DNA from: Arthrobacter sp. cf158
Lineage (GTDB): Bacteria; Actinomycetota; Actinomycetes; Actinomycetales; Micrococcaceae
Assembly: GCF_900106835.1 (NCBI RefSeq)
Contig: NZ_FNNR01000001.1
Location: 99,182 to 163,181 of the forward strand
Direction of reading: 5' to 3'
Length of the DNA stretch: 64,000 nt
The notes beneath the pieces are model-generated. The model saw only the letters and a program-made list of their open reading frames with translations. It was not told where the DNA came from and searched no databases. Below are positions 1-64,000 of this stretch, in pieces. How positions within the stretch are numbered: position 1 is the stretch's first letter; each line of letters opens with the position of its first letter. Both the position numbers and the translations under genes were made by a program.

Positions 1-1
1 C

Positions 2-223
2 GTCAGTTGGTTCCTCACAGCGTGCGGTTTGCTGTGTATCGGCGCACTGATTGTTGGCGGACTCACAGGAATGGACGTGCCCCAGCCAGGAACGCTTGAA
101 CGGCTCATGGGTTACCCGGTGACCATCGGCCTGGCTGCTGCGGGCCTGGTGATCGCCCAGCGCGTCCACACGGAACGCAAAGAACTCAGGGCTACCCAGA
201 GGCTCACCCGTGGACACCAGTGA
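2..223 (+). CDS. DUF998-family membrane protein, C-terminal part (5' end outside window)
   Basis: The reading frame is open from base 2 and ends at the TGA at 221-223. The visible part begins VSWFLTACGLLCIGA and continues through GTLERLMGYPV to a second hydrophobic stretch and a basic tail. It aligns residue by residue with the C-terminal third of the next gene (SWFVLVCGAVSLGTT, GAIERTMAYPI), so the two are tandem paralogs. DUF998 proteins are polytopic membrane proteins without a settled function. Only about 73 residues, with two membrane segments, are visible, so nothing can be said about the start or promoter. The paralogy is directly seen; the family name rests on the fuller downstream copy. 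Confidence 0.75.
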   Translation, partial: VSWFLTACGLLCIGALIVGGLTGMDVPQPGTLERLMGYPVTIGLAAAGLVIAQRVHTERKELRATQRLTRGHQ

Positions 224-262
224 TCCGCGGCTGAAACTGCTGCGCCGGAAAGTACCGGGGTC

Positions 263-274
263 TATCCTGTCGCT
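263..274 (+). promoter_or_regulatory. Leaderless-type -10 box before the DUF998 gene
   Basis: TATCCT at 263-268 lies exactly 6 nt before the ATG at 275, and no Shine-Dalgarno sequence precedes that ATG. A TANNNT box at this distance would place the transcript start at or next to the start codon, as in leaderless actinobacterial mRNAs. No convincing -35 element is visible. Confidence 0.5.
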
Positions 275-1102
275 ATGACGACGGCGGCTGGTCCGCGCGG
301 CGGTGACCGCGGACTTCTGCCTGACCTCGCTGGGCGACGCGAGCTGGTTGGGGGTTGGGCAGCGATCACGCCCATCCACTACTTCGTGGTGGAAGCCGTG
401 GCCATCGCTGCGTGGCTGGGCAGCCCGGGCTATGAGCGCCGGGAGCATGTCATCAGCGATCTCGGCGCGGCCTACTGCGGACCCTTCAACGGGTACCAGG
501 TATGTTCCCCGCTCAACTGGCTGATGAATGCCTCGTTCGTGCTCCAGGGTGTGGCCATGATTCTTGGAGCAGTGCTGGTGAATACGGCTGTGCTGTCCAT
601 CGCAGCCCAGCCCGGTGCCCGCGTCATCAGCCCGCGGATGGCCGCAGGAGGCCTCAGGTCCACCGAATCATTTCCCTGGATTGCGTCCGCGGCCGTGAGG
701 GTGCTGGTGTTCATAGCAGGCGTTGGCCAGGCCATGGTGGGCCTGGTTCCGGAGGACACGGACCTTTCACTGCATTTGGTGGGCGCCGGCATGTACTTCA
801 TCGCCGGCCCCCTGTCTCTGGCGATCCTTGGCGTCGTGTGGCGCAGGCACACGCAGATGTCCTGGTTCGTCCTGGTGTGCGGTGCGGTGTCCCTGGGAAC
901 CACCATCTACATCCTCGCCGTGGGATTGCGTGTGGAGGAGCCCGGCGCGATCGAACGCACCATGGCCTATCCCATCATCATGGGGTTATCCATGGTGGGC
1001 CTGGTGGTGGCACGGCGCGTGGCCCGGCAACGGAAAGCAGTCAGGGCTGCTTCGCGGTCTTCCGTCCCAGGAACACCGCAGCCACGCCGCACAGGAGGCT
1101 GA
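275..1102 (+). CDS. DUF998-family polytopic membrane protein
   Basis: 275-residue integral membrane protein of the DUF998 type. After a short cytoplasmic N-terminus, a membrane segment around YFVVEAVAIAAWLG is followed by the family-like region HVISDLGAAYCG and then SPLNWLMNASF. About six hydrophobic segments follow, ending in a basic tail (RRVARQRKAVR). The C-terminal third is paralogous to the truncated gene at the left edge. The ATG at 275 is preferred because a TATCCT box sits 6 nt upstream. The 3' end overlaps the convergent gene on the minus strand by 62 bp. The substrate or role is unknown. Confidence 0.8.
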   Translation: MTTAAGPRGGDRGLLPDLAGRRELVGGWAAITPIHYFVVEAVAIAAWLGSPGYERREHVISDLGAAYCGPFNGYQVCSPLNWLMNASFVLQGVAMILGAVLVNTAVLSIAAQPGARVISPRMAAGGLRSTESFPWIASAAVRVLVFIAGVGQAMVGLVPEDTDLSLHLVGAGMYFIAGPLSLAILGVVWRRHTQMSWFVLVCGAVSLGTTIYILAVGLRVEEPGAIERTMAYPIIMGLSMVGLVVARRVARQRKAVRAASRSSVPGTPQPRRTGG

Positions 1103-1676
1103 CAAGGAACAGCACCCACGACGCGATGGTGAGGCCGGACGCCAAAGCCACCGAACCGGCGTCGGGCGTTTCCGCGGCCAGCATCGAATCAATGGCGACG
1201 TTGGACCATAGGTGGGCCACCGCGAACAACAGGGGAGCGGCCCACATGGCCCAGCGCCATGACTTACGGGCTACGTTGGTGCCGATCAGCAGAAGCCAGC
1301 TGAAGCCGAAGATCAGCGGGAACAGCGTGCCAGCCGTCTTGTGGACATAGTTCAACTGGCCACGGGCGGACTCGTCCATGGCATCGCGGAGCTGCGAAAC
1401 ATAGTCCTGGGAGAATCCGCCGATCAACGAATCCGGCATGGCCAGGCCGCCCGAAAGCTGCGTCATCTGGTTCAGGGTGAGCAGGTGCAGGTACCAAAAC
1501 AGGAACAGGCTGGCCACCACTCCTGCGACGACTATGAGCTTGGAGTTGCTCTGCGCCTTCTGCGGGGTGCGCTGCGTAGTGGTGTTGATCACGGGAGGCA
1601 GCGAGTGATCAGGAACCACTGCCTTTGCTCCGTGCTTCTTGATGCGCTGGGCTGGTGTCTTGGCCATGTGATTCAT
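1041..1676 (-). CDS. Conserved-looking membrane protein of unknown function
   Basis: 211-residue protein with a charged, Pro/Thr-rich N-terminus of about 45 residues. A membrane segment follows (SKLIVVAGVVASLFLFWYL), then a polar loop with QLRDAMDES, then three further membrane segments (FPLIFGFSWLLLIG, MWAAPLLFAVAHLW, IASWVLFLVSLLCG). I do not recognise the family. The start at 1676 (MNHMAK) is chosen over the ATG at 1667 because AGGTGG stands about 7 nt upstream of it. The gene is divergent from the phosphatase gene at 1701 with only 24 bp between starts. It converges on, and overlaps by 62 bp, the DUF998 gene. Confidence 0.7.
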   Translation of the reverse strand: MNHMAKTPAQRIKKHGAKAVVPDHSLPPVINTTTQRTPQKAQSNSKLIVVAGVVASLFLFWYLHLLTLNQMTQLSGGLAMPDSLIGGFSQDYVSQLRDAMDESARGQLNYVHKTAGTLFPLIFGFSWLLLIGTNVARKSWRWAMWAAPLLFAVAHLWSNVAIDSMLAAETPDAGSVALASGLTIASWVLFLVSLLCGVAAVFLGRKTAKQP

Positions 1677-1700
1677 TATCCCGCCACCTAAGCTGGAACC

Positions 1701-2546
1701 ATGACCACCGGCAGGCACACAGCGACTGAACTTGATCCCGCACTCGACGATTACCAACTGGCCAGCGCTCTGGTCCGCGAAGCAGGCCAACTGGCGCTGC
1801 TCATGCGGATGGGCGGCCTGCAGGGCGAACGCAAAACCTCAGTGTCCGACGTCGTCACTGCAGCCGATCACGCAGCAGAGGCGTACGTCTTGGAACAGTT
1901 GCGGCGGTGCCGTCCTGACGACGGCATCCTGGGCGAGGAAGGTGCCTCCGTTGCCGGGACCAGTGGCCGCACCTGGGTGATCGACCCCGTGGACGGCACG
2001 TACAACTTCCTGCACGGCTCCACGTACTGGTGCTCGGCCATCGCCCTCAAACGGGACGATTCGGACCATGGGGGCAACCCGGTGGTTGACCCTGAAGTAT
2101 TGCTCGGGGCCATCTACCAACCGGAGCTGGACAAACTGTGGCTGGGCGGACAGGAACACACCGCCACACTGAACGGTGAGCCCATCTCCGGTTCCGGGGA
2201 CCGCTCCGTTGCCGACATCTGCGCAGCCACATACATCCACCCCACCTGGTTGGCTGATCCCCGCACGGCCATGCCCTGGCACGCCGCCGCCGTGTCCGCA
2301 GCGTCACTGCGCATGTTCGGCTCCGGCTCCTGCGATCTGGGCCGCGTGGCCGATGGCGAACTGGGGTGCTGGTTCCAGCACAGCTGCCCCGAATGGGACT
2401 GGCTGCCCGGGAAGGCGATTGTCCGTGCGGCCGGCGGGGACACCGCCGTCGTGAAGGTCAACGGTATGAACTGGTTCGTTGCGGGAGGCCCGACGGCGGT
2501 GCGCGAGTTAAGCGCCGCCCTCACCTCTGTTCCGCAGTTTGCTTAG
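1701..2546 (+). CDS. Inositol monophosphatase-family phosphatase
   Basis: 281-residue Mg2+-dependent phosphatase of the IMPase/FBPase superfamily (inositol-1-phosphatase, histidinol-phosphatase or PAP phosphatase are all possible). The metal-binding set is complete: Asp56 in TAADHAAE, Glu79/Glu80 in GEEGAS, the DPVDGT motif at residues 95-100, and the C-terminal Asp233 in CPEWDWLPG. The length fits the family. Histidinol-phosphatases of the HisN type in actinobacteria belong here, but no histidine genes are nearby, so the substrate cannot be read from context. The ATG at 1701 is 24 bp from the divergent start of the membrane-protein gene, so the promoters must overlap. Confidence 0.88.
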   Translation: MTTGRHTATELDPALDDYQLASALVREAGQLALLMRMGGLQGERKTSVSDVVTAADHAAEAYVLEQLRRCRPDDGILGEEGASVAGTSGRTWVIDPVDGTYNFLHGSTYWCSAIALKRDDSDHGGNPVVDPEVLLGAIYQPELDKLWLGGQEHTATLNGEPISGSGDRSVADICAATYIHPTWLADPRTAMPWHAAAVSAASLRMFGSGSCDLGRVADGELGCWFQHSCPEWDWLPGKAIVRAAGGDTAVVKVNGMNWFVAGGPTAVRELSAALTSVPQFA

Positions 2547-2618
2547 CTCCTGACGCGGCGTTAACCCCTTCGGGTACCCCCGCGAAGCTGCACGGTTTGC
2601 CCTTGTTATTTTGCACCG

Positions 2619-2634
2619 GGAGGCGATTGCCTCC
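2619..2634 (+). promoter_or_regulatory. Short perfect hairpin in the leader of the surface-protein gene
   Basis: GGAGGC at 2619-2624 pairs perfectly with GCCTCC at 2629-2634 across a four-base loop. It is the first of two hairpins between the phosphatase stop (2546) and the TTG start at 2689. No T-tract follows, so it does not look like a terminator. Confidence 0.4.
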
Positions 2635-2643
2635 ACGGTCTCA

Positions 2644-2669
2644 GCTGCAGAACAGCCCTGTTCTGCAGC
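2644..2669. promoter_or_regulatory. 26-bp near-perfect palindrome just upstream of the surface-protein ribosome-binding site
   Basis: GCTGCAGAACAG (2644-2655) and CTGTTCTGCAGC (2658-2669) are exact reverse complements separated by two bases. The palindrome ends 6 bp before the Shine-Dalgarno AAGGGGG (2676-2682) of the gene starting at 2689. It may be a dimeric repressor operator or an mRNA hairpin limiting ribosome access. The symmetry is directly seen; the role is inferred. Confidence 0.6.
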
Positions 2670-2688
2670 GTTCGCAAGGGGGAAGTAC

Positions 2689-4005
2689 TTGAACAGCAAG
2701 AGCAAGCTGTGGCCCACAGCCGTCGGCGTTACCGCCGTCTCGGCTTTGGCAATCGGCCTCGTGGCCGCACCTGCAGCAAACGCAGCACCCACTGACGTGA
2801 TTTCCGTCGGCAGTGGCCAGATCATTGATGGCTCAGTCCTGGCCATCCCGAACTTCGCCGGCCTCGCAGCCAACGGCGCAGCCACGGCCGAGCAGATCGG
2901 CACTCCGCCGACGGGCCCGGCCATCATCGAAAACACCGACCCGCTGGACCTCAGCGCTGTCTTCGGCGTCGTTAACGTCGGCGCGGGCAACATCCCGCTC
3001 CTGCAGAACAACGGCATCATCCAGGTTGGCGCCGTCAGCCAGTACGGCAAGGCCGTCAACGACGGCTCCTCGGAAGCGTTCTCCGGTACCGTGAGCGGCG
3101 CTCCCGGCCTGGTGACCCTGCCCGCAGGCCTGCCCACCTCGGGCGACCCGGCCATCCCGGCAGCCCGGATCACTGCCGGCACTGCTGCCATCCTGGGCGG
3201 TGCCGACCTGGCCAACGTCACGCTGGACATCACCACCCTCGCGGCAGCAGCCAAGAAGGACCAGGGTGCAGCACCGCAGGGTGCCTACTCTGTTGCCGGT
3301 GTTTCGGCCCAGGTTGGCGGCACATTGGTCGAGGGCGTGGCGGACACCATCAACCCGCTGCTCAACACTGCCAACGTGGCGTTGACTGCTGTGGGTCTGC
3401 CCATCACCAACCCGCTGGCCAGCGGCGTCATCGAGATCACCGAGGCCGATCTCCTGGCTGCCGCCGGTGTTGCCGATCTGAACTCGCTGCCAGCAGGTAC
3501 GGACCTTGTGTCCTTCCTGCCTGCTGCTGTGTCCACCAAGATCCAGAGCATCCTGGCCACCACCCTGGCCAGCACACGGGCCGCAGTTCAGGCTTTGCCG
3601 GACACGCTTCCGCCGCTGAACCTGCCCAACGTCGCGAAGACGACGGCCCTGCTTGCCGTCACCACCCTGGAGACGGCCATCAACGGCGTCGTCGGCGGCC
3701 TCGCAGCCAACCTCGTCACCCCGCTGGGCAACGCGCTGACCGCCCTGGTCTCGGCGAAGGTCAACATCCAGGAAACCGCACCGTCAGGCGCCTTCACCCA
3801 GCGCGCCCTGCAGGTGGGAATTGCCGGCGGCAGCATCGCCACCGTCAACCTCGCCAACGCCACTGTTGGCCCGAACCTTGACGCAGCGGCGATCCCGCTG
3901 GTCAACACCGACACCATGGCCATCAGTGGTGGCGTGGCCCTCCTGGCACTGCTCACCTGGCTGTTCGTCCGCTCGCGCCGCCGGTCTGCGGTAGTTGCTG
4001 CCTGA
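2689..4005 (+). CDS. Secreted surface protein resembling choice-of-anchor G proteins
   Basis: 438-residue exported protein. A TTG start at 2689 is chosen because AAGGGGG stands 6 nt upstream and it places a clean signal peptide (NSKSKLWPTAVGV through ALAIGLVAAPAANA, cleavage near AAPTD) at the N-terminus. The mature part is Ala/Val/Thr-rich and contains the stretch IIQVGAVSQYGKAVNDGSSE, typical of the choice-of-anchor G domain as I remember it. It ends with a hydrophobic segment (ISGGVALLALLTWLFV) and a basic tail RSRRR. No LPxTG or LAxTG motif precedes that segment, so the anchor is of another type. The exosortase-family protein at 5683 is the obvious candidate processing enzyme. It is preceded by two leader hairpins. 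Confidence 0.75.
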   Translation: MNSKSKLWPTAVGVTAVSALAIGLVAAPAANAAPTDVISVGSGQIIDGSVLAIPNFAGLAANGAATAEQIGTPPTGPAIIENTDPLDLSAVFGVVNVGAGNIPLLQNNGIIQVGAVSQYGKAVNDGSSEAFSGTVSGAPGLVTLPAGLPTSGDPAIPAARITAGTAAILGGADLANVTLDITTLAAAAKKDQGAAPQGAYSVAGVSAQVGGTLVEGVADTINPLLNTANVALTAVGLPITNPLASGVIEITEADLLAAAGVADLNSLPAGTDLVSFLPAAVSTKIQSILATTLASTRAAVQALPDTLPPLNLPNVAKTTALLAVTTLETAINGVVGGLAANLVTPLGNALTALVSAKVNIQETAPSGAFTQRALQVGIAGGSIATVNLANATVGPNLDAAAIPLVNTDTMAISGGVALLALLTWLFVRSRRRSAVVAA

Positions 4006-4047
4006 TCGCCTTGAGCGCGTCACGCAACAGCGAAAGGAGAACGCCTT

Positions 4048-4230
4048 ATGTACGGCCATAACTGGACTGCAGGCGGCACGGCAGCCGGCGGTACCGCCCT
4101 CGCTGTCACCGGTGCCCCAACCCTTGGTTGGGTCATCCTGGTAGGTGTTGCCCTGCTGATAACCGGCTTCGTGGTCCTGCGTAACAGCAGGCTCAAGGCT
4201 GCGAAGCGGGAAACGGGCCCCAACCCGTAG
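4048..4230 (+). CDS. 60-residue membrane mini-protein carrying an LAVTG sorting motif
   Basis: Small protein with a strong ribosome-binding site (AAAGGAG upstream of ATG 4048). It has a Gly/Ala/Thr-rich start (MYGHNWTAGGTAAGG), then LAVTG at about residues 19-23, a hydrophobic segment (LGWVILVGVALLITGFVVL) and a basic end (RNSRLKAAKR). This is the layout of a cell-wall sorting signal of the LAxTG type used by class E sortases, but without the signal peptide that normally precedes it. It lies 42 bp after the surface-protein gene and before a terminator. It may be a minimal sortase substrate, a small membrane subunit, or a protein whose LAVTG is coincidental. Confidence 0.65.
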   Translation: MYGHNWTAGGTAAGGTALAVTGAPTLGWVILVGVALLITGFVVLRNSRLKAAKRETGPNP

Positions 4231-4237
4231 CACCACC

Positions 4238-4281
4238 GGCGGGGCGGCTCCTGCAAGAGCCGCCCCGCCACCCCAACTTTT
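4238..4281 (+). terminator. Intrinsic terminator after the LAVTG mini-protein
   Basis: GGCGGGGCGGCTC (4238-4250) pairs perfectly with GAGCCGCCCCGCC (4257-4269) across a six-base loop, and a CTTTTT tract follows. It separates the two surface-protein genes from the glycosyltransferase/exosortase genes, so the substrate genes could be expressed at a higher level than the enzymes. Confidence 0.8.
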
Positions 4282-4321
4282 TCGAACAGGCCCTTCGGCC
4301 TTGCCCAAGCATCGGACGTAC

Positions 4322-5683
4322 ATGTCGGTACTCGAATCCGCACAGGCGCTGGCTTTCGTGCTCCTGGTGGTTTTTCTGTCGTATATCCTCGTCATCCTGG
4401 TGCCGTTCCTGCGGCGCAAGCCTGATCCTGAGGGCGATCCCGGCACTTTCTCCTGGCATGTGTTCATCCCGTGCCGGGACGAGGAAGTGGTGATCGGAAA
4501 GACCCTTGAACTGCTCCGGGAAAAGTTTCCGGAAGCCCACGTCTGGGTAGTCGATGACGACAGTGATGACGCAACTGCGGGCATCGTCCAGGCCGCCTCG
4601 GACCGCGACAGCATGATTCACCTGGTGCGCCGCAGACGGCCACTCGCCCGAACCGGCAAGGGAGACGCCCTCAACGCCGCCTACCGGACCCTGGACGGCT
4701 GGCTGCCCGCCGCCGTCGACCGTTCTTCGGTAATCGTCCTGGTGGTCGACGCCGACGGCCACCTTGCGGACAACGCCTTCCGGCAAGCGGCTGGTCCGCT
4801 CGCCTTCGGCGACCCTGAAGTGGGTGCCGCGCAGACCGCCGTCTGGATGTCCAACCTTGAGGACCCCGCACTGACGGGCGGCCAAGGGCGTGAACGCATC
4901 AAGCGGGCGTTTGGCCGCTACCTGGTCCTGATGCAGGACATGGAGTTCCGCACCACCATCGCCGCCATGCAGTCCCTGCGGCGCCACACGCTGACCGTTG
5001 GCCTGGGTGGGAACGGCCAGTTCACCCGGCTGTCCGCTTTGGATGCCATCGCCAGGACGTCGGGGCAGCCGTGGCACGGCGCCCTCCTGGAGGACTATGA
5101 ACTGGCCATCCACATCATGCTGGGCGGCTACAAAACCGTGTACATGCATGACACGCATGTGGCCCAGGAAGCCCTCCCTGACCTGCGCCGCCTCCTGACC
5201 CAGCGGACACGCTGGTGCCATGGGGGAATGCAGTGCAGCACCTACCTGAAGCGGATCTTCGAATCGCCGTATTTCAGCAACGTGGGGGCGATCGAGTCCA
5301 GCTACTTCCTGATTCAGCCGTTCATCCAGATTGTTGGCCTGGTCCTCTGGCCCACGCTGTTTGTCACCATGGTGGCGCAAGGCGCCTTGACCATGGGAAG
5401 CTTCGCGGCCTGGATCTCCGCGGCGTGGTTCATCATTCCGCTGATCTTCGCCACGGGCGTGCTGCCGTTCGCCCTGTGGGGACTCGTGTACAGGCGGCAG
5501 GTCACCCCTGAAAAGAACTTTATGCTGGGCGTGGTGTGGGGCCTTGGCTACTGGCTTTACATGTACCAGAACTACGTGACGGTGCTTCGGGCGACCTACC
5601 GCCTCATCACCGGCCGCCAAGGGTGGGCCAAGACCCGCCGCAACCATGAGTCCGACGTCAAACTCCTAGCGAAGGAAGCCTAA
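4322..5683 (+). CDS. Membrane-bound family 2 glycosyltransferase next to the exosortase
   Basis: 453-residue processive-type GT2. After an N-terminal membrane segment the GT-A domain shows FIPCRDEE, DDDSDD (residues 78-83), VVDADG with DAD at 143-145, LLEDYE with Glu-Asp at 257-258, and QRTRW at 294-298. Three or so C-terminal membrane segments follow. These are the nucleotide-sugar binding and catalytic motifs of the cellulose-synthase/hyaluronan-synthase-like branch. Its TAA overlaps the ATG of the exosortase-family gene (TAATG), so the two are translationally coupled. GT2 enzymes adjacent to exosortases are known in other systems, where they are thought to glycosylate the anchored protein or make a polymer. 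The start is uncertain: the ATG at 4322 has only a weak Shine-Dalgarno. Confidence 0.85.
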   Translation: MSVLESAQALAFVLLVVFLSYILVILVPFLRRKPDPEGDPGTFSWHVFIPCRDEEVVIGKTLELLREKFPEAHVWVVDDDSDDATAGIVQAASDRDSMIHLVRRRRPLARTGKGDALNAAYRTLDGWLPAAVDRSSVIVLVVDADGHLADNAFRQAAGPLAFGDPEVGAAQTAVWMSNLEDPALTGGQGRERIKRAFGRYLVLMQDMEFRTTIAAMQSLRRHTLTVGLGGNGQFTRLSALDAIARTSGQPWHGALLEDYELAIHIMLGGYKTVYMHDTHVAQEALPDLRRLLTQRTRWCHGGMQCSTYLKRIFESPYFSNVGAIESSYFLIQPFIQIVGLVLWPTLFVTMVAQGALTMGSFAAWISAAWFIIPLIFATGVLPFALWGLVYRRQVTPEKNFMLGVVWGLGYWLYMYQNYVTVLRATYRLITGRQGWAKTRRNHESDVKLLAKEA

Positions 5684-6279
5684 TGGCAATGAGCGCCGAT
5701 ATCAGCGACATCAGCGTCCCCCGGGGACCTCGCGCCCTGCCAGTGCGGAAGGGCCGGGGAGGTGGCGTCATAGGGCTGCTTTTCCTTGCAGCGGCCGCCG
5801 TGGCCATGCTGCAGCAGGAGCACATCAGGGCAGCCGAAGCCTGGCTCATGGCCACCGTATTTGACGGCATCCTTGGTGGTGCCTCCTACAGTGTGGATGA
5901 CATCATCTTCCACAACGTGGGCGGAGGCCAGCCCTACGCCCTCATGGTCACCGGGCTGTGCTCCAGCGCTGTGCTGCTGACGCCCATTGCCGGTTTGGCC
6001 GGAGTCCTTTTCCTCATGGGCCGCATCCCGGTGGCGCGGCTCATGCCCGCTGCCATCACAGCCTTGGTCATGGTGTCCGTCAGCAACGCGATCCGGTACT
6101 TCATGATCGCCGCCGCCCAACAGACCTGGGGGCAGCAGGGCTTCGACCTCATGCACCACTTCTTCGGATCCTTCGTGGTGATCCTGGGCTTCGTGGCAGC
6201 AATCATCGTCCTGGTGCGGGCCGCCGTCGTGCGCAAAGACCGCACCGCATCAAACCGCAAGGGCCGGCGTGCGTCATAA
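5683..6279 (+). CDS. Exosortase/archaeosortase-family transpeptidase-like membrane protein
   Basis: 198-residue polytopic membrane protein. The exosortase catalytic triad can be read in order: Cys93 in VTGLCSSAVLLTP, Arg138 in SVSNAIRYF, and His158/His159 in LMHHFFGSF. All three lie at the ends of membrane segments, as expected for the family. Exosortases cleave a C-terminal tripartite signal of secreted proteins and transfer them to another anchor. Length and topology match the small Gram-positive members. The start ATG overlaps the stop of the glycosyltransferase gene and has GAAGGA upstream. The likely substrate is the surface protein at 2689. I cannot assign a named subfamily from sequence reading alone. 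Confidence 0.8.
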   Translation: MAMSADISDISVPRGPRALPVRKGRGGGVIGLLFLAAAAVAMLQQEHIRAAEAWLMATVFDGILGGASYSVDDIIFHNVGGGQPYALMVTGLCSSAVLLTPIAGLAGVLFLMGRIPVARLMPAAITALVMVSVSNAIRYFMIAAAQQTWGQQGFDLMHHFFGSFVVILGFVAAIIVLVRAAVVRKDRTASNRKGRRAS

Positions 6280-7150
6280 ACTCCCCACCCTGTTCACGGC
6301 GTTGGTGGCCCTTGCGCTCACAGTGTCCGCCTGCGCATCCACAGATGCCACCGCGTCCTCCGACGGCGACTCATCCACTGTCTCCGTGGACAGCCCCACG
6401 GTGGGCCAGTGCCACTTGATCACCACACCCGAGGAATTCAGTGCCAGCAGTGACTCACGCCCACCACTTGCCTGTTCCGAGCCGCACACTTCACAAACGT
6501 TTTTGGTGACCACTGTTCCGCAGCCCCTCATGGGCCAGGCTGAACGCCCACTCCACGAGCAGCTTCAAAACCTCACCAACCGGCTGTGCTCTGCGGCCGA
6601 GTTGCGCAAGTACCTTGCCGGCACCGACCGGGACGCCACCGAAGGCATGGCGATCACGGGCTATTACCCCAGCCGCTCCGAGTGGGCCGCCGGAAGCAGG
6701 AGCGTCCGCTGCGATGTGCTGCTGGCCTCGCCGGGACAGGCTCCCCGGGAAACCACCCTTGACCTGAAGGGCGCGCTCGCCGGGCCGCACTCGGCACAGA
6801 TCCGTCTTTGCTACGCCCAGGACATCAAAGACGGCGTGCTCAGCGCCGAAGGCACGGACACCACCTGCTCAGAGCCGCACACCACAGAAGACGTGAGCGC
6901 CTGGTTCGGTCAGGATGCCTCGCTGGTCAGTCTTGCGGCCCAGCAGGAAAAGTGCCTGCCGTTTGTCCTTGACTTCCTTGAAGTCGACGCCCTGCCGGCC
7001 AATGTGGAAGTACGGCCGATAGTCCGGATCGACGGCGGTGCCCGTGCGGTCCGCTGCGGCGTAGCGCCGCTGCAGGCCAGCCCGGAACCGTGGACTGGAA
7101 CACTTGCCCCCTTGGGCGGAACTGCGAATGGGGGAGTGGCTAATGGTTGA
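6269..7150 (+). CDS. Lipoprotein with two septum-formation-like repeats
   Basis: 293-residue lipoprotein: basic N-terminus, hydrophobic core, lipobox TVSAC with Cys22, then a Ser/Asp-rich linker. Two related cysteine-containing repeats follow: VGQCH with LACSEPHTSQ, and RLCYAQ with TCSEPHTTED. The GxC plus CxxPH pattern resembles the septum-formation domain of actinobacterial lipoproteins. The GTG start at 6269 overlaps the exosortase gene by 11 bp, and the end overlaps the next gene by 8 bp, so it is part of the same operon. Its job is unknown. Context suggests an outer-face partner of the surface-protein machinery. Confidence 0.75.
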   Translation: MRHKLPTLFTALVALALTVSACASTDATASSDGDSSTVSVDSPTVGQCHLITTPEEFSASSDSRPPLACSEPHTSQTFLVTTVPQPLMGQAERPLHEQLQNLTNRLCSAAELRKYLAGTDRDATEGMAITGYYPSRSEWAAGSRSVRCDVLLASPGQAPRETTLDLKGALAGPHSAQIRLCYAQDIKDGVLSAEGTDTTCSEPHTTEDVSAWFGQDASLVSLAAQQEKCLPFVLDFLEVDALPANVEVRPIVRIDGGARAVRCGVAPLQASPEPWTGTLAPLGGTANGGVANG

Positions 7151-8807
7151 GACCGAATCCGGCACGAAGAAGCCGGAGACGGAGGAGTTTGCGCCCGTTC
7201 CCGTGCGTTCGGGCAAGAGCCCCCAGCCCGGGCCGCTTCGCAGGCTTGCATCGTTCCTCGCACGCGTCTTCGGACCCGGAGAACTGACGCTCGGAGGTTT
7301 TCGCGCCCCCGCCATCCTTGCGGGTGTGGCGTCCGCGGCCGCCATGATGGTGAGGTTGTTCGTTCCCGGCCCCGTGGGCATGGGAGACCAAGGAGACGGA
7401 CATGGGCTGGTCTGTTCCCTCGGGGTCAGCAATGACCGGCCGTGGGACTATTCGGAATTCACCAGGTTCATCTATCCAAGCTGGTCCCCGCACGATTTCG
7501 CTGGTGAGGCGTGCGGCGCAGTTGGCTCCGGGGAAGCTGTGTACTCGTCGCAGCTTGCGTTCCTGTGGTTGGGCAAGCTGATCACCCCGCTGTTTGGGTG
7601 GGGTTCCGGGGTGGACATGCGTGCCGTTGGGATTGTCTGCTGCCTGGTTTTTGGTCTCTTGATTGCCGCGTTGGTTGCCGTGCTCCCCGGCCGCGTCAGC
7701 TTCCGGATCCTCATCGCGGCGCTGGTAACCGCGGTGATGGCGGACGGCGTCTTTGCCGATTTCTTCATCTCCCCCTATCCCGAGCCCGCCGCGTTCCTGG
7801 GAACACTGGCCGTGCTGGTGGCCCTGTTGCACTACTGGAACGGCCGTGGAAACCGCTGGTTGGCCCTCCTGGGGGTGGTCGGGGCAACTATGTTCACCGT
7901 GGCTGCCAAGCCGGAGATGGTGTCCTGGCTGCCGGTGGTCGGCCTGGCGCTTTTGTGGCTGCCGCATGTTCCGCAGCGACGTTCGGGCCGGCGGGCGCCG
8001 GAAAACAACTGGTGGCGGCAACGGGTGGTGCCGTGTGCGGCGATCGTGGGCATTGCAGCGTTCGCGGTGGCGTTCCTTGCAGCCCAACCAAAGCGCACCC
8101 ATGACCTGAACGTCTACAACGCGGTCTTCGCCGAGCTCCTGCCGCACAGTCCCGTTCCTGAGGATGATCTCAAGTGGCTGGGGCTTGATCCGGGCTTCCT
8201 TGCCGCGAGTGGCACCACCGTGGCATCGCCACGGTCAGCAGCGTTCAATCCGAAGTTCCAGGAATTCCAGGAACAGGTGGGGCCGGCGAAGTTGGCTGCC
8301 TTCTACCTCACTCATCCTGAACGGCTGATCGGGATGGGGGAACGCGGAGTCACTGCCATGCTCACGCCGGAGCTGGGGTACATCGGCTCGTTCATGGAAG
8401 GGCAGGGGCATCAGCCGTTCGACAAGGACCGCCGGTTCCCTGTGGTGCTGGGACTCTTCACCGCCCTGAAAGCGGTACCAGTGGCCTTGGTTGCCCTGCA
8501 ACTGCTAACGCTTCTGCTGGGCTTCGCCGTCGCTTTCCGCAAGAAGGCGGCCGTGGGCCGGCTGGCAGTGGTGGTTGTGGTGGCCGGGTGGCTGCAGTTC
8601 TGGGTAGTCATGCTGGGTTCGGGACAGCCTGAGATCTACCGGCAACTCCTGCTGACGGGATTCCTTGCCGCCCTGTGCGTGCCACTGCTGGTTGCCCTGA
8701 TCAGCATCCTTGCGTCGGAACCACGGAAGCTGGTCCAGCAGTCGCCCGAACTTCCGCTGTCAGAGCAAAACACCGCCACCCTACGTGATCCAGCCATCAG
8801 CGCTTAG
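7143..8807 (+). CDS. Polytopic membrane protein, WsfD-like putative hexosyltransferase
   Basis: 554-residue protein with a polar N-terminus of about 60 residues and about ten membrane segments. The first outside loop carries VGMGDQGDGHG followed by conserved-looking aromatic and acidic residues (NDRPWDYSEF). This resembles the acidic first loop of GT-C type glycosyltransferases, in particular WsfD-like hexose transferases of S-layer glycan loci. The assignment is by memory of the motif and is moderate. The ATG at 7143 is chosen because GGGGGAG stands 6 nt upstream; it overlaps the lipoprotein stop by 8 nt. The 3' end overlaps the convergent regulator gene by 27 bp. It closes the exosortase operon and could supply lipid-linked or direct glycosylation. 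Confidence 0.6.
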   Translation: MVETESGTKKPETEEFAPVPVRSGKSPQPGPLRRLASFLARVFGPGELTLGGFRAPAILAGVASAAAMMVRLFVPGPVGMGDQGDGHGLVCSLGVSNDRPWDYSEFTRFIYPSWSPHDFAGEACGAVGSGEAVYSSQLAFLWLGKLITPLFGWGSGVDMRAVGIVCCLVFGLLIAALVAVLPGRVSFRILIAALVTAVMADGVFADFFISPYPEPAAFLGTLAVLVALLHYWNGRGNRWLALLGVVGATMFTVAAKPEMVSWLPVVGLALLWLPHVPQRRSGRRAPENNWWRQRVVPCAAIVGIAAFAVAFLAAQPKRTHDLNVYNAVFAELLPHSPVPEDDLKWLGLDPGFLAASGTTVASPRSAAFNPKFQEFQEQVGPAKLAAFYLTHPERLIGMGERGVTAMLTPELGYIGSFMEGQGHQPFDKDRRFPVVLGLFTALKAVPVALVALQLLTLLLGFAVAFRKKAAVGRLAVVVVVAGWLQFWVVMLGSGQPEIYRQLLLTGFLAALCVPLLVALISILASEPRKLVQQSPELPLSEQNTATLRDPAISA

Positions 8808-9422
8808 CTGCTTCCGCAGGCTGATCACGTTGCTGAGCTTGATCCCGGCAGCTGAGTAGCGCTGCCTGATCCGGTGCAGGTGGGCTTTGACTGTTTGTTC
8901 GCTGATTCCCATCGTGTCCGCCACGCCGCGGACAGGAAGGGCTTCGCTTCCCAAGTAGAGTTCCGCGAGCCGTTGTTCACGGGGTGACAGCTTGATCCGT
9001 ACCGGAGCCGTGTCCACCATGACGGCGGCGGCGTCGGGATGCACGTACTGCTCTCCGGCCGCTGCGGCCCGGACAGCTGTCTCTATATGAGCCGGTCCTG
9101 CGGCCTTCGGGACATAGCCTAGGGCGCCCGCGGCGTGGGATGCTCCTGCTTCCCATCCGTCCAGGGTGGTGGCCAGGACCACCACCCGGAGGCCGGCGTC
9201 CACGAGGCAACGGACGGCAGGAATCAGCTCAGTGTGGTGGTCCAGTGTGCCCAGGACGGCAACGCCTATGTCCTGTTCCCTGACACCTGCAGGTTGCAGG
9301 CCCGGTTGGATTGAGTTGAGTCCGGCGGCAACCACCAGGTCCGGGGCGTTGCAGCGCAACCAGGCGTCCAGGGTGTCGATCATCAGCTGATGGTGATCCA
9401 CCACCAAGACACGGGTCACCAT
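8781..9422 (-). CDS. LuxR/NarL-type regulator with a degenerate receiver domain
   Basis: 213-residue protein: receiver-like domain (residues 1-120) and LuxR-type helix-turn-helix (SPREQRLAELYLG, VADTMGISEQTVKAHL). The receiver begins VLVVDHH with only one acidic residue, and the phosphoacceptor position in strand 3 reads VAVLGTLD, placing Gly58 where Asp is expected. The conserved Lys is kept (VPKAA, Lys106). It therefore probably does not work by normal phosphorylation. The start at 9422 overlaps the upstream sensor gene by 7 nt, so the two are coupled. The 3' end overlaps the convergent membrane-protein gene. Confidence 0.85.
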   Translation of the reverse strand: MVTRVLVVDHHQLMIDTLDAWLRCNAPDLVVAAGLNSIQPGLQPAGVREQDIGVAVLGTLDHHTELIPAVRCLVDAGLRVVVLATTLDGWEAGASHAAGALGYVPKAAGPAHIETAVRAAAAGEQYVHPDAAAVMVDTAPVRIKLSPREQRLAELYLGSEALPVRGVADTMGISEQTVKAHLHRIRQRYSAAGIKLSNVISLRKQLSADGWIT

Positions 9423-10561
9423 GTTTTCGGAGCCTTGACGGGGACCATGATGCTGGCGCCTCCTGGATCGGTGTGTACGCGGGGTGTACCCAATGATTCG
9501 AGTTCGTTCCACAATGCTGGGGTGCAGCGGTTAGGGTTCAGGTTGGTGACCCGCCACGTCACTAAAACGGTGGGTTCCACGTCCGGTTCCACGAAGATGT
9601 GGATTCGCCGCGGCCGGTGATCCATGGCGTTTCCGGTATTGCTGACGGGCGCGGCCAGCAACATGGTGGCGGCCAACGCGGCGGAGCGTGAGGCGTGCGG
9701 GATCCGGTCCACGAGGTCAGCTTCTGCCACCACCAGCACGGTGGACTCCAACCCGGCCAGCGCCAACGACTCTGTGAGCCAATTGGTGGATTGGGAGAGC
9801 ATCAGTTGGCTCCGCAGCTGCCCGGCCAGGGCTTGGGCCTGCTCCGAAAGGTCAGGATCCAGGGGGACTCCCTGCGACGAAGCGACCTTGGCAAAGAGTT
9901 CCTGTATCTGCTGGTGGGTCTCCGCCAGGCCCTCTGCCCGCCGCGAGTCCCGGGTATGGGCCTGTTCGGTAAGGGTGTTGAGGGCTTCCAACGTTCGGCG
10001 CTCCATGGTGCCGTTCACGTGGCTGTGCAGGATAAAGACCCAGAGCCCACCCAAGAGCCCTGGAAGCAGCGTGATGAAGAAGATCAGGAGCCCTTCTCCT
10101 GAACCGAAGCGCGGAGTGGTGGCGTAGTAGGCGCCACTGAGGACTGAATTGGCAGCCACCAGGAGAAGAAATCCAAGGAGGTCCCAGCGCATCGACACAA
10201 GGAATACCAAAGCGGTGCCCAGCAGGACGTTCAGAGCAAGGGAAAGGTATCCGGAAGTGAGCGTCACGGACTGGGCCGTCATGGTGCCGGAGGCAATGGA
10301 CGAGGCCAGCCAGATCAGCCGAAGATACGGCAGCTGCCGCCGGGGTGTCTTTGGATCCGATGCGATGCTCGCCATGGCGAATCCCAGAAGGTCGAAAGCC
10401 AGCGCCCCAAACCTCACATTGTCCAGGCGGCTGCCGTCCAGCGAGGCAGTATTGATGGCAAGGGACATGGCCCAGACAGTCAGGCTGGCGACGACCAGGA
10501 CAGCACGGGAAACAAAAAGAGGACCCACTCCGCGTGCCGCGCTGAGGTGGGCGAGGCTCAT
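9416..10561 (-). CDS. Membrane protein resembling a degenerate sensor kinase
   Basis: 381-residue protein with six or so N-terminal membrane segments, a helical linker (TLEALNTLTEQAHTRDSRR) and a C-terminal region. That region looks like a worn-down histidine-kinase ATPase domain: around ASRSAALAATMLLAAPV and IHIFVEPDVEPTVLVTWRV one expects the N box and G1 box, but no Asn box or DxGxG is present. It sits between a complete kinase (4-bp ATGA overlap) and a LuxR-type regulator (7-bp overlap). Its position suggests a sensor or accessory subunit for that kinase. The loss of catalytic motifs is seen; the role is inferred. Confidence 0.7.
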   Translation of the reverse strand: MSLAHLSAARGVGPLFVSRAVLVVASLTVWAMSLAINTASLDGSRLDNVRFGALAFDLLGFAMASIASDPKTPRRQLPYLRLIWLASSIASGTMTAQSVTLTSGYLSLALNVLLGTALVFLVSMRWDLLGFLLLVAANSVLSGAYYATTPRFGSGEGLLIFFITLLPGLLGGLWVFILHSHVNGTMERRTLEALNTLTEQAHTRDSRRAEGLAETHQQIQELFAKVASSQGVPLDPDLSEQAQALAGQLRSQLMLSQSTNWLTESLALAGLESTVLVVAEADLVDRIPHASRSAALAATMLLAAPVSNTGNAMDHRPRRIHIFVEPDVEPTVLVTWRVTNLNPNRCTPALWNELESLGTPRVHTDPGGASIMVPVKAPKTW

Positions 10562-11784
10562 GCCGCGTCCGCCTCGAGCACTATGGTGGTTCCACGGCCC
10601 ACCGCGGACATCACCTTGGCCCGGCCACCCACGCCGCCCATCCGCTCCACCACCGAGTTCCGCACCCCAAACCGTTCCGCAGGGATGGTGGCGGGATCGA
10701 ATCCGCGCCCGGCATCGCTGACCAGCACCGTCACCACCGAACCGGAACGGGAAACCAGCACGTCAACGTGGTCAGTTCCTGCGTGCCGTGCGGCGTTGAC
10801 CATGCATTCCTCGGCGGCATCGATGATCGCCCATTGCGTTGCCGGCGGCAGGGTTCCGGCTTCACCGAAAACGTCCACCACGAACCCGTTCCGGCAATGA
10901 TGGCGGGCCCTGTCAGTGAGCAGGACGGCCAGTTCACTGCAAGGTTCGACGGCGGCAGGGGCACCTTGGGTGCCCGCGGGAGCTTCTCCGGGTTCCCTCC
11001 CCGTCTGTGCGCCGGCGTCGCTGGACGTCGTCCGCAAACCCGGCCCGCCGGCGTCGTACGCGTTGGCCGTGAGCATGTCCCGCAATTCATCCGGTGCCGC
11101 CCCCACTCCGCCGCGGGCAAGGAGTGTCAGCGACCGCAACACCGTGTCATGCAGCACCCGCGCCTCCGCGGCGCTGGCATCGATCCTGGCACGTGCCACA
11201 GCTTGGGCAGCCGCTGATTCGGCCCGGACCTCCTGGTCCTTCCACCACGATTCCAGTGCTTTGGGAGCGGTGTACCGGACCACGAACATGACGTACCAGG
11301 CGCCGGCGACTATCAGCAATGTAGTGGGACCCAGGCCATGAACAGCGGAAGACATCAGCGTGTGCCCAAGAACCAGCACTGCCAGCAACCCTGTAAAGAC
11401 GGCCGACCGCCAGGTAGCACGCAGGGACAATACCAGCGGTGAACTCGCGGCCAGCACCATGCTGTGCGCCAGGAGCAAGGAGTCGGAGTCTTGGCGGTAA
11501 CTGACGCCGGCCAGCAGCTCGGAGAGGGTAATCAGGGCCAGAATGATCGCCATCCGAAGCGGCCACACATCGGTCCACCACATCGCCGAGAGGCAAACAA
11601 CCAGGATCACCATCAGCACGGCCGCAACGGTGCCGTGCCATGGTGGTCCACTCATGGTGGGCTCCAGGTAGATCCAGGAAGCCGCGACAAACACGAAGCT
11701 CGCCACGGCTCCGCCACGAGCCAACGGGTCCGAGCGACCCTCCCCCGGCCAGCCTGCTTGCAGCCGGGTAATCCATGCCCCCAT
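10558..11784 (-). CDS. Sensor histidine kinase (NarL/DesK-like ATPase)
   Basis: 408-residue kinase with about six N-terminal membrane segments, a coiled linker and a dimerisation helix with His212 in EARVLHDTVLRSL. A low-complexity Gly/Pro/Ala linker follows, then a complete HATPase domain: N box in DAAEECMVNAARHAG, G1 box in SDAGRGFDP, FGVRNSVVERMGG, and GRGTTIVLE at the end. Its start faces the second regulator at 11856 across a 71-bp divergent region. The likely partner regulator is the divergent one (intact receiver), or the coupled one at 8781, or both. Confidence 0.88.
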   Translation of the reverse strand: MGAWITRLQAGWPGEGRSDPLARGGAVASFVFVAASWIYLEPTMSGPPWHGTVAAVLMVILVVCLSAMWWTDVWPLRMAIILALITLSELLAGVSYRQDSDSLLLAHSMVLAASSPLVLSLRATWRSAVFTGLLAVLVLGHTLMSSAVHGLGPTTLLIVAGAWYVMFVVRYTAPKALESWWKDQEVRAESAAAQAVARARIDASAAEARVLHDTVLRSLTLLARGGVGAAPDELRDMLTANAYDAGGPGLRTTSSDAGAQTGREPGEAPAGTQGAPAAVEPCSELAVLLTDRARHHCRNGFVVDVFGEAGTLPPATQWAIIDAAEECMVNAARHAGTDHVDVLVSRSGSVVTVLVSDAGRGFDPATIPAERFGVRNSVVERMGGVGGRAKVMSAVGRGTTIVLEADAA

Positions 11785-11855
11785 GAATGTCTCCCCCGAA
11801 ACGTGTCACCTAAAATAGTGACGACATTTCCAAATCATATGTGGGGAGGGGCCAG
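11785..11855. promoter_or_regulatory. Divergent promoter region with a short inverted repeat
   Basis: This 71-bp region separates the kinase start (11784, minus) from the regulator start (11856, plus). GTCAC (11805-11809) and GTGAC (11818-11822) form an inverted repeat around the AT-rich centre CTAAAATA. It could be a binding site for one of the LuxR-type regulators, but the arms are only five bases. Confidence 0.4.
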
Positions 11856-12524
11856 TTGTTGCGATACCCGGTGTCCCAACCCAGGATCGAAGTGGACATC
11901 GTGGAAGACCACGCTGTCCTGCGTGAAGGGCTGGCCCAATGGCTGGAAGCCAATGCCACCGGAATCCGTGTGGTTGGACGGTTTGGCTCATGGGCTGAAG
12001 CTGCCGCAAACCTGCGCGCCTTGTCAGACGTCGTGGTGCTTGATGTCCTGCTGGGTGACCAAGTGCCACTTCGGGCCAAGATCCAGGCAATCGTCTCCGC
12101 CGGACCCCACGTTGTGGTCTGCAGCTCGGTGGTGGATCCAGCAGTGATGCGTCAGGCGATGGGGGCCGGGGCGCTGGCCTACATACCCAAGACCGCCCCT
12201 GCCGGAGTAGTGGAGACCGCGATCCGACACGCTGCCCAAGGGCTCTCATATATTACGGATGAAGTCGACGCTGCCCTGGAGGACCAGCAGTCCGGACCGC
12301 AGTTATCCGCCAGGGAACACCAGGTAGTCTCCGTCTATCTGGGCGGCGGTGCGGGAACCCTCGCGGAGACTGCGCACATTCTGGGAATTTCCGTTGACGG
12401 CGTGAAGAAACACCTCGCCTCGGTGCGGCGAAAATTTCAGGACGGCCAGGAACCTTTGACGCGGCTTGCCCTGAGGGACCGTTTGGTGACACGTGGCTGG
12501 CTGCTCGAAGACCCCGGCCAGTAG
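11856..12524 (+). CDS. LuxR/NarL-type response regulator with intact receiver
   Basis: 222-residue response regulator. The receiver shows the acidic pair Glu17-Asp18 (DIVEDHAVL), phosphoacceptor Asp63 in VVVLDVLLGD and Lys112 in YIPKTAP. The C-terminal LuxR-type helix-turn-helix reads LSAREHQVV and AHILGISVDGVKKHL. A TTG start at 11856 is chosen because GGAGG (11845-11849) stands 6 nt upstream; the TTG at 11859 and GTG at 11871 are alternatives. It is divergent from the kinase gene at 11784 and is its likely partner. It contrasts with the sister regulator at 8781, which lacks the aspartate. Confidence 0.88.
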   Translation: MLRYPVSQPRIEVDIVEDHAVLREGLAQWLEANATGIRVVGRFGSWAEAAANLRALSDVVVLDVLLGDQVPLRAKIQAIVSAGPHVVVCSSVVDPAVMRQAMGAGALAYIPKTAPAGVVETAIRHAAQGLSYITDEVDAALEDQQSGPQLSAREHQVVSVYLGGGAGTLAETAHILGISVDGVKKHLASVRRKFQDGQEPLTRLALRDRLVTRGWLLEDPGQ

Positions 12525-12556
12525 CCGCAATTTCCGGGGCTGTGGACACCGCGCCT

Positions 12557-12583
12557 TTGAGTGTCGGGGGCACCGCCTAGACT
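12557..12583 (+). promoter_or_regulatory. Promoter of pcrA, near-leaderless
   Basis: TTGAGT at 12557-12562 and TAGACT at 12578-12583, 15 bp apart, precede the ATG at 12594 by 10 nt. The transcript would have almost no leader. The same TAGACT hexamer precedes the wall-protein gene at 15194. Confidence 0.5.
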
Positions 12584-12593
12584 GGTAGGCACC

Positions 12594-15137
12594 ATGGATA
12601 TGTTGTTTGACCCCTACGCAGACGGACCCTTCAAAGCTGGCACCAAAGCCGCAGTCAAGGCTGCCCCGGAGCTTTCCCCCTCGGGTGGAGGAGCGGCCGG
12701 TGCCCGTCTCCAGGCGGGCAGCGGCGGGTCATCGGGCGCTCCCCAAGGACCGGCATCAGGCGGCTGGGGCGGCCACGGCGGATCCGGGTTGCCATCTGCT
12801 GACGCCCTGCTCCAGGGACTGAACCCCCAGCAGGAAGAGGCAGTAAAGCACGCGGGCAGCCCCTTGCTGATCGTGGCGGGTGCAGGGTCCGGAAAGACCC
12901 GCGTCCTCAGTAACAGGATCGCCTACCTCATCGCCACCAAGCGGGCCCACCACGGGGAAATCCTGGCCATTACCTTCACCAACAAGGCAGCGGCGGAAAT
13001 GCGCGAACGCATCGAAGCCCTGGTGGGCGGCCGGGCCAAAAGCATGTGGATTTCCACCTTCCACTCATCCTGTGTCCGGATCCTGCGGCGGGAGGCCGCG
13101 AACGTTGGCCTGAACTCGAATTTCTCGATCTACGACTCCGCGGACTCGCTGCGCCTGATCACCCTGGTGTCCAAGAACCTGGACCTTGATCCCAAGAAGT
13201 TCGCGCCCAAGGCCATCCAGCACAAAATCTCCGCCCTCAAGAACGAACTGGTCGACGCCGACTCATACTCGTCATCCGCGAATTACAACGACCCCTTTGA
13301 AACAGCAGTCGCCGAGGTTTTCAAGGGCTACACACAGCGACTCCGCCAGGCCAACGCCATGGACTTCGATGACCTCATCGCGGAGACCGTTTACATGTTC
13401 CGGGCCTTCCCGGCGCTTGCGGAATCCTACCGGCGCCGGTTCCGGCACGTCCTGGTGGACGAATACCAGGACACCAACCACGCCCAGTACGCCCTTGTCA
13501 GGGAGATCGTGGGTCTGGGAACGGACACGGATGTCCAACCCAGCGAATTGACAGTGGTGGGTGACTCGGATCAGTCCATCTATGCCTTCCGCGGCGCAGA
13601 CATCCGGAACATTGTGGAGTTCGAGGCCGATTACCCGAACGCCCGGACCATCAAACTGGAGCAGAATTACCGCTCCACGCAAAACATCCTCACGGCGGCA
13701 AACTCCGTGATTTCCCGCAACCCCAACCGTCAGGAAAAGCGGCTGTGGACCGCAGAGGGCGATGGCGAGAAGATTGTTGGCTACGTGGGGGAGAACGAAC
13801 ACGACGAAGCCCAGTTCATTGCCAAGGAAATAGACCGCTTGCAGGACGAGGACGGCTTGCGTCCGGGCGACGTCGCCATCTTCTACCGGACCAACGCACA
13901 GTCACGCTCCATAGAAGATGTGCTGGTCCGGGTGGGCCTGCCGTACAAGGTTGTTGGCGGCACGCGCTTCTATGAGCGCAAGGAAATCAAGGATGCCCTG
14001 GCCTACCTGCGCGTTCTGGTGAACCCGGACGACGACGTCAATCTCCGCCGTGTCCTGAACGAACCCAAGCGTGGGATCGGCGACCGCGCCGAGGGCGCTG
14101 TTGCCGCTTTGGCCGAGCGGGAACGGACCTCCTTCATGGCAGCGGCCCGTCGTGCTGACCAGGCTCCCGGCATGGCCACCCGCTCCGTCAACGCGGTGCT
14201 CGGGTTCGTGAAATTGTTGGACGACCTCGCTGAGGTGGCATCCGGCTCAGGCGCAGCCGCCGCGTTGGAAGCTGTCCTGGAGCAGACCGGATACCTGGCC
14301 GGCCTGCGTGCCAGCAACGATCCTCAGGACGAATCCCGGGTGGAGAACCTCGCCGAACTGGTGGCTGTGGTCCGCGAGTACGAGCGCGACAACCCGGAGG
14401 GCACGCTCGGAGAGTTCCTTGAGCAGGTTTCCCTGGTTGCAGATGCCGACCAGATCCCGGATGCCCCGGGAGCCGATATTGATGCCGCTGTGGCCGAGGC
14501 CAAGCGCATGGGTGTGGTCACGCTGATGACGTTGCACACCGCCAAGGGCCTGGAATTCCCTGTGGTGTTCCTGACCGGTATGGAACACGGAATCTTCCCG
14601 CACCAGCGCTCAGCCACGGATCCCAAAGAGCTCGCAGAGGAACGCAGGCTGGCCTACGTCGGCCTCACCCGTGCCCGCAAACGGCTTTATGTCACCCGCT
14701 CGGAAGTCCGCAGCATGTGGGGCCAGAGCCAGTACAACCCCGCCAGCCAGTTCCTGGAGGAGATCCCCTCCGAACTGGTGGACTGGAAGCGCGAAGGCAT
14801 GAGCCGCCAGGCAGGCGGCTGGGGGAGCGCCCCCATCGGGTCCAACCGTTACGGTGGCTCGTTCTGGGGAGCAGGCACCTCCCGCGGCGTTGCCGCCAGT
14901 CCCACCGCAGGCTTCGATGCCGACGTTCCGGCCGCCGTCGCACGCAACAGGGTGCAGCCACAAAAGGAAGTCATTTCCGTGGTGGTGGGGGACAAAGTCA
15001 ATCACACGAGCTTCGGCAACGGCGTGGTGCTGGGCGTCGAAGGCGCGGGGGACAAGACGGTGGCCAAGGTGAAGTTCGACGTCGGTGAGAAGCGCCTGCT
15101 GTTGAGGTACGCGCCGTTGACCAAGCTTGATGCCTGA
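12594..15137 (+). CDS. pcrA: ATP-dependent 3'-5' DNA helicase PcrA/UvrD
   Basis: 847-residue superfamily 1A helicase acting in repair and replication restart. All motifs are present in order: Q motif LNPQQEEAV, Walker A AGAGSGKT, ITFTNKAAAEMRER (Ia), DEYQDT (II), GDSDQSIYAFRGA (III), LEQNYRST (IV), TLHTAKGLEFPVVF (V) and YVGLTRARKRLYV (VI). The N-terminal 75 residues are a Gly/Ser-rich extension before the helicase core. The C-terminus has a tudor-like stretch (VVVGDKVNHTSFGNGVVLG) typical of PcrA. The ATG at 12594 is preferred over an upstream GTG because of the TAGACT box 10 nt away. Confidence 0.96.
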   Translation: MDMLFDPYADGPFKAGTKAAVKAAPELSPSGGGAAGARLQAGSGGSSGAPQGPASGGWGGHGGSGLPSADALLQGLNPQQEEAVKHAGSPLLIVAGAGSGKTRVLSNRIAYLIATKRAHHGEILAITFTNKAAAEMRERIEALVGGRAKSMWISTFHSSCVRILRREAANVGLNSNFSIYDSADSLRLITLVSKNLDLDPKKFAPKAIQHKISALKNELVDADSYSSSANYNDPFETAVAEVFKGYTQRLRQANAMDFDDLIAETVYMFRAFPALAESYRRRFRHVLVDEYQDTNHAQYALVREIVGLGTDTDVQPSELTVVGDSDQSIYAFRGADIRNIVEFEADYPNARTIKLEQNYRSTQNILTAANSVISRNPNRQEKRLWTAEGDGEKIVGYVGENEHDEAQFIAKEIDRLQDEDGLRPGDVAIFYRTNAQSRSIEDVLVRVGLPYKVVGGTRFYERKEIKDALAYLRVLVNPDDDVNLRRVLNEPKRGIGDRAEGAVAALAERERTSFMAAARRADQAPGMATRSVNAVLGFVKLLDDLAEVASGSGAAAALEAVLEQTGYLAGLRASNDPQDESRVENLAELVAVVREYERDNPEGTLGEFLEQVSLVADADQIPDAPGADIDAAVAEAKRMGVVTLMTLHTAKGLEFPVVFLTGMEHGIFPHQRSATDPKELAEERRLAYVGLTRARKRLYVTRSEVRSMWGQSQYNPASQFLEEIPSELVDWKREGMSRQAGGWGSAPIGSNRYGGSFWGAGTSRGVAASPTAGFDADVPAAVARNRVQPQKEVISVVVGDKVNHTSFGNGVVLGVEGAGDKTVAKVKFDVGEKRLLLRYAPLTKLDA

Positions 15138-15193
15138 GCACGCCTCGCCCCGGGTGCAGGCCGCCAGCTATTGTCATGGGCTCACCACACCCC

Positions 15194-15199
15194 TAGACT
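15194..15199 (+). promoter_or_regulatory. -10 box of the LAATG wall-protein gene
   Basis: TAGACT at 15194-15199 is identical to the -10 box of pcrA. It would give a leader of roughly 80 nt before the ATG at 15287, which has its own strong ribosome-binding site. Confidence 0.45.
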
Positions 15200-15286
15200 G
15201 ACCGAGCGTTGCGCTGGGGCCGATGCTGTCTGTGTCCCCAACCGCGCGGCGCCGAATCGTTGCATTCCTGTGGGGGAAGGACGCGT

Positions 15287-16798
15287 ATGCGCGCGAGTGT
15301 TGGGAAACGTGGACCAATTGGCAAGGCCGCGAGAATGATGCTGGCTGTGGCCTTGGCCGGTGCCTTGGCTCTCCAGTTCGCCCCACCTGGATCGGCTGAT
15401 GCGGAGCCGTCAGTGCCTCCGGGTGAGCCGGCAGCAACGGCCAGCCCGACTCCGAGTGCAAGCCCGACTCCGAGTGCAAGCCCGACTCCGAGTGCGGACC
15501 CGTCCACGAGCGCCAACGCTTCCCCGGACGCGGACTCGACTCCGAGTGCAAGCCCGTCCCCGAGTGCGGACCCGGCGCCGAGCGCCGACGAGACTCCGGC
15601 CGCGGAACCGGCGCCGAGTGCAAGCCCTGCGGCAACGCAGCCTCCCGCCGCGCAACTACCCGTCACTGATCCGCTGGCCACCGTGGAAGCCGTTGATCCA
15701 CTGGCCGTGCGGTCCTATGTGGACAGGGGTTACCTCACCAAGGCGTACGACGCGCCGTTGGTGATTTCCGGAGGAACTGCACCGTACACCGCCACTGTCA
15801 GTGACGTCCCGCCAGGTCTGACATTCGACCCCGCGAGCCTCAGGTTCACCGGCATGCCCACGCAAGAGGGCTACTTCCGCATGCAGGTGACGGTGCTGGA
15901 CTCCTCGGAACCCGCGCAATCAGCGGCCCAGGAGGTCGCCGTGGACTTCTACGACTACGCACCTCCACAATTCAGAACCGTGACAGGCACGGAGAAGTTC
16001 ACTGACGGCGTCGTTGGAGCCTGGTACAGCGAGAGCATCTTGGTCTGGACAGTGGGTGGCCAGCCATACAGCACGGCTGTGGTTTCAGGTGCTCTTCCGC
16101 CGGGGATGTCGTGGGGGCAGAACGCCGCTTCCGGCACTCCGACTGCCGCGGGAACGTACAAATTCACTGTGCGGTTCTCAGATTCCTATGAATCCACCGA
16201 TGCGGAGTTTACGTTGACTGTTCGGGCTTCGAGGCCACAGACAACGGGCTTCGCCGTGCCGGCCGCAGTGCTGGGTGAGCCGTATTCTGCGAAGATCGCC
16301 TCTGTCACCGGAGGCGTGGCACCCTATCGCTTCTGGTGGGCGACGCCGCGCCATATGGCCGGCAGCCTGTGGTGGCATGATCCGGGACCGGACGGGCTCA
16401 CCATCGACGCCAATGGTGTGTTGCAAGGTACCCCCACCCGTGCCGGAAGTTTCCAGATCTGGGTGTACTTCAGTGACTCGGGCTTGTACAACCAAGGAAT
16501 CTTCACCACCGTGGTGACCGTTCTCCCAACCCGGCCACCCGTGGTCGAACAGCCGCCGGCCGTGGTGGATCCGCCTCCTGCTGTCGACGTGGCGGCACCT
16601 CCAGCGGCGGCACCTCCAGCGGCGGTGACTCCGGCCGGGACGTTGGCGTCGACGTCGGGCGTTGAACTCGCGGCCACCGGGCTGCAGTCCGGAAGCCTTC
16701 CCACCATCATGTGGTCCGTGGCGGGCCTCTTCACGCTCGGAGCGGCGTTGACCGCAGCGGGCCGCCGACGGTTTGGGGGCGGGCGGAGCAGCGCCTGA
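15287..16798 (+). CDS. LAATG-anchored cell-wall protein with Ig-like repeats and a Ser/Pro/Ala stalk
   Basis: 503-residue surface protein. The ATG at 15287 has GGGGGAAGGA 5 nt upstream and starts a signal peptide (ARMMLAVALAGALALQF). Next comes a low-complexity stalk of SPTPSA-type repeats (about residues 50-125). Three Ig-like modules of the putative-Ig (He_PIG) kind follow, marked by GGTAPYTATV and LPPGMSW-like PPGLTF/PPGM turns with GTPT. A Pro/Ala/Val-rich spacer leads to the sorting signal LAATG, then a hydrophobic segment and GRRRFGGG. LAxTG is the motif of class E sortases, so covalent anchoring to peptidoglycan is likely. The exosortase at 5683 is not expected to act on it. Confidence 0.85.
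   Translation: MRASVGKRGPIGKAARMMLAVALAGALALQFAPPGSADAEPSVPPGEPAATASPTPSASPTPSASPTPSADPSTSANASPDADSTPSASPSPSADPAPSADETPAAEPAPSASPAATQPPAAQLPVTDPLATVEAVDPLAVRSYVDRGYLTKAYDAPLVISGGTAPYTATVSDVPPGLTFDPASLRFTGMPTQEGYFRMQVTVLDSSEPAQSAAQEVAVDFYDYAPPQFRTVTGTEKFTDGVVGAWYSESILVWTVGGQPYSTAVVSGALPPGMSWGQNAASGTPTAAGTYKFTVRFSDSYESTDAEFTLTVRASRPQTTGFAVPAAVLGEPYSAKIASVTGGVAPYRFWWATPRHMAGSLWWHDPGPDGLTIDANGVLQGTPTRAGSFQIWVYFSDSGLYNQGIFTTVVTVLPTRPPVVEQPPAVVDPPPAVDVAAPPAAAPPAAVTPAGTLASTSGVELAATGLQSGSLPTIMWSVAGLFTLGAALTAAGRRRFGGGRSSA
15443..15496 (+). repeat. Three tandem 18-bp repeats encoding SPTPSA
   Basis: The unit AGCCCGACTCCGAGTGCA occurs at 15443-15460, 15461-15478 and, with one change, 15479-15496. Degenerate copies continue to about 15622. 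The 18-bp unit keeps the reading frame, so copy-number change would lengthen or shorten the stalk of the wall protein. Confidence 0.85.
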
Positions 16799-16802
16799 CG
16801 GG

Positions 16803-16815
16803 CATAATGGGTGGC
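16803..16815 (+). promoter_or_regulatory. Leaderless-type -10 box before the lipoprotein gene
   Basis: CATAAT at 16803-16808 lies 7 nt before the ATG at 16816 and only 4 bp after the wall-protein stop. No ribosome-binding site precedes the ATG. Confidence 0.4.
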
Positions 16816-17496
16816 ATGCGACGGACTATGTTGGGGATTCTTGCCGCCTTGCTTCTGATGGTGGCTACTGGGTGCTCCTTCGCCACCAAGGATCCGGACT
16901 ACGTTCCACCGGCGCCGTTGCCGCCCTTGGAACAGCTTCAACAGGTTCCGGTCACGGAGCAGACCACCCTGTCTGCGGGCGAGGATGTCACCGCGTTCGT
17001 CACTGAAGACCGGAACATCGTGTGTGCCATGACGTCCTCCAAGGGTGGCCACCTCAACCTGCCTTATGAGGCCAACTCATACTCGGATGCGGCCAACAAC
17101 AAATTCGCCGTTGTTCCGGTGGTGCACTGCGAACTGGCCAAATACGCCACACCGGACCCGGCTGACATCGCCGATGACTGCGCAGGCACCGGGCTGGGTT
17201 ATCTCGGCGGTACCGTGCTCCTGTCCCCGGACAAGGCGGTGTACGGCGCATGTCGTTCCGGCGTAACACAAATGGAGTCCGAGTTCGGGCCCAAGGGCAG
17301 CAAAAACGGGCCCATCGCCAAGTTGCGTCAGTTGGCCGACGGGCAGAACATCGAACGGAACGGACTCCGGTGCTCGGCGTACAACGGCGGGGTCGCCTGC
17401 GGAAACGTCTCGGGTGGCGTGGCGTTCTTCGTGACGCGGGATGGGTACCAGTTGATTTCCGACGGCGGCAAAACGGTCCGCGGGACACTGAAGTAA
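16816..17496 (+). CDS. Small secreted lipoprotein resembling DUF6636 proteins
   Basis: 226-residue protein with a lipoprotein-type N-terminus (MRRTMLGILAALLLMVATGC, Cys20). The mature part has paired cysteines in a pattern I associate with DUF6636: NIVCAMTS, VVHCELAKY, then DDCAGTGLGYL, YGACRSGV, and the end RCSAYNGGVACGNVSGG followed by GYQLISDG. No enzymatic motif is visible. The ATG at 16816 is preferred because of the -10 box 7 nt upstream. It lies 17 bp after the wall-protein stop and is followed by an intrinsic terminator. The function is unknown. Confidence 0.75.
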   Translation: MRRTMLGILAALLLMVATGCSFATKDPDYVPPAPLPPLEQLQQVPVTEQTTLSAGEDVTAFVTEDRNIVCAMTSSKGGHLNLPYEANSYSDAANNKFAVVPVVHCELAKYATPDPADIADDCAGTGLGYLGGTVLLSPDKAVYGACRSGVTQMESEFGPKGSKNGPIAKLRQLADGQNIERNGLRCSAYNGGVACGNVSGGVAFFVTRDGYQLISDGGKTVRGTLK

Positions 17497-17533
17497 CCCT
17501 CCTGGCGGGCCTTCAGCAGACGTCGAACAGCCC

Positions 17534-17559
17534 AAAAACCGCGTCAGTATGCGGTTTTT
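17534..17559. terminator. Intrinsic terminator between the lipoprotein gene and sucC
   Basis: AAAAACCGC (17534-17542) pairs with GCGGTTTTT (17551-17559) across eight bases, giving A-tract and T-tract ends so it can act in both directions. The remaining 211 bp before sucC (17560-17770) hold AT-richer sequence, probably the sucC promoter, but no element is clear enough to name. Confidence 0.8.
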
Positions 17560-17770
17560 CTACATCCGATAGAAGTGTAAGGTTACTCACTTAACGGGTA
17601 GTGTGTAGCTGGCGGGACTCCTCAAAGGGCTAAAGTTCCGAGAGGACCTTACGCAATGTGACCGGCTTCAATCCCGGTTATTCACCGCGTACTTTCCGCA
17701 GCTGGCTATCGCGGTCATCGCGGTTCCCGGCTGAACAGAAAACTACTTCGACGTAGAAGGACACTAAACC

Positions 17771-18940
17771 GTGGACCTGTTTGAATATCAGGCGCGCGAT
17801 ATGTTCGAGGCGCACGGTGTACCCGTGCTCGCCGGCATCGTGGCGCACACTCCTGAAGAAGCAAAGGCAGCTGCCGAGAAGATCGGCGGCGTAACTGTCG
17901 TCAAGGCACAGGTTAAGGTTGGTGGCCGCGGCAAGGCTGGCGGCGTCAAGGTTGCCAAGTCTGCCGAAGAGGCACTTGAGCACTCCACCAACATCCTGGG
18001 CATGGACATCAAGGGCCACACCGTCAACAAGGTGATGATCGCCCAGGGTGCTGACATCGCCGAGGAATTCTACTTCTCGGTCCTCCTGGACCGCGCAAAC
18101 CGCAACTACCTGGCCATGTGCTCGGTAGAGGGCGGCATGGAAATCGAACAGCTTGCTGTGGAGCGTCCCGAGGCCCTGGCCAAGATCGCCATCGACCCCG
18201 CTGTGGGCATCGACCAGGCCAAGGCTGACGAGATCGTCGCAGCTGCAGGTTTTGCTGAAGAACTGCGCGGCAAAGTGGCCGACGTCATTCTGAAGCTCTG
18301 GGATGTCTTCAAGAAGGAAGACGCAACCCTGGTTGAGGTCAACCCGCTGGTCCGTACCGGCGCAGGCGACATCGTTGCCCTGGACGGCAAGGTTTCCCTG
18401 GACGAGAACGCTGACTTCCGCCACGTGCACCACTCCACGCTGGAGGACAAGGACGCAGCTGACCCGCTGGAGGCCAAGGCCAAGGCCCAGGACCTCAACT
18501 ACGTCAAGCTGGACGGCGAAGTAGGCATCATCGGCAACGGCGCCGGTCTTGTGATGTCCACCCTCGACGTCGTTGCTTACGCCGGCGAAAACCACGGCAA
18601 CGTCAAGCCCGCCAACTTCCTGGACATCGGCGGTGGAGCTTCCGCTGAGGTCATGGCCAACGGCCTCGACGTCATCCTGGGCGACTCCCAGGTCAAGAGC
18701 GTGTTCGTGAACGTCTTCGGTGGCATCACCGCGTGTGACGCCGTGGCCAAGGGCATCGTCGGTGCACTGGCTGAGCTCGGTTCCTCCGCGAACAAGCCGC
18801 TGGTAGTTCGCCTCGACGGCAACAACGTTGAGGAAGGCCGCCGCATCCTGACCGAGGCCAACCACCCGCTGGTTACCCTGGCCGCCACCATGGACGAGGG
18901 CGCCGACAAGGCCGCCGAGCTCGCCAACGCAGCTAAGTAA
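17771..18940 (+). CDS. sucC: Succinyl-CoA synthetase (ADP-forming) beta subunit
   Basis: 389-residue ATP-grasp subunit of the TCA-cycle enzyme that converts succinyl-CoA to succinate with formation of ATP. The N-terminus [19 protein letters not shown] is diagnostic. The ATP-grasp part shows [16 protein letters not shown] and VEVNPLV, and the CoA-ligase part shows [13 protein letters not shown] preceded by VFVNVFGG. The start is GTG with GAAGGAC upstream. Length matches the family. It is followed after 12 bp by sucD, forming a two-gene operon. The 270-bp region before it contains a terminator for the preceding gene, so sucC has its own promoter. Confidence 0.97.
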
Positions 18941-18952
18941 AGGGACGCGACA

Positions 18953-19855
18953 ATGTCTATCTACCTCAACAAGGACTCCAAAGTCATCGTTCAGGGCATC
19001 ACCGGCGGCGAGGGCACCAAGCACACCGCACTGATGCTCAAGGCCGGCACCAACATTGTTGGTGGCGTCAACGCCCGCAAGGCCGGCACCACGGTCCTGC
19101 ACGGGGACAAGGAAATCAACGTCTTTGGCACCGTCAAGGAAGCCATTGCCGAAACCGGCGCCGACGTCTCCATCGTCTTCGTTCCGCCGGCATTCACCAA
19201 GGACGCCGTTGTTGAAGCCATCGAAGCCGGCATCGGCCTCGTAGTGGTCATCACCGAAGGCGTTCCGGTTCAGGACTCCGCCGAATTCTGGGCACTCGCC
19301 CAGTCCAAGGTGGACGCTGACGGCAAGCAGATCACCCGCATCATCGGACCGAACTGCCCCGGCATCATCACCCCCGGCGAAGCCCTGGTTGGCATCACCC
19401 CGGCGAACATCACGGGCAAGGGCCCCATCGGCCTGGTGTCCAAGTCCGGTACCTTGACCTACCAGATGATGTACGAACTCCGCGACCTCGGTTTCTCCAC
19501 CGCGATCGGCATCGGTGGCGACCCCATCATCGGCACCACCCACATCGACGCCCTGGCTGCGTTCGAGGCCGACCCCGAGACCAAGGCAATTGTCATGATC
19601 GGTGAAATTGGTGGCGACGCTGAAGAGCGCGCAGCCGACTTCATCAAGGCCAACGTCACCAAGCCGGTTGTTGGCTACGTTGCCGGCTTCACCGCTCCCG
19701 AAGGCAAGACCATGGGCCACGCCGGCGCCATCGTCTCCGGCTCCGCGGGCACGGCACAGGCCAAGAAGGAAGCTCTCGAAGCTGCAGGCGTGAAGGTCGG
19801 CAAGACGCCGTCCGAAACCGCCAAGCTGCTGCGCGAAGTTTTCGCGACGCTCTAG
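18953..19855 (+). CDS. sucD: Succinyl-CoA synthetase (ADP-forming) alpha subunit
   Basis: 300-residue alpha subunit. It contains the CoA-binding Rossmann part ([13 protein letters not shown]), the [12 protein letters not shown] loop, and the phosphohistidine loop [19 protein letters not shown] with His256 as the phosphorylated residue. It forms the active enzyme with SucC, encoded 12 bp upstream. A strong Shine-Dalgarno (AAGGGACG) precedes the ATG. A perfect hairpin terminator follows at 19882. Confidence 0.97.
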
Positions 19856-19881
19856 CTTTTACAGCTAAACCACGACGCCGC

Positions 19882-19911
19882 CCCGTCACCTTCCCCACGG
19901 AAGGTGACGGG
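19882..19911. terminator. Intrinsic terminator after sucD
   Basis: CCCGTCACCTTCC (19882-19894) and GGAAGGTGACGGG (19899-19911) form a perfect 13-bp stem with a four-base loop, followed by a T-rich stretch. It lies between sucD and the convergent deacetylase gene. Confidence 0.88.
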
Positions 19912-19992
19912 CCGTCGTCGTTCTTTAAGCAGCTGACGCGGGCCGAAGAGTCTGGGGGAAAACTCCGACCCGCGCCAGGTTCATGGGGCTGG

Positions 19993-22926
19993 CTAGGCGA
20001 TGACTTTCATGGCCTGCCAGCCGGTGCCGAGGCTGATCGGCGGAACGTTGCTGAGCGCTCCGCCTCCCGATCCGGGATACAGCCACAAGGTGTCTCCGAT
20101 GCGGCCCACGACGTCGTTCTTGCCGTCGCCGTCAAGGTCCCGTGGCCCGGCCATCGCAGTCCGGGTTCCCCAGCCGGTCCCAATCTGCGTCCACTGCAGC
20201 CAGCCCCCGGAACCATTGCCCGGATATAGCCATAATGCGCCTGTGTCCGCGCGCCGCGCCAGTACATCTCCCTTGCCGTCACCATTGAAATCTCCGGTGC
20301 TGAAGATGGCGTTCATCACGTCCCAACCCCAGCCAACGGTGTAGGGAGTACGTTGTCCTCCGGTCCCGTTTCCTTCGTAGAGCCGGAGCTCGCCGTTACT
20401 GCGCCGGCCGATGAAATCGGGGATGCCGTCGCCGCTGAAGTCGCCGGGGGAGAAGAGTTGCGTCATGGTGCTCCAGCCTGTGCTGACCTGCTTCCGGGCC
20501 CCGAAGCTCCCTGCGCCGTCACCGGGGTAGAACCACAGGACGTCGCCGGCCCTGGCCAGGAGGTCAGGCTTGCCATCCTTGTTGAAATCGCCGGGAGTGA
20601 TGGTATCCGTGATGGTGGACCATGCCGGAGCGGCCAGGGCCAGCTGCCGTGGCAAGAGCCCACCTGAGCCGTTGCCCGGGTACAGGTACAAGTTCCCGGC
20701 GGTGTCAGCGGCCAGGACGTCAGCGCGTCCGTCACCGTTGAAGTCATGGGCCGACGGCGGTCCGGCTGCGGGCACGGTGTAGCTTTGGGTGCCCACAGGG
20801 GAGGTGTTGCCCGCAGTATCCACGCCGATGTACTTGAGCACCAGGGTGGAGCTTCCCATAACGATGGGGGATGCGGCGTCGTACTTGATATTGGTGGCTG
20901 ACTCGGTGGCCGTCGGCGTGCTGCCATTGGTGGTGTAGTAGATGGCGCCTGGCTCGTTGGCCGTCAGTGCGATGGTGGCACCGCTGGCCAGGGCCCGGCC
21001 GGTGGGGTTGGCCGTGACGGTGGGAGCCGTGGTGTCCGGCGGAACCGTGTACGTCTGCGTGACGACGTCGGAGGCGTTTCCGGCGGTGTCACGGGCGAAG
21101 TACTTCAACGTCATCGGGGCGGGGCCATTGAAGGGGATAGGCGCGCTGTACGCCAGGCCTGCTGTGAGCGGGTCAGTGCCGTCGGTGGTGTAACGGATCC
21201 CGGCAGGCTCATTGGCAGCCAAAGTGATGGTGGTGCCCGGCGCGTACTCGCCTCCCGGTGGAGTGGCTGTCACCACAGGTTTGGTGACATCCGGGCCGGT
21301 GGAGTACGTCTGGGTGACCACGGCCGAGCTGTTGCCGGCGCTGTCTACGGCGAAGTACTTCAGGGTCAGCGGGCCACTCAGCGTCAGCGGCGTGTTGTAT
21401 GTGCTGCTGGCCGTGGTGGGGGTGCTGCCGTTGGTTGTGTAGTAGATAGTGGCGGTCTCGTTGGACTTGAGGGTGACCGTCTGTCCCACGGCGTAGGTTC
21501 CTCCCGGAGGCGTGGGGGTGACCACGGGTGCCACGTTGTCCGTACCGAGGTAGGTCTCAAACTCCGCCAGACCGGCGTTGGTGGTCCCGGCGCTCACCGA
21601 CGTGATGGTGAACCGGACGGAGCTGACCGTCTTGGCGGGGAAGTTGATGGTGAGGCCGGACCCGTTGTTCGGGAGGGCTGGAACAGGGACAGTGCTTCCA
21701 TCGGAGAACTGAAGGGTCCCGCCGGTGACCTGATCGGTGAGGAGTGGCCGGTCAGAGAGAGTCACGGAGTTGATGGTCTTTGTAGGGGAGTAGCTGTATT
21801 GGATCCAGCTTCCGGCCTTCTCACCCGCGGTGACCCATTCCCGGGCCGCATCCATGGGGGCGCCCCAGAAGTAGCCGTCACGGGCCTTCTCCGGGCTTTG
21901 CGCCGCGGCCTTCTGCGACGACGCGGTCACCGTGGTTCCAGCGGACTTGGCGCCGTTGCCCGTCCACTCGATGGCCGTGATGTATTGCCGTTTGAGCCAT
22001 TCATCGTAGGGGGAATCCGGGCATCCTTCGCCCGGGCTGCTACAGATGTACATGTCAAAATCAGCGAACCGCACGAACGTGTCCACTTTCGTGGTCAGCT
22101 CGGCACCTGTGACGTTCTGCGGATACTCATCAATGACGTAGGCGTCGTATGCCAGCGAAGTGTGGGGGCCCGTGTAGCTGCGGGTTGCCAGTTGCGCAAA
22201 TTTGGCGGTGGCCCAGTGATCGCTGTGGTCGTACGGGTTGTTGAAGTTTCCGGTCCAGTCCTGGGTGCGGAAAGTGGTGGGCTGGAAGTTGGCCACCAGG
22301 CGGTTCAACGCCGTTTGAAACTGGGATTTGGTGAACGTGGCAGCATTGTCCACCGGCCTGATGGAAGAGAGCCGCCCATCCCAAAGTTTCAGGATGCTCT
22401 GGTCGTTGTAGGCCGCGCTGCCGTCACCGTCGGGGAAGCCATCCGGGAGCCGCATGAACACCACGGAGATATTGGGCGCCCCGTTCAGCGTCTGCATGGT
22501 CAGGGGCCTGTTGGGCACCCCGGCGTCCGAGGTTGTCCATGAGTCCGCTACGCCCGCCATTTTCGAATAGCTGGCCCTAATACCGGCTTCAAGACCCCTC
22601 CAATACGACGCTCCCTCGCCTGCCTCGCCGGCTGTGGTGAACACGGTTTGGACGCACCGCTTGGCTTGGATGTCCCTCATGAAATCCGGGCTCAGGAAGA
22701 GCAGGTCGTCATCCGTGTGGGCAACTATCTGCAATGCTCCGCCCGTACCAGCACACGGCGGAACAGCAGCGGCCGCTGGAGACGCAGTGCCCAGGACTAA
22801 GCCACCCACAACCAAAGCAGGCCCCAAGAGCAGGCTGATCAGGCGTTGCGTGAAGGAACGGGGGGTGAAAGAACGGGGCCGGCTATCCGGACGAAAGGGA
22901 CGACTGACGTATTTTGGACGGTCCAC
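19993..22926 (-). CDS. Secreted PIG-L deacetylase with chitobiase-C and FG-GAP repeats
   Basis: 977-residue exported protein. The GTG at 22926 is preferred to the ATG two codons upstream because AAAGGAG is 7 nt from the GTG and only 1 nt from the ATG. A basic N-terminus and signal peptide end at AAAA-VPP. The PIG-L/LmbE domain shows AHTDDDLLFLSP and the second metal site HSDHWAT, as in zinc-dependent N-acetylglucosamine deacetylases. A discoidin-like beta domain follows (about 330-450), then three chitobiase-C-type Ig repeats (YYTTNGSTPTT, RYTTDGTDPLT, YYTTNGSTPTA). Last come four or five FG-GAP/VCBS repeats (DFNGDGRADVL, GDFNKDGKPDLL). The likely target is an extracellular amino-sugar polymer or glycolipid. 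Confidence 0.88.
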   Translation of the reverse strand: MDRPKYVSRPFRPDSRPRSFTPRSFTQRLISLLLGPALVVGGLVLGTASPAAAAVPPCAGTGGALQIVAHTDDDLLFLSPDFMRDIQAKRCVQTVFTTAGEAGEGASYWRGLEAGIRASYSKMAGVADSWTTSDAGVPNRPLTMQTLNGAPNISVVFMRLPDGFPDGDGSAAYNDQSILKLWDGRLSSIRPVDNAATFTKSQFQTALNRLVANFQPTTFRTQDWTGNFNNPYDHSDHWATAKFAQLATRSYTGPHTSLAYDAYVIDEYPQNVTGAELTTKVDTFVRFADFDMYICSSPGEGCPDSPYDEWLKRQYITAIEWTGNGAKSAGTTVTASSQKAAAQSPEKARDGYFWGAPMDAAREWVTAGEKAGSWIQYSYSPTKTINSVTLSDRPLLTDQVTGGTLQFSDGSTVPVPALPNNGSGLTINFPAKTVSSVRFTITSVSAGTTNAGLAEFETYLGTDNVAPVVTPTPPGGTYAVGQTVTLKSNETATIYYTTNGSTPTTASSTYNTPLTLSGPLTLKYFAVDSAGNSSAVVTQTYSTGPDVTKPVVTATPPGGEYAPGTTITLAANEPAGIRYTTDGTDPLTAGLAYSAPIPFNGPAPMTLKYFARDTAGNASDVVTQTYTVPPDTTAPTVTANPTGRALASGATIALTANEPGAIYYTTNGSTPTATESATNIKYDAASPIVMGSSTLVLKYIGVDTAGNTSPVGTQSYTVPAAGPPSAHDFNGDGRADVLAADTAGNLYLYPGNGSGGLLPRQLALAAPAWSTITDTITPGDFNKDGKPDLLARAGDVLWFYPGDGAGSFGARKQVSTGWSTMTQLFSPGDFSGDGIPDFIGRRSNGELRLYEGNGTGGQRTPYTVGWGWDVMNAIFSTGDFNGDGKGDVLARRADTGALWLYPGNGSGGWLQWTQIGTGWGTRTAMAGPRDLDGDGKNDVVGRIGDTLWLYPGSGGGALSNVPPISLGTGWQAMKVIA

Positions 22927-23054
22927 AACCATGCTCCTTTGAGCAGATGTTGGGCCCCCCAGCCGGCAAACTTACGACGCCCCCAGGACGTCATTTCGAA
23001 TGAAATTAGGCTCTTGCCGAGCTTTCGATGGAACGGAAAGCGATGCAGTGAGCG

Positions 23055-23846
23055 CTACTGTACTCCTTCGGGCCGGGCCTGGGTAGGGTTCCGGCACACG
23101 TCTACGAAGTTCCTGAAGGGCATCAACCGATCAGCGTCGGGAAGCTGGGACGCCTCAGGGTGCCATTGCACAGAAACGACCCACCGTGAGGGGTCTTCCA
23201 AGGCCTCCACTGTTCCGTCGTCGGCAACGGCTGTCACCAGGAGGCCCTCGCCCACACGGTCCACCGCCTGATGGTGTCCCGAGGCGATCTTCACGGTGGT
23301 GGCCCCTGCGGAACCGTACAGTGCCGCGGCCTTGGAACCAGCACTGACCAATACGTCGTGCCACGCCCATTCGCTGGCGGCAGGATCTTGCGGGTCCAAG
23401 CCATTGTGGTTCACTGTGGACGGCGCCATGTCCTGGAAGAGCGTTCCGCCGTACAGCACATTCAACAACTGATGGCCACGGCAGACACCCAACAGCGGCA
23501 GCCCGGCGTCGATGGTCGCCCGGGCCACATCCATGTCCAGATGGTCCTGCTCGGGGTTCACGTCGTAAAGGGACTCGTCGGGATCCTGTCCATAAAGGCG
23601 GGGATTGATATCGCCCCCACCCGGCAGCAACACGCCGTCCAGCCTTTCCATCTCTTTGGCCAGCCGACCGGCACTGTCCGCCGAAACCGGGGTCAGCAGT
23701 ACCGGATCCGCACCCGCCTCGCGCAGCAGGTCCACGATGAACGTGAAGAGCTGGTTGGCCTCGCCCACGCGGGCATCCGGGGTGTCCGAACTGCTCAGAC
23801 GGACGGGAACGCCAACACGTGGCCGAACATCTTTGGGGCTCTTCAT
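23055..23846 (-). CDS. Class I glutamine amidotransferase-like gamma-glutamyl hydrolase
   Basis: 263-residue peptidase C26-type enzyme, like gamma-glutamyl-GABA hydrolase PuuD. The oxyanion region LLPGGGDINPRLYG, the nucleophile Cys in LLGVCRGHQLLNV, the GHHQAVD segment and the His-Glu pair in QWHPEAS are all present. It acts in the cytoplasm on gamma-glutamyl amides. The gene is divergent from the LOG-family gene (70 bp between starts) and followed at a 128-bp distance by the deacetylase gene on the same strand. No other putrescine-pathway genes are adjacent, so the exact substrate is open. Confidence 0.88.
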   Translation of the reverse strand: MKSPKDVRPRVGVPVRLSSSDTPDARVGEANQLFTFIVDLLREAGADPVLLTPVSADSAGRLAKEMERLDGVLLPGGGDINPRLYGQDPDESLYDVNPEQDHLDMDVARATIDAGLPLLGVCRGHQLLNVLYGGTLFQDMAPSTVNHNGLDPQDPAASEWAWHDVLVSAGSKAAALYGSAGATTVKIASGHHQAVDRVGEGLLVTAVADDGTVEALEDPSRWVVSVQWHPEASQLPDADRLMPFRNFVDVCRNPTQARPEGVQ

Positions 23847-23904
23847 GCTTCATGATGCACCTGAATGCACCGCCGTGCGCAAACGGGTGGTCATAGTCCC
23901 GCAC

Positions 23905-23916
23905 TACGCTGAAACC
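23905..23916 (+). promoter_or_regulatory. Leaderless-type -10 box of the LOG-family gene
   Basis: TACGCT at 23905-23910 is 6 nt before the ATG at 23917, the same spacing as at 263 and 49261. No Shine-Dalgarno precedes this ATG. Confidence 0.45.
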
Positions 23917-25062
23917 ATGAACCGCACCGCAGCCTTGAACCCGAGTCCGCGAACACTGGACGTCAACAGCGTGGTCCACTTCGACCGGCTGGTCAGCGCC
24001 GGAGCGGGGTCCATGAACGGCTGGCACGCACAGTCGCTGGACCTGCGGGGCCACGCACGAACCCTCAAGGCCCTGGATCCCCAAGGCGCGATCTTCCTGG
24101 GGTGTACGTTCGACGACGGCGTGGAAGAAAGTTTGCGACGCCGCGGGGCACTCATCTTCCCCAAGCTCCAAGGAGTTCCGTTCGATCCCTACCGGGGCCG
24201 GCTCTACACCGCCGCAGAGCTTTACGAAGACATCTCCTCAACAGACTACGAATCCACGCTGGACGCACAGGTCTACCAGTGGAGCATTCTCCCCGGGCAG
24301 CGGGCCAGCCTGGACGCCACCCTCGCCGCAGCCCTTCACGACCATGCGATCGGCGCTGCCCTGGACGATGTGCTTGACCATGGCGCGCTCGCAAAGGCCA
24401 AGCTGGTAGGGGTGATGGGAGGACACGCCGCCCAGCGCGGGACCACGGAATTCGCGGAGGCAGCGCGGCTTGGCCGGTTGCTCGCCCAAGCCGGATTTGC
24501 CGTCGCCACCGGCGGCGGACCCGGGGCCATGGAAGCCGCCAACATGGGCGCCTACTTGAGTGGACTGCCCGACGCCGACTCCACGGCCGCCGTCGAGCAG
24601 CTCGCCGCAGTGCCCGGGTTCAGGCCCTCAGTGTCGGCGTGGGCCCGCCAGGCAGCGGCCGTCGTTGAACGTTATCCGGAAGGCACCCCCACCCTGGGGA
24701 TCCCCACGTGGTTTTACGGGCACGAACCGCCCAACCTGTTCGCGACGCACATCGCCAAATACTTCGCCAACGCTGTTCGCGAAGCCATCCTGCTGGAGCT
24801 CTGCAATGGCGGAATAGTCTTCCTCCCGGGAGCCGCCGGAACCGTGCAGGAGATCTTCCAGGACGCCTGCGAGAACTATTACGGAGCCCCGCAAACCATC
24901 ACCCCCATGGTGCTGGTGGGCCGCGAGCACTGGGAAAGAACGTTTCCCGCCTGGCCCATGCTGCAAAGCCTCGCCGCAGGAAAACCCATGGAGGACAAGA
25001 TCTTCCTTGTGGATACGGTGGAAGAAGCGCTCGCCGTGGTGTCAGGCAGGGGCCCTGGCTAG
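23917..25062 (+). CDS. LOG-family Rossmann protein (lysine-decarboxylase-like fold)
   Basis: 381-residue protein. The C-terminal half is the LOG/lysine-decarboxylase-like domain: GVMGGHAAQRGT, VATGGGPGAMEAAN and PGAAGTVQEIFQDA, a variant of the PGGxGTxxE motif. LOG enzymes release cytokinin bases from nucleotides, but larger bacterial relatives such as this one have no settled role. The N-terminal 160 residues (FLGCTFDDGVEESLRRRGA) precede the fold and are not recognised. The start is set by the TACGCT box 6 nt upstream. The TAG stop shares a CTAG with the stop of the convergent protease gene. Confidence 0.82.
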   Translation: MNRTAALNPSPRTLDVNSVVHFDRLVSAGAGSMNGWHAQSLDLRGHARTLKALDPQGAIFLGCTFDDGVEESLRRRGALIFPKLQGVPFDPYRGRLYTAAELYEDISSTDYESTLDAQVYQWSILPGQRASLDATLAAALHDHAIGAALDDVLDHGALAKAKLVGVMGGHAAQRGTTEFAEAARLGRLLAQAGFAVATGGGPGAMEAANMGAYLSGLPDADSTAAVEQLAAVPGFRPSVSAWARQAAAVVERYPEGTPTLGIPTWFYGHEPPNLFATHIAKYFANAVREAILLELCNGGIVFLPGAAGTVQEIFQDACENYYGAPQTITPMVLVGREHWERTFPAWPMLQSLAAGKPMEDKIFLVDTVEEALAVVSGRGPG

Positions 25063-25994
25063 AAGTCCTTGCTGCACGGGCCAGTGCCTAGCCGGGCCAA
25101 GCCGGTCCGGTCGCCGGCAGCGTAGTCCCGGACCCAGGACGCCTGGTCATACATGAGCTGCCGGGGATCATCCACGTGGTCCAGTCCCAGCAGGTGTCCC
25201 AGCTCGTGCATGATCACCGCCACGCCGATCTCCTGGCCGTTGGGTGTGTCCACAATTCCGGCGAACTGGGGTGCATCCAAAGACACGGTGCCCGTCACGT
25301 ACGCCTTGTAGCCGTTGCTCAGGCCAATCGAGGAACTCCCGCCCAAGCCCACGGTTTGGCCCGTCAGTCGCGGCACTTGCTCAGGAGTGCTCCACGCAAT
25401 GAGCACAGGAGCCCACCGGTCCCCGTACCGGGAGGGCTGGTATCCGGCCCTGTTGGTAGAGGGGACCTCGGAGCTTGGACCGTCAAAGATGAATTTCAAT
25501 CCGGTGGCCACACTGGCACGCCGGACCGCTTCGTCCACCAGGGGCTGCCAGGAAGCGGATGCCAGATCGGAATTCACCACGTAGTGGATCGGCCTGCATG
25601 GTGAGTAGGCCAGCGGAGATCCATCATCCTTGACCGCCAGGAATTTGTACGAGCTGCTGGGCCGATTCACCGGGGCCGGTGTGCCAAGGGGAGCATCAGC
25701 TTCTTCCCGACCAGGGAGCGGATCCTGGCGCTGGCCGAACGGCACCAGGCCAGGCCGCGGCTGCTGGCTTTGGGTAGCGCTGGATCCGTAGAGGAATTGC
25801 TGCAGGTCCCCGCTGAAGTACGCTCCCGCAATGACCAGGCCCAGGACGCTGAACAGGAAGAGTATGGCCGCGATGCTGCTGTGCTTGATGGGTGGCCGCG
25901 GCGTTGGGGGATCCGGTGGCTGCGAACTGACCGGAAGAAAATTTGGCCGAGGGGGATCCGGATCCGGCCCCTGGGGCGGCCCGTAAGGTTCCAT
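25059..25994 (-). CDS. Membrane-anchored metzincin-type zinc protease (matrixin-like)
   Basis: 311-residue protein: Pro-rich cytoplasmic N-terminus (about 45 residues), one membrane segment (AAILFLFSVLGLVIAG) and an outer catalytic domain. The zinc site is HELGHLLGLDH (His263, Glu264, His267, His273), followed by a Met-turn candidate in LMYDQ (Met281). This is the HExxHxxGxxH signature of matrixin/M10-like peptidases. SYKFLAVKDDGSPLAYSPCR matches the paralogous gene at 26117, and the C-termini end alike (PCSKDF and PCRKDI). The topology is type II, so the protease faces outward. The substrate is unknown. Confidence 0.85.
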   Translation of the reverse strand: MEPYGPPQGPDPDPPRPNFLPVSSQPPDPPTPRPPIKHSSIAAILFLFSVLGLVIAGAYFSGDLQQFLYGSSATQSQQPRPGLVPFGQRQDPLPGREEADAPLGTPAPVNRPSSSYKFLAVKDDGSPLAYSPCRPIHYVVNSDLASASWQPLVDEAVRRASVATGLKFIFDGPSSEVPSTNRAGYQPSRYGDRWAPVLIAWSTPEQVPRLTGQTVGLGGSSSIGLSNGYKAYVTGTVSLDAPQFAGIVDTPNGQEIGVAVIMHELGHLLGLDHVDDPRQLMYDQASWVRDYAAGDRTGLARLGTGPCSKDF

Positions 25995-26116
25995 GGAACC
26001 CCCTGACGTGGAGGCTGCGACGGGAGCTGGGGCGCCGCCGTCGGCAGTGTGTGGTCAGCATAAGTCCGGCGCCGCCGTGAGTCCATGCCGGAACTGTCCC
26101 GGCCCCCGGGCTGTGC

Positions 26117-27037
26117 TCAGATGTCCTTGCGGCAGGGTGCTGAGGAGAGAAGGTGCAGGCCCGTCAGATCGCCCGCGGCGAGGCCGTCCGGGGCGCCGAT
26201 TTCCGGGTACATGAGCTGGACCGGATCCTCCACGTGGTCCAGACCCATCACGTGCCCCAGTTCATGCTGCATGACGGCCAGGACGTAGTCGGCACCTTCC
26301 GGGTCAGCCAGGAGCTCGGATACCTGCGGAGTGTCCAGTTCCAAGCTGCCGGTGATGTAGCTCTTGGGGCCCTTGTTGAGCGAATACATGGTGCTGCCAC
26401 CTGTGCCGATCACCTTGTCCGCCAGGGCCGGTGCTGCCTCAGGCGTGGTCCACGAGATCAGCAGGGGAGCCCACCGTTCTCCGTACTTCGATGGCTGGTA
26501 CGGTTCGCGCCGCTCCACCGGAAGCTCGTCCGTGGTGCCATCGTTCACGAACTGGATGCCTGATGCTGCGGAGACGTTGGCAATGGCCGTGGCAAGGAGT
26601 TCATCGGAGCCCACGGGTGCCGACGCGTTGTTCACCACGTAGTGCAGCGGCCGGCAGGGCGAGTAGCCCACCGGCGTGCCGTCGTCGTTGGTGGCCAGGA
26701 ACTTGTACGAATCATTGGTGACCGCCGGCGCCGGAGGTGAGGCCAGCGGTGCGTCCGCCTCCTCATGTCCCGGGGGTGGCGCGTCCAGCGCGCGCGCAGG
26801 TTTTGCCTGGCTTTGCCCGTTCTGCGGTTCACCGGGAAGGTTGATTCCGGGGAACAGGGACGTGATGCGGGGGTCTCCGTGCAGGAACCCGCTGACCACC
26901 ACTGCTACTACCGCCGCGACGCAGGCCATGAGGATGCCTCGGGCAACCCGCCACGCCGTTGCCGTGCTTCGGTGCCTTGGCACACGCGATGTTTCCCGCT
27001 CCGGGTCCACGGTTCTCCATTCCTCACGCCCAGTCAC
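26117..27037 (-). CDS. Membrane-anchored metzincin-type zinc protease, paralog of the neighbour
   Basis: 306-residue paralog of the gene at 25059, same strand, 122 bp apart. A basic N-terminus is followed by one membrane segment (GILMACVAAVVAVVVSGF) and an outer domain with HELGHVMGLDH (His258, Glu259, His262, His268) and Met276 in LMYPE. The shared block YKFLATNDDGTPVGYSPCRP lies before the catalytic part. The pair arose by duplication. A short Pro/Ala-rich spacer separates the membrane segment from the catalytic domain. No propeptide cysteine switch is evident. Confidence 0.85.
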   Translation of the reverse strand: MTGREEWRTVDPERETSRVPRHRSTATAWRVARGILMACVAAVVAVVVSGFLHGDPRITSLFPGINLPGEPQNGQSQAKPARALDAPPPGHEEADAPLASPPAPAVTNDSYKFLATNDDGTPVGYSPCRPLHYVVNNASAPVGSDELLATAIANVSAASGIQFVNDGTTDELPVERREPYQPSKYGERWAPLLISWTTPEAAPALADKVIGTGGSTMYSLNKGPKSYITGSLELDTPQVSELLADPEGADYVLAVMQHELGHVMGLDHVEDPVQLMYPEIGAPDGLAAGDLTGLHLLSSAPCRKDI

Positions 27038-27094
27038 GCGGGGCAGCGCGGAGGACGACCCAACATTACGGGCTGTGGGCAGAGCCGTCCAAAC

Positions 27095-28297
27095 TCAGAC
27101 GATCGCAGCCCCGAACAACAAGCCCAACCCGTAGGTGGCCGCTGCAGCTCCGAGGCCAATGGCAAGCTGCCGCAGCCCGCGGCTCAGCGGCGAGGTTCCG
27201 GACAACAAGCCGACGACGGCGCCGGTCGCCAGCAGCGCGATGCCCACCAGCACCCCGGCCACCAGCAAGGCAGCCACTCCCGTCATGCCGAAAATGAACG
27301 GCAGGATGGGCACGATGGCACCCGACGCGAAGAAGCAGAAGCTGGACAGCGCGGCGCCCCATGCCGAGCCAACGGATTCGTGGTCGTCCGTGGCCGGCTT
27401 TTCCGGCTGCAAGGAGAGGCTGGGGTCGCAGTCGCAGCTGAACACTCCCATGCGTTCGGCCGCGCGGTGTTCAGCGGCCTTGCGCGTCATGCCGCGGGCC
27501 AGGTACACCAGGACCAGTTCGTTGTGTTCGATGTCCAACGACGGTGCTGCCGTAAGAGTTGCTTGCGTGGGCAGGGTGGCGTTGAGCAGTTCCCTTTGCG
27601 AGCGTACTGAAACGTACTCGCCTGCGCCCATGGACAAGGCGCCGGCCAACAAACCTGCCACGCCACTCATGAGCACCACAGGGCTGGGCACACCGGTTGC
27701 TGCCATGCCCATCACCAGTGACAAGTTGCTCACCAGGCCATCGTTGGCCCCAAAGACAGCAGCCCGGAAGGTACCGGAAAGCCTGTTGCGGCCCCGCGTC
27801 GCCAAGCCCCGGACTACTTCTTCGTGGATCTGCTCGTCAGCCACCATGGCCGGCGTCGCAGCGGGCTCGGTGCCGTACGGGGAGCGGCCTTCCGCACGTT
27901 GTGCCAACGCAAGCACAAAGACGGAGCCGAAGTTGCGGGCCAGGAAGCCCAGGAACTGGCTCCGGGCAGAGGCGGCCTTAGGCATGCCGGCGTGCTCGCC
28001 AAGGAGTTTGAGCCAGTGTGCCTCGTGCCGGCCCTCAGCCTCGGCCAGGGCGAGCAGGATTTGCCGTTCTTCGCCGTCCCGCCGTTGGGCGAGTTCGCGG
28101 TACACCGCGGCTTCGGCGCGTTCGTCGGCCAGATACTGCCGCCAACGCCTGATATCCGAGGACGTGGGGGCAGCCGGCAGCACGTCGGTGGTGTCAGGCG
28201 CGGCGTTTCCGGGGACGAATTCTTCGGGGGTGGTTTTTTCGGGGGTGGAGTCCGGAGCAGGGCTCGACGAACTGTGGGATTCCTGGTGCTTTTGCAC
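27095..28297 (-). CDS. Ferritin-like/VIT1 (CCC1) fusion, putative iron or manganese exporter
   Basis: 400-residue two-domain protein. After a 45-residue Pro/Ser/Thr tail, residues 48-165 form a rubrerythrin-like four-helix domain with metal-type acidic residues (YLADERAEAAVYREL, ALAEAEGRHEAHWLKLL, ADEQIHEEVV). Residues 170-400 form the VIT1/CCC1 membrane domain (FGANDGLVSNLSLVMG, GALSMGAGEYVSVRSQ). A short CDCDPSL cysteine motif sits in the central loop. Fusions of this type (MbfA in rhizobia) export Fe2+ or Mn2+ and protect against peroxide. The 230 bp before the start contain short palindromes but no convincing iron box. Confidence 0.88.
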   Translation of the reverse strand: MQKHQESHSSSSPAPDSTPEKTTPEEFVPGNAAPDTTDVLPAAPTSSDIRRWRQYLADERAEAAVYRELAQRRDGEERQILLALAEAEGRHEAHWLKLLGEHAGMPKAASARSQFLGFLARNFGSVFVLALAQRAEGRSPYGTEPAATPAMVADEQIHEEVVRGLATRGRNRLSGTFRAAVFGANDGLVSNLSLVMGMAATGVPSPVVLMSGVAGLLAGALSMGAGEYVSVRSQRELLNATLPTQATLTAAPSLDIEHNELVLVYLARGMTRKAAEHRAAERMGVFSCDCDPSLSLQPEKPATDDHESVGSAWGAALSSFCFFASGAIVPILPFIFGMTGVAALLVAGVLVGIALLATGAVVGLLSGTSPLSRGLRQLAIGLGAAAATYGLGLLFGAAIV

Positions 28298-28527
28298 TTT
28301 CTCTCCTGTGCTGGGTGGGGTAGTTGCGGCCCCATTGCACGCACCACACTACCGCTTATTTCCGCGGTTTTTTGGCCGGTATTCCTTAGCTGGAATGTTC
28401 GGTGCACCGTAAATTCGGCCACCCTTGACCCTCGACTGGGCCGGTGCTCAGATGGAAGGACAGGGGCGGGAGCTCCCCGCATTCCGGTTACCGGGCTTTG
28501 ACCGGCCCACGAGACGGAGGTTGCATC

Positions 28528-28713
28528 ATGGACACCACCGAATCACACGCCAGCCACCCGAGGGCAACCATCGAGTCGGACCCAGCCTATGACTACGCCG
28601 AGGACCAGGAGGTTGATGAAGCCTGGGTGGAGGACGTGGATGCTCCTGAGGACGACGAACGCGTAGTCCCTCTCGATGACACCGAGGAATTCCGCGGGGA
28701 AGAGGAAAGCTAG
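28528..28713 (+). CDS. Small very acidic hypothetical protein
   Basis: 61-residue protein rich in Asp and Glu (for example EDQEVDEAWVEDVDAPEDDE), with no membrane segment or known motif. GGAGG stands about 8 nt before the ATG at 28528. It is divergent from the ferritin-VIT1 gene, and its stop shares a CTAG with the stop of the convergent hypothetical gene. It may be disordered. The composition and the good ribosome-binding site support a real gene, but nothing shows its function. Confidence 0.6.
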   Translation: MDTTESHASHPRATIESDPAYDYAEDQEVDEAWVEDVDAPEDDERVVPLDDTEEFRGEEES

Positions 28714-29135
28714 GCGGGTTCTACGTGGCAGAGGGCAAAGTGCCGCGCTACGCCCTCGCGTTTCCCGGCCGCGGCGACTGTCACCGTCAGCGTCGCTGAA
28801 GCCTCGCACCATTGCGTTGGCCGGACAGCCTGGGCCAGCGCCTGCGCGATCAGCCGCGGCTCAGGATACCTGAAGTGCTTGGTGCCGTTCCCGGCCGGAA
28901 AGGTCACGGCGCCCAGGAAGAGGTCGACGGCGGGAATCACCCTCACCGTTCGGGCGGCGGGGAGGGCCGGGGTGCTGGGTGCGTGGGTGGTATCGCCTTG
29001 GTACGGCAAGGGACTGCTCCTCGGGGAGAGTGCTCTTGCCCGCTCGGTTGTCTCTGGTCCGGGGCGGGCCGCTTCCTCATCCGAACCACCCGTGAACATG
29101 GGGTTGGTGTGTGGCCAGTCGGAGCTTGGCACCAC
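28710..29135 (-). CDS. Hypothetical protein
   Basis: Up to 141 residues. The N-terminal 55 residues are low-complexity and polar, and the C-terminal 80 (TVRVIPAVDLFLGAVTFPAG, RYPEPRLIAQALAQAV, CEASATLTVTVAAA) look like a folded alpha/beta domain. GC-rich third positions support coding. The start is unclear: ATG 29135 and ATG 29099 are both possible. I do not recognise the family. The repeat array at 29181 lies immediately upstream. Its stop overlaps that of the acidic protein gene in a CTAG. Confidence 0.45.
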   Translation of the reverse strand: MVPSSDWPHTNPMFTGGSDEEAARPGPETTERARALSPRSSPLPYQGDTTHAPSTPALPAARTVRVIPAVDLFLGAVTFPAGNGTKHFRYPEPRLIAQALAQAVRPTQWCEASATLTVTVAAAGKREGVARHFALCHVEPA

Positions 29136-29180
29136 ATCTCTTGAAGCTGTGACAACCCTACCTCAGGCGCTCCTGGTGTG

Positions 29181-29911
29181 AGGCCCGATTTACGCCCCTT
29201 CCCTTGGCTGAGGCGCGCAGTGTGGGCCTCGCATGTGGGGGTGTTTGTTGTGGGGTCTGGTGTGCGTGTTTGGGTGGGGTTTTGGTGCGCAGTGTGGGCC
29301 TCGCAAACGGGGGGTGTGTGTTGTGGGGCCCGTTTTACGCCCCTTGCCTTGGCTGAGGGGCGCAGTGTGGGCCCCGCAAAGGTGGGGGGTGTGTTGTGGG
29401 GCCCGTTTTACGCCCTTTCCCTTGGTTGAGGCGCGCTGTGTGGGCCTCGCAAACGGGGGGTGTGTGTTGTGGGGCCCGTTTTACGCCCTTTCCCTTGGTT
29501 GAGGCGCGCTGTGTGGGCCCCGCAAGGGGGTGTTGTGGGGTCTGGTGTGCGTGTTTGGGTGGCGTTTTGGGGCGCCGAGTGGGCCCCGCATGTGGGGGGT
29601 GTTTGTTGTGGGGCCCGTTTTACGCCCCTTGCCTTGGCTGAGGGGCGCAGTGTGGGCCTCGCAAACGGGGGGTGTGTGTTGTGGGGCCTGGTGTGCGTGT
29701 TTGTTGTGGGGCCTGGTTTGCGCCCCTTCCCTTGGCTGAGGCGCGCAGTGTGGGCCCCGCATGTGGGGGGTGTTTGTTGTGTGGCCTGGTTTGCGCCCTT
29801 TTCCTTGGCTGAGGGGCGCAGTGTGGGCCCCGCAAACGGGGGGTGTTTGTTGTGGGGCCTGGTGTGCGTGTTTGGGTGGGGTTTTGGGGCGCAGTGTGGG
29901 CCCCGCAAACG
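29181..29911. repeat. Ten-unit tandem array of about 72-bp G/T-rich repeats with two module types
   Basis: The anchor TGTGGGCC(C/T)CGCA occurs ten times, starting near 29221, 29292, 29365, 29438, 29511, 29579 (shortened), 29651, 29748, 29820 and 29893. Spacings are 68-73 bp except one of 97. Each unit continues with a G-tract, TGTTGTGGGG, and one of two tails. Tail A is TTTTACGCCC...CCTTGGCTGAGG; tail B is TGGTGTGCGTGTTTGGG. The order is roughly B A A A B A hybrid A B. Frames stay open in several phases because the unit has few stops, but the unit length is not a multiple of three and no frame is conserved, so I read it as non-coding. Together with the terminator at 29935 it fills the gap between 29136 and 29992. 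Confidence 0.9.
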
Positions 29912-29934
29912 TGCACTTCCCGGGGGACACAACA

Positions 29935-29970
29935 ACGGCGGCGCTGCCCCGAAAAGGGGAGCGCCGCCGT
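29935..29970 (-). terminator. Strong intrinsic terminator of the symporter gene
   Basis: Bases 29935-29945 pair with 29960-29970 (11 bp) and CCCC 29947-29950 with GGGG 29956-29959, with one bulged G and loop GAAAA. On the minus strand a TTGTTGTGT stretch follows. It lies between the symporter stop and the repeat array. Confidence 0.85.
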
Positions 29971-29992
29971 CGAACGTTCTGTTGGTAGCTGG

Positions 29993-31528
29993 TTACTTGT
30001 GGCTGCTGACCGGGTGGACTTCAGGCGGCAATTCGTCTGAAACAGCACCGGCAACCCGCTTGTCCCAAGCCTCACGAACGGCAGGGTCCGTAGGCGGAGT
30101 GAGCAGCGAAATCACCACGTACGCGATGAACGAGGCTGCCAGGCCGAAGTAGATCGGCTCGTTGGCGTAGACGCCGTCCGCGCTGGGGATGGCTCCCACG
30201 GCGAAGAGAATCAGCAGGGTGAGCGTCAGGACTGAACCCACCGCCATGGACCACGCGGCGGCAATGCCCGTGCCGCGCTTCCACACGAGGCCACCCAGAA
30301 TGGCAACCAGGAGGCCACCCACCAGGATGTCGTAGGCAATGGTGAGGGCAACCACCACGTCCTGCGCCGCCATGGAGATCAGTACGGCAACGATGCCCAG
30401 GCCCAGGACCCAGTAACGGTTGGCTTTGACGTCGTGCTCCGGGTTTTCGGTGTCATCAGTGTTGATGGTCTTGCCGAACCAGCTGGCCACGAACGGCACG
30501 ACGTCGGCGCGTGCCACCGTTGCGGCTGCGATCAGGGCACCCGAAGCGGTGGACATCATGGCTGCGACAGCCGCGGCCATGACCAAGCCGCCAATGCCTA
30601 CGGGCAGGATGTGCGTTGCTACCTCTGCGTAGACCACGTCCTTGCCGAGGTTGGCGACGTCGATGTCAGGCAGGGCAACGCGGGCAGCGAGGCCGATCAA
30701 GGCGCCGGCGATGCCGTAAAGGATGCAGTAGACGCCGGCAGTGGCGCCGCCCCAACGGGCAACCGTGGGGGTCTTGGCGGTGAAGACGCGCTGCCAGATG
30801 TCCTGGCCGATCAGGAGACCCAGTGTGTAGACCACGAAGTAGGTGATGATCGTCTGGACGCCGATGCCGTCGATCTGGAAGAAGCTCGCGTCGAGGCGTT
30901 CACGGATGCCGTCCATGCCGCCCGCTGCGTTCATGACGAAGGGGAGCATCAGGAAGAAGATGCCAACAGTCTTGATGATGAACTGGACCTGGTCGGCCAG
31001 GGTGATGGACCACATGCCGCCGATGGTGGAGTAGACCAGCACGATTGCGCCGCCAACGGCGATGGCCAGCCAACGCTCCCAGTCAAACAGCACAACGAAG
31101 ATGGTGGCGTAGGCGCCGGTGGACGTGGCGCACAGCATCAGCGTGTAGGCCAGCATCACTATTCCGGAGGTCTGGGTGGCCTTGCTGCCGTAGCGAAGGC
31201 TCAGCATTTGGGAGACCGTGTAGATCTTCAGACGCTGGATGGTGCCGGCGAACAGGAGGCTGAGCAGCAGCACGCCCGAGCCGATGGCCACTACCAGCCA
31301 CATGCCGGAGATGCCGAACTTGTAGCCGAGGCCGACGCCGCCAACGGTGGATGCGCCACCGAGGACCACTGCGGCCATGGTGCCGGTGTAAAGGAAGGGT
31401 CCCAGGCGGCGGCCGGCCACCAGGAAGTCGCTGTTGTTCTTGGTGCGGGACTTGCCCCACCAACCGAATGCCAGCATGGCGAGCAGGTACACCACCACGA
31501 TTGCGATGTTAATAGCCGAAGATTCCAT
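29993..31528 (-). CDS. Sodium:solute symporter (SSS family)
   Basis: 511-residue transporter with about 13 membrane segments. Family marks include SDFLVAGRRLGPFLYTGT in the first loop, the segment VYSTIGGMWSITLADQVQ (the SSS signature region) and MSTASGALIAAATVARADV. The ATG at 31528 is chosen because AAGGA stands about 7 nt upstream. It is divergent from the XRE-cupin regulator gene, which probably controls it. With the ureohydrolase and ThDP enzyme nearby, a guanidino compound, amine or related amino acid is the likely substrate. That is inference from context; SSS specificity cannot be read from sequence. Confidence 0.88.
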   Translation of the reverse strand: MESSAINIAIVVVYLLAMLAFGWWGKSRTKNNSDFLVAGRRLGPFLYTGTMAAVVLGGASTVGGVGLGYKFGISGMWLVVAIGSGVLLLSLLFAGTIQRLKIYTVSQMLSLRYGSKATQTSGIVMLAYTLMLCATSTGAYATIFVVLFDWERWLAIAVGGAIVLVYSTIGGMWSITLADQVQFIIKTVGIFFLMLPFVMNAAGGMDGIRERLDASFFQIDGIGVQTIITYFVVYTLGLLIGQDIWQRVFTAKTPTVARWGGATAGVYCILYGIAGALIGLAARVALPDIDVANLGKDVVYAEVATHILPVGIGGLVMAAAVAAMMSTASGALIAAATVARADVVPFVASWFGKTINTDDTENPEHDVKANRYWVLGLGIVAVLISMAAQDVVVALTIAYDILVGGLLVAILGGLVWKRGTGIAAAWSMAVGSVLTLTLLILFAVGAIPSADGVYANEPIYFGLAASFIAYVVISLLTPPTDPAVREAWDKRVAGAVSDELPPEVHPVSSHK

Positions 31529-31625
31529 GAACGGTCCTTGTAGCTGATGCACGGAGGTTGGGGTTTTCGACGATACTCCTGCGAAGCGTCGAAGTCTCTG
31601 TGCTGATGATTTGAGATTGGGGATG

Positions 31626-31673
31626 TGTTGTGTGCCTCACAGACAACACTTGTTGCCTATGAGGATATGTTGT
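31626..31673. promoter_or_regulatory. Cluster of TGTTG/CAACA elements in the symporter-regulator divergent region
   Basis: TGTTGT (31626-31631) and ACAACA (31643-31648) form an inverted repeat. CAACA-CT-TGTTG (31644-31655) is a perfect palindrome followed by GCCTA, and TGTTGT recurs at 31668-31673. The block TAGGCAAC (read on the minus strand) recurs at 35633 before the ureohydrolase gene. These are candidate operators for the XRE-cupin regulator. Confidence 0.5.
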
Positions 31674-31794
31674 GATGGGAGTAACAGTCAAGATCCTTTG
31701 GTCATGCTTCCGCGTATTCTGGCGTTCTTGGCCTGTCTCCCGGCTACTATTGCTCCAATGACAGGGCCACATGACAGGCCTGAAAGGTTCGTGA

Positions 31795-32370
31795 ATGAAG
31801 GCTCTACCCGTTGAACCGAGCAATGTTCCCGTTGCCATCGGTTCCAGAATCCGCGCAGCCCGGCAGGCGCAGCGCCTCACCATCGAGCAAGTAGCGGATG
31901 CTACCGGACTGACCAAGGGCTTCCTCAGCCGCGTGGAGCGGGACCTGACATCGCCGTCGGTCGCGTCACTGGTCACGCTGTGCCAGGTTCTGTCCGTGTC
32001 CGTGGGTGATTTGTTTGCGGCTCCGGAGACCCATCTGACCAAACGCGACGACGGCCCCCGCATTTCCCTGGGTGGCCAAGGCATAGTGGAGCGCCTGCTC
32101 ACGGCGCGCTCAGAGCGTCGTTTGCAGATACTGCAGGCCACCATAGAACCGCGTGGCCGTGGCGAGAACGAGTTGTACGCGGTGGACTGCGACGTCGATG
32201 TCCTGCATGTGGTTAAGGGGCGGATCAAGCTCATCCTGACCAATGAGGAATACGACCTCGAAGAAGGGGACACCCTCTCCTTCCCGGGCCGTGAACCCCA
32301 CACCTGGATCAACCCCACGGATGAAACCGTCGAGGTTCTGTGGGTACTGGTTCCTGCAGCCAGCCGCTAG
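31795..32370 (+). CDS. XRE-family regulator with C-terminal cupin sensor domain
   Basis: 191-residue regulator. Residues 14-70 form a Cro/CI-type helix-turn-helix (IGSRIRAARQAQRLTIEQV, TGLTKGFLSRVERDL). Residues 105-188 form a cupin barrel (VLHVVKGRIKLILTNEEY, LEEGDTLSFPGREPHTW), as in PuuR-type repressors of amine catabolism. The ATG at 31795 has AAAGG upstream. It is divergent from the symporter gene with 266 bp between starts that contain several TGTTG/CAACA elements. It likely controls the symporter and, through a similar site at 35633, the ureohydrolase operon. Confidence 0.9.
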   Translation: MKALPVEPSNVPVAIGSRIRAARQAQRLTIEQVADATGLTKGFLSRVERDLTSPSVASLVTLCQVLSVSVGDLFAAPETHLTKRDDGPRISLGGQGIVERLLTARSERRLQILQATIEPRGRGENELYAVDCDVDVLHVVKGRIKLILTNEEYDLEEGDTLSFPGREPHTWINPTDETVEVLWVLVPAASR

Positions 32371-32381
32371 TACCGGGGCGC

Positions 32382-32483
32382 GCTCCCTCCCAGTTACTTC
32401 CGGTTCAGGAGCCGGGGGAGTGGGCTGAACCCTTGAACCCCGGGGCTCAGAGGTGCAAAGTTGCCCACAAACTGGGAGGGAGC
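32382..32483. repeat. Palindromic element, copy 1, overlapping the 3' end of the DUF559 gene
   Basis: The 14-bp arms GCTCCCTCCCAGTT (32382-32395) and AACTGGGAGGGAGC (32470-32483) are perfect reverse complements around a 74-bp centre. The right arm and centre encode the last 30 residues of the DUF559 protein, and the left arm contains its stop codon. The arms are related to those of the element at 33373. Confidence 0.75.
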
Positions 32484-33299
32484 GTCGCGACGCAACGCGA
32501 GAACCGCCTGAATCTCCGCAATCACCCGCTCCGGCTCGAACCAAATCACCTCCGGCGGGTACCTCAGCACGGAATAGCCGTTGACGGTAGAGGCGTTGTT
32601 TCGTGCCAAGTCGTTCCGCAGAGCCTTTCTGTTGGAGTGAAACGCGAAGCCATCCACTTCAACGATGAGGAATTCTTCGAGAAGAAAGTCCACGCGACCG
32701 ATTCCAGGTATGGAAACCTGCGCCTCGAAAGCGATTCCATGTGTGCGGAGTAAGTGCTGCGCGTCTACCTCAACGATCGACTCTGCACGGAGATCGAGCT
32801 CATGCAGTGCCGTCAGTACCGGTCTGGATCTGTCCCCGCGGAGCTGCTCCTTGAGCAATGCCAGCGGCACGCCGTGCAGGCGAATGGCCGACGTGGCCAT
32901 GGCTGTGGATGCCGGGGGTTCCAGGCATGTCATCGCGTGAAGCACTACGTCCTCCAGCGCCGCCACGGGCAGGGTGGGGTGTGCCTCGAACCGGGCCGTC
33001 CTGTGCCGGATAAACCCGCTGCCGTGCCCATGATCGCAGGCCCGATGATGTTGGCTTGGAGCGGTTCTTAGCCAAAGCCCGAAGTGTTTTGCAGCGCTTG
33101 CGCAGGACACAAGCGCGTTGTACCGGATGGCAGCGGCGAACTCCGGCTTGTGATCATTGAGCATGTACACGCCCCGTCGCGGGCGGTTAGCTCCCCGGGA
33201 TAACAACGAAGCGACGTCTGACCGGGAGAAGCCTGCGCTGAGGAGTTGTCCGGTCCGGGCCACTCCGCCCACCTCTTGAAGGTATAGATAGATGTCCAT
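32394..33299 (-). CDS. DUF559-type protein with Vsr-like endonuclease fold
   Basis: 301-residue protein. The N-terminus (VGGVARTGQLLSAGFSRSDV, LLSRGANRPRRGVYML) resembles the winged-helix AbiEi-like domain found in front of DUF559. The C-terminal part is a PD-(D/E)XK-like core: GRVDFLLEEFLIVEVDGFAFH, then RKALRNDLARNNA and YSVLRYPPEVIW. The Asp of RVDF and the Glu of VEVDG are the expected metal ligands. The last 30 residues (from APSQFVGNF on) are encoded by a palindromic repeat element and may be an acquired tail. No partner toxin or methylase is adjacent. The start at 33299 has no obvious ribosome-binding site. Confidence 0.78.
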   Translation of the reverse strand: MDIYLYLQEVGGVARTGQLLSAGFSRSDVASLLSRGANRPRRGVYMLNDHKPEFAAAIRYNALVSCASAAKHFGLWLRTAPSQHHRACDHGHGSGFIRHRTARFEAHPTLPVAALEDVVLHAMTCLEPPASTAMATSAIRLHGVPLALLKEQLRGDRSRPVLTALHELDLRAESIVEVDAQHLLRTHGIAFEAQVSIPGIGRVDFLLEEFLIVEVDGFAFHSNRKALRNDLARNNASTVNGYSVLRYPPEVIWFEPERVIAEIQAVLALRRDAPSQFVGNFAPLSPGVQGFSPLPRLLNRK

Positions 33300-33372
33300 G
33301 AGGCCAGTTCACCCACGCTGGGCAGCTGCAGGAACGGTCCGTTTCCCTTATGTGGGTAAGTGGCAAATGCGG

Positions 33373-33481
33373 TCCTCCCCAGTTGCTGACCTTTCCGTGA
33401 GCAGCCTGGGCTCGCTGGCCCTGGAAATCCGTGGGCTAACGATGCGCGATGGTCACAAGGTAGGTCACCAACTGGGGAGGA
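33373..33481. repeat. Palindromic element, copy 2, upstream of the DUF559 gene
   Basis: The 13-bp arms TCCTCCCCAGTTG (33373-33385) and CAACTGGGGAGGA (33469-33481) are perfect reverse complements around an 83-bp centre. TGACC continues the similarity beyond the core on each arm. The arm sequence is close to that of copy 1 (GCTCCCTCCCAGTT). The element fills most of the 205-bp gap between the DUF559 start and the APC permease stop. Confidence 0.72.
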
Positions 33482-33504
33482 GCGCGGCGAACGGATTCGG
33501 GCGG

Positions 33505-35478
33505 TTAGCCCACGTGGACCCATGGGCGCCGGGTGATGTCCGGCTCGGCCTCCCTCAGCACTTCACGGGTTACCGGCGCGATTTCGCCTTCGCCGAAGAA
33601 CAGGAACTTGCTGAGGTTGGAGATCGGGTTGCCCTCTGTCCAGCGGAAGTAGATGTGCGGCATGAAACCTGTGACGTCGCGGATATGGAGGAGCACAGCC
33701 GCCACAGTGTTCGGCACGTTGTTGCTGTGCACTTCCAGGATCTTGAACCCGTGCCGGAGCTTGCCCACAACCTGGAGTTCCTGCTCAAAGTCCGAGCTGT
33801 CGTCCACGATCACTTCGATGAACACGGCGTCGCAGTCCACTGGCAGGTGGTTGGCCTGCTGGGCGTGCTGGAGCTTGTCGCGGTACCGGCTGGCGCTGAG
33901 ATGCTTGGGCTCGTGGGCGATGATGCGGACCGGGCCGTCGGCGGCATTGGCGGTGAACTCCAAGGCTTTCTCGTCCATTTTGATGTGCGTGGCCCGGAGC
34001 TCAAACGCGCGCCGCATGCGGGAGATGAAGCTGACAACCATGATGCCCAGGATGAAGAGGGCGGCAATCTTCAGGCCGTCCGGGCGCTCTATCGAGTTGA
34101 CCACCGTGGTGTAGATGAACACCAAGGAGATCAGCCCGAAGCCGATCACCTGGGCGCGTTGTTTCCGGCGCCGTGCGGACAGGGTTACCGCGATCGAGGC
34201 GGAGGTAATAAGCACCAGAACGCCGGTGGCGTAGGCGCCGCCCTGGGCGTTGACGTCGGCCTGGAAAATGATGGTCACGATGAAGGCGATGACGGTGAAT
34301 ACCAGGACCAGTGGACGCAGGGCCCGTGCCCATGCCGGGGCCATGCCGTACCGGGGGAGGTACCTCGGTACCAGGTTCAGCAAGCCTGCCATGGCGGAAG
34401 CGCCGGCAAACCAGAGGATGGCGATGGTGCTGATGTCATAAACGGTTCCGAAGCCGTCGCCCAGGAATTTGTGGGCCAGAAAGGCAAGCGCGCGTCCCTC
34501 GGCCTTTCCGCCTGATTCGAACTCGGCCGCGGGGATCAGCATGACGGTGGTGAAGCTGGAGGTAATGAGGAATGAGCTCATGATGATGGCTGCGGTGGTA
34601 AGGAGCTTGTGAGCGCCCTTGATTCGGCCAGTTGGCTTGGCGTCGGTGTCTGTTGCGTGCCCCTTGATCTGCGGCATGACGGCCACCCCGGTTTCAAATC
34701 CGGACAGGCCCAGCGCCAAGCGGGGGAAGACCAGCAGTGCCAAGGCGATCATCATGATCGGATCCCCGTGGGAGGTGGTCAGCGCCGTCCACCAATCAGT
34801 GATGACGCGGGATTCCGTGAAGAGATGGCTGATGGAGACGGCAATGACCACGAGGTTCAGTGCGAGGAACGCGCCCACCAGAACGACGGCTACGTTGATG
34901 GCTTCCTTGAATCCGCGCAGGAAGACGATGCCCAGGCCTGCGATGAGCGCAATGGTAATGACCACTTGCTGGCCTTCGAGGAAGTGCGGGGCGAAGGGGT
35001 TCTCGATGAGGTGGGCCGTGGCGTCTGCGGCCGAAAGGGTAATGGTGATCATGAAGTCCGTGGCGGCGAATCCGAGGAGGGCCAGAACGAACAGTTTGCC
35101 TCCCCACCGAGGAAGCAGGCGTTCCAGCATGGCGATGGAGCCTTCGCCGCGGGGGCTTTCCTTGGCAACACGCCGATACACAGGCAGCGCGCCTGCCAGG
35201 GTTGCAACCACCAGGAGCAGGGTAGCCAAGGGGGAGAGGAGTCCTGCGGCAAGTGCGGCGATGGCCGGCTGGTAGCCGAGGGTGGAGAAGTAGTCCAAGC
35301 CTGTGAGGCACATGACCTTCCACCAAGCCTGCGGCTTGTGGGAGTCGGCAGGCTTCCCGTGCGGTCCCTGGCGCTTGCCTGAGGTGTCCGGCATTCCTTC
35401 GAGCAGCCACGATTTGAGGTTGAAGGAGTGCTTGGGCCGGTCGGCCGGGTCGGCCGGAGGCCTCGTCAGGGTGGTCAC
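33505..35478 (-). CDS. APC-superfamily permease with large C-terminal cytoplasmic domain
   Basis: 657-residue transporter. A polar N-terminus of about 60 residues precedes the first membrane segment. The APC core starts at [19 protein letters not shown], followed by [18 protein letters not shown] and about 12 membrane segments with [14 protein letters not shown] 180-residue soluble C-terminal domain ([31 protein letters not shown]) follows. The layout resembles amino-acid or potassium permeases of the KimA kind. The GTG at 35478 is chosen because AAAGGA stands 5-6 nt upstream. It is divergent from the ureohydrolase gene, with a 229-bp shared region. Confidence 0.8.
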
Positions 35479-35632
35479 GGTGTCCTTTCGCGCAGCACGG
35501 TACTGCTTCCGCAAGGAGCGTATGGCCGCGTTCGACGCCGGGACCCCGGTTTTTATGGAATCTTTACGCGCGCTGTGACCGGGATCTCACGCCGCGCGCA
35601 TCAAATCTTATTTGTAAACAGGTGATGCATAT

Positions 35633-35654
35633 TAGGCAACTTCGAGTGTATGAT
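35633..35654 (+). promoter_or_regulatory. Promoter and candidate operator of the ureohydrolase operon
   Basis: TATGAT at 35649-35654 is a good -10 box, giving a leader of about 45 nt that contains AAGGAG (35693-35698). TAGGCAAC at 35633-35640 overlaps the spacer and matches the sequence next to the palindrome at 31644-31659 in the symporter-regulator region, suggesting common control. Confidence 0.45.
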
Positions 35655-35707
35655 GGGTGTCACAGCCAGTGATCCAATCCCCCAACGATGACAAGGAGTG
35701 GCATATT

Positions 35708-36778
35708 TTGGAAGAGCTCCGTATTGAAGCCAACGGGAACCTCGGACCCATCGATTCATCCCGCATCCCGCGCTACGCCGGTGCCGCCACCTACGCCCGA
35801 CTGCCCCGTCTGGACCAGGTCTCCAAGGCCGACGTCACGGTAGTTGGCGTTCCCTTCGACTCTGGCGTTTCCTACCGTCCCGGCGCGCGCTTCGGCGCCA
35901 ATCACGTGCGTGAGGCCAGCCGCCTGCTGCGCCCGTACAACCCGGCATGGGACGTCAGCCCGTTTGAGAACATCCAGGTTTCCGACGCTGGCGACATGGC
36001 CGTGAACCCGTTCAACATCAACGAGGCAATCGAGACCATCCAGCAGAACGCCCTGGACCTCACCGCCAACGGCAGCAAGCTGGTTACCCTCGGTGGCGAC
36101 CACACCATTGCGCTGCCCCTCCTCCGCGCAGCGGCAGAGCGTGCCGGCGAACCCATCGCCATGCTCCACTTCGACGCACACCTGGACACCTGGGACACCT
36201 ACTTTGGTGCCGAGTACACCCACGGCACCCCGTTCCGTCGGGCAGTGGAAGAAGGCATCCTGGACACGGAAGCCATCAGCCATGTGGGTACCCGCGGCCC
36301 GCTGTACGGCAAGAAGGACCTCGACGACGACCACCGCTTTGGCTTCGGAATCGTCACCTCCGCTGACGTCTACTACCAAGGCGTTCTGGAGACGGTGGCG
36401 AAGATCCGTGACCGCATCGGCAACCGTCCGCTGTACATCTCCGTGGACATCGACGTCCTGGATCCGGCGCACGCACCCGGCACCGGCACCCCCGAGGCCG
36501 GCGGTATCAGCAGCCGCGAACTCCTGGAAATCATCCGTGGCTTCCGCGGCATGAACCTCGTTGGCGCGGACATCGTGGAAGTTGCTCCGGCCTACGACCA
36601 CGCAGAGATTACTGGCGTCGCAGGCAGCCACGTAGCCTACGAACTCGTGACCCTCATGGCGGACAACGCCGTCGAAGGCGACCGACTCGGCGCCCCGAAC
36701 GGCTACGCGCAGCAGGCCCTCGGTGCCCGCATCGCGGAGCTCGCACAGGCTCCCGGAACATCCGGTGACCAGCGATGA
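35708..36778 (+). CDS. Agmatinase/guanidinobutyrase-family ureohydrolase
   Basis: 356-residue Mn2+ ureohydrolase that releases urea from a guanidino compound. Metal-binding motifs are complete: [19 protein letters not shown], and [23 protein letters not shown] start at 35708 is preferred because AAGGAG stands 9 nt upstream and the -10 box at 35649 would place the transcript start near 35660. An in-frame GTG at 35657 is only 2 nt from the -10 box. The stop overlaps the next gene's start (ATGA). Coupling with a ThDP enzyme points to 4-guanidinobutyrate rather than agmatine as substrate; this is inference. Confidence 0.9.
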
Positions 36779-38478
36779 TCGATTTCGATCCCGGCACAGC
36801 AGCTCCCACGAAGGGGACAAACCAGCGCAACGGTGGGGACCTCGTCGTCGAGACCCTCGAGGCGCTAGGTGCGAAGACTGTTTTCGGCATCCCGGGCCAG
36901 CACGCTCTCGGGCTGTTCGACGCCATGGGCCGCGGCAATCTGCATTTCGTGTCTTCCCGGGTGGAGAACAACTCGGCTTTCGCGGCGGACGGCTACTCCC
37001 GCGCCACCGGTGAGGTGGGTGTGTTGTTCCTGTCTACCGGTCCGGGGGCGCTGACGTCCCTCGCCGGTTTGCAGGAGGCTTACGCCACCGGTGTTCCCAT
37101 GGTGGTTGTCGCCAGCCAGATCCCGCTTGACGGCCTGGGTGCGCGTCGCAAGGGCATGCTGCACCAGCTCGATGACCAGAAGGCTTCGGCCGCGAACGTC
37201 ACCAAGAGCCAGCGACTGATCCAGCACGCCTCGGGCATCCCGTCCGCCATCCAGGATGCCTGGACCGAAGCGATTTCCTCCCCGCAGGGTCCTGTGTGGA
37301 TCGAAATCCCGCAGAACGTCCTGCTGGACCCGATCATGGTTCCTCCTGTGGAGGACGCCCTCGCCGAAGCAGCGGACAACCCGCCGCGCGTCGAGCTGAT
37401 CCGCGAAGCCGTGAAGTGGCTTTCGACGGCGGAACGTCCGGCGATCATCGCTGGCGGCGGTACGCGTCGTGGCCGGGCTGAGAAGTCGTTGCTCTCGATC
37501 GCCGAGCAACTGCGCGCGCCGGTGATATGTACTCCCGGTGGCAACGGTGCGTTCCCGTGGACGCACGAGCTGTCCCTGCAGTCCTGGATCGAAGACCGGT
37601 ACATGACCGATGTCCTCGAAGACGCCGATGTCCTGATCGTCATTGGTTCGTCGCTGGGTGAAGTGACCTCCAATTACTTCACCTTCGAACCCCGCGGCCG
37701 CATCATCCAGATCGACGCAGAACCCCGCGTCCTCGAATCCAACAGGCCTGGCCTGGGCATCCGTGCCGACGCCGGCCAGGCACTCGCAGCCCTCGACGAA
37801 GCCCTCGCAGCAGCAGGGGCAGCGGACACGACACAGCGATCCTGGCATGGCACCAGTCCGGAAGACGTGGTCAAGGAATCCCTGGCCAAGGTCAAGGCCC
37901 GGTTGGAATCACAGGACCTGGCCAAGGAACTGAAGTTCATGGCCGACATCCGCGAGGCTGTCCCGGCCGACATGCAGACGTTCTGGGACATGACCATCTC
38001 TGCTTACTGGGGCTGGAGCTGCTGGGACGCCCGTCAGGGTCAGTTCCACTCTGCCCAGGGCGCCGGTGGCCTCGGCTACGGTTTCCCTGCAGCAATCGGC
38101 GGAGCCGTGGGCCTGGAAACCACGGGCAAACCGAGCCGGGTACTTGCTGTGTCCGGTGACGGTTCCTCCATGTACTCCATCTCCGAACTCGCCACCGCCA
38201 AGCAGCACAACGTTCCGGTCACTTGGCTGATCGTGGACGACGGCGGCTACGGCATCCTGCGCGAATACATGGTGGGCGCGTTCGGCCAGGCCACAGCCAC
38301 AGAGCTCGCCCGCCCGGATTTTGTGAAGCTGGCCGAGTCCTTCGGCGTCCCGGCCCGCCGGGTTGCCCCGGAGGAAGTGGGGGACGCTCTCAAAGCGTCC
38401 TTCGAAGCGGACGGACCCAACGTCGTCGTGGTTGAAACGCTTTTGAAAATGTTCGGCCCCACCCACTTGGACGACTAA
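36775..38478 (+). CDS. ThDP-dependent decarboxylase/acetolactate-synthase-like enzyme
   Basis: 567-residue three-domain ThDP enzyme. The N-terminal domain has [15 protein letters not shown] and the cofactor-activating Glu in [19 protein letters not shown]. The C-terminal ThDP site reads [20 protein letters not shown] followed by [15 protein letters not shown]. The usual GDG...NN motif thus ends in DD-type residues. The start overlaps the ureohydrolase stop by 4 nt. In the arginine transaminase pathway of Pseudomonas, AruI, a ThDP enzyme, decarboxylates 2-oxoarginine, and the product is oxidised to guanidinobutyrate, the guanidinobutyrase substrate. This pair fits that scheme. An oxo-acid decarboxylase of another substrate cannot be excluded. 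Confidence 0.85.
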
Positions 38479-38494
38479 GTACGCAAAAACAAGC

Positions 38495-38534
38495 AGCCCC
38501 CGCACGGAATACCGCGCGGGGGCTGACTGCTTTT
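38495..38534. terminator. Bidirectional intrinsic terminator
   Basis: AGCCCCCGC (38495-38503) pairs with GCGGGGGCT (38516-38524). AAAAACAAGC lies on the left and GCTTTTG on the right, so it can serve both the ThDP enzyme gene and the convergent MHS transporter gene. Confidence 0.82.
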
Positions 38535-38541
38535 GCAGCGA

Positions 38542-39876
38542 TTAATCGAGATCCCGCTGTGTGCCTTCGGGGGTGAGCTTCACGGCGACAACCGCGGCCA
38601 GCATCGCAACGATCCAGAACACCGCAATGAGCCACAAGCCACCGCCGGCAGCGAGGCTGAGGCCGGCGACGATCATCGGTGTGAAGCCGGCGCCGATCAT
38701 CGATGCCCCTTGATAGGACAACGAAGCCCCCGTGTAGCGGTTGCGGGTGGGAAATTGTTCGGCCACGTACGCTGCAATGGGGCCGTAGAGGAAGCCTTGC
38801 ACCAGTCCATTGCCCAGCACGATCGCGAGGGCAAATGCCCATAGCCCGCCGTCGTTGATCAGCAGCAGGATGGGGTATGCGAGGACGGCGCCCAGCAAGG
38901 ATGCGCCGATCAGCACCCGGCGTCGGCCGATCCTGTCGCTGAGGCGGGCCGAATAGAAGCAGATGATCAAGGTCAGCAGTGCCGCGAAAGCCTTGATGTT
39001 GAGCACGCCGTTCTTGTCTGCCCCGTTTTCCACGGCCACGGATACGCCCCACACCGTGGTCATCGATTGGCACACGTAGAAAGCTGTAGTGGCGAGCAGC
39101 CCCAGCACCACCGCGCGGCGATTGTGCTGGAGGACATCGAGAAGCGGCACCCGCCGTTTGGATCCCTCGGCTTCAAGCCTTTGGAAAGCCGGTGTTTCAG
39201 ACACTTTGAGTCGGATGACCATTCCCACGGCGATCAACGCGGCGCTCAGGAGGAAAGGTATACGCCACCCCCATGCCAGGAAATCGTCACCGGACAGTGC
39301 TGCGAACAGGGACAGCGCCAGTGTGCCCAGAATCGCTCCCGCAGGACCGCCTGCGTTGGCGAAAGCTGCCGCAAATCCCCGGTGCTTTTTGGGGGCGTGC
39401 TCTATGGCCATGAGGGCGGCGCCGCCCCATTCCCCGCCAACCGCCACACCTTGAACCAGCCTGAGGACTACCAACGCGATAGGTGCGGCAATCCCAATCT
39501 GTGCTGTTGTGGGCAGCAAACCGATCATGGTGGTCCCGAAGCCCATGATGAGCATGGAGAGGACCAACATTTTCTTGCGGCCAACCCTGTCCCCGAAGTG
39601 CCCGAAGATCAGGCCACCCAAGGGGCGCGCAACATACCCCACGGCGAGCGTTACGAAGGATGCGAAAAGCGCGAAGCCGGGGCCAAGGTTGGCGAAAAAC
39701 ACCTTGTTGAAGACCAGGCTGGCGGCAGTGGCGTACAGCATGAAGTCGTAGTACTCGATGGCACTTCCGATGAAACTGGACGCCAGGATGCGGCGCATGT
39801 CCTTGGACTTCATGGAATGTTCAGGCACGCTGCCGGTGGTTTCAGGCAGGGTGTCCTGGGATGGTGCTGAGCTCAT
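38542..39876 (-). CDS. MFS transporter of the metabolite:H+ symporter (MHS) family
   Basis: 444-residue, 12-segment transporter of the ShiA/ProP/KgtP branch. Family motifs are SSFIGSAIEYYDFMLYATAA at the first segment, GHFGDRVGRKKML in loop 2-3, RLVQGVAVGGEWGGAAL in segment 4 and RLSDRIGRRRVL in loop 8-9. Substrates in the family are carboxylates such as shikimate, alpha-ketoglutarate or aromatic acids. It lies 34 bp downstream of the metallo-beta-lactamase-fold gene on the same strand, and the two share a divergent LysR regulator. A transported acid or lactone that is then hydrolysed is a reasonable guess. Confidence 0.88.
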   Translation of the reverse strand: MSSAPSQDTLPETTGSVPEHSMKSKDMRRILASSFIGSAIEYYDFMLYATAASLVFNKVFFANLGPGFALFASFVTLAVGYVARPLGGLIFGHFGDRVGRKKMLVLSMLIMGFGTTMIGLLPTTAQIGIAAPIALVVLRLVQGVAVGGEWGGAALMAIEHAPKKHRGFAAAFANAGGPAGAILGTLALSLFAALSGDDFLAWGWRIPFLLSAALIAVGMVIRLKVSETPAFQRLEAEGSKRRVPLLDVLQHNRRAVVLGLLATTAFYVCQSMTTVWGVSVAVENGADKNGVLNIKAFAALLTLIICFYSARLSDRIGRRRVLIGASLLGAVLAYPILLLINDGGLWAFALAIVLGNGLVQGFLYGPIAAYVAEQFPTRNRYTGASLSYQGASMIGAGFTPMIVAGLSLAAGGGLWLIAVFWIVAMLAAVVAVKLTPEGTQRDLD

Positions 39877-39910
39877 GTGCTTCCTCAGTTCCGGTGATGG
39901 GGTTCGCGCA

Positions 39911-40939
39911 TCAGCGCTGGCGTGCGAACGGGATGACGTCTAGATCGTTGGGAACGGTGAACTTTCCGCTGAAGTGCTCTTCGGCTTCGAGCCACACAGA
40001 CGTGGATGCGTGGCCGGGCACCAGGTGATGAAGGGCAAGGTGCCTGGCGCCGGCGGCATCGGCCAGCTTGGCTGCTTCGCGGACACTCGTATGTGACTTG
40101 TAGTGGTGGTCACGTGCGGCCCGGCTGCTGTCGTCGGTTTTGTCTGCGTAGAGGGATTCCACCCAGTCGAAGTCGATGGCCTCGTGCAGCAACAAGTCCG
40201 TGCCCGTGGCCAGCGTGATCATGTTTTCTGTGTAGGCGGTGTCTCCGGAGATGGTGACGGAACCTTCAGCGGTATCGAAGCGGAAGGCGAAAGCCGGTGC
40301 CACGGGAGGGTGTTCCACCAGGATGGCGGTCACCGTCACCAATTCGTCGCGGTAGATCTGGAACGGTTCCATGGCCGGCGTCGGGTTGTTGTTGGGGTGA
40401 TAGCCGGATGTCGCCGGGATCCGGATGTCTTCGGCTGCGAAGATGTCCAGGGGGCTGGGCTTCAGGCTGTCCAGGATGCGGTCATTGAGGTCCGTAGCGT
40501 GGGCGGCCATCAGCTGTTCGAACATCTGGCGGGTGCCCGGCGTCGGGTTCTCCGGGGCCAGCGGAAGAGGATCGACGACGGCGCGGGGCGACACCGGGGG
40601 CAGCTCACCACGGTTGCCGGGTCCAAGGATCCTCACCGGGTTGGTGGCACGGTCTGCGAGGGCGTACAGGCCGAAGATGCCAAGCCCGGCGAGGTCGTAG
40701 ACGTGGTCTGAGTGCAGGTGCGTGATGAAGAGCGCCCTCAAGTCCTTAAGCTCCAAGCCTGACTGGCTGAGCCGGCGTCCGGCGCCTTGGCCGAAGTCCA
40801 CCAGATAGAAGGCATCTCCCACCACCACTGCGGTGGCTATTCCTGTGCGCTCGCCGGAGTCCGCGGCCGCCCACCATCGGGGACCGCCTGCGGTGCCCAG
40901 GGTGACGATGTGCGGTTTCAGGGATGACGTCAATGTCAC
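39911..40939 (-). CDS. Metallo-beta-lactamase-fold hydrolase
   Basis: 342-residue MBL-fold enzyme of the RNase Z/arylsulfatase-like layout. The metal site HLHSDHVYDL is followed by SGDTAYTENM and DLLLHEAIDF, and a late His pair occurs in LALHHLVPGH. It is longer than tRNase Z and has an insert at about 120-200. The GTG start at 40939 has AAGGAG 6 nt upstream. It is the first gene of a two-gene operon with the MHS transporter and is divergent from the LysR regulator gene. The substrate is unknown; a lactone or ester is possible. Confidence 0.85.
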   Translation of the reverse strand: MTLTSSLKPHIVTLGTAGGPRWWAAADSGERTGIATAVVVGDAFYLVDFGQGAGRRLSQSGLELKDLRALFITHLHSDHVYDLAGLGIFGLYALADRATNPVRILGPGNRGELPPVSPRAVVDPLPLAPENPTPGTRQMFEQLMAAHATDLNDRILDSLKPSPLDIFAAEDIRIPATSGYHPNNNPTPAMEPFQIYRDELVTVTAILVEHPPVAPAFAFRFDTAEGSVTISGDTAYTENMITLATGTDLLLHEAIDFDWVESLYADKTDDSSRAARDHHYKSHTSVREAAKLADAAGARHLALHHLVPGHASTSVWLEAEEHFSGKFTVPNDLDVIPFARQR

Positions 40940-40994
40940 GGGTGTCTCCTTCGACTTCGGCTTTCCTCCATAGTGGCCCGGCTCACTTCACTTG

Positions 40995-41000
40995 TATAAT
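40995..41000 (+). promoter_or_regulatory. Consensus -10 box in the LysR divergent region
   Basis: TATAAT at 40995-41000 lies 33 nt before the LysR start, in an AT-rich patch (CAATCAATTCAAAG) that is unusual for this GC-rich sequence. The patch between 40991 and 41016 is also the likely LysR binding site for the divergent hydrolase-transporter operon. Confidence 0.55.
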
Positions 41001-41033
41001 CAATCAATTCAAAGAAGTTCATAAGGAGAACTG

Positions 41034-41933
41034 ATGGCTGAGTTCACCCTGCGCCAGCTCGAGTATTTTGTGGCCGTGCTCGATCACGGAGCCCTGACCA
41101 AAGCTGCCAGCGAGAGCAACATCTCCCAGGCCGCCGCCTCCATGGCGATTGCACAGTTGGAAAAGAGCCTTGGCCTGGACCTGCTGATCCGCACCCGGGC
41201 CAAGAGGGTTGAGCCCACAGTTGCCGGACTTGAACTCGGCGTCCGTGCCCGGCGGATCCTCAGGGAAACCGCCGACCTGCGCGGTGGAGCACTGCTGGGC
41301 TCCCATGAAGAGATGCGCGGCCGGGTTTCCATTGGCTGCATGGTGGCCATCTCGCCCCGGGTGATCCCGGAACTCATTGGCTATTTTGCCGAGAAGTGGC
41401 CCGAGGTGGAGCTCGACTTTGTGGAGGGCGCCGCTGAAGATCTGCAGAAGGGGGTAGGGGAGGGGGAGCTGGACCTGGCCTTTGTTTACTCCCCTCAGGT
41501 GGTTCCGGGGGTCGACGTCGTCAAAGTAGTGGAATCGCGTCCCCAGTTCATGCTGGCGGCGGGCCACCCCCTGGCGGGAAGGGCATCACTGAGCTTCGCC
41601 GACCTCGCGGGCGAGGACGTGATCCTCTTCAATGTGCCACCCAGCGCGGAACGGGTCACGGCCATGTTCCTCGCAGCGGGCATCGAACCGAACGTCCGCT
41701 GGAAAAGCGTGGTGGCGCAGACCATACGCGGAGTTGTGGCCAGTGGGCGGGCCATCTCCGTGACCCATGCATGGCCGGGGGTTGCTCCGGTATATGCAGA
41801 CGCCAAAGTTGTTCTGGTGCCCATTGAGGATGAACTCCCTGAGAGTTGGCTCGTGGCTGCCGTGCCGCCGGGGATCGAACGGCCCCGCCGGGTGAACGAG
41901 GTCATTCGGGCGGCTATTCACCTGGCCGGATAG
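41034..41933 (+). CDS. LysR-family transcriptional regulator
   Basis: 299-residue LysR regulator. The N-terminal winged helix reads FTLRQLEYFVAVLDHGALTK and NISQAAASMAIAQLEKSLGL. Residues 90-295 form the periplasmic-binding-protein-like effector domain (VSIGCMVAISPRVIPELIGY, LDLAFVYSPQVVPGVDVV). AAGGAG stands 5 nt before the ATG. It is divergent from the MBL-hydrolase/MHS-transporter operon with 94 bp between starts, the usual arrangement for a LysR regulator and its target. It probably responds to the transported compound. Confidence 0.92.
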   Translation: MAEFTLRQLEYFVAVLDHGALTKAASESNISQAAASMAIAQLEKSLGLDLLIRTRAKRVEPTVAGLELGVRARRILRETADLRGGALLGSHEEMRGRVSIGCMVAISPRVIPELIGYFAEKWPEVELDFVEGAAEDLQKGVGEGELDLAFVYSPQVVPGVDVVKVVESRPQFMLAAGHPLAGRASLSFADLAGEDVILFNVPPSAERVTAMFLAAGIEPNVRWKSVVAQTIRGVVASGRAISVTHAWPGVAPVYADAKVVLVPIEDELPESWLVAAVPPGIERPRRVNEVIRAAIHLAG

Positions 41934-42045
41934 CGCTGGATCTTCGCCGGGTTCGCGGGAAACCGTCGAATTCGCCGGAGTTCCCCGGCGGTCTGACACT
42001 CTTCCCGCGTTCTCGGTGGCGGACGCCCATTACCTCATCTTTAGT

Positions 42046-42080
42046 TTCCCAAAGCAATCAGTTTGAGCTATAGTTGCTTT
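42046..42080. promoter_or_regulatory. MarR promoter overlapped by an inverted repeat
   Basis: A promoter can be read as TTCCCA (42046-42051), 17 bp, TATAGT (42069-42074). AAAGCAA (42051-42057) and TTGCTTT (42074-42080) are exact reverse complements that bracket it. A MarR dimer bound here would block transcription of its own gene and of the efflux gene behind it. Confidence 0.6.
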
Positions 42081-42106
42081 AGGCAAACAAAAAAGGGGTG
42101 TCTATC

Positions 42107-42589
42107 ATGTCCGTCGGTTCTGCCACAGCGACCGATCTTGTGCATCAGATTTTCGATCTTCAGCGCACGCTGCGCTGTGTGGTCACCGCCCACATGGCCC
42201 GAGTTCCCGACGTCGGAATGGCCGTGCAAGGGGTGATGCGTTTCATCGGCGAGGGGGAGACCCGCGCCACGCAGTTGGCCACGCGCCTGGGTGTCAGCGC
42301 CCCAGTCCTGAGCCGGCACGTCACCGAACTCGAGGAACTCGGCTTTGTGGTCAGGCGGCCAGATCCCGCGGACGGCAGAGCCCAGCTCCTTGCCCTCACG
42401 GAGAGGGGCGCGGCGAAACTGCGCGAATTCGAAGAACAACGCAGCGTGAGACTGCGGGATTACCTGGCGGATTGGAGCGAGGCGGACGCCCTCGAGGCCT
42501 CCCAGGTGATCAACAAACTCACGGAGTCCCTCAAGGACTCAATCCGGGCAACGGCGGCCGGCTCCATCACAACAAACCAGACAGCTTAG
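42107..42589 (+). CDS. MarR-family transcriptional regulator
   Basis: 160-residue MarR regulator with the winged-helix block ATQLATRLGVSAPVLSRHV, ELEELGFVVRRPDPADGRAQ and LALTERG, flanked by the dimerisation helices. The ATG at 42107 is chosen over a GTG at 42098 that would sit on top of the AAGGGG ribosome-binding site. It is followed after 9 bp by the DHA2 efflux gene, so it is the usual local repressor released by the pump's substrate. An inverted repeat covers its promoter. Confidence 0.92.
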   Translation: MSVGSATATDLVHQIFDLQRTLRCVVTAHMARVPDVGMAVQGVMRFIGEGETRATQLATRLGVSAPVLSRHVTELEELGFVVRRPDPADGRAQLLALTERGAAKLREFEEQRSVRLRDYLADWSEADALEASQVINKLTESLKDSIRATAAGSITTNQTA

Positions 42590-42598
42590 GAGCCAAGC

Positions 42599-44710
42599 AT
42601 GGCCACACCAGCAGTACACAACACCAAGGCGGTGGACGCCTCAGTTAACAAGGCTGCCGCGCCCATGACTCACCGTCAGATCATGGAAGCCCTCACCGGG
42701 CTCCTCGCGGCGTTCTTTACGGCGATCCTCAGCAGCACCATCGTCGCCAACGCACTGCCCACCATCATGTCCGAACTCAAGGGCACGCAAACCGACTTCG
42801 CGTGGGTCATCACGGCCGCGTTGCTGGCCAACGCTGCAACCACGCCCATCTGGGGCAAGCTAGCGGACCTCTTCGACAAGAAGCTCCTGGTCCAGCTGAG
42901 CATCATTATCTTTGTGGCCGGTTCTGTCATGGCCGGGCTCTCCGAAACCATTCCGCTGCTGCTGACCGCACGCGTCATCCAAGGTGTGGCCATGGGTGGT
43001 CTCACCGCCTTGGCGCAGGCCATCATCGGTTCCATGATCCCGCCGCGTGATCGCGGAAAGTACTCCGGGTACATGGGCGCCGTCATGGCCGTCGGTACCG
43101 CCGGTGGCCCGTTGCTGGGTGGCTTCATCGTTGACAGCCCGCTGGGCTGGCGCTGGACGTTCTTCGTCTGCGTCCCCTTGGCCGTCGTCGCGCTCATCCT
43201 GCTCCAGGTGACGTTGAAGATCCAACACATCAAGCGCCCCGCCAAGATCGACTGGCTCGGTTCCATCCTCTTGACCTCGGGCGTCAGCCTGCTCCTGATC
43301 TGGGTTTCCTTCGCAGGCAACCCCGACTACTACGACTGGTTCTCCTGGCAGTCCGCGCTGATGGTTGGCGGCGGCGTAGCGCTGCTGGCAGTCCTGGTCT
43401 TTGTTGAAACCAAGGTTGCCCAGCCGATCATCCCGCTCAAGATCATCTCCGAGCGCACCACGGCCCTGGCGATCATTGCCTCGGTTGCTGTCGGTATCGC
43501 CATGTTCGGCTCCTCAACCTTCCTGGGCCAGTACTTCCAGGTGGCCCGCGGCGCCACTCCCACTGAGGCAGGCCTGCTGACGCTGCCCATGATCGCGGGC
43601 AACCTGATCGGTTCCGTGGCTTCGGGCATCCTGATCAGCCGCTTCGGAAAGTGGAAGAGGTTCCTGATTGCAGGCTCCGTACTCCTGATCGGCGGCCTGG
43701 CATTCGCAGGAACCATGGATCACACCACTGAATTGTGGATCGTGGCGATCTACACCGGTGTGTTTGGGCTCGGCTTAGGCATGCTCATGCAGAACCTGGT
43801 GCTCGCCGTCCAGAACACTGTTCAGGCCAAGGACATCGGAACCGCGAGTGCTTCCGTGGCGTTCTTCCGCTCCGTAGGTGGCGCAATCGGTGTCTCCGTT
43901 TTGGGTGCCATCATGTCCAACCACGTGAAGGACCTCGCTGTCGAAGGCATGGCCGCTGCCGGGATTCCCGTCCAAGGAGGCGCGTCCGGAGCCAGCATGG
44001 ACCTTGCCGATATGCCCGCGCCCATCGCTGACATCATGCGTGCTGCTTACGGCGACGCCACGGCACAGATCTTCCTGATCTCCGCGATCATCAGCGTGGT
44101 GGCCCTCTTGGCTGTGCTGTTCATCAAGGAACGTCCGCTGCGCCGCACGGTGGATGCAGCACCTGAGAAGGAACTCATCGCCACGGCCTCCGGCGATGCC
44201 GGAATGTCACTGGACACTTCGTCCCTGGACGCGGTCAGGACGCACGACGACGACGCACGCCCGTTGGGTGCCGGGCGTCAGGTTCCGAGCGCCGAACCTC
44301 GGGGTGCGGGTGCCGAACCTCGGGGTGCGGGTGCCGAACGTCCGGCTCCGAGTGCCGAACGTCCGGCTCCGAAGCAGGATTCCGGATCCGACCTTGACCT
44401 GGAGTTCGCCCGGATTCTCACGCAGGAACGTCCGCACGCCACGGCTGACGTGAAGGAAGTGCAGGAGCAACTCTCCCGGACCCAGTACGTTCTGGCCGAA
44501 CAGCAGTTGCAGCTCAGCCGCGCCAACGTGGAACTGCAGGCCCGGTTGCGGGAGCAGCAAACCATCGCGGAGCAGCAGGCGAAGACTGCCGGGGAGCTGG
44601 CCGCGATCCGCAAAGAACTCAAACGCGAACGCAGGCAGCAGGAACGCATGGCGCTGCTGCTCCTCCAGGGCGTTGAAGCCAGGCCGGACCACGGCAAGCA
44701 CGCGGGCTAA
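42599..44710 (+). CDS. DHA2-family (EmrB/QacA-like) MFS drug exporter with coiled-coil tail
   Basis: 703-residue transporter. The first 510 residues form a 14-segment DHA2 exporter: SSTIVANALPTIMSEL (segment 1), PIWGKLADLFDKKLLVQLS (loop 2-3), RVIQGVAMGGLTALAQAI and the motif C stretch GYMGAVMAVGTAGGPLLGG. Beyond the last membrane segment, about 175 further residues are present. These are an acidic linker, four seven-residue repeats (AEPRGAG, AERPAPS), and a heptad-rich Glu/Gln/Arg helix (EVQEQLSRTQYVLAEQQLQL) predicted to be a coiled coil. Such a tail is not part of ordinary DHA2 pumps. The gene is co-transcribed with the MarR regulator 9 bp upstream. Confidence 0.88.
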   Translation: MATPAVHNTKAVDASVNKAAAPMTHRQIMEALTGLLAAFFTAILSSTIVANALPTIMSELKGTQTDFAWVITAALLANAATTPIWGKLADLFDKKLLVQLSIIIFVAGSVMAGLSETIPLLLTARVIQGVAMGGLTALAQAIIGSMIPPRDRGKYSGYMGAVMAVGTAGGPLLGGFIVDSPLGWRWTFFVCVPLAVVALILLQVTLKIQHIKRPAKIDWLGSILLTSGVSLLLIWVSFAGNPDYYDWFSWQSALMVGGGVALLAVLVFVETKVAQPIIPLKIISERTTALAIIASVAVGIAMFGSSTFLGQYFQVARGATPTEAGLLTLPMIAGNLIGSVASGILISRFGKWKRFLIAGSVLLIGGLAFAGTMDHTTELWIVAIYTGVFGLGLGMLMQNLVLAVQNTVQAKDIGTASASVAFFRSVGGAIGVSVLGAIMSNHVKDLAVEGMAAAGIPVQGGASGASMDLADMPAPIADIMRAAYGDATAQIFLISAIISVVALLAVLFIKERPLRRTVDAAPEKELIATASGDAGMSLDTSSLDAVRTHDDDARPLGAGRQVPSAEPRGAGAEPRGAGAERPAPSAERPAPKQDSGSDLDLEFARILTQERPHATADVKEVQEQLSRTQYVLAEQQLQLSRANVELQARLREQQTIAEQQAKTAGELAAIRKELKRERRQQERMALLLLQGVEARPDHGKHAG
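44291..44374 (+). repeat. Four tandem 21-bp repeats in the exporter tail
   Basis: Two copies of a GCCGAACCTCGGGGTGCGGG-type 21-bp unit (44291-44332) are followed by two of a GCCGAACGTCCGGCTCCGAG-type unit (44333-44374). The units keep the frame and encode AEPRGAG and AERPAPS heptapeptides (about residues 565-592). Confidence 0.8.
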
Positions 44711-44724
44711 GTCCACGTACGGTG

Positions 44725-44757
44725 AAGCGCCGGTTGGGAAACCAGCCGGCGCTTTGC
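44725..44757 (+). terminator. Intrinsic terminator after the DHA2 exporter gene
   Basis: AAGCGCCGG (44725-44733) pairs with CCGGCGCTT (44746-44754), with GCTTTGCT following. The remaining 180 bp before the ABC exporter hold TAGAGT and TAATACT hexamers (around 44855-44875), probably its promoter. Confidence 0.75.
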
Positions 44758-44937
44758 TGTGCTGCCTGCTCCAACGGGAGCATCCACAGCACATGAACTA
44801 CTCCGCTGGGATGATCTTTTCCGTAAGTTGTTTCGTCGGGGCAACGGATTTCGTAGAGTAGGGAGGCTAATACTGTCAGCCCCGGCTGCGACACTTCTCT
44901 TATCTCATTCACGCACTCTTTCTAAGGACCCGTGGGC

Positions 44938-46671
44938 ATGCTTGTCACCCTTATACGGCGCTACTCCAAGCCGTATTTGCCGCAGATTGTGGCCGTGCTG
45001 ATCTTTCAGCTGGCGTCCACCATCGCCACGCTCTACCTTCCCAGCCTCAACGCCAGAATCATTGATGAGGGAGTTTCCCGCGGGGACACTGATTTCATCT
45101 GGCAAACCGGTGCACTCATGCTCGCTGTCGCCCTGGGACAGGTGCTTGCCGCAATCATCGCCGTGTATTTCGGCGCGCGCGTTGCCATGGCCATCGGCCG
45201 GGACCTGCGACGCAGCGTTTACCGCCAGGTCAGCAGCTTCTCGGCCCAGGACGTCAACCGTTTTGGCGCCCCTACGCTGATCACCCGCGGCACCAATGAT
45301 GTCCAGCAGGTACAGATGCTGGTGCTGATGGGCCTGAACTTCATGGTTTCAACCCCCATCATGTGCGTGGGTGGCATCATCATGGCGCTCCGCGAGGACC
45401 TGAGCCTCTCGTGGCTCGTCTGGGTTTCGGTGCCGGTGCTGGTGGCCGTTGTGGGCTACCTCGTAGTCCGACTGATGCCGCTGTTCCGGTCCATGCAGAC
45501 CAAGATTGACGCCATCAACGGCGTGCTGCGTGAGCAGATCATCGGCATCCGCGTGGTCCGCGCGTTTGTGCGTGAACCCCACGAAGCGAAGCGCTTCGGA
45601 GACGCCAATGAGGACCTTACGGCTGTCTCCGTGAAGATCGGCAACCTTTTCGTCCTGATGTTCCCCGCCATCGGCATGATCCTGCACCTCTCTACTGCAG
45701 CAGTGCTGTGGTTTGGCGGCCAGCGGGTGGACTCCGGCGACATGCAGGTGGGTGCGCTCACGGCCTTCCTCCAGTACCTGCTGCAGATCCTGATGGCCGT
45801 CATGATGGGCACCTTCATGGCCATGATGATTCCGCGCGCTTCCGTGTGTGCAGACCGCATTGGCGAAGTGCTGGACGTCGAGCCTTCCATCCACAATCCG
45901 TCCTCCCCGGTGGTGCCGGCAGAAAAGAAGGGACGCGTGGAGTTCCGGGACGTGACCTTCAAGTACCCCGGTGCCGAGGCGCCGGTGCTGAGCAACATCT
46001 CCTTCACCGCAGAGCCCGGCAAGACGCTGGCCATTATTGGCTCCACGGGCGCCGGCAAGACCACCTTGGTCTCTCTGCTGCCGCGGCTTTACGACGTCGC
46101 CTCCGGTGACGTCCTGCTCGACGGCGTTCCCGTCACCAAGATGGACGCGTCGGAGATCACCAGCCGCGTCTCGGCTGTTCCGCAGAAGCCGTACCTTTTC
46201 TCCGGAACCATTGAGCACAACCTGCGCTTCGGCAAGCCCGACGCCACGGATGAGGAACTGTGGGATGCGCTGGAAACAGCACAGGCCAAGGGCTTCGTTG
46301 AGGAAAAATCCTCTGGCCTGAACCGCCGTATCGCCCAGGGAGGCACCAATGTATCCGGTGGTCAGCGCCAGAGGCTGTCCATTGCCCGGGCGTTGGTGAC
46401 CAAACCGAATGTCTATCTGTTTGATGACTCGTTCTCCGCTTTGGACGTTGCTACAGACGCCAGGCTCAGAAAGGCCCTGAAGGCCAAAACCCGGGACGCC
46501 ACGGTCATCATCGTTGCCCAGCGCGTCTCTACCATCGCGGATGCCGACGAAATCCTTGTCCTGGATAACGGCAGAATTGTTGACCGCGGAACGCACGACG
46601 AACTCCTGGAAACGTCACCCACGTACCAGGAAATCGTTGAATCCCAGCTGAGCGTGGAGGAAGTGGCATGA
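44938..46671 (+). CDS. ABC multidrug exporter subunit A (heterodimeric type)
   Basis: 577-residue half-transporter: six membrane segments (residues 1-310) and an ATPase domain. Walker A is GSTGAGKTT, the signature is NVSGGQRQR, and Walker B reads VYLFDDSFSALD, so the catalytic Glu after the Walker B Asp is replaced by Asp. This marks the degenerate site of a heterodimeric exporter of the BmrCD/TM287-288 kind. The ATG at 44938 has AAGGA 9 nt upstream; the GTG at 44932 is too close to it. Its stop overlaps the start of the partner gene (ATGA). Confidence 0.9.
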   Translation: MLVTLIRRYSKPYLPQIVAVLIFQLASTIATLYLPSLNARIIDEGVSRGDTDFIWQTGALMLAVALGQVLAAIIAVYFGARVAMAIGRDLRRSVYRQVSSFSAQDVNRFGAPTLITRGTNDVQQVQMLVLMGLNFMVSTPIMCVGGIIMALREDLSLSWLVWVSVPVLVAVVGYLVVRLMPLFRSMQTKIDAINGVLREQIIGIRVVRAFVREPHEAKRFGDANEDLTAVSVKIGNLFVLMFPAIGMILHLSTAAVLWFGGQRVDSGDMQVGALTAFLQYLLQILMAVMMGTFMAMMIPRASVCADRIGEVLDVEPSIHNPSSPVVPAEKKGRVEFRDVTFKYPGAEAPVLSNISFTAEPGKTLAIIGSTGAGKTTLVSLLPRLYDVASGDVLLDGVPVTKMDASEITSRVSAVPQKPYLFSGTIEHNLRFGKPDATDEELWDALETAQAKGFVEEKSSGLNRRIAQGGTNVSGGQRQRLSIARALVTKPNVYLFDDSFSALDVATDARLRKALKAKTRDATVIIVAQRVSTIADADEILVLDNGRIVDRGTHDELLETSPTYQEIVESQLSVEEVA

Positions 46672-48746
46672 GCGAGCAGAACCAGCAGAAGAAGCGTGGC
46701 TGGGCTGCCAAGGCAGAGGCCGCCAAGGACGCCAAGGCTACGGCCGAGGCAGAGGTCGCAACCGAGCTGCTTGAGGACGAAGACTTCGTAGAAGAGGAAT
46801 ACGTCCCCACAGAAGCCGATGGCGGCATGTTCGGCGATGTTCCGGCCAAGAAGGCAAAGGCGTTCTGGCCATCGGCCAAGCGACTCATGGGCCTGTTGAA
46901 GCCGGAAAGCGTTGGCGTGTACATCGTCATCGGCCTCGTGGTGGTATCCGTGGTCCTCAACGTCATCGCTCCCAAGGTTCTGGGCAGCGCCATGGACGTG
47001 ATCTTCGGCGGCGTCATGGGTAAGCAGATCCCTGAAGGGGTCTCCCAGGAACAGTTCGTGGAGCTCATGCGCCAGCAGGGCCAGGGCAACTTTGCGGACA
47101 TGGTGTCCAAGATGGAGCTCACCAACGGGATCAACTTCTCCAAGTTGACGTTCCTGATTTCGATCGTGCTCCTGATGTACTTCGTGGCCAACATCTTCCT
47201 GTGGGCCCAGGGCTGGTTGCTCAACAGGATCGTCATGCGGGTCATCAAGAAGCTCCGCAACGATGTCCAGGCAAAGCTCAACCGACTCCCCTTGAACTAC
47301 TTCGACACCCGGCAGCGTGGCGACATCCTGTCCCGCGTGACCAACGACGTCGACAACGTCCAGCAGGGTCTCCAGCAGGCGTTCTCGCAACTGGTCAGCT
47401 CTGTGCTGACGGTTCTGGGCATCACGGTCATGATGTTCATCGTGTCCTGGGAATTGGCGCTGATCGCGTTGATCGCCCTGCCGCTCTCTGGAATCGTGGC
47501 CGGCGTGATCGGTGCCCGCAGCCAGAAGCTCTTCGCCGCACAGTGGAAGAACACCGGTGCGCTGAACGGTCAGATCGAGGAATCGTTCTCCGGTCACGAC
47601 CTCGTGAAGGTCTTCGGCCGGGACGCAGACATGCTGCAGCGCTTCGACGAGAAGAACGACGAACTGTACAAAGCCTCGTTCGGTGCACAGTTCGTTTCCG
47701 GCGTGATCTTCCCGGCAATGAACTTTGTGTCCTACCTGTCCTACGTCGGCATTGCCGTTGTGGGTGGCTTGCGTGTTGCCTCCGGCTCCATGAGCCTGGG
47801 CGATGCCACCGCCTTCATCCAGTACTCGCGTGAATTCACCCAGCCTTTGGGCCAGATTGCCGGCATGGCCAACATGCTGCAGTCCGGTGTTGCCTCTGCT
47901 GAGCGCGTCTTCGAGTTCCTTGACGCTGACGAAGAGGTTGAGGAGACCGGAACGCGACACCTGCCCTCCAAAACCGACGGCCACGTCGAGTTCGATCATG
48001 TTTCGTTCAGCTACGTAGAGGACAAACCGCTCATCGAGGACCTGTCCTTCAGCGCGGAACCGGGCCACACGGTTGCCATTGTTGGCCCCACGGGTGCCGG
48101 CAAAACCACTCTGGTGAACCTCGTGATGCGTTTCTACGAGCTCAACGCCGGACGGATCACCTTGGACGGCGTGGACATCAAGGACCTCAGCCGCGCTGAA
48201 CTGCGGTCCAAGGTGGGCATGGTGCTACAGGATGCCTGGCTGTTCGGCGGGACCATCTACGACAACATCAAGTACGGCAAGCTGGATGCCACAGAAGAAC
48301 AGATCATGGAGGCGGCCAAGGCCACCTACGTGGACCGGTTTGTGCGTGCACTGCCGGACGGCTACCAGACCATCATTGACGAAGAAGGCAACAACGTCAG
48401 TGCCGGTGAAAAGCAGCTCATCACCATCGCCCGTGCTTTCGTCTCAGATCCTTCGTTGCTGATCCTGGACGAAGCTACGAGCTCCGTGGATACCCGTACC
48501 GAGCTGTTGCTGCAGAAGGCCATGGCTGCCCTCCGTACGGACCGGACAAGCTTCGTGATCGCCCACCGTCTCTCCACCATCCGGGACGCGGATACCATCC
48601 TGGTGATGGAAAACGGCAAGATCGTGGAGCAGGGCAACCACGCCCACTTGCTGACCCTGCAGGGCGCGTACTACCGCTTGTACATGTCCCAGTTCGCGGG
48701 TGAGGAAGAAACGGCCGTTGACGATTCGACGGCGGTGCACAGCTGA
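46668..48746 (+). CDS. ABC multidrug exporter subunit B (heterodimeric type)
   Basis: 692-residue half-transporter with a charged N-terminal extension of about 60 residues (QQKKRGWAAKAEAAKDAKA and an acidic run). Six membrane segments with a long first outer loop (residues 115-150) follow, then an ATPase domain. Walker A is GPTGAGKTT, the signature is NVSAGEKQL rather than SGGQ, and Walker B is LLILDEATSSVD with the canonical Glu. Together with subunit A this gives one canonical and one degenerate ATP site. The start overlaps the stop of subunit A by 4 nt. A thioesterase gene follows after 23 bp. Confidence 0.9.
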   Translation: MSEQNQQKKRGWAAKAEAAKDAKATAEAEVATELLEDEDFVEEEYVPTEADGGMFGDVPAKKAKAFWPSAKRLMGLLKPESVGVYIVIGLVVVSVVLNVIAPKVLGSAMDVIFGGVMGKQIPEGVSQEQFVELMRQQGQGNFADMVSKMELTNGINFSKLTFLISIVLLMYFVANIFLWAQGWLLNRIVMRVIKKLRNDVQAKLNRLPLNYFDTRQRGDILSRVTNDVDNVQQGLQQAFSQLVSSVLTVLGITVMMFIVSWELALIALIALPLSGIVAGVIGARSQKLFAAQWKNTGALNGQIEESFSGHDLVKVFGRDADMLQRFDEKNDELYKASFGAQFVSGVIFPAMNFVSYLSYVGIAVVGGLRVASGSMSLGDATAFIQYSREFTQPLGQIAGMANMLQSGVASAERVFEFLDADEEVEETGTRHLPSKTDGHVEFDHVSFSYVEDKPLIEDLSFSAEPGHTVAIVGPTGAGKTTLVNLVMRFYELNAGRITLDGVDIKDLSRAELRSKVGMVLQDAWLFGGTIYDNIKYGKLDATEEQIMEAAKATYVDRFVRALPDGYQTIIDEEGNNVSAGEKQLITIARAFVSDPSLLILDEATSSVDTRTELLLQKAMAALRTDRTSFVIAHRLSTIRDADTILVMENGKIVEQGNHAHLLTLQGAYYRLYMSQFAGEEETAVDDSTAVHS

Positions 48747-48769
48747 GCTCGGATTCACTGAGCACCGGA

Positions 48770-49237
48770 GTGAACGTCCACGAATCCATGGCACCCCGGC
48801 GCATAGAGGTACTGGTGCCCATGCGCTGGGGTGACATGGATGCCTATGGACACATCAATAACGTGCAGATCGTCCGCATGCTGGAGGAAGCCCGCATCGC
48901 AGCCTTCGGGCCACCGCGCGGCGCGGGCCTTCCCGGTGTGGAACCACCGGCCGCCCTGTTCAACGATGTTGAAGAGGGCACCATGACCCTCGTGGTGGAG
49001 CATAAGGTCCGCTATGTCCGGACGCTTGAGTACCGCAACATTCCGGCCGCCGTGGAGATCTGGGTAGGCGCCATCAAGGGCGCCAGCTTCGATCTCCACT
49101 ACGTCATCAAGGACCCGGTGACCCGGGAGGACTGCGTCAAAGCCAGTACGCATCTGGCCTTCGTTGCCGAAGCCACGGGTCGGGTCCTGCGGCTCTCACC
49201 CGAGCAAAAGGAAAAGCTGGAGCAGTACCGCGGGTAG
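48770..49237 (+). CDS. Hot-dog fold acyl-CoA thioesterase (YbgC/FadM-like)
   Basis: 155-residue 4HBT-type thioesterase with the active-site region MRWGDMDAYGHINNVQI (Asp in WGDMD, then GHINN) and the helix LEEARIAAF. It hydrolyses acyl-CoA thioesters. The acyl chain cannot be read from sequence. The start is either GTG 48770 or ATG 48788; neither has a clear ribosome-binding site, and the conserved region begins only at about residue 18. It follows the ABC exporter by 23 bp and is probably co-transcribed, though no functional link is evident. Confidence 0.88.
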   Translation: MNVHESMAPRRIEVLVPMRWGDMDAYGHINNVQIVRMLEEARIAAFGPPRGAGLPGVEPPAALFNDVEEGTMTLVVEHKVRYVRTLEYRNIPAAVEIWVGAIKGASFDLHYVIKDPVTREDCVKASTHLAFVAEATGRVLRLSPEQKEKLEQYRG

Positions 49238-49260
49238 CTCGGCTCCTATCGAGTTGCCCG

Positions 49261-49272
49261 TAGAGTTTCAGC
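49261..49272 (+). promoter_or_regulatory. Leaderless-type -10 box of cutC
   Basis: TAGAGT at 49261-49266 is 6 nt before the ATG at 49273, with no Shine-Dalgarno. This is the same arrangement as at 263 and 23905. Confidence 0.5.
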
Positions 49273-50031
49273 ATGAAACTTGAAATCGCCGTCGTCAGCG
49301 CTGCCGGTGCGGGTACTGCCGCCGCCGAGGGAGCCAACCGCATCGAACTGTGCAGCAGCCTTGAACTGGGCGGCATTACACCCAGTCAAGGTCTCATGGA
49401 AGCCAGCATGGAGCACGTGGACGGACGTTTGGAAATCCATCCACTCATTCGCTCCAGGCCCGGCGATTTCCAGTACTCCGCATCCGACGTGGACACCATG
49501 GCGCATGAAATCCGGCACCTGCTGGCCCAAGGAGCCCACGGGGTGGTAGTGGGAGCCCTCACTCCGGCAGGAGACGTGGATGTTCCGGCCGTTCGACGCT
49601 TGGTTGATTCCGCCCGGAACACCAACCCGGAAGCCCAATTGACCTTTCACCGGGCCATTGACCAGTCAAGAGACGCCATGGCTTCCCTGGATCAGTTGCT
49701 CGAGCTCGGCTTCACCAGGGTGCTCACCTCGGGACACGCAGCCACGGCAGGGGCCGGATTGCCTGCGTTGACCACCATGGCAGAGCGCGCCGGAAGTGCC
49801 CTGCAGATCATGGCCGGAGGCGGGCTATCCCTGGACGACATCCCGGCCATGCACCGTGCGGGCCTCTCGGCGGTGCACCTTTCCGCCAAGAAGACCGTTT
49901 CCACCCTCGGGGAAGGAGCCATCTCCCTCGGAGCGCAGGACGGCAGCGATCCCACGGCCTACACAGTCACCGACCGCGAGGTTGTCCGGGCCGCCAGGGC
50001 GATGGTGAACGCCCTGAATCTGGCACGCTGA
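49273..50031 (+). CDS. cutC: CutC-family protein (copper homeostasis family)
   Basis: 252-residue TIM-barrel protein. The family motifs are GANRIELCSSLELGGITPSQ, MIRP-like IHPLIRSRPGDF, GVVVGALTPAGDVD, LTFHRAIDQS, RVLTSGH and LQIMAGGGLS. CutC was linked to copper tolerance in E. coli, but that role has been disputed and the activity is not settled. It is preceded by its own leaderless-type promoter in the 35-bp gap after the thioesterase gene. Confidence 0.92.
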   Translation: MKLEIAVVSAAGAGTAAAEGANRIELCSSLELGGITPSQGLMEASMEHVDGRLEIHPLIRSRPGDFQYSASDVDTMAHEIRHLLAQGAHGVVVGALTPAGDVDVPAVRRLVDSARNTNPEAQLTFHRAIDQSRDAMASLDQLLELGFTRVLTSGHAATAGAGLPALTTMAERAGSALQIMAGGGLSLDDIPAMHRAGLSAVHLSAKKTVSTLGEGAISLGAQDGSDPTAYTVTDREVVRAARAMVNALNLAR

Positions 50032-50082
50032 AACAACCCTCCCCGTCCAGTCAAAAGGGCGGGCAAATGCCAGTGAGTACGC

Positions 50083-50103
50083 ATCGTAATGACCCTTTAC
50101 GAT
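50083..50103. promoter_or_regulatory. Palindromic operator candidate before the glycosidase-like operon
   Basis: ATCGTAA (50083-50089) and TTACGAT (50097-50103) are perfect reverse complements separated by seven bases. They lie 79 bp before the start of the operon at 50182. The shape fits a dimeric sugar-responsive repressor, but no regulator gene is adjacent. Confidence 0.5.
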
Positions 50104-50181
50104 TCCGTGGAACGCCGGGATGATGTAAGGATTCACCAACTCGGTGGAAAGCCCCGGAAGCTACCTTCAGGAGTCCCAGCG

Positions 50182-53100
50182 ATGCCGCTGCCCTCGCCGG
50201 TTTCACCGGCCGTCATGTTCCCTCCACCTCGTACCCAAAACAGCAGGACAACAGGCCATCCGGAGGTGGCCTGCGGTATCGGAGAGTGGGACAAACTGCT
50301 CTACGGAAACCACCGGTTCGTCATGGAAGTCCTGGGTGAGGGGGCCGGAGTGGGTCAAGCCCACAGCGTGGTGCTGCCATGGCGGCGGCAGGACAAGGAT
50401 CCTGCAGCGGTGGAGGTCATTGTTGTCTCCGAAAGCTCAGGAACCAGGGTCCGGAACGTCGTTGTGGAACGGGCCACCAAGGAGTCCGGAACCCTCGTCT
50501 TCCAAGCCATAGACGGCCCCGGAATCTATTTCGCCTACTACCTGCCCTACGCGATGCTGGGGAAGCCCCACTATCCCCAGGCGCAGTACCTCCCGCAACG
50601 CCCGGCCGCGGACCCTGCATGGGCCGCCGCCGTCGGCCGTTCTCCCTGGGCACCTGCAGGGCAAGCCGGGCTGCCCGAAGCAACGGTCCTCCGTTACGAG
50701 GCCGCCAGCGAGCGCGACTCCTTCGCACCGATGAACTTCACGGCCCGCGTGGACGAACTGGAAAGACTCCAGGCGGATCATTCTGAGGAAGCATTCCTGG
50801 TGTTCCCCGAAGACCGCCTGAATGCAGTGTCGATGCAGTCGGACCTGCCGGCGCACTGGGTGATTGGCGGCCCCTCGGACACGTTCCACGGGACTGCACA
50901 GGCCGGCGAGGACTATGTGGTTCAGCTGGGACTGTATGCGCAGAAGGAACTTCATGGCATCTGCGTCGAGGTGGACTCCCCGGAGGGCGGGCACTGCATC
51001 AACACTGACGGAGTGGACCGCTTGGGCCAACCCTGGCGCAGGGCCTTGAGCGTTCCGGCCGGAACGGTGCGGGCCCTTTACGTGGTCCTCCCGGTCCCGC
51101 GGGACGCGGCAGGAACCACGTACTCAACGGTGGTCACCATCCATGCAGCGGGGGAGCCGCCCCGGACCATCGACGTCACGCTGGACGTGGAGGCCGGCGA
51201 AGATTCAGATCCGGCGATTCTTGAAGGTGGCTTCGGCGATCCCCGATTCCTGCGGCGCCTTGCATGGCTGGACTCGGCTGTGGCCCAGGATGCGGAGCTT
51301 GTGGCGCCGTTCACCGCCATTACGGTGGATGAATCGTCCGCAACGCTGGGAATCCTGGGCAGGACCCTGCGGCTGGCGGAATCGGGGCTTCCGGCCCAGG
51401 TGACGTCCACGTTCACGGCAGCTGTGACCTCCACGGATGGTCCCGCCGTCGAGCTTTTTGACACTCCAATGAAGCTGGACATCGACGGGATCGCTTGGGA
51501 ATTCTCGCCGATCGGGTTCACCGTTGACGGTCCGGCGCGGGTGACGTGGCGCTGCCATTGGACTGGCTGGCGGGACGGTGCCGCGGCGGTGGCGCTGGAG
51601 TTGACGGGAGTCCTCGACGCCGATGGCGCAGTTACGTACGCTCTCCGCCTGGTGCCTGGGAAGACTCTTGACGTGAACGACGTCGGCTTGCATCTTAGGT
51701 TCCTTAAGTCCGCGGTTCCCCTGGCCATGGGCTTGGGCGTTCCGGGCGGGCGTCGGCCCGAAACCCTCCACTGGGCCTGGGACGTTGCCAGCAAGAACCA
51801 GGATGCGCTCTGGTTGGGCGGGGTGAACGCCGGACTTCAGTTGTCGTTGCGGGATGACAGTTACCAGCGGCCGCTGAATACCAATTTCTACCGGGAGAAG
51901 CCGCTGGTGGAACCAAAATCGTGGGCTCATCGACAGGAGGACGGGGTCCGGGGAGGCGTTACGTTACAGACCACGGAGGACGCCGTGACGCTGCATGCCT
52001 TCAGCGGTGCCCGAACCCTCCCTGCGGGAGAGACCCTGGACTTCACCTTCCGTCTGCTGCTGACTCCTTTCAAACCGATCGAACCCGGCAAGCATCTGTC
52101 CAAGCGCTACTTCCATGAGCCCGCCCACCCGGCCATCATCAAGACCGCGGGCGCCACAGTGGTCAATATCCACCACGCCACAGCCCCGGCGCCGTACATC
52201 AACGACCCCCTGCTTTCTCAGGATTCGTTGAAGGAGTATGTAGCGAGGTGCCATCGGCAAGGACTCAGGGCCAAGATCTACAACACGGTCCGCGAGCTGA
52301 CGTTCCATAGCCCGGAGCTGCTGCCGTTGCTCCAACTGGACCACGAGATCTTCAGCGACGGTCCAGGGGCAGGCCACATTTGGTTGCAGGAACATGCCGG
52401 CAGCGGTTACGTGTCCGCGTGGTTCGCTCCCAATGTGGAGGACATAGCCGTGGTCACCACGGGCGAATCCCGCTGGGAGAACTTCTATGTACGCAGCCTG
52501 CAGGAACTGGCCACGGGTGAGAACGGGATCGACGGCATCTACCTGGATGACGTTGCCTATGACCGGCACGCCATGCTGCGCGTCCGCAAGGTCCTTGAGC
52601 GTGCCTGCGTGGAGCGCGGGGTGGACGGCCCTGAGATCGACCTCCACTCAGCCAACCAGTTCACAGCCCACGACGGGTACGCGTCGTCGGCCAATCTGTA
52701 CATGGAACAGCTGCCCTATGTGGACAGGCTGTGGCTGGGGGAGTACTTCGACTATGACACCACGGATCCCGACTATTGGTTGGTGGAGTTGTCCGGCATT
52801 CCCTTTGGCCTCATGGGCGAGATGTTGGAGGGCGGAGGCAACCCGTGGCGGGGCATGGTGTTTGGCATGACTGGCCGGGCGCCCGCCGTGGACAACCGCC
52901 CTCTATGGGAGTTCTGGGCAGCCAATGACCTTGAGCATGCTCAGATGATTGGCTTCTGGGACCCCCAAGCACCAGTGCGGACCAGCCACCCGGACGTCCT
53001 TGCCACTACCTGGATGACTGACCGCGGAATGGTTGTGGCGCTGGCGTCATGGGCCGAGCACACTGAGGACGTGACGTTGATATTCGACGACGAAGCTGCC

Positions 53101-53217
53101 GCCACCCGCATGGACGCCCCGGCAATCCGCGGCTTCCAATCAGCCGCGGCCTATGCGCCGGGCCACCCCATGACCCTCGCGCCGCAGCGCGGCCTCCTTC
53201 TCGTGATCGGATTCTGA
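50182..53217 (+). CDS. Large glycoside hydrolase-like protein (DUF6067-type)
   Basis: 1011-residue protein without a signal peptide. Residues 1-650 are beta-rich. Residues 660-950 look like a TIM-barrel glycosidase: ATVVNIHHATAP, CHRQGLRAKIYNTVRE, then GIDGIYLDDVAYDRHAM with tandem Asp residues at the end of a strand, and LWLGEYFDYDTTD. A C-terminal beta domain (ALASWAEHTEDVTLIFD) closes the protein. The layout resembles DUF6067/GH123-like proteins. The ATG at 50182 is chosen because CAGGAG stands 9 nt upstream. The next gene starts 2 bp after the stop. It probably acts on an oligosaccharide in the cytoplasm; the substrate is unknown. Confidence 0.72.
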   Translation: MPLPSPVSPAVMFPPPRTQNSRTTGHPEVACGIGEWDKLLYGNHRFVMEVLGEGAGVGQAHSVVLPWRRQDKDPAAVEVIVVSESSGTRVRNVVVERATKESGTLVFQAIDGPGIYFAYYLPYAMLGKPHYPQAQYLPQRPAADPAWAAAVGRSPWAPAGQAGLPEATVLRYEAASERDSFAPMNFTARVDELERLQADHSEEAFLVFPEDRLNAVSMQSDLPAHWVIGGPSDTFHGTAQAGEDYVVQLGLYAQKELHGICVEVDSPEGGHCINTDGVDRLGQPWRRALSVPAGTVRALYVVLPVPRDAAGTTYSTVVTIHAAGEPPRTIDVTLDVEAGEDSDPAILEGGFGDPRFLRRLAWLDSAVAQDAELVAPFTAITVDESSATLGILGRTLRLAESGLPAQVTSTFTAAVTSTDGPAVELFDTPMKLDIDGIAWEFSPIGFTVDGPARVTWRCHWTGWRDGAAAVALELTGVLDADGAVTYALRLVPGKTLDVNDVGLHLRFLKSAVPLAMGLGVPGGRRPETLHWAWDVASKNQDALWLGGVNAGLQLSLRDDSYQRPLNTNFYREKPLVEPKSWAHRQEDGVRGGVTLQTTEDAVTLHAFSGARTLPAGETLDFTFRLLLTPFKPIEPGKHLSKRYFHEPAHPAIIKTAGATVVNIHHATAPAPYINDPLLSQDSLKEYVARCHRQGLRAKIYNTVRELTFHSPELLPLLQLDHEIFSDGPGAGHIWLQEHAGSGYVSAWFAPNVEDIAVVTTGESRWENFYVRSLQELATGENGIDGIYLDDVAYDRHAMLRVRKVLERACVERGVDGPEIDLHSANQFTAHDGYASSANLYMEQLPYVDRLWLGEYFDYDTTDPDYWLVELSGIPFGLMGEMLEGGGNPWRGMVFGMTGRAPAVDNRPLWEFWAANDLEHAQMIGFWDPQAPVRTSHPDVLATTWMTDRGMVVALASWAEHTEDVTLIFDDEAAATRMDAPAIRGFQSAAAYAPGHPMTLAPQRGLLLVIGF

Positions 53218-53219
53218 AC

Positions 53220-55157
53220 GTGGCAGACACAGCAACCTCCAACCTCGCCGTCACTACCATCTCCTTGACCATGGCGGACGTCGGGCCGTTGAACCCCCTG
53301 CCGGTGGTGGCCGCCGAGTTGGACCAGCCCTACACCGTGGGCGAAGGCGTGCCCGAGGAACTCCAGGCGTCCGCCCGCTACGGTGTGGTGCCCAACGTGT
53401 ACCCGTACCTGATGCAGGACGGTTACAGCCGCGAGGCGGCACCCAGGGAGCTGCCCGCCGTCGTGCTGGAAAACAGCAAACTCAAAGTGACGGTCCTTCC
53501 GTCGCTGGGCGGCCGCATCTGGGAGCTGTTGGACAAAGCCACCGGCAAGCAGCTCCTCCACACCCACGACGCCCCACAGCTGGCCAACATCGCGCTGCGA
53601 AAAGCGTGGTTCGCGGGCGGGCTGGAATGGAACATCGGCACCCGCGGCCACTCACCCACCAGCTGCGATCCCTTGCACACAGCGATCGTCCACACGCCGG
53701 ACGGCAAGCACATCCTGCGCATGTGGGAGTTCGAACGGCTGCGCGAGGTGGTGTTCCAGGTGGACATCTGGCTGCCCGAGGACTCGCCTGTGGTTTTTGC
53801 CGCGGTGCGGATCCGGAACCCCAACCGCCACGACGTCCCCATGTACTGGTGGAGCAACGCAGCCATCCCCGAGACTGACCGCACCCGGGTGATTGCACCG
53901 GCTGACGAGGCCTTCGGCAGCGACTACACCACGGACATCACCCGCGTCCGGCCCACCAACCACGAAGGCTATGACGGCACCTGGCCGGTCAACAGCCCCC
54001 ACGCGGCGGACTTCTTTTTCGACATCGACCCTTCAGAGCGGCGCTGGGTTGTGGCCGCGGACCACGACGGCGACGGGCTGGCGATGCTGTCCACGGGACT
54101 CCTGCGGGGAAAGAAGCTGTTCGTGTGGGGCCAAGGTCAGGGCGGTAAACGCTGGCAGGAATGGCTGAGTCCCGGAGCTGGCCCGTACGCAGAGATCCAG
54201 GCCGGCCTCGCGCAGACACAGTTTGAACACCTGGTGATGCCCGCCGGTGCGGAATGGTCCTGGGTGGAGGCGTACGGCAACGGGCACCTGGACCCGGATA
54301 CCTCGCACGGCACCGATTGGGACGCCGCCGTGACCCACGCCGGTGACCGATTGGAACAGCTCCTGCCCCACGAAGAACTCGAGTCCATGCTGTCCGCCGC
54401 GGTCACCGACGCCGATGCGCCGCCGTCCAAAATGCTGCTGAAAGGCAGCGGCTGGGGTGTGGTTGAACGTGCCCGCAGGCTCGCCTCGGGCCAAAGCTGG
54501 GTGGATGAAAGCGGAACTCCGTTCGTGGACGAGAGCCTCACAGAAGAACAGGAACCATGGCTGGGACTGCTGCATGGGCAAACGTTCGACGGCGCGCCCA
54601 GTTTCGTCTCCGGGGCTGATTGGGAGACGTTGCTGGCAGGACAGGATGGTCCGGAGGCACACTTCCAACTGGCTACGGCCAAGCACGCCCGGCAGGACCT
54701 GGCAGGAGCCAAGGAGTTGTATGGCAAGGTGATTTCCGTCGGCAGCGGCTCTCCCGCCAACAAAGCGCTCGCGCACCGGGGGCTGGGCCTGGCCCTTCTG
54801 GCTGCGGGGCAGGACGCCGAAGGACTCTCGGAACTCCGCAAGGGAGTGGAGGCTGACCCGGCCAACACGGCGCTGCTCACGGAGGCCATCACCCTCAGCA
54901 TCCGGCACGGGGACCCGGCAATGGCGCTGGAACTGAACGACACGGCACCCAAGGCGGGTCCCGGCGTCGGGCGTTTGACGTTCCTCCGGGCGTTGGCGCT
55001 GGCACGGACCGGGAACGCCGCGGCAGCTGCGGGCATCCTGCGCGAAGGCGTGGAGATTCCGGACCTCCGGGAAGGGGAGGACGCGCTCGCTGACCTCTGG
55101 GAAGACGTGTGCCCCGGCGAAGACGTGCCAGCCGCGTACCAGTTCGGAATGCATTGA
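53220..55157 (+). CDS. DUF5107 protein with C-terminal TPR-like repeats
   Basis: 645-residue protein. Residues 40-370 form the DUF5107 domain, an aldose-epimerase/galactose-mutarotase-like beta sandwich: VLENSKLKVTVLPSLGGRIW, then GGLEWNIGTRGHSPTSCDP and MYWWSNAAIPE. Residues 470-640 form TPR-like helical repeats (EAHFQLATAKHARQDLAGAK, ALAHRGLGLALLAAGQDAEG). DUF5107 proteins accompany glycosidases in carbohydrate loci. The GTG start is 2 bp after the preceding stop, indicating translational coupling. The exact reaction is not known to me. Confidence 0.88.
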   Translation: MADTATSNLAVTTISLTMADVGPLNPLPVVAAELDQPYTVGEGVPEELQASARYGVVPNVYPYLMQDGYSREAAPRELPAVVLENSKLKVTVLPSLGGRIWELLDKATGKQLLHTHDAPQLANIALRKAWFAGGLEWNIGTRGHSPTSCDPLHTAIVHTPDGKHILRMWEFERLREVVFQVDIWLPEDSPVVFAAVRIRNPNRHDVPMYWWSNAAIPETDRTRVIAPADEAFGSDYTTDITRVRPTNHEGYDGTWPVNSPHAADFFFDIDPSERRWVVAADHDGDGLAMLSTGLLRGKKLFVWGQGQGGKRWQEWLSPGAGPYAEIQAGLAQTQFEHLVMPAGAEWSWVEAYGNGHLDPDTSHGTDWDAAVTHAGDRLEQLLPHEELESMLSAAVTDADAPPSKMLLKGSGWGVVERARRLASGQSWVDESGTPFVDESLTEEQEPWLGLLHGQTFDGAPSFVSGADWETLLAGQDGPEAHFQLATAKHARQDLAGAKELYGKVISVGSGSPANKALAHRGLGLALLAAGQDAEGLSELRKGVEADPANTALLTEAITLSIRHGDPAMALELNDTAPKAGPGVGRLTFLRALALARTGNAAAAAGILREGVEIPDLREGEDALADLWEDVCPGEDVPAAYQFGMH

Positions 55158-55245
55158 CGGGTGCCCCGGTGTGGCCTCCCGCACATCCGGGGCAACCTCT
55201 GAAAGCGTGTTCTGGACGAAACAGAAACGATGAACGGAGCACGCC

Positions 55246-55848
55246 TTGATTCCCGAAATAGACGGACTTCCACCTTTGGAGTGGACGTCTTCGCCTGGCC
55301 ACGCGAGCTATGACCAAGCGGAGGGAACCCTGACGCTCACTGCCGCTCCCGGCGTCGACTGGACCAACGACTCCCTCGGTGGGGAAGCCCAGCACGGCGC
55401 CACGGCGCTGGGCTTCAGGGCCCCGTCGGCCTTCTCGCTCTCGGCACGGGTGCTGGTCTCCTCGCCCAGGACAACGTTCGACGCCGGAGTGCTGGCTTTG
55501 TGGGCGGACAGCGAGCACTGGGCCAAGCTCTGTTTTGAGTATTCTCCTCAAGGGGAGGCCATGGTGGTCAGCGTGGTGACCAACCAATACTCCGACGATT
55601 CGAATGGGCCTGTGTGGACCGCGCCGTGGGTCTACCTCCGTGTGAGCAGGGTAGGTCCGGCGTGGGCCTTCCACTCGTCCGCTGACGGCCGGGTGTGGTC
55701 CTTCGTCCGGTTGTTCCGGCTGGATACGGAGAAACCGGTGCACGTTGGTTTCATGTCGCAGGCGCCCATGGGGGACAGTTGCGAAGCACGATTCGACAGC
55801 ATCGAATTCTCGGAGACATCACCGGAGAACCTGCGCGACGGCAGTTAG
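55246..55848 (+). CDS. DUF1349 (concanavalin-like) protein
   Basis: 200-residue all-beta protein of the DUF1349 type: LTAAPGVDWTNDSLGG near the N-terminus, FDAGVLALWADSEHWAKLCF in the middle and VHVGFMSQAPMGDSCEARFD near the end. The fold is concanavalin A-like, as in glycoside-hydrolase-associated carbohydrate-binding domains. A TTG start at 55246 has GGAG upstream. It is the third gene of the carbohydrate operon, 88 bp after the DUF5107 gene. Relatives are thought to be regulators or glycan-binding proteins; the role here is inferred only from position. Confidence 0.82.
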   Translation: MIPEIDGLPPLEWTSSPGHASYDQAEGTLTLTAAPGVDWTNDSLGGEAQHGATALGFRAPSAFSLSARVLVSSPRTTFDAGVLALWADSEHWAKLCFEYSPQGEAMVVSVVTNQYSDDSNGPVWTAPWVYLRVSRVGPAWAFHSSADGRVWSFVRLFRLDTEKPVHVGFMSQAPMGDSCEARFDSIEFSETSPENLRDGS

Positions 55849-55887
55849 TTTGCCGCAGAAAGTGCTGCCGCCATCCCCATGCTGCGG

Positions 55888-56175
55888 TTAAGGCTTGTGC
55901 TCCTCGTGAACTGACAATTCCAGGTCGATGAAGGCTGCGATCATGGCCCGATACGTTCGTTCCACCACCTCAGGTGCCGCGCCGGACTCCTCGGCGAGGT
56001 CCCGTACCTTTGCGATGACTTTCTCCACCCGACCTGGTGCCTGGACTGCGGCCCGATCCGCCTTGAGCTTGCCGGCCTCCACCACCCAGTGCTGCCGCCG
56101 GGCCACCAACCCAACGATCTGCCGGTCCAACTCGTCAATCTCAGCTCGAATGCTCTCAATTCCCGTACTCGTCAT
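55888..56175 (-). CDS. Chorismate mutase (AroQ type)
   Basis: 95-residue all-helical AroQ-class chorismate mutase. The first helix IRAEIDELDRQIVGLVARRQ carries the conserved Arg and the RR pair. KLKADRAAVQAPGRVEKVIA supplies the central Lys and Arg, and VVERTYRAMIAAFIDLEL is the third helix. It converts chorismate to prephenate for Phe/Tyr synthesis. The start is at 56175; longer open frames upstream run into the divergent McrB gene and have no conserved content. It is divergent from McrB with 67 bp between starts. Confidence 0.9.
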   Translation of the reverse strand: MTSTGIESIRAEIDELDRQIVGLVARRQHWVVEAGKLKADRAAVQAPGRVEKVIAKVRDLAEESGAAPEVVERTYRAMIAAFIDLELSVHEEHKP

Positions 56176-56214
56176 TCGGTCAACTCTACTGAGGGCCTGT
56201 GGATATCCAGATGC

Positions 56215-56227
56215 TTGGTTAAACCAA
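56215..56227. promoter_or_regulatory. Short perfect palindrome before McrB
   Basis: TTGGTT (56215-56220), A, AACCAA (56222-56227) is a perfect palindrome 15 bp before the McrB start, in the divergent region with chorismate mutase. It could be an operator for the restriction operon. The arms are short. Confidence 0.4.
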
Positions 56228-56242
56228 ACAAGGTAAGTTGGC

Positions 56243-58477
56243 ATGGTGACCCCCTCCGTGAAGCCTGCCATTGACCGTGCCCCCGGAATCTCCAAGGAGA
56301 TCGAGGACGCGGCCTGGTATGTGCTCGGTCCGGCGCTGCAGGGCAGACCCTCGGCGCTGGACGGCAGCACGCTGACATGGACGTCGGATGCTGCCGGTGA
56401 GCTGCTTGAGCGGCTCGAGCGCGGGGTGGAAGACTCCAAGGCCCCCATGATGACCAACCTGCGGCAGAACCTTGACGGCGCCTCACGGGAAGCCAAGCTG
56501 CTTGCCGTGGAATTGCTGTTTCTGCAGTCCCTGCCTCTTGCGCACGAGGTCAAGTCGCTGAGGGTCAAGCGCGCCCGCGTTGCCGAGGCGGCCTCCTGGG
56601 TTGAGCCGCAGATCGAGCTGCCCGAAGAGCTCTATGAGGGCATGACGGACCACGGCGTGATCCGCGACCGCACTGCGGAATTCAACTGGACCATCTGGGA
56701 CCACCTGAAGTGGTTGTGCCGCTTTGTGGCGCACGTGGACAGCCAGAGCACGGCCACCATCAACCAGGCCCTGGCAGATCCTCTGCTGTTTCACGAACTC
56801 GCGGCGGGCACCCCCGAGGACCAGCCCGCCCTCCGTCGCAGCATCGAATACCTGGTGTGGCCCAGCTACTTTGAGCCAGTGGTGGCAGACGTTGAACGGC
56901 AGGAGATCCGGGACGCTTTTGCATCACTGGTGGGTGGTGCCAAGGGTGACTCGGACGAGGACATCACCGCGGACATCCACCGCATCCGCCTGCATTTGGA
57001 TGAGCAGGCCGGTCAGCGCATCGATTGGTACGCCCGTCAGCTGGTAAGCCAGTGGCGCAAGGTGGGAGACCCGGGTCGTCGCTCCTGGCTCCTGCGCACC
57101 CACCACGACAATGCGGACCTCCTGGCCGCCTGGGTAGCCGAAGAAAAGGCCACTCTTGATGTGCAGCACCTGCGAACACTGACCGCAGGTGTTACGGCCG
57201 GCGTGGTCCAGCATGCTGTGGACGAGGATTACAAGCACCTTGGCTATGTGGAACGCGAAGACACCAAAACGGCCGTTTTCGCCTTCCTGACCGTGATGAA
57301 ACCCGGCGACCTCACTCTCTACCAGCACGCCGGCCGCGTGCGCGTAGGCGTGGTGCTCGGTGAACCTGAGCACCATGAGGACAACCGGCGCATCCGCCGT
57401 AAGGTCCGCTGGTTTGATGACAGCTACGCCATCCCTGAGCTTCCACGCCACGCCCAGCGGCAGTTGTCCACCCCCGGCATCCTCGTGGATGTCACCAGGG
57501 TCATCCAGGCCCTCCAGGAATTGCTCCCGGTAGAAGCCGAAACCGATGGTGAGGACGAAGCGCCGCCCACCGCCGTCGTCGAGGTTGTCCAGCAGGGTTT
57601 CCGTCCTCTGACGGAAGAGTTTGCCGCGTCCCTGCACATGGACCTGGAGCCGCTCAAGGAGATCGCGGAGCTGCTCGAAGAGAACCGCCAGTTGGTCCTC
57701 TACGGTCCGCCAGGTACGGGCAAGACCTATCTGGCCAAGCACCTCGCTGCCGAGCTCGCCGGGGACCACACGGACGAACGCGTGAAGCTGGTGCAGTTCC
57801 ACCCGTCGTATGCCTACGAGGACTTCTTTGAGGGCTACAGGCCGGACAAGACAGACGACGGCCAAGTCTCCTTCAAACTCGTCGCCGGACCATTGCGTCG
57901 CCTCGCGGAGGAAGCGGCCAAGCCGGAGAACGCGCACAAACCATACTTCCTGATCATTGACGAAATGAACCGCGCCAACCTGGCCAAGGTGTTCGGCGAG
58001 CTGTACTTCCTGCTGGAGTACCGGGACGATCGCATCTACCTCCAGTACAGCCCCAACGAGCCGTTCAGCCTGCCGGACAACCTCTACATCATCGGCACCA
58101 TGAACACGGCAGACCGTTCCATCGCCATGATGGACGCAGCCATCCGCCGCCGTTTCGCGTTCATCGAACTGCACCCCAAAGTGGAGCCTGTCCGTGGTTC
58201 GCTGCGACGCTTCCTGGAGGCCCGCGGTTTGGACACGCTGAACGCAGATCTCCTGGACGCACTCAATAACGCCATTGATGACTGGGACAGGGACCTGATG
58301 ATCGGGCCGTCCTACTTCATGAAGAACGCCGCCCAGAATCCCGTTGGCCTGCGCCGCATTTGGAAGTACGAGCTCATGCCGTTGCTGGAAGAGCACTATC
58401 ACGGGCAGCTGAACCGGGCGCAGTTGGAGGAACGCTTCGGCCTGGAACAGCTGTTGGGACGTCTTGCGGCCCGCTAG
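56243..58477 (+). CDS. mcrB: McrB-type AAA+ subunit of a type IV restriction system
   Basis: 744-residue protein. The C-terminal half is a McrB AAA+ motor: Walker A GPPGTGKT (about 489-496), the McrB-specific HPSYAYEDFFEGYRP, Walker B with IIDEMNRANLAKVFGELYF, and IIGTMNTADRSI with RRRF. McrB hydrolyses GTP and translocates DNA for cleavage by McrC. The N-terminal 450 residues differ from E. coli McrB. In the stretch KPGDLTLYQHAGRVRVGVVL followed by RRIRRKVRWF I see an EVE/PUA-like modified-base reader. The downstream McrC-like gene overlaps by 14 bp. Confidence 0.9.
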   Translation: MVTPSVKPAIDRAPGISKEIEDAAWYVLGPALQGRPSALDGSTLTWTSDAAGELLERLERGVEDSKAPMMTNLRQNLDGASREAKLLAVELLFLQSLPLAHEVKSLRVKRARVAEAASWVEPQIELPEELYEGMTDHGVIRDRTAEFNWTIWDHLKWLCRFVAHVDSQSTATINQALADPLLFHELAAGTPEDQPALRRSIEYLVWPSYFEPVVADVERQEIRDAFASLVGGAKGDSDEDITADIHRIRLHLDEQAGQRIDWYARQLVSQWRKVGDPGRRSWLLRTHHDNADLLAAWVAEEKATLDVQHLRTLTAGVTAGVVQHAVDEDYKHLGYVEREDTKTAVFAFLTVMKPGDLTLYQHAGRVRVGVVLGEPEHHEDNRRIRRKVRWFDDSYAIPELPRHAQRQLSTPGILVDVTRVIQALQELLPVEAETDGEDEAPPTAVVEVVQQGFRPLTEEFAASLHMDLEPLKEIAELLEENRQLVLYGPPGTGKTYLAKHLAAELAGDHTDERVKLVQFHPSYAYEDFFEGYRPDKTDDGQVSFKLVAGPLRRLAEEAAKPENAHKPYFLIIDEMNRANLAKVFGELYFLLEYRDDRIYLQYSPNEPFSLPDNLYIIGTMNTADRSIAMMDAAIRRRFAFIELHPKVEPVRGSLRRFLEARGLDTLNADLLDALNNAIDDWDRDLMIGPSYFMKNAAQNPVGLRRIWKYELMPLLEEHYHGQLNRAQLEERFGLEQLLGRLAAR

Positions 58478-59759
58478 CGGCATCCCGCCACGGCCCGGCA
58501 GGGCGCCTGCCAGTGCCCGGCGGGTCCCCGCGGGCCCCCGGCACATCGTCATGGATGAGCTGTCCGGCGGCGTGGTGGACAAGCTCGACCCCCAATCGGC
58601 AGCCTTCATCAACGCCAGTGGCCTGGCCAAGGCCTCACCCATGGGCATGGGCCTCTACCGGATTGAACCAGTGGGCAACGTGGGCTCGGTGCGCACCGCT
58701 ACGGTTCAGCTGGAGGTACGGCCCAAGGACCGTCTTGGCCTCAATCGCCTGCTTTTCCTGCTCAGCTACGCGGGCGAACAGGGCTTCCGGGACCAATCCG
58801 TGGAGGCTGTGGAGCACCCTGATCTGTGGAGCGCGCTGGCTGAGTCGCTGGCCCAGTTGGCGGATAGAGCGCTCAGCCGAGGCATCCTGCAGGGGTACCT
58901 GACCGTGGACGAATCCTTGCGTACCGTCAAGGGCCGCATCAGGATCTCGGACCAGATCTCCCGCCGTCCAGGCATGATGGTGCCGCTGGAGGTGTCCTAC
59001 GACGAATTCACGGAGGACATTGCCGAGAACCGCATCCTGCGGGCAGCCCTGGAACGGATGGGGCAGGTCCCCGGAGTCCGGCCGGACGTCCTGAGCCGCC
59101 TGCGGCAGCTGAAGGGAAAGCTCGACGCCGTCACCCGCCTGCAGTCCGGAGCACCCCTGCCGCCGTGGCGGGCCAGCCGGATGAACGTCAGGTACCACGC
59201 CGTGCTGCGCCTCTCCGAGGTGATCCTGCGCAATGCCTCGGCCGAGGCAGGCGTGGGCAAGCAACAATCGGCGTCCTTCGTGGTGGATATGGGCCAGGTC
59301 TTCGAGGAGTTCGTAGGGACAGCCTTGCGCGGTGCCATGGCTGCCCACCCTGGGGAGATGCGGCTCCAGTACGGTGCGTTGCTCAATGAGGCCGTCAACG
59401 ACTCGGACCGTCTCACCGTCCGTCCCGACGCCGTCCACTTCCTGGGCGGCCGGCCCGTGGTGGTGTACGACTCCAAGTACAAAGCAGCTTCCGACGCCGG
59501 CGCCTCGCTGAGTGCCGACCACTACCAGCTGCTGGCGTACTGTACGGCGCTCCGGGTCCCCACCGCGTGGCTGGTGTACGCCGGTTCCGGGGAAGTGAAG
59601 TTGCGGCGCATCCTCAATACGGACATCGACATCGTTGAGTATCCGCTGGACCTGTCGCTGCCGCCGTCGGAAATCCTTGCAGCGGTGGCGGACCTCGCTG
59701 AGCAATCGTGGGGGGAAGTAGTACGCCAGGCTGTGGCGGGTCGTCCGGCGTCGGACTAG
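58464..59759 (+). CDS. mcrC: McrC-type nuclease subunit of a type IV restriction system
   Basis: 431-residue McrC. The N-terminal part (YRIEPVGNVGSVRTATVQLE, VRPKDRLGLNRLLFLLSYA) and the central helical part (EFTEDIAENRILRAAL) are typical. The C-terminal PD-(D/E)XK nuclease shows RPDAVHFLGGRPVVVYDSKY, with Asp and the DxK pair in YDSKYK. A TTG start at 58464, overlapping the end of McrB by 14 bp, is the best choice, because the first conserved strand (RHIVMDELSGGVVDKL) lies before the next ATG at 58551. The Pro/Arg-rich first 25 residues may be wrongly included. Confidence 0.88.
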   Translation: MRPASGIPPRPGRAPASARRVPAGPRHIVMDELSGGVVDKLDPQSAAFINASGLAKASPMGMGLYRIEPVGNVGSVRTATVQLEVRPKDRLGLNRLLFLLSYAGEQGFRDQSVEAVEHPDLWSALAESLAQLADRALSRGILQGYLTVDESLRTVKGRIRISDQISRRPGMMVPLEVSYDEFTEDIAENRILRAALERMGQVPGVRPDVLSRLRQLKGKLDAVTRLQSGAPLPPWRASRMNVRYHAVLRLSEVILRNASAEAGVGKQQSASFVVDMGQVFEEFVGTALRGAMAAHPGEMRLQYGALLNEAVNDSDRLTVRPDAVHFLGGRPVVVYDSKYKAASDAGASLSADHYQLLAYCTALRVPTAWLVYAGSGEVKLRRILNTDIDIVEYPLDLSLPPSEILAAVADLAEQSWGEVVRQAVAGRPASD

Positions 59760-59794
59760 CCTGATACATACACCGTTCGCCAATTGGAGGCATC

Positions 59795-60040
59795 ATGGCC
59801 CGCAAGAAGACGTGGCGCGATATGAGCAAAGGCCAGCGGATCTCCGTCCTGGTCAGCGGAGTGATGAATCTGGCGCTGCTGGTTGCCGCCCAGCGCAGCC
59901 TCGCCAAGACCCCGGACTCAGATATCAGGGGCAAAAAGGCAGTCTGGCGGGCTGTCGCATTCATTAACTTCTTTGGCCCGGTGAGCTACTTCCTGTTCGG
60001 GCGCAAGCGGGACGCAGCGGCGCCCACGACTGTGCGCTAG
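59795..60040 (+). CDS. Small membrane protein of unknown function
   Basis: 81-residue protein with a basic N-terminus (MARKKTWRDMSKGQR) and two hydrophobic segments (ISVLVSGVMNLALLVAA and AFINFFGPVSYFLFG) joined by a polar loop. TTGGAGG stands about 6 nt before the ATG. It follows the McrC-like gene by 35 bp, so it may be co-transcribed, but the two-helix layout resembles common small housekeeping membrane proteins of actinobacteria (PLDc_N-like). No defence role can be inferred from sequence. Confidence 0.75.
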   Translation: MARKKTWRDMSKGQRISVLVSGVMNLALLVAAQRSLAKTPDSDIRGKKAVWRAVAFINFFGPVSYFLFGRKRDAAAPTTVR

Positions 60041-60072
60041 ATATCCGGGCTGGAGAACCGCGCCGGAGAACG

Positions 60073-61743
60073 CTAAGCGGGCACCTTCACTGTGAACGTG
60101 GTGCCCCGGCCGGGTTGGCTCTCCAAGGTAATGGTGCCGCCGTGGGCTTCAACGATTGCCTTGCTGATGGGCAGCCCAAGCCCGACGCCCGGGATGGTGC
60201 TGTTGCGGACGCCGCCCGCGCGGAAGAACTTGGTGAAGGCCTCGGCCTGTTCCTCTTCATTCATGCCCATGCCGGTGTCCGTAACCCGGCAAAAAACAAA
60301 ATCCTCGTCTTCCCAGGCCGCTACTTCCACGTCGCCACCGTCGGGGGAGTACTTGATCGCGTTGGACACCAGGTTGTCCAGCACCTGGGCGATGCGTGAG
60401 GAGTCCACGTGGGCTTCCAAAGCGTCGGGAAGGTCCATGGAAAGCCGGATCCCGGCCTTGGCCGCGCGGGGTTCGGCGGACGTGACGCTGCCGCGCACCA
60501 ATTCCGCTACGTCCACGGCGTGGGGTTGGATCACGATCTGGCCGGATCTGACGGCCAAGAGATCGGAGACCAGGGTGAGGAGCCTTTCAGCGTTGCGCCT
60601 GACGATGTCCAGCTGTTTGCGGGACGATGCCTCCAGTGCCTCAGGATCATCCAGGATCAGTTCCACGTAGCCCAGGATGGAGGTCAGCGGAGTGCGGAAC
60701 TCGTGGGAAACGTTGGCAACAAAGTCGTCCTTGGCAGCCAGCGCGTTCACCAGGTCCGTGACGTCGCTGAACACCACCACAGAGCCGGCGAACTTTCCGG
60801 CATCGTCCATCATGGGGCGGGCGCTTGCGGTGAAGGCACGTTGTTCTTGTCCGGTTCCGAGCCACACCAATTGGTCGGTGAACCGTTCGCCCAGGACGGC
60901 GCGACGCACAGGGCGTCGGTCCGCCACCAGCGGTGTTGTCCTGTCCGTGTCGAAGACCAGCAGCTCGGACTCGTTGGGATCGTCATTGTCCGGAGGCGTC
61001 GCCAGTATGTGCGTTTGGCGCTGGCGACGATTCATAAGGATGTCGTGCCCGTTGCCGTCCACGGCCACCACGCCCAGCGGCAGGGCTTCCATGACGGTAT
61101 TAAGCAGACGCTCCTGCTTGGTGCTGGCATCCAGCATTTCCTTGAGGGCCTCGTCCTTTTGCTCCAGGGCACGCTGCTGCCGCACCATGCTCAACGTCAG
61201 CACACTGACGGAAACGCCGATCCCCAGGATGAGGATGGGGAAAAGCAGCGGCTTGGTGAGAGCTTGTTCGTTGACGGTGCCCCGGATGAACAGCGGAACC
61301 CAGACAATTCCCAGTGGACCCAGGAAGGACAGGACGATCGCGAGCCTGGGGTAGAGACCTGATGCGCATAGCCAGATCACGGGCAGGACCACCAGGACGC
61401 TGAGGCCCGTCAGTGCCTCTTGGCCCCCTTCACGTCCGAAGGCAATCGAGACCATGTCCAGTACGGGGATGATGAGGAAGCTGGCAAAGGGCAGCCGGTG
61501 CCACGGAACGATGATGCACAGAGCCAGCAGGAATGCCTGGCTGAGCAGGAAAATCAGGAACAACGGATTTTCGAGGGTGGCCGGGAAAAACAGCCACACC
61601 AGAATGGCCGAAAGACAGACGCAGACAGACAACGGCAATTGACTCAGGACAACGCGCATTCGCAGGGTATGTTCGTGGAAGGAGCGCTGAAACACCAACA
61701 GTTTCTTCTTTTCGCCAATATCCCAGAAAGAGGGGTCGGTCAT
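60073..61743 (-). CDS. PAS-containing sensor histidine kinase
   Basis: 556-residue kinase. Residues 30-190 hold about six membrane segments without a large outer domain. A coiled linker and a PAS domain (about 205-320, VMEALPLGVVAVDGNGHDIL) follow. The HisKA box is NVSHEFRTPLTSILGYVEL with the phospho-His. The ATPase domain has NLVSNAIKYSPDGG, VTDTGMGMNEEE, FFRAGG and GVGLGLPISKAIVEAHGG. It is divergent from an OmpR-type regulator gene (99 bp apart) and is its obvious partner. The stimulus is unknown. A DtxR-like sequence in the shared promoter region hints at iron. Confidence 0.92.
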   Translation of the reverse strand: MTDPSFWDIGEKKKLLVFQRSFHEHTLRMRVVLSQLPLSVCVCLSAILVWLFFPATLENPLFLIFLLSQAFLLALCIIVPWHRLPFASFLIIPVLDMVSIAFGREGGQEALTGLSVLVVLPVIWLCASGLYPRLAIVLSFLGPLGIVWVPLFIRGTVNEQALTKPLLFPILILGIGVSVSVLTLSMVRQQRALEQKDEALKEMLDASTKQERLLNTVMEALPLGVVAVDGNGHDILMNRRQRQTHILATPPDNDDPNESELLVFDTDRTTPLVADRRPVRRAVLGERFTDQLVWLGTGQEQRAFTASARPMMDDAGKFAGSVVVFSDVTDLVNALAAKDDFVANVSHEFRTPLTSILGYVELILDDPEALEASSRKQLDIVRRNAERLLTLVSDLLAVRSGQIVIQPHAVDVAELVRGSVTSAEPRAAKAGIRLSMDLPDALEAHVDSSRIAQVLDNLVSNAIKYSPDGGDVEVAAWEDEDFVFCRVTDTGMGMNEEEQAEAFTKFFRAGGVRNSTIPGVGLGLPISKAIVEAHGGTITLESQPGRGTTFTVKVPA

Positions 61744-61780
61744 GACACATCAACCAAGGATGCGGAAGAAAGTCGGTTCA

Positions 61781-61799
61781 TAAGATCAGCCTAACCATA
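61781..61799. promoter_or_regulatory. DtxR/IdeR-like iron-box candidate in the kinase-regulator promoter region
   Basis: The 19 bases from 61781 (TAAGATCAGCCTAACCATA) match the DtxR/IdeR consensus TTAGGTTAGSCTAACCTAA at 14 positions by my count, including AGCCTAACC. A -10-like TATACT follows at 61805-61810 for the regulator gene. Such a match could arise by chance once in a window of this size. Confidence 0.35.
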
Positions 61800-61842
61800 A
61801 TGGATATACTTCTGAGGTTATCGAAGGGGCTGAGGGGCTGCG

Positions 61843-62586
61843 ATGAGTGAAGTACGTGTGGGGTTGGTCATTGAAGATGACCAGGATATTCGCGAATTGG
61901 TGCGTGTGGTTCTATCCCAAGCGGGATTTGATGTGCACGTTGCGTCCACGGGATCTGCAGGTGTGACGTCAGCCCGTGAGCTGAATCCGGATGTCATTAC
62001 TTTGGACCTCGGCCTGCCCGATATTGACGGTTTTGAGGTGGCACGCCAAATCCGGAAATCCTCGGACGCCTACATCATCATGCTGACGGCACGCGCCGAA
62101 GAGCTCGACACCCTCATGGGCCTTGAGGCGGGTGGCGACGATTACCTCACCAAGCCGTTCCGGCCCCGCGAACTGCGCGCCCGGGTTGAGGCCATGATGC
62201 GAAGGCCGCGCGCGTCGTCGGACTCCAAGAGCGTTCCGGAAGCTGTAGACCCCGAGGTGAGCCACAACGGTCTGGCCGTCTCTGCAGGGTCCCGCACGGC
62301 GGTCCTGAATGGCACGGAGCTGAAGCTGACCCGTACCGAATTCGACCTTTTGCTCGCGCTCCTTGAGACCGGACGGATCGTGCGGACCAAGTCCGATCTC
62401 GCCCGGCGCCTGCGCAATGAACCGTACGACGTCGGCAGTTATGTCAGCGACGCGGACGAACGCGCAGTGGAGGTCCACATGGGGAACCTGCGGAAGAAGC
62501 TGGGCGACAGCATCCAGGCACCCCGTTGGCTTGAGACGGTCCGCGGCGTCGGATACCGCCTGGCACCCGCCTCAAGCAACAACTAG
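61843..62586 (+). CDS. OmpR/PhoB-type response regulator
   Basis: 247-residue regulator. The receiver has the acidic pair in VIEDDQDIREL, phosphoacceptor Asp in VITLDLGLPDIDG, Thr in IIMLTARAEE and Lys in DDYLTKPF. The C-terminal winged helix shows LKLTRTEFDLLLALLE, a long insertion and RAVEVHMGNLRKKLGD with RGVGYRLAP. It pairs with the divergent PAS kinase. The TAG stop shares a CTAG with the stop of the convergent ferredoxin gene. Confidence 0.93.
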   Translation: MSEVRVGLVIEDDQDIRELVRVVLSQAGFDVHVASTGSAGVTSARELNPDVITLDLGLPDIDGFEVARQIRKSSDAYIIMLTARAEELDTLMGLEAGGDDYLTKPFRPRELRARVEAMMRRPRASSDSKSVPEAVDPEVSHNGLAVSAGSRTAVLNGTELKLTRTEFDLLLALLETGRIVRTKSDLARRLRNEPYDVGSYVSDADERAVEVHMGNLRKKLGDSIQAPRWLETVRGVGYRLAPASSNN

Positions 62587-62903
62587 GCAACCGGCAACGG
62601 CTCGGCCGCGATCACGGGGTGATCGCGGCCGAGGTTGCCCAGCCCGCCCGCACCCTGCGGTGAACCCAGGTCCTCGAAGAACTCCACGTTTGCCCTGACG
62701 TAGTCTGCCCACTCGTCAGGTACATCGTCCGCGTAGTAGATCGCCTCCACAGGGCACACAGGATCGCAGGCTCCGCAGTCCACGCATTCCGACGGGTGGA
62801 TGTAGAGCGAGCGCTCGCCCTCGTAGATGCAGTCCACCGGACATTCCTCGATGCACGCCTTATCCTTCACATCCACGCAGGGCTGGGCGATCACGTAGCT
62901 CAT
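62583..62903 (-). CDS. fdxA: 7Fe (3Fe-4S/4Fe-4S) ferredoxin FdxA
   Basis: 106-residue ferredoxin. The N-terminus MSYVIAQPCVDVKDKACIEE with CPVDCIYEG and then CVDCGACDPVCPVEAIYY supplies seven to nine cysteines in the order typical of actinobacterial FdxA. It carries electrons in the cytoplasm, for example to P450s or oxidoreductases. It lies 6 bp downstream of the aldehyde dehydrogenase gene on the same strand and could be co-transcribed. Its stop overlaps that of the response-regulator gene in a CTAG. Confidence 0.95.
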   Translation of the reverse strand: MSYVIAQPCVDVKDKACIEECPVDCIYEGERSLYIHPSECVDCGACDPVCPVEAIYYADDVPDEWADYVRANVEFFEDLGSPQGAGGLGNLGRDHPVIAAEPLPVA

Positions 62904-62909
62904 GGCGTG

Positions 62910-64000
62910 CTACACACCTGTGTAGACGGTCTTGCCCCACGTGAAGAAGTCCAGGGCGGACCGGCCCTGTTCACGGAAGGTGTTGGTGGAGGAGTCCTTC
63001 ACCCCGCCGAAAGGCACGTTGAGGTCCAGTCCCGCCGTCGGGCGATTGACCTTCACCACGCCGGCCTGTGCGCGGGCGGCAAAATCCGTAGCGATGGCCA
63101 GCGAGTCCGTGCAGATCCCGGCGGTGAGTCCGTAGCGGGAATCGTTGATGGCAGCGAGGCCGGCTTCGTAGTCGGGCACCTCAAGCACAGCCACAACGGG
63201 CCCGAAGATCTCCTCGGTGACCGCTGCATCGTCGAACGGGAGCCCGGTGAGCACGGCGGCGGGGAAGAACAGCGGCCCGGTGGGGTCGCCGTCGTGGCTT
63301 CCGTGCAGGAGCGTCGCGCCGCGTTCGACGGCGGTGCGCACCGCGGCCTGGTCCTGCTCGAATTGCTGCCTGCTCACCACAGCGCCCATCCGGGCATCTG
63401 CGTCAAGACCGTCTCCAGTGCTGTAGGCAGCGGCCTCTTCCGTGAGGGCCTGGAGGAATGCCGGGCGGATGCCCGGCGTCACGTAGACGCGGGACGTCGC
63501 CGTGCAGGCTTGCCCGGTCAATCCGAAGGCGCCTGCGGCGACTACTTGGGCAGCTTTACGGGCGTCGGCGTCGTCCAGGACCAGGACGCCGTTCTTGCCC
63601 CCCATCTCCAACTGGACGCGGGCCCGGCGGGCATTCAGGATTTCCTGAAGCCCCAGGCCTACGTTGGTGGAACCGGTGAAGGACAGGCCGGCGATACGGG
63701 GGTCCCGGGCCAAGGCGTCGCCCACCACGCGGCCCTTGCCGTGGACCACGTTGAACACGCCCGCAGGAAGTCCGGCGTCCTGAAGGGCGCGGGCCAGATG
63801 GCTGGCGGACAAGGGGGTGAGCTCGGCGGGCTTGATGACCACGGTGTTGCCGCTGATCAGCGCCGGGGCTGTCTTCCACGCCGGAATGGCGATGGGGAAG
63901 TTCCAGGGCGTAATGAGTCCGACGACGCCCAATGCTTCGCGGCGGGTGGTGATGGTGGTGTCCGGCAGGCCACTGGGCAATACTTCGCCGGTAGCGGCCC
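62910..64000 (-). CDS. NAD(P)-dependent aldehyde dehydrogenase, C-terminal part (5' end outside window)
   Basis: At least 363 residues are visible, and the frame is open to the right edge ([17 protein letters not shown]). The Rossmann part shows [30 protein letters not shown] and FTGSTNVG. The catalytic Glu is in [11 protein letters not shown] and the nucleophile Cys in [15 protein letters not shown], with [10 protein letters not shown] near the end. The length and motif set fit the alpha-ketoglutaric-semialdehyde/succinate-semialdehyde dehydrogenase group. The exact substrate cannot be told. About 120 N-terminal residues are missing from view. Confidence 0.9.

Follow-up and report, generated by a model that had tools for sequence, protein, structure and literature searches.

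An exosortase S cassette with one adjacent substrate and a recurring LAVTG mini-protein of a type that adjoins GT2 genes

The locus described here, in a 64-kb window (the whole stretch of DNA analyzed), is an exosortase S (XrtS) cassette. It encodes a choice-of-anchor G substrate with a PVV-CTERM signal, a GT2 glycosyltransferase of family NF053846, XrtS, a lipoprotein with a Septum_form domain and a WsfD-family protein (Table 1); curated NCBIfam models exist for four of its gene types. A small membrane protein with an LAVTG motif (the mini-protein) is encoded between the substrate and the glycosyltransferase, and exemplifies a broader association of tiny membrane proteins with adjoining GT2 genes, with or without an exosortase. 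The best explanation, which we hold to be moderately probable, is a one-substrate XrtS device in which the GT2 enzyme works with a mini membrane partner.

Table 1. Features of the XrtS cassette and their coordinates in the window
Feature	Coordinates	Strand	Family or evidence
Substrate, secreted choice-of-anchor G protein; C-terminal PVV-CTERM signal at residues 401-437	2689..4005	+	NF033766, NF051874
PVV-CTERM tripartite signal: AIPLVNTDTMAISGG, then hydrophobic stretch, then RSRRR	3889..3999	+	
Mini-protein, 60 aa; MYGHNW... LAVTG, hydrophobic segment 26-44, basic tail	4048..4230	+	sequence and conservation
GC hairpin of ~13 bp, attenuator/terminator-like; TTTTT 8 bases after stem	4238..4269	+	folding and conservation
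GT2 glycosyltransferase (ORF open from TTG 4301)	4322..5683	+	NF053846
Exosortase XrtS; C93, R138, H158/H159	5683..6279	+	NF033767
Lipoprotein with Septum_form domain	6269..7150	+	PF13845
WsfD-family hexose transferase (ORF open from TTG 7104)	7143..8807	+	NF051875

The same gene order is repeated in 16 distinct XrtS loci, made up of two sets of 8 and 13 loci (6 common to both) and the window. Orthologues of the substrate and the mini-protein were present in 16/16 and the lipoprotein in 15/16; single gaps occurred in some loci, the substrate orthologue being in two pieces in L031 and the lipoprotein not being found in L038. Because the family matches exceed curated cut-offs and the gene order recurs in these loci, the cassette is more than a chance assembly. 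It is also carried by Paenarthrobacter aurescens TC1 (L028), a harmless soil strain. When 61 genomes of the genus were searched for every part, the complete cassette was detected in nine: those with XrtS over its cut-off were the same nine that had a strong mini-protein match (E < 1e-18), a glycosyltransferase over its cut-off, WsfD and the lipoprotein, and all nine also had the choice-of-anchor G protein. XrtS, WsfD, the lipoprotein, an above-cut-off glycosyltransferase and a strong mini-protein match were all missing from the other 52. Among these genomes, the cassette is all-or-none. An NF053846-like glycosyltransferase scoring 293 bits, below the cut-off, was found in one genome without XrtS (G056). 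In line with the preliminary description, the adjacent substrate, the two glycosyltransferase-like genes and the lipoprotein travel together with the exosortase, and homologous loci do not routinely lack them. A viral scan using XrtS gave six pattern matches with no relative among them, a plasmid search using XrtS gave no match, and a promoter scan returned 0 sites (0.7 in shuffles). In the open-licence literature searched, no paper was found on the XrtS cassette system or on an exosortase together with LAXTG, and PVV-CTERM and choice-of-anchor G were absent among the matches listed. To our knowledge, the acceptor to which Gram-positive exosortases attach their substrates is an open question; because the cassette, which occurs in soil species, combines a single enzyme with a single adjacent substrate and a recurring mini-protein, this question is open to direct test.

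The substrate scored 124.4 bits against NF033766 (cut-off 45) and 52 bits against NF051874 (cut-off 27); that is, the tripartite C-terminal signal that partners XrtS is present. Its TTG start is the same as in eight orthologues, and the PVV-CTERM signal was aligned across 13 sequences. Hydrophobic stretches span residues 11-29 and 409-427, the latter followed by RSRRR, in agreement with the preliminary description of a secreted protein with this type of tail. The accompanying statement that LPxTG and LAxTG are lacking holds for the substrate, in which no LxxTG was found, but not for the locus, where LAVTG occurs in the mini-protein. Choice-of-anchor G had a single match in the genome, and no further PVV-CTERM-type tail was found among the ORFs called in the window; to that extent the locus can be called one-substrate, as had been suggested. 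A fold-based function for the substrate and the lipoprotein was dropped because the AlphaFold2 models were poor (mean pLDDT 47.6 and 48.4, respectively). The idea of an "anchor swap" was also dropped, as other choice-of-anchor G C-termini were mostly without a clear anchor in the stretches read.

The exosortase, first recognized from the sequence itself, was identified by HMM search as XrtS (198.6 bits against NF033767, cut-off 145) and is the sole TIGR04178 match in the genome at E <= 0.001. The previously noted C93, R138, H158 and H159 are present and invariant across nine aligned orthologues, and the XrtS start does overlap the glycosyltransferase stop as TAATG (5681-5685). A classification of the exosortases as "short" or "long" from their open frames was abandoned, since the exosortase of L090 can start late in its frame. 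With 629 bits against NF053846 (cut-off 520), the GT2 enzyme is a member of the XrtP-associated glycosyltransferases, yet it is found with XrtS, not XrtP; against the XrtG-associated family (TIGR03111) it scored 11.4 bits. Its most likely start is ATG 4322, because an in-frame stop lies between the position equivalent to the TTG and this ATG in 6/13 orthologues. A pN/pS of 0.83 for this gene was discarded as an artefact, having been computed from TTG 4301 with orthologues cut at the upstream stop. The lipoprotein scored 68.4 bits against PF13845 (gathering cut-off 25), and WsfD 347.4 bits against NF051875 (cut-off 80). The overlapping frames reported for these two genes were borne out: the lipoprotein GTG start overlaps the XrtS stop, and the most likely WsfD start, ATG 7143 rather than TTG 7104, lies inside the lipoprotein end. 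WsfD had been credited with ten membrane segments, whereas a simple hydropathy scan gave seven strong ones.

The names of the XrtS and PVV-CTERM models (NF033767 and NF051874), whose curated cut-offs the exosortase and the substrate signal exceed, make no mention of the mini-protein or the hairpin, both of which are present in the locus. The preliminary description had likewise included neither of these, nor the curated names of the four gene families. The mini-protein gene is preceded by a ribosome-binding-like GGAG and has a pN/pS of 0.246. LAxTG is present in the mini-proteins of 16/16 XrtS loci, and M1-Y2 is constant in all 14 XrtS-locus sequences compared and common to 17 aligned mini-proteins, the starts of some distant rows having been chosen at MY. 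LxxTG, a hydrophobic segment and a basic tail are features of sortase substrates; however, the protein does not have their canonical N-terminal signal peptide, none being seen by hydropathy, in which segment 26-44 is the sole hydrophobic one. The N-terminus is predicted to lie outside (N-out). The best match was to NF058583 (LAXTG_small_WW), at 31.8 bits, with a weak match to NF058582 too; every mini-protein scanned fell below the NF058583 cut-off of 65, the best reaching 40.1 bits. A class E sortase is present in the genome, and PMC5148588 reports LAXTG signals for this class. Compared with the substrates described there, the mini-protein shares LAxTG, the hydrophobic segment and the basic tail, but is without a visible signal peptide and has an exterior part of only ~20 residues.

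The hairpin between the mini-protein and glycosyltransferase genes (-33.1 kcal/mol, z -5.74) was predicted in 14/14 loci tested. In the alignment, 99.3% of cells were paired, and two pairs were changed on both sides. The T-run behind it is not universal, none being found in L032, and in the window, where it begins 8 bases past the stem, the hairpin was missing from the output of the terminator scan. Since both the substrate and the mini-protein are encoded upstream of this conserved attenuator-like element, they may be produced at higher levels than the enzymes.

We then compared the mini-protein with tiny proteins at other loci. Among 14 other exosortase loci examined, ranked by NF033767 score, MY...L[AP]xTG-TM proteins occurred in eight, all of them among the ten most XrtS-like, and in 8/14 mini-protein, exosortase and glycosyltransferase lay within 3 kb. 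In L084, the mini-protein is naturally fused to the exosortase. It was not found in L023 (exosortase and glycosyltransferase), in L022 (a lone exosortase) or in the four least XrtS-like loci. Of the listed profile matches aligning from model position 1-2, 15/15 were within ~0.8 kb of a GT2 gene, including 9/9 of those outside the model-building set; in most of the exosortase loci among them, the exosortase lies between mini-protein and GT2. A scripted search found a small-TM ORF downstream of 40/51 genes of one GT2 orthologue group, compared with 0/20 control GT2 genes. Plasmid glycosyltransferase searches matched five records; in both actinomycete plasmids, the two inspected, an MY small-TM ORF adjoins the glycosyltransferase gene, one with LAATG and one without LxxTG. 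Dependence of the mini-protein on an exosortase was rejected as a general rule, because the same type adjoins GT2 genes in genomes without a TIGR04178 match, and was not found in 6/14 other exosortase loci. LxxTG is missing in six GT2-linked MY proteins (L185, L188-L190, L217 and L221), indicating that sortase handling is not universal; nor is MY, as L199 and L214 begin MANY. If functional, the pairing would supply a missing component of many actinomycete glycosyltransferases, encoded by a partner gene small enough to be overlooked.

The gene families, catalytic residues and co-occurrence are established, as are the conservation of mini-protein and hairpin and the pairing of such mini-proteins with GT2 genes. 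On this basis we infer the topology, along with all chemical and regulatory steps, of the following scheme. After export, the choice-of-anchor G protein would be retained by its PVV-CTERM segment, at which XrtS (C93/R138/H158) would cleave and join the protein to an envelope acceptor. GT2 would produce a sugar donor or chain, WsfD would transfer hexose on the outer face, and the lipoprotein may assist outside. As membrane partner of GT2, the mini-protein would be kept beside the enzyme by its TM segment and a cytosolic arginine; its N-out MY peptide would face the envelope, and LAVTG may let the class E sortase fix this peptide to the wall. PgaD and IcaD, small membrane proteins beside GT2, are accessory subunits of the PgaC/IcaA synthases; the likeness is one of gene context, and the mini-protein here differs in having one TM segment and LxxTG. 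The strong hairpin separating the mini-protein from the glycosyltransferase is a poor fit to a fixed-ratio subunit, and counts against the partner role. Also weighing against the scheme are the exosortase loci in which no mini-protein was found, the GT2-linked proteins lacking LxxTG or MY, the G056 glycosyltransferase without XrtS and the missing T-run in L032. Substrate anchoring is presumed, as is glycosylation of the substrate rather than of an anchor or a separate polymer; the earlier interpretation as an anchoring and glycosylation device is, as a whole, partly supported. According to PMC2943079, WsfD takes glucose from a lipid carrier and adds it to the S-layer glycan of Paenibacillus alvei, and its pairing with WsfH, a UDP-sugar glycosyltransferase, suggests a plausible division of labour for the two enzymes here; in contrast to that system, no S-layer locus was recognized, and the WsfH likeness of the window enzyme is putative.

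It is rather unlikely that GT2 and WsfD act on a distinct wall glycan, either building or decorating it, with XrtS only trimming the substrate and regulation as the only link. This reading is consistent with PMC2943079, in which WsfD is said to transfer a branching sugar from a lipid carrier, and with the partner glycosyltransferases scanned that are not NF053846-like, whose best matches, all below cut-off, were PgaC/IcaA (5/6) or NodC (1/6). However, the glycosyltransferase gene shares one base with the exosortase gene, the two are found together in nine genus genomes, and NCBIfam names Gram-positive exosortases together with glycosyltransferases (XrtP, XrtG).

Unlikely too, and compatible with a partner role rather than exclusive of it, is that the mini-protein acts as a primer or acceptor. 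Glycan or exosortase-released substrate would be attached to its N-out peptide, perhaps at Tyr2, before the class E sortase links the mini-protein via LAVT to peptidoglycan. In a purely TM subunit, a conserved exterior end (M1-Y2) would be superfluous, and the constant LAxTG, the fusion in L084 and the position upstream of the hairpin together with the substrate all favor this role. Tyrosine-linked glycans are known on S-layer proteins, according to PMC2943079. By contrast, the MY end is predicted outside, whereas GT2 active sites are cytosolic, and six MY proteins are without LxxTG. The general form of this reading is more doubtful still: actinomycete GT2 enzymes, with or without exosortase, would be served by mini membrane proteins of their own, in which an N-out Met-Tyr peptide accepts glycan or exosortase product and is passed by LxxTG to a sortase. 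If true, this would be a two-enzyme relay wall-linking exosortase products via a ~20-residue adaptor.

It is improbable that the mini-protein is simply one more small substrate of the class E sortase, present in the locus by chance: LAxTG, the hydrophobic segment and the basic tail resemble sortase signals, and the weak NF058583 and NF058582 matches and the class E sortase in the genome fit, but no signal peptide was seen, the type persists without LxxTG, strong matches among the 61 genus genomes are confined to the nine with the cassette, and the protein recurs beside GT2 genes of other families as against none of the controls.

In keeping with the preliminary description, which had proposed a dedicated exosortase locus with one substrate and could not say whether the combination had been described, the cassette is of a known kind, a one-substrate cassette of exosortase S (XrtS). 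On the forward strand from 2689, a secreted protein is followed by a 60-aa ORF, a GT2-family glycosyltransferase (GT), the exosortase, a lipoprotein and a WsfD-like protein; curated NCBIfam/Pfam cut-offs were exceeded for choice-of-anchor G with PVV-CTERM, the XrtP-associated GT model NF053846, XrtS, Septum_form and WsfD. We infer the cassette chemistry from knowledge of these families; an excerpt of PMC2943079 describes WsfD as a hexose transferase acting from a lipid carrier. The explanations proposed for the cassette are not all mutually exclusive. The order IMPase, substrate, mini-protein, GT, XrtS, lipoprotein, WsfD, LuxR is common to 16 distinct loci, including the window, with few exceptions: no lipoprotein was found at locus L038, nor IMPase at L019/L039 (a single locus close to a contig end), and the substrate match of L031 is split in two. 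Carriers among the identified genomes are strains of Paenarthrobacter and Arthrobacter. The LuxR-type regulator-like gene is convergent to WsfD and adjoins the cassette in 16/16 distinct loci.

Coordinates of the cassette and of features at compared loci
Locus	Feature	Position	Strand
Window	Substrate	2689-4005	+
Window	Mini-protein	4048-4230	+
Window	Hairpin	4238-4269	+
Window	GT2	4322-5683	+
Window	XrtS	5683-6279	+
Window	Lipoprotein	6269-7150	+
Window	WsfD	7143-8807	+
Window	LuxR-type regulator-like	8781-9512	-
L177	Mini-protein, MY...LAATG	5992-6210	-
L177	GT2	6179-7393	-
L084	Mini-protein/exosortase ORF	6614-7315	+
L022	Second exosortase	7959-8405	-
L081	Three similar tandem proteins	10006-12423	+
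L138	97-aa small-TM ORF	6822-7115	+

XrtS exceeded its cut-off in 9/99 genomes searched, every one from the window's genus (8/60 other members and the window's own), and in 1/394 genomes of a class-wide sample, the window's own only. Among 63 genus genomes, 61 of which were covered by the XrtS search, the mini-protein, above-cut-off GT, WsfD and lipoprotein were confined to the same nine, WsfD being split in two pieces in G043; the mini-protein search gave two extra weak rows (E about 7e-4), and genome G056, which lacks XrtS, carries a GT at 293 bits. The distribution is all-or-none in the genus genomes searched. Choice-of-anchor G proteins occurred in 17/63 of them, indicating that this domain is not tied to XrtS. 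Just 5' of the NF053846-like GT of G056 (L138) lies a membrane-spanning (TM) ORF without a Met-Tyr (MY) start or LxxTG.

The 60-aa ORF between substrate and GT2, unremarked at first reading, reached no NCBIfam/Pfam family cut-off (NF058583, 31.8 of 65 bits). Its sequence features mark this mini-protein as a genuine gene: a GGAG ribosome-binding-like site precedes it, the product has a single hydrophobic segment, LA[VAFL]TG is present in 16/16 distinct XrtS loci, and its pN/pS (0.246, uncorrected; 120 pairs) is below those of XrtS (0.332) and substrate (0.300). At 250.7 bits against a cut-off of 160, a class E sortase is encoded in the window's genome, as is a class C sortase; LAXTG-signal proteins are reported, in an excerpt of PMC5148588, as displayed by class E sortases. 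As far as our searches go, the mini-protein, its pairing with GT2 and the hairpin that follows it are new.

We read this hairpin as a putative attenuator. A stem of ~13 bp was predicted in the mini-protein/GT gap of all 14 loci folded (of 16 distinct loci; G039 and G012 were left out). For the window stem the folding energy was -33.1 kcal/mol, with z -5.74 relative to shuffles that keep dinucleotide content; across loci, the whole gap scored z -1.0 (L035) to -5.3 against simple shuffles; the substrate/mini-protein gap gave z from -1.9 to +1.7. In the alignment, 99.3% of cells paired, versus 43-56% in slid controls. Both sides had changed in two pairs, a number reached in 30/500 shuffles, and the covariation score was reached in 6/500. 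A T-run 3' of the stem is not universal, L032 having none.

A profile built from 10 mini-proteins was run on the 394 class genomes (E <= 0.01). The top eight rows were all linked to an exosortase. Some match occurred in 197 genomes, half of the sample; from their open frames and alignment starts, most of these matches appear to be the tails of larger proteins, and the mere presence of a match is therefore uninformative. Of the listed rows whose alignment begins at model position 1-2, 15/15 have a GT2 within about 0.8 kb; nine of these were outside the profile-building set, G154 among them being nearly identical to a model row. The 15 also include a second mini-protein from the genome of the window (contig C14, locus L177), directly 3' of GT2 with no exosortase adjoining.

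A search with the L177 GT listed 52 rows above 250 bits, the next dropping to 123; L180-L230 represent 51 of them, and the 52nd, from G299 (L175), has the mini-protein. A script, which favours an MY start wherever one is open, found a small-TM ORF 3' of GT2 in 40/51 orthologues. By eye, the 11 misses comprised an MY protein in L217, L221 and L229, one masked past its start in L204, a type-B-like partner that was either longer or interrupted in L191, L200, L209, L213, L216 and L219, and an extended GT in L227. The script scored MY together with LxxTG in 18 orthologues; MY lacking LxxTG turned up four times by script and twice by eye. A different kind of small-TM partner, with no MY, accompanies many other GTs of the group ('type B': L192, L194-L198, L201-L203, L206, L208, L218, L220, L222, L224, L226). 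These partners (ILLPES... TM ... AKxLPR) overlap, or lie just 3' of, GT2 genes with longer open frames; the two tested had no Pfam or NCBIfam match.

In the same test, control GT2 matches of genus genomes had a small-TM ORF downstream in 0/20; they come from more distant GT2 groups and so control for position, not close relatedness; control L242 has an MY ORF upstream, without LxxTG. GT searches of plasmids matched five records, of which the two from actinomycetes were examined. In the Streptomyces plasmid, an MY small-TM ORF without LxxTG, unannotated in an incomplete gene table, overlaps the GT start; in the Embleya record, where no genes are annotated in that region, MY...LAATG is immediately 3' of the GT. 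A UDP-GlcNAc 2-epimerase gene lies near GT2 in L081, L084, L086, L088, L138, L173 and L254 (annotated wecB in L254, identified by look elsewhere).

Fourteen further exosortase loci were examined, of which ten (L022, L023, L081-L088) score at least 54 bits to the XrtS model NF033767, under its cut-off of 145. Eight of these ten have an MY...L[AP]xTG-TM protein, exosortase and GT within 3 kb, the first on the opposite strand in L087. In L084, mini-protein and exosortase are joined in one continuous 233-aa ORF, a single case from a 68%-complete genome. No mini-protein was found at L023, where a GT is beside the exosortase, at L022, where no GT was seen, or at the four less XrtS-like loci L024, L089, L090 and L139. 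The L022 exosortase (96.5 bits, below the XrtS cut-off), which may be degenerate, is a second one in a cassette-bearing genome (G043, contig C44). The actinomycete exosortases of L089, L090 and L024 adjoin a GT and a region that looks ATP-grasp-like. In L081, three similar tandem proteins 3' of the GT have C-terminal tails in common, which suggests a relative of the one-substrate cassette with multiple substrates.
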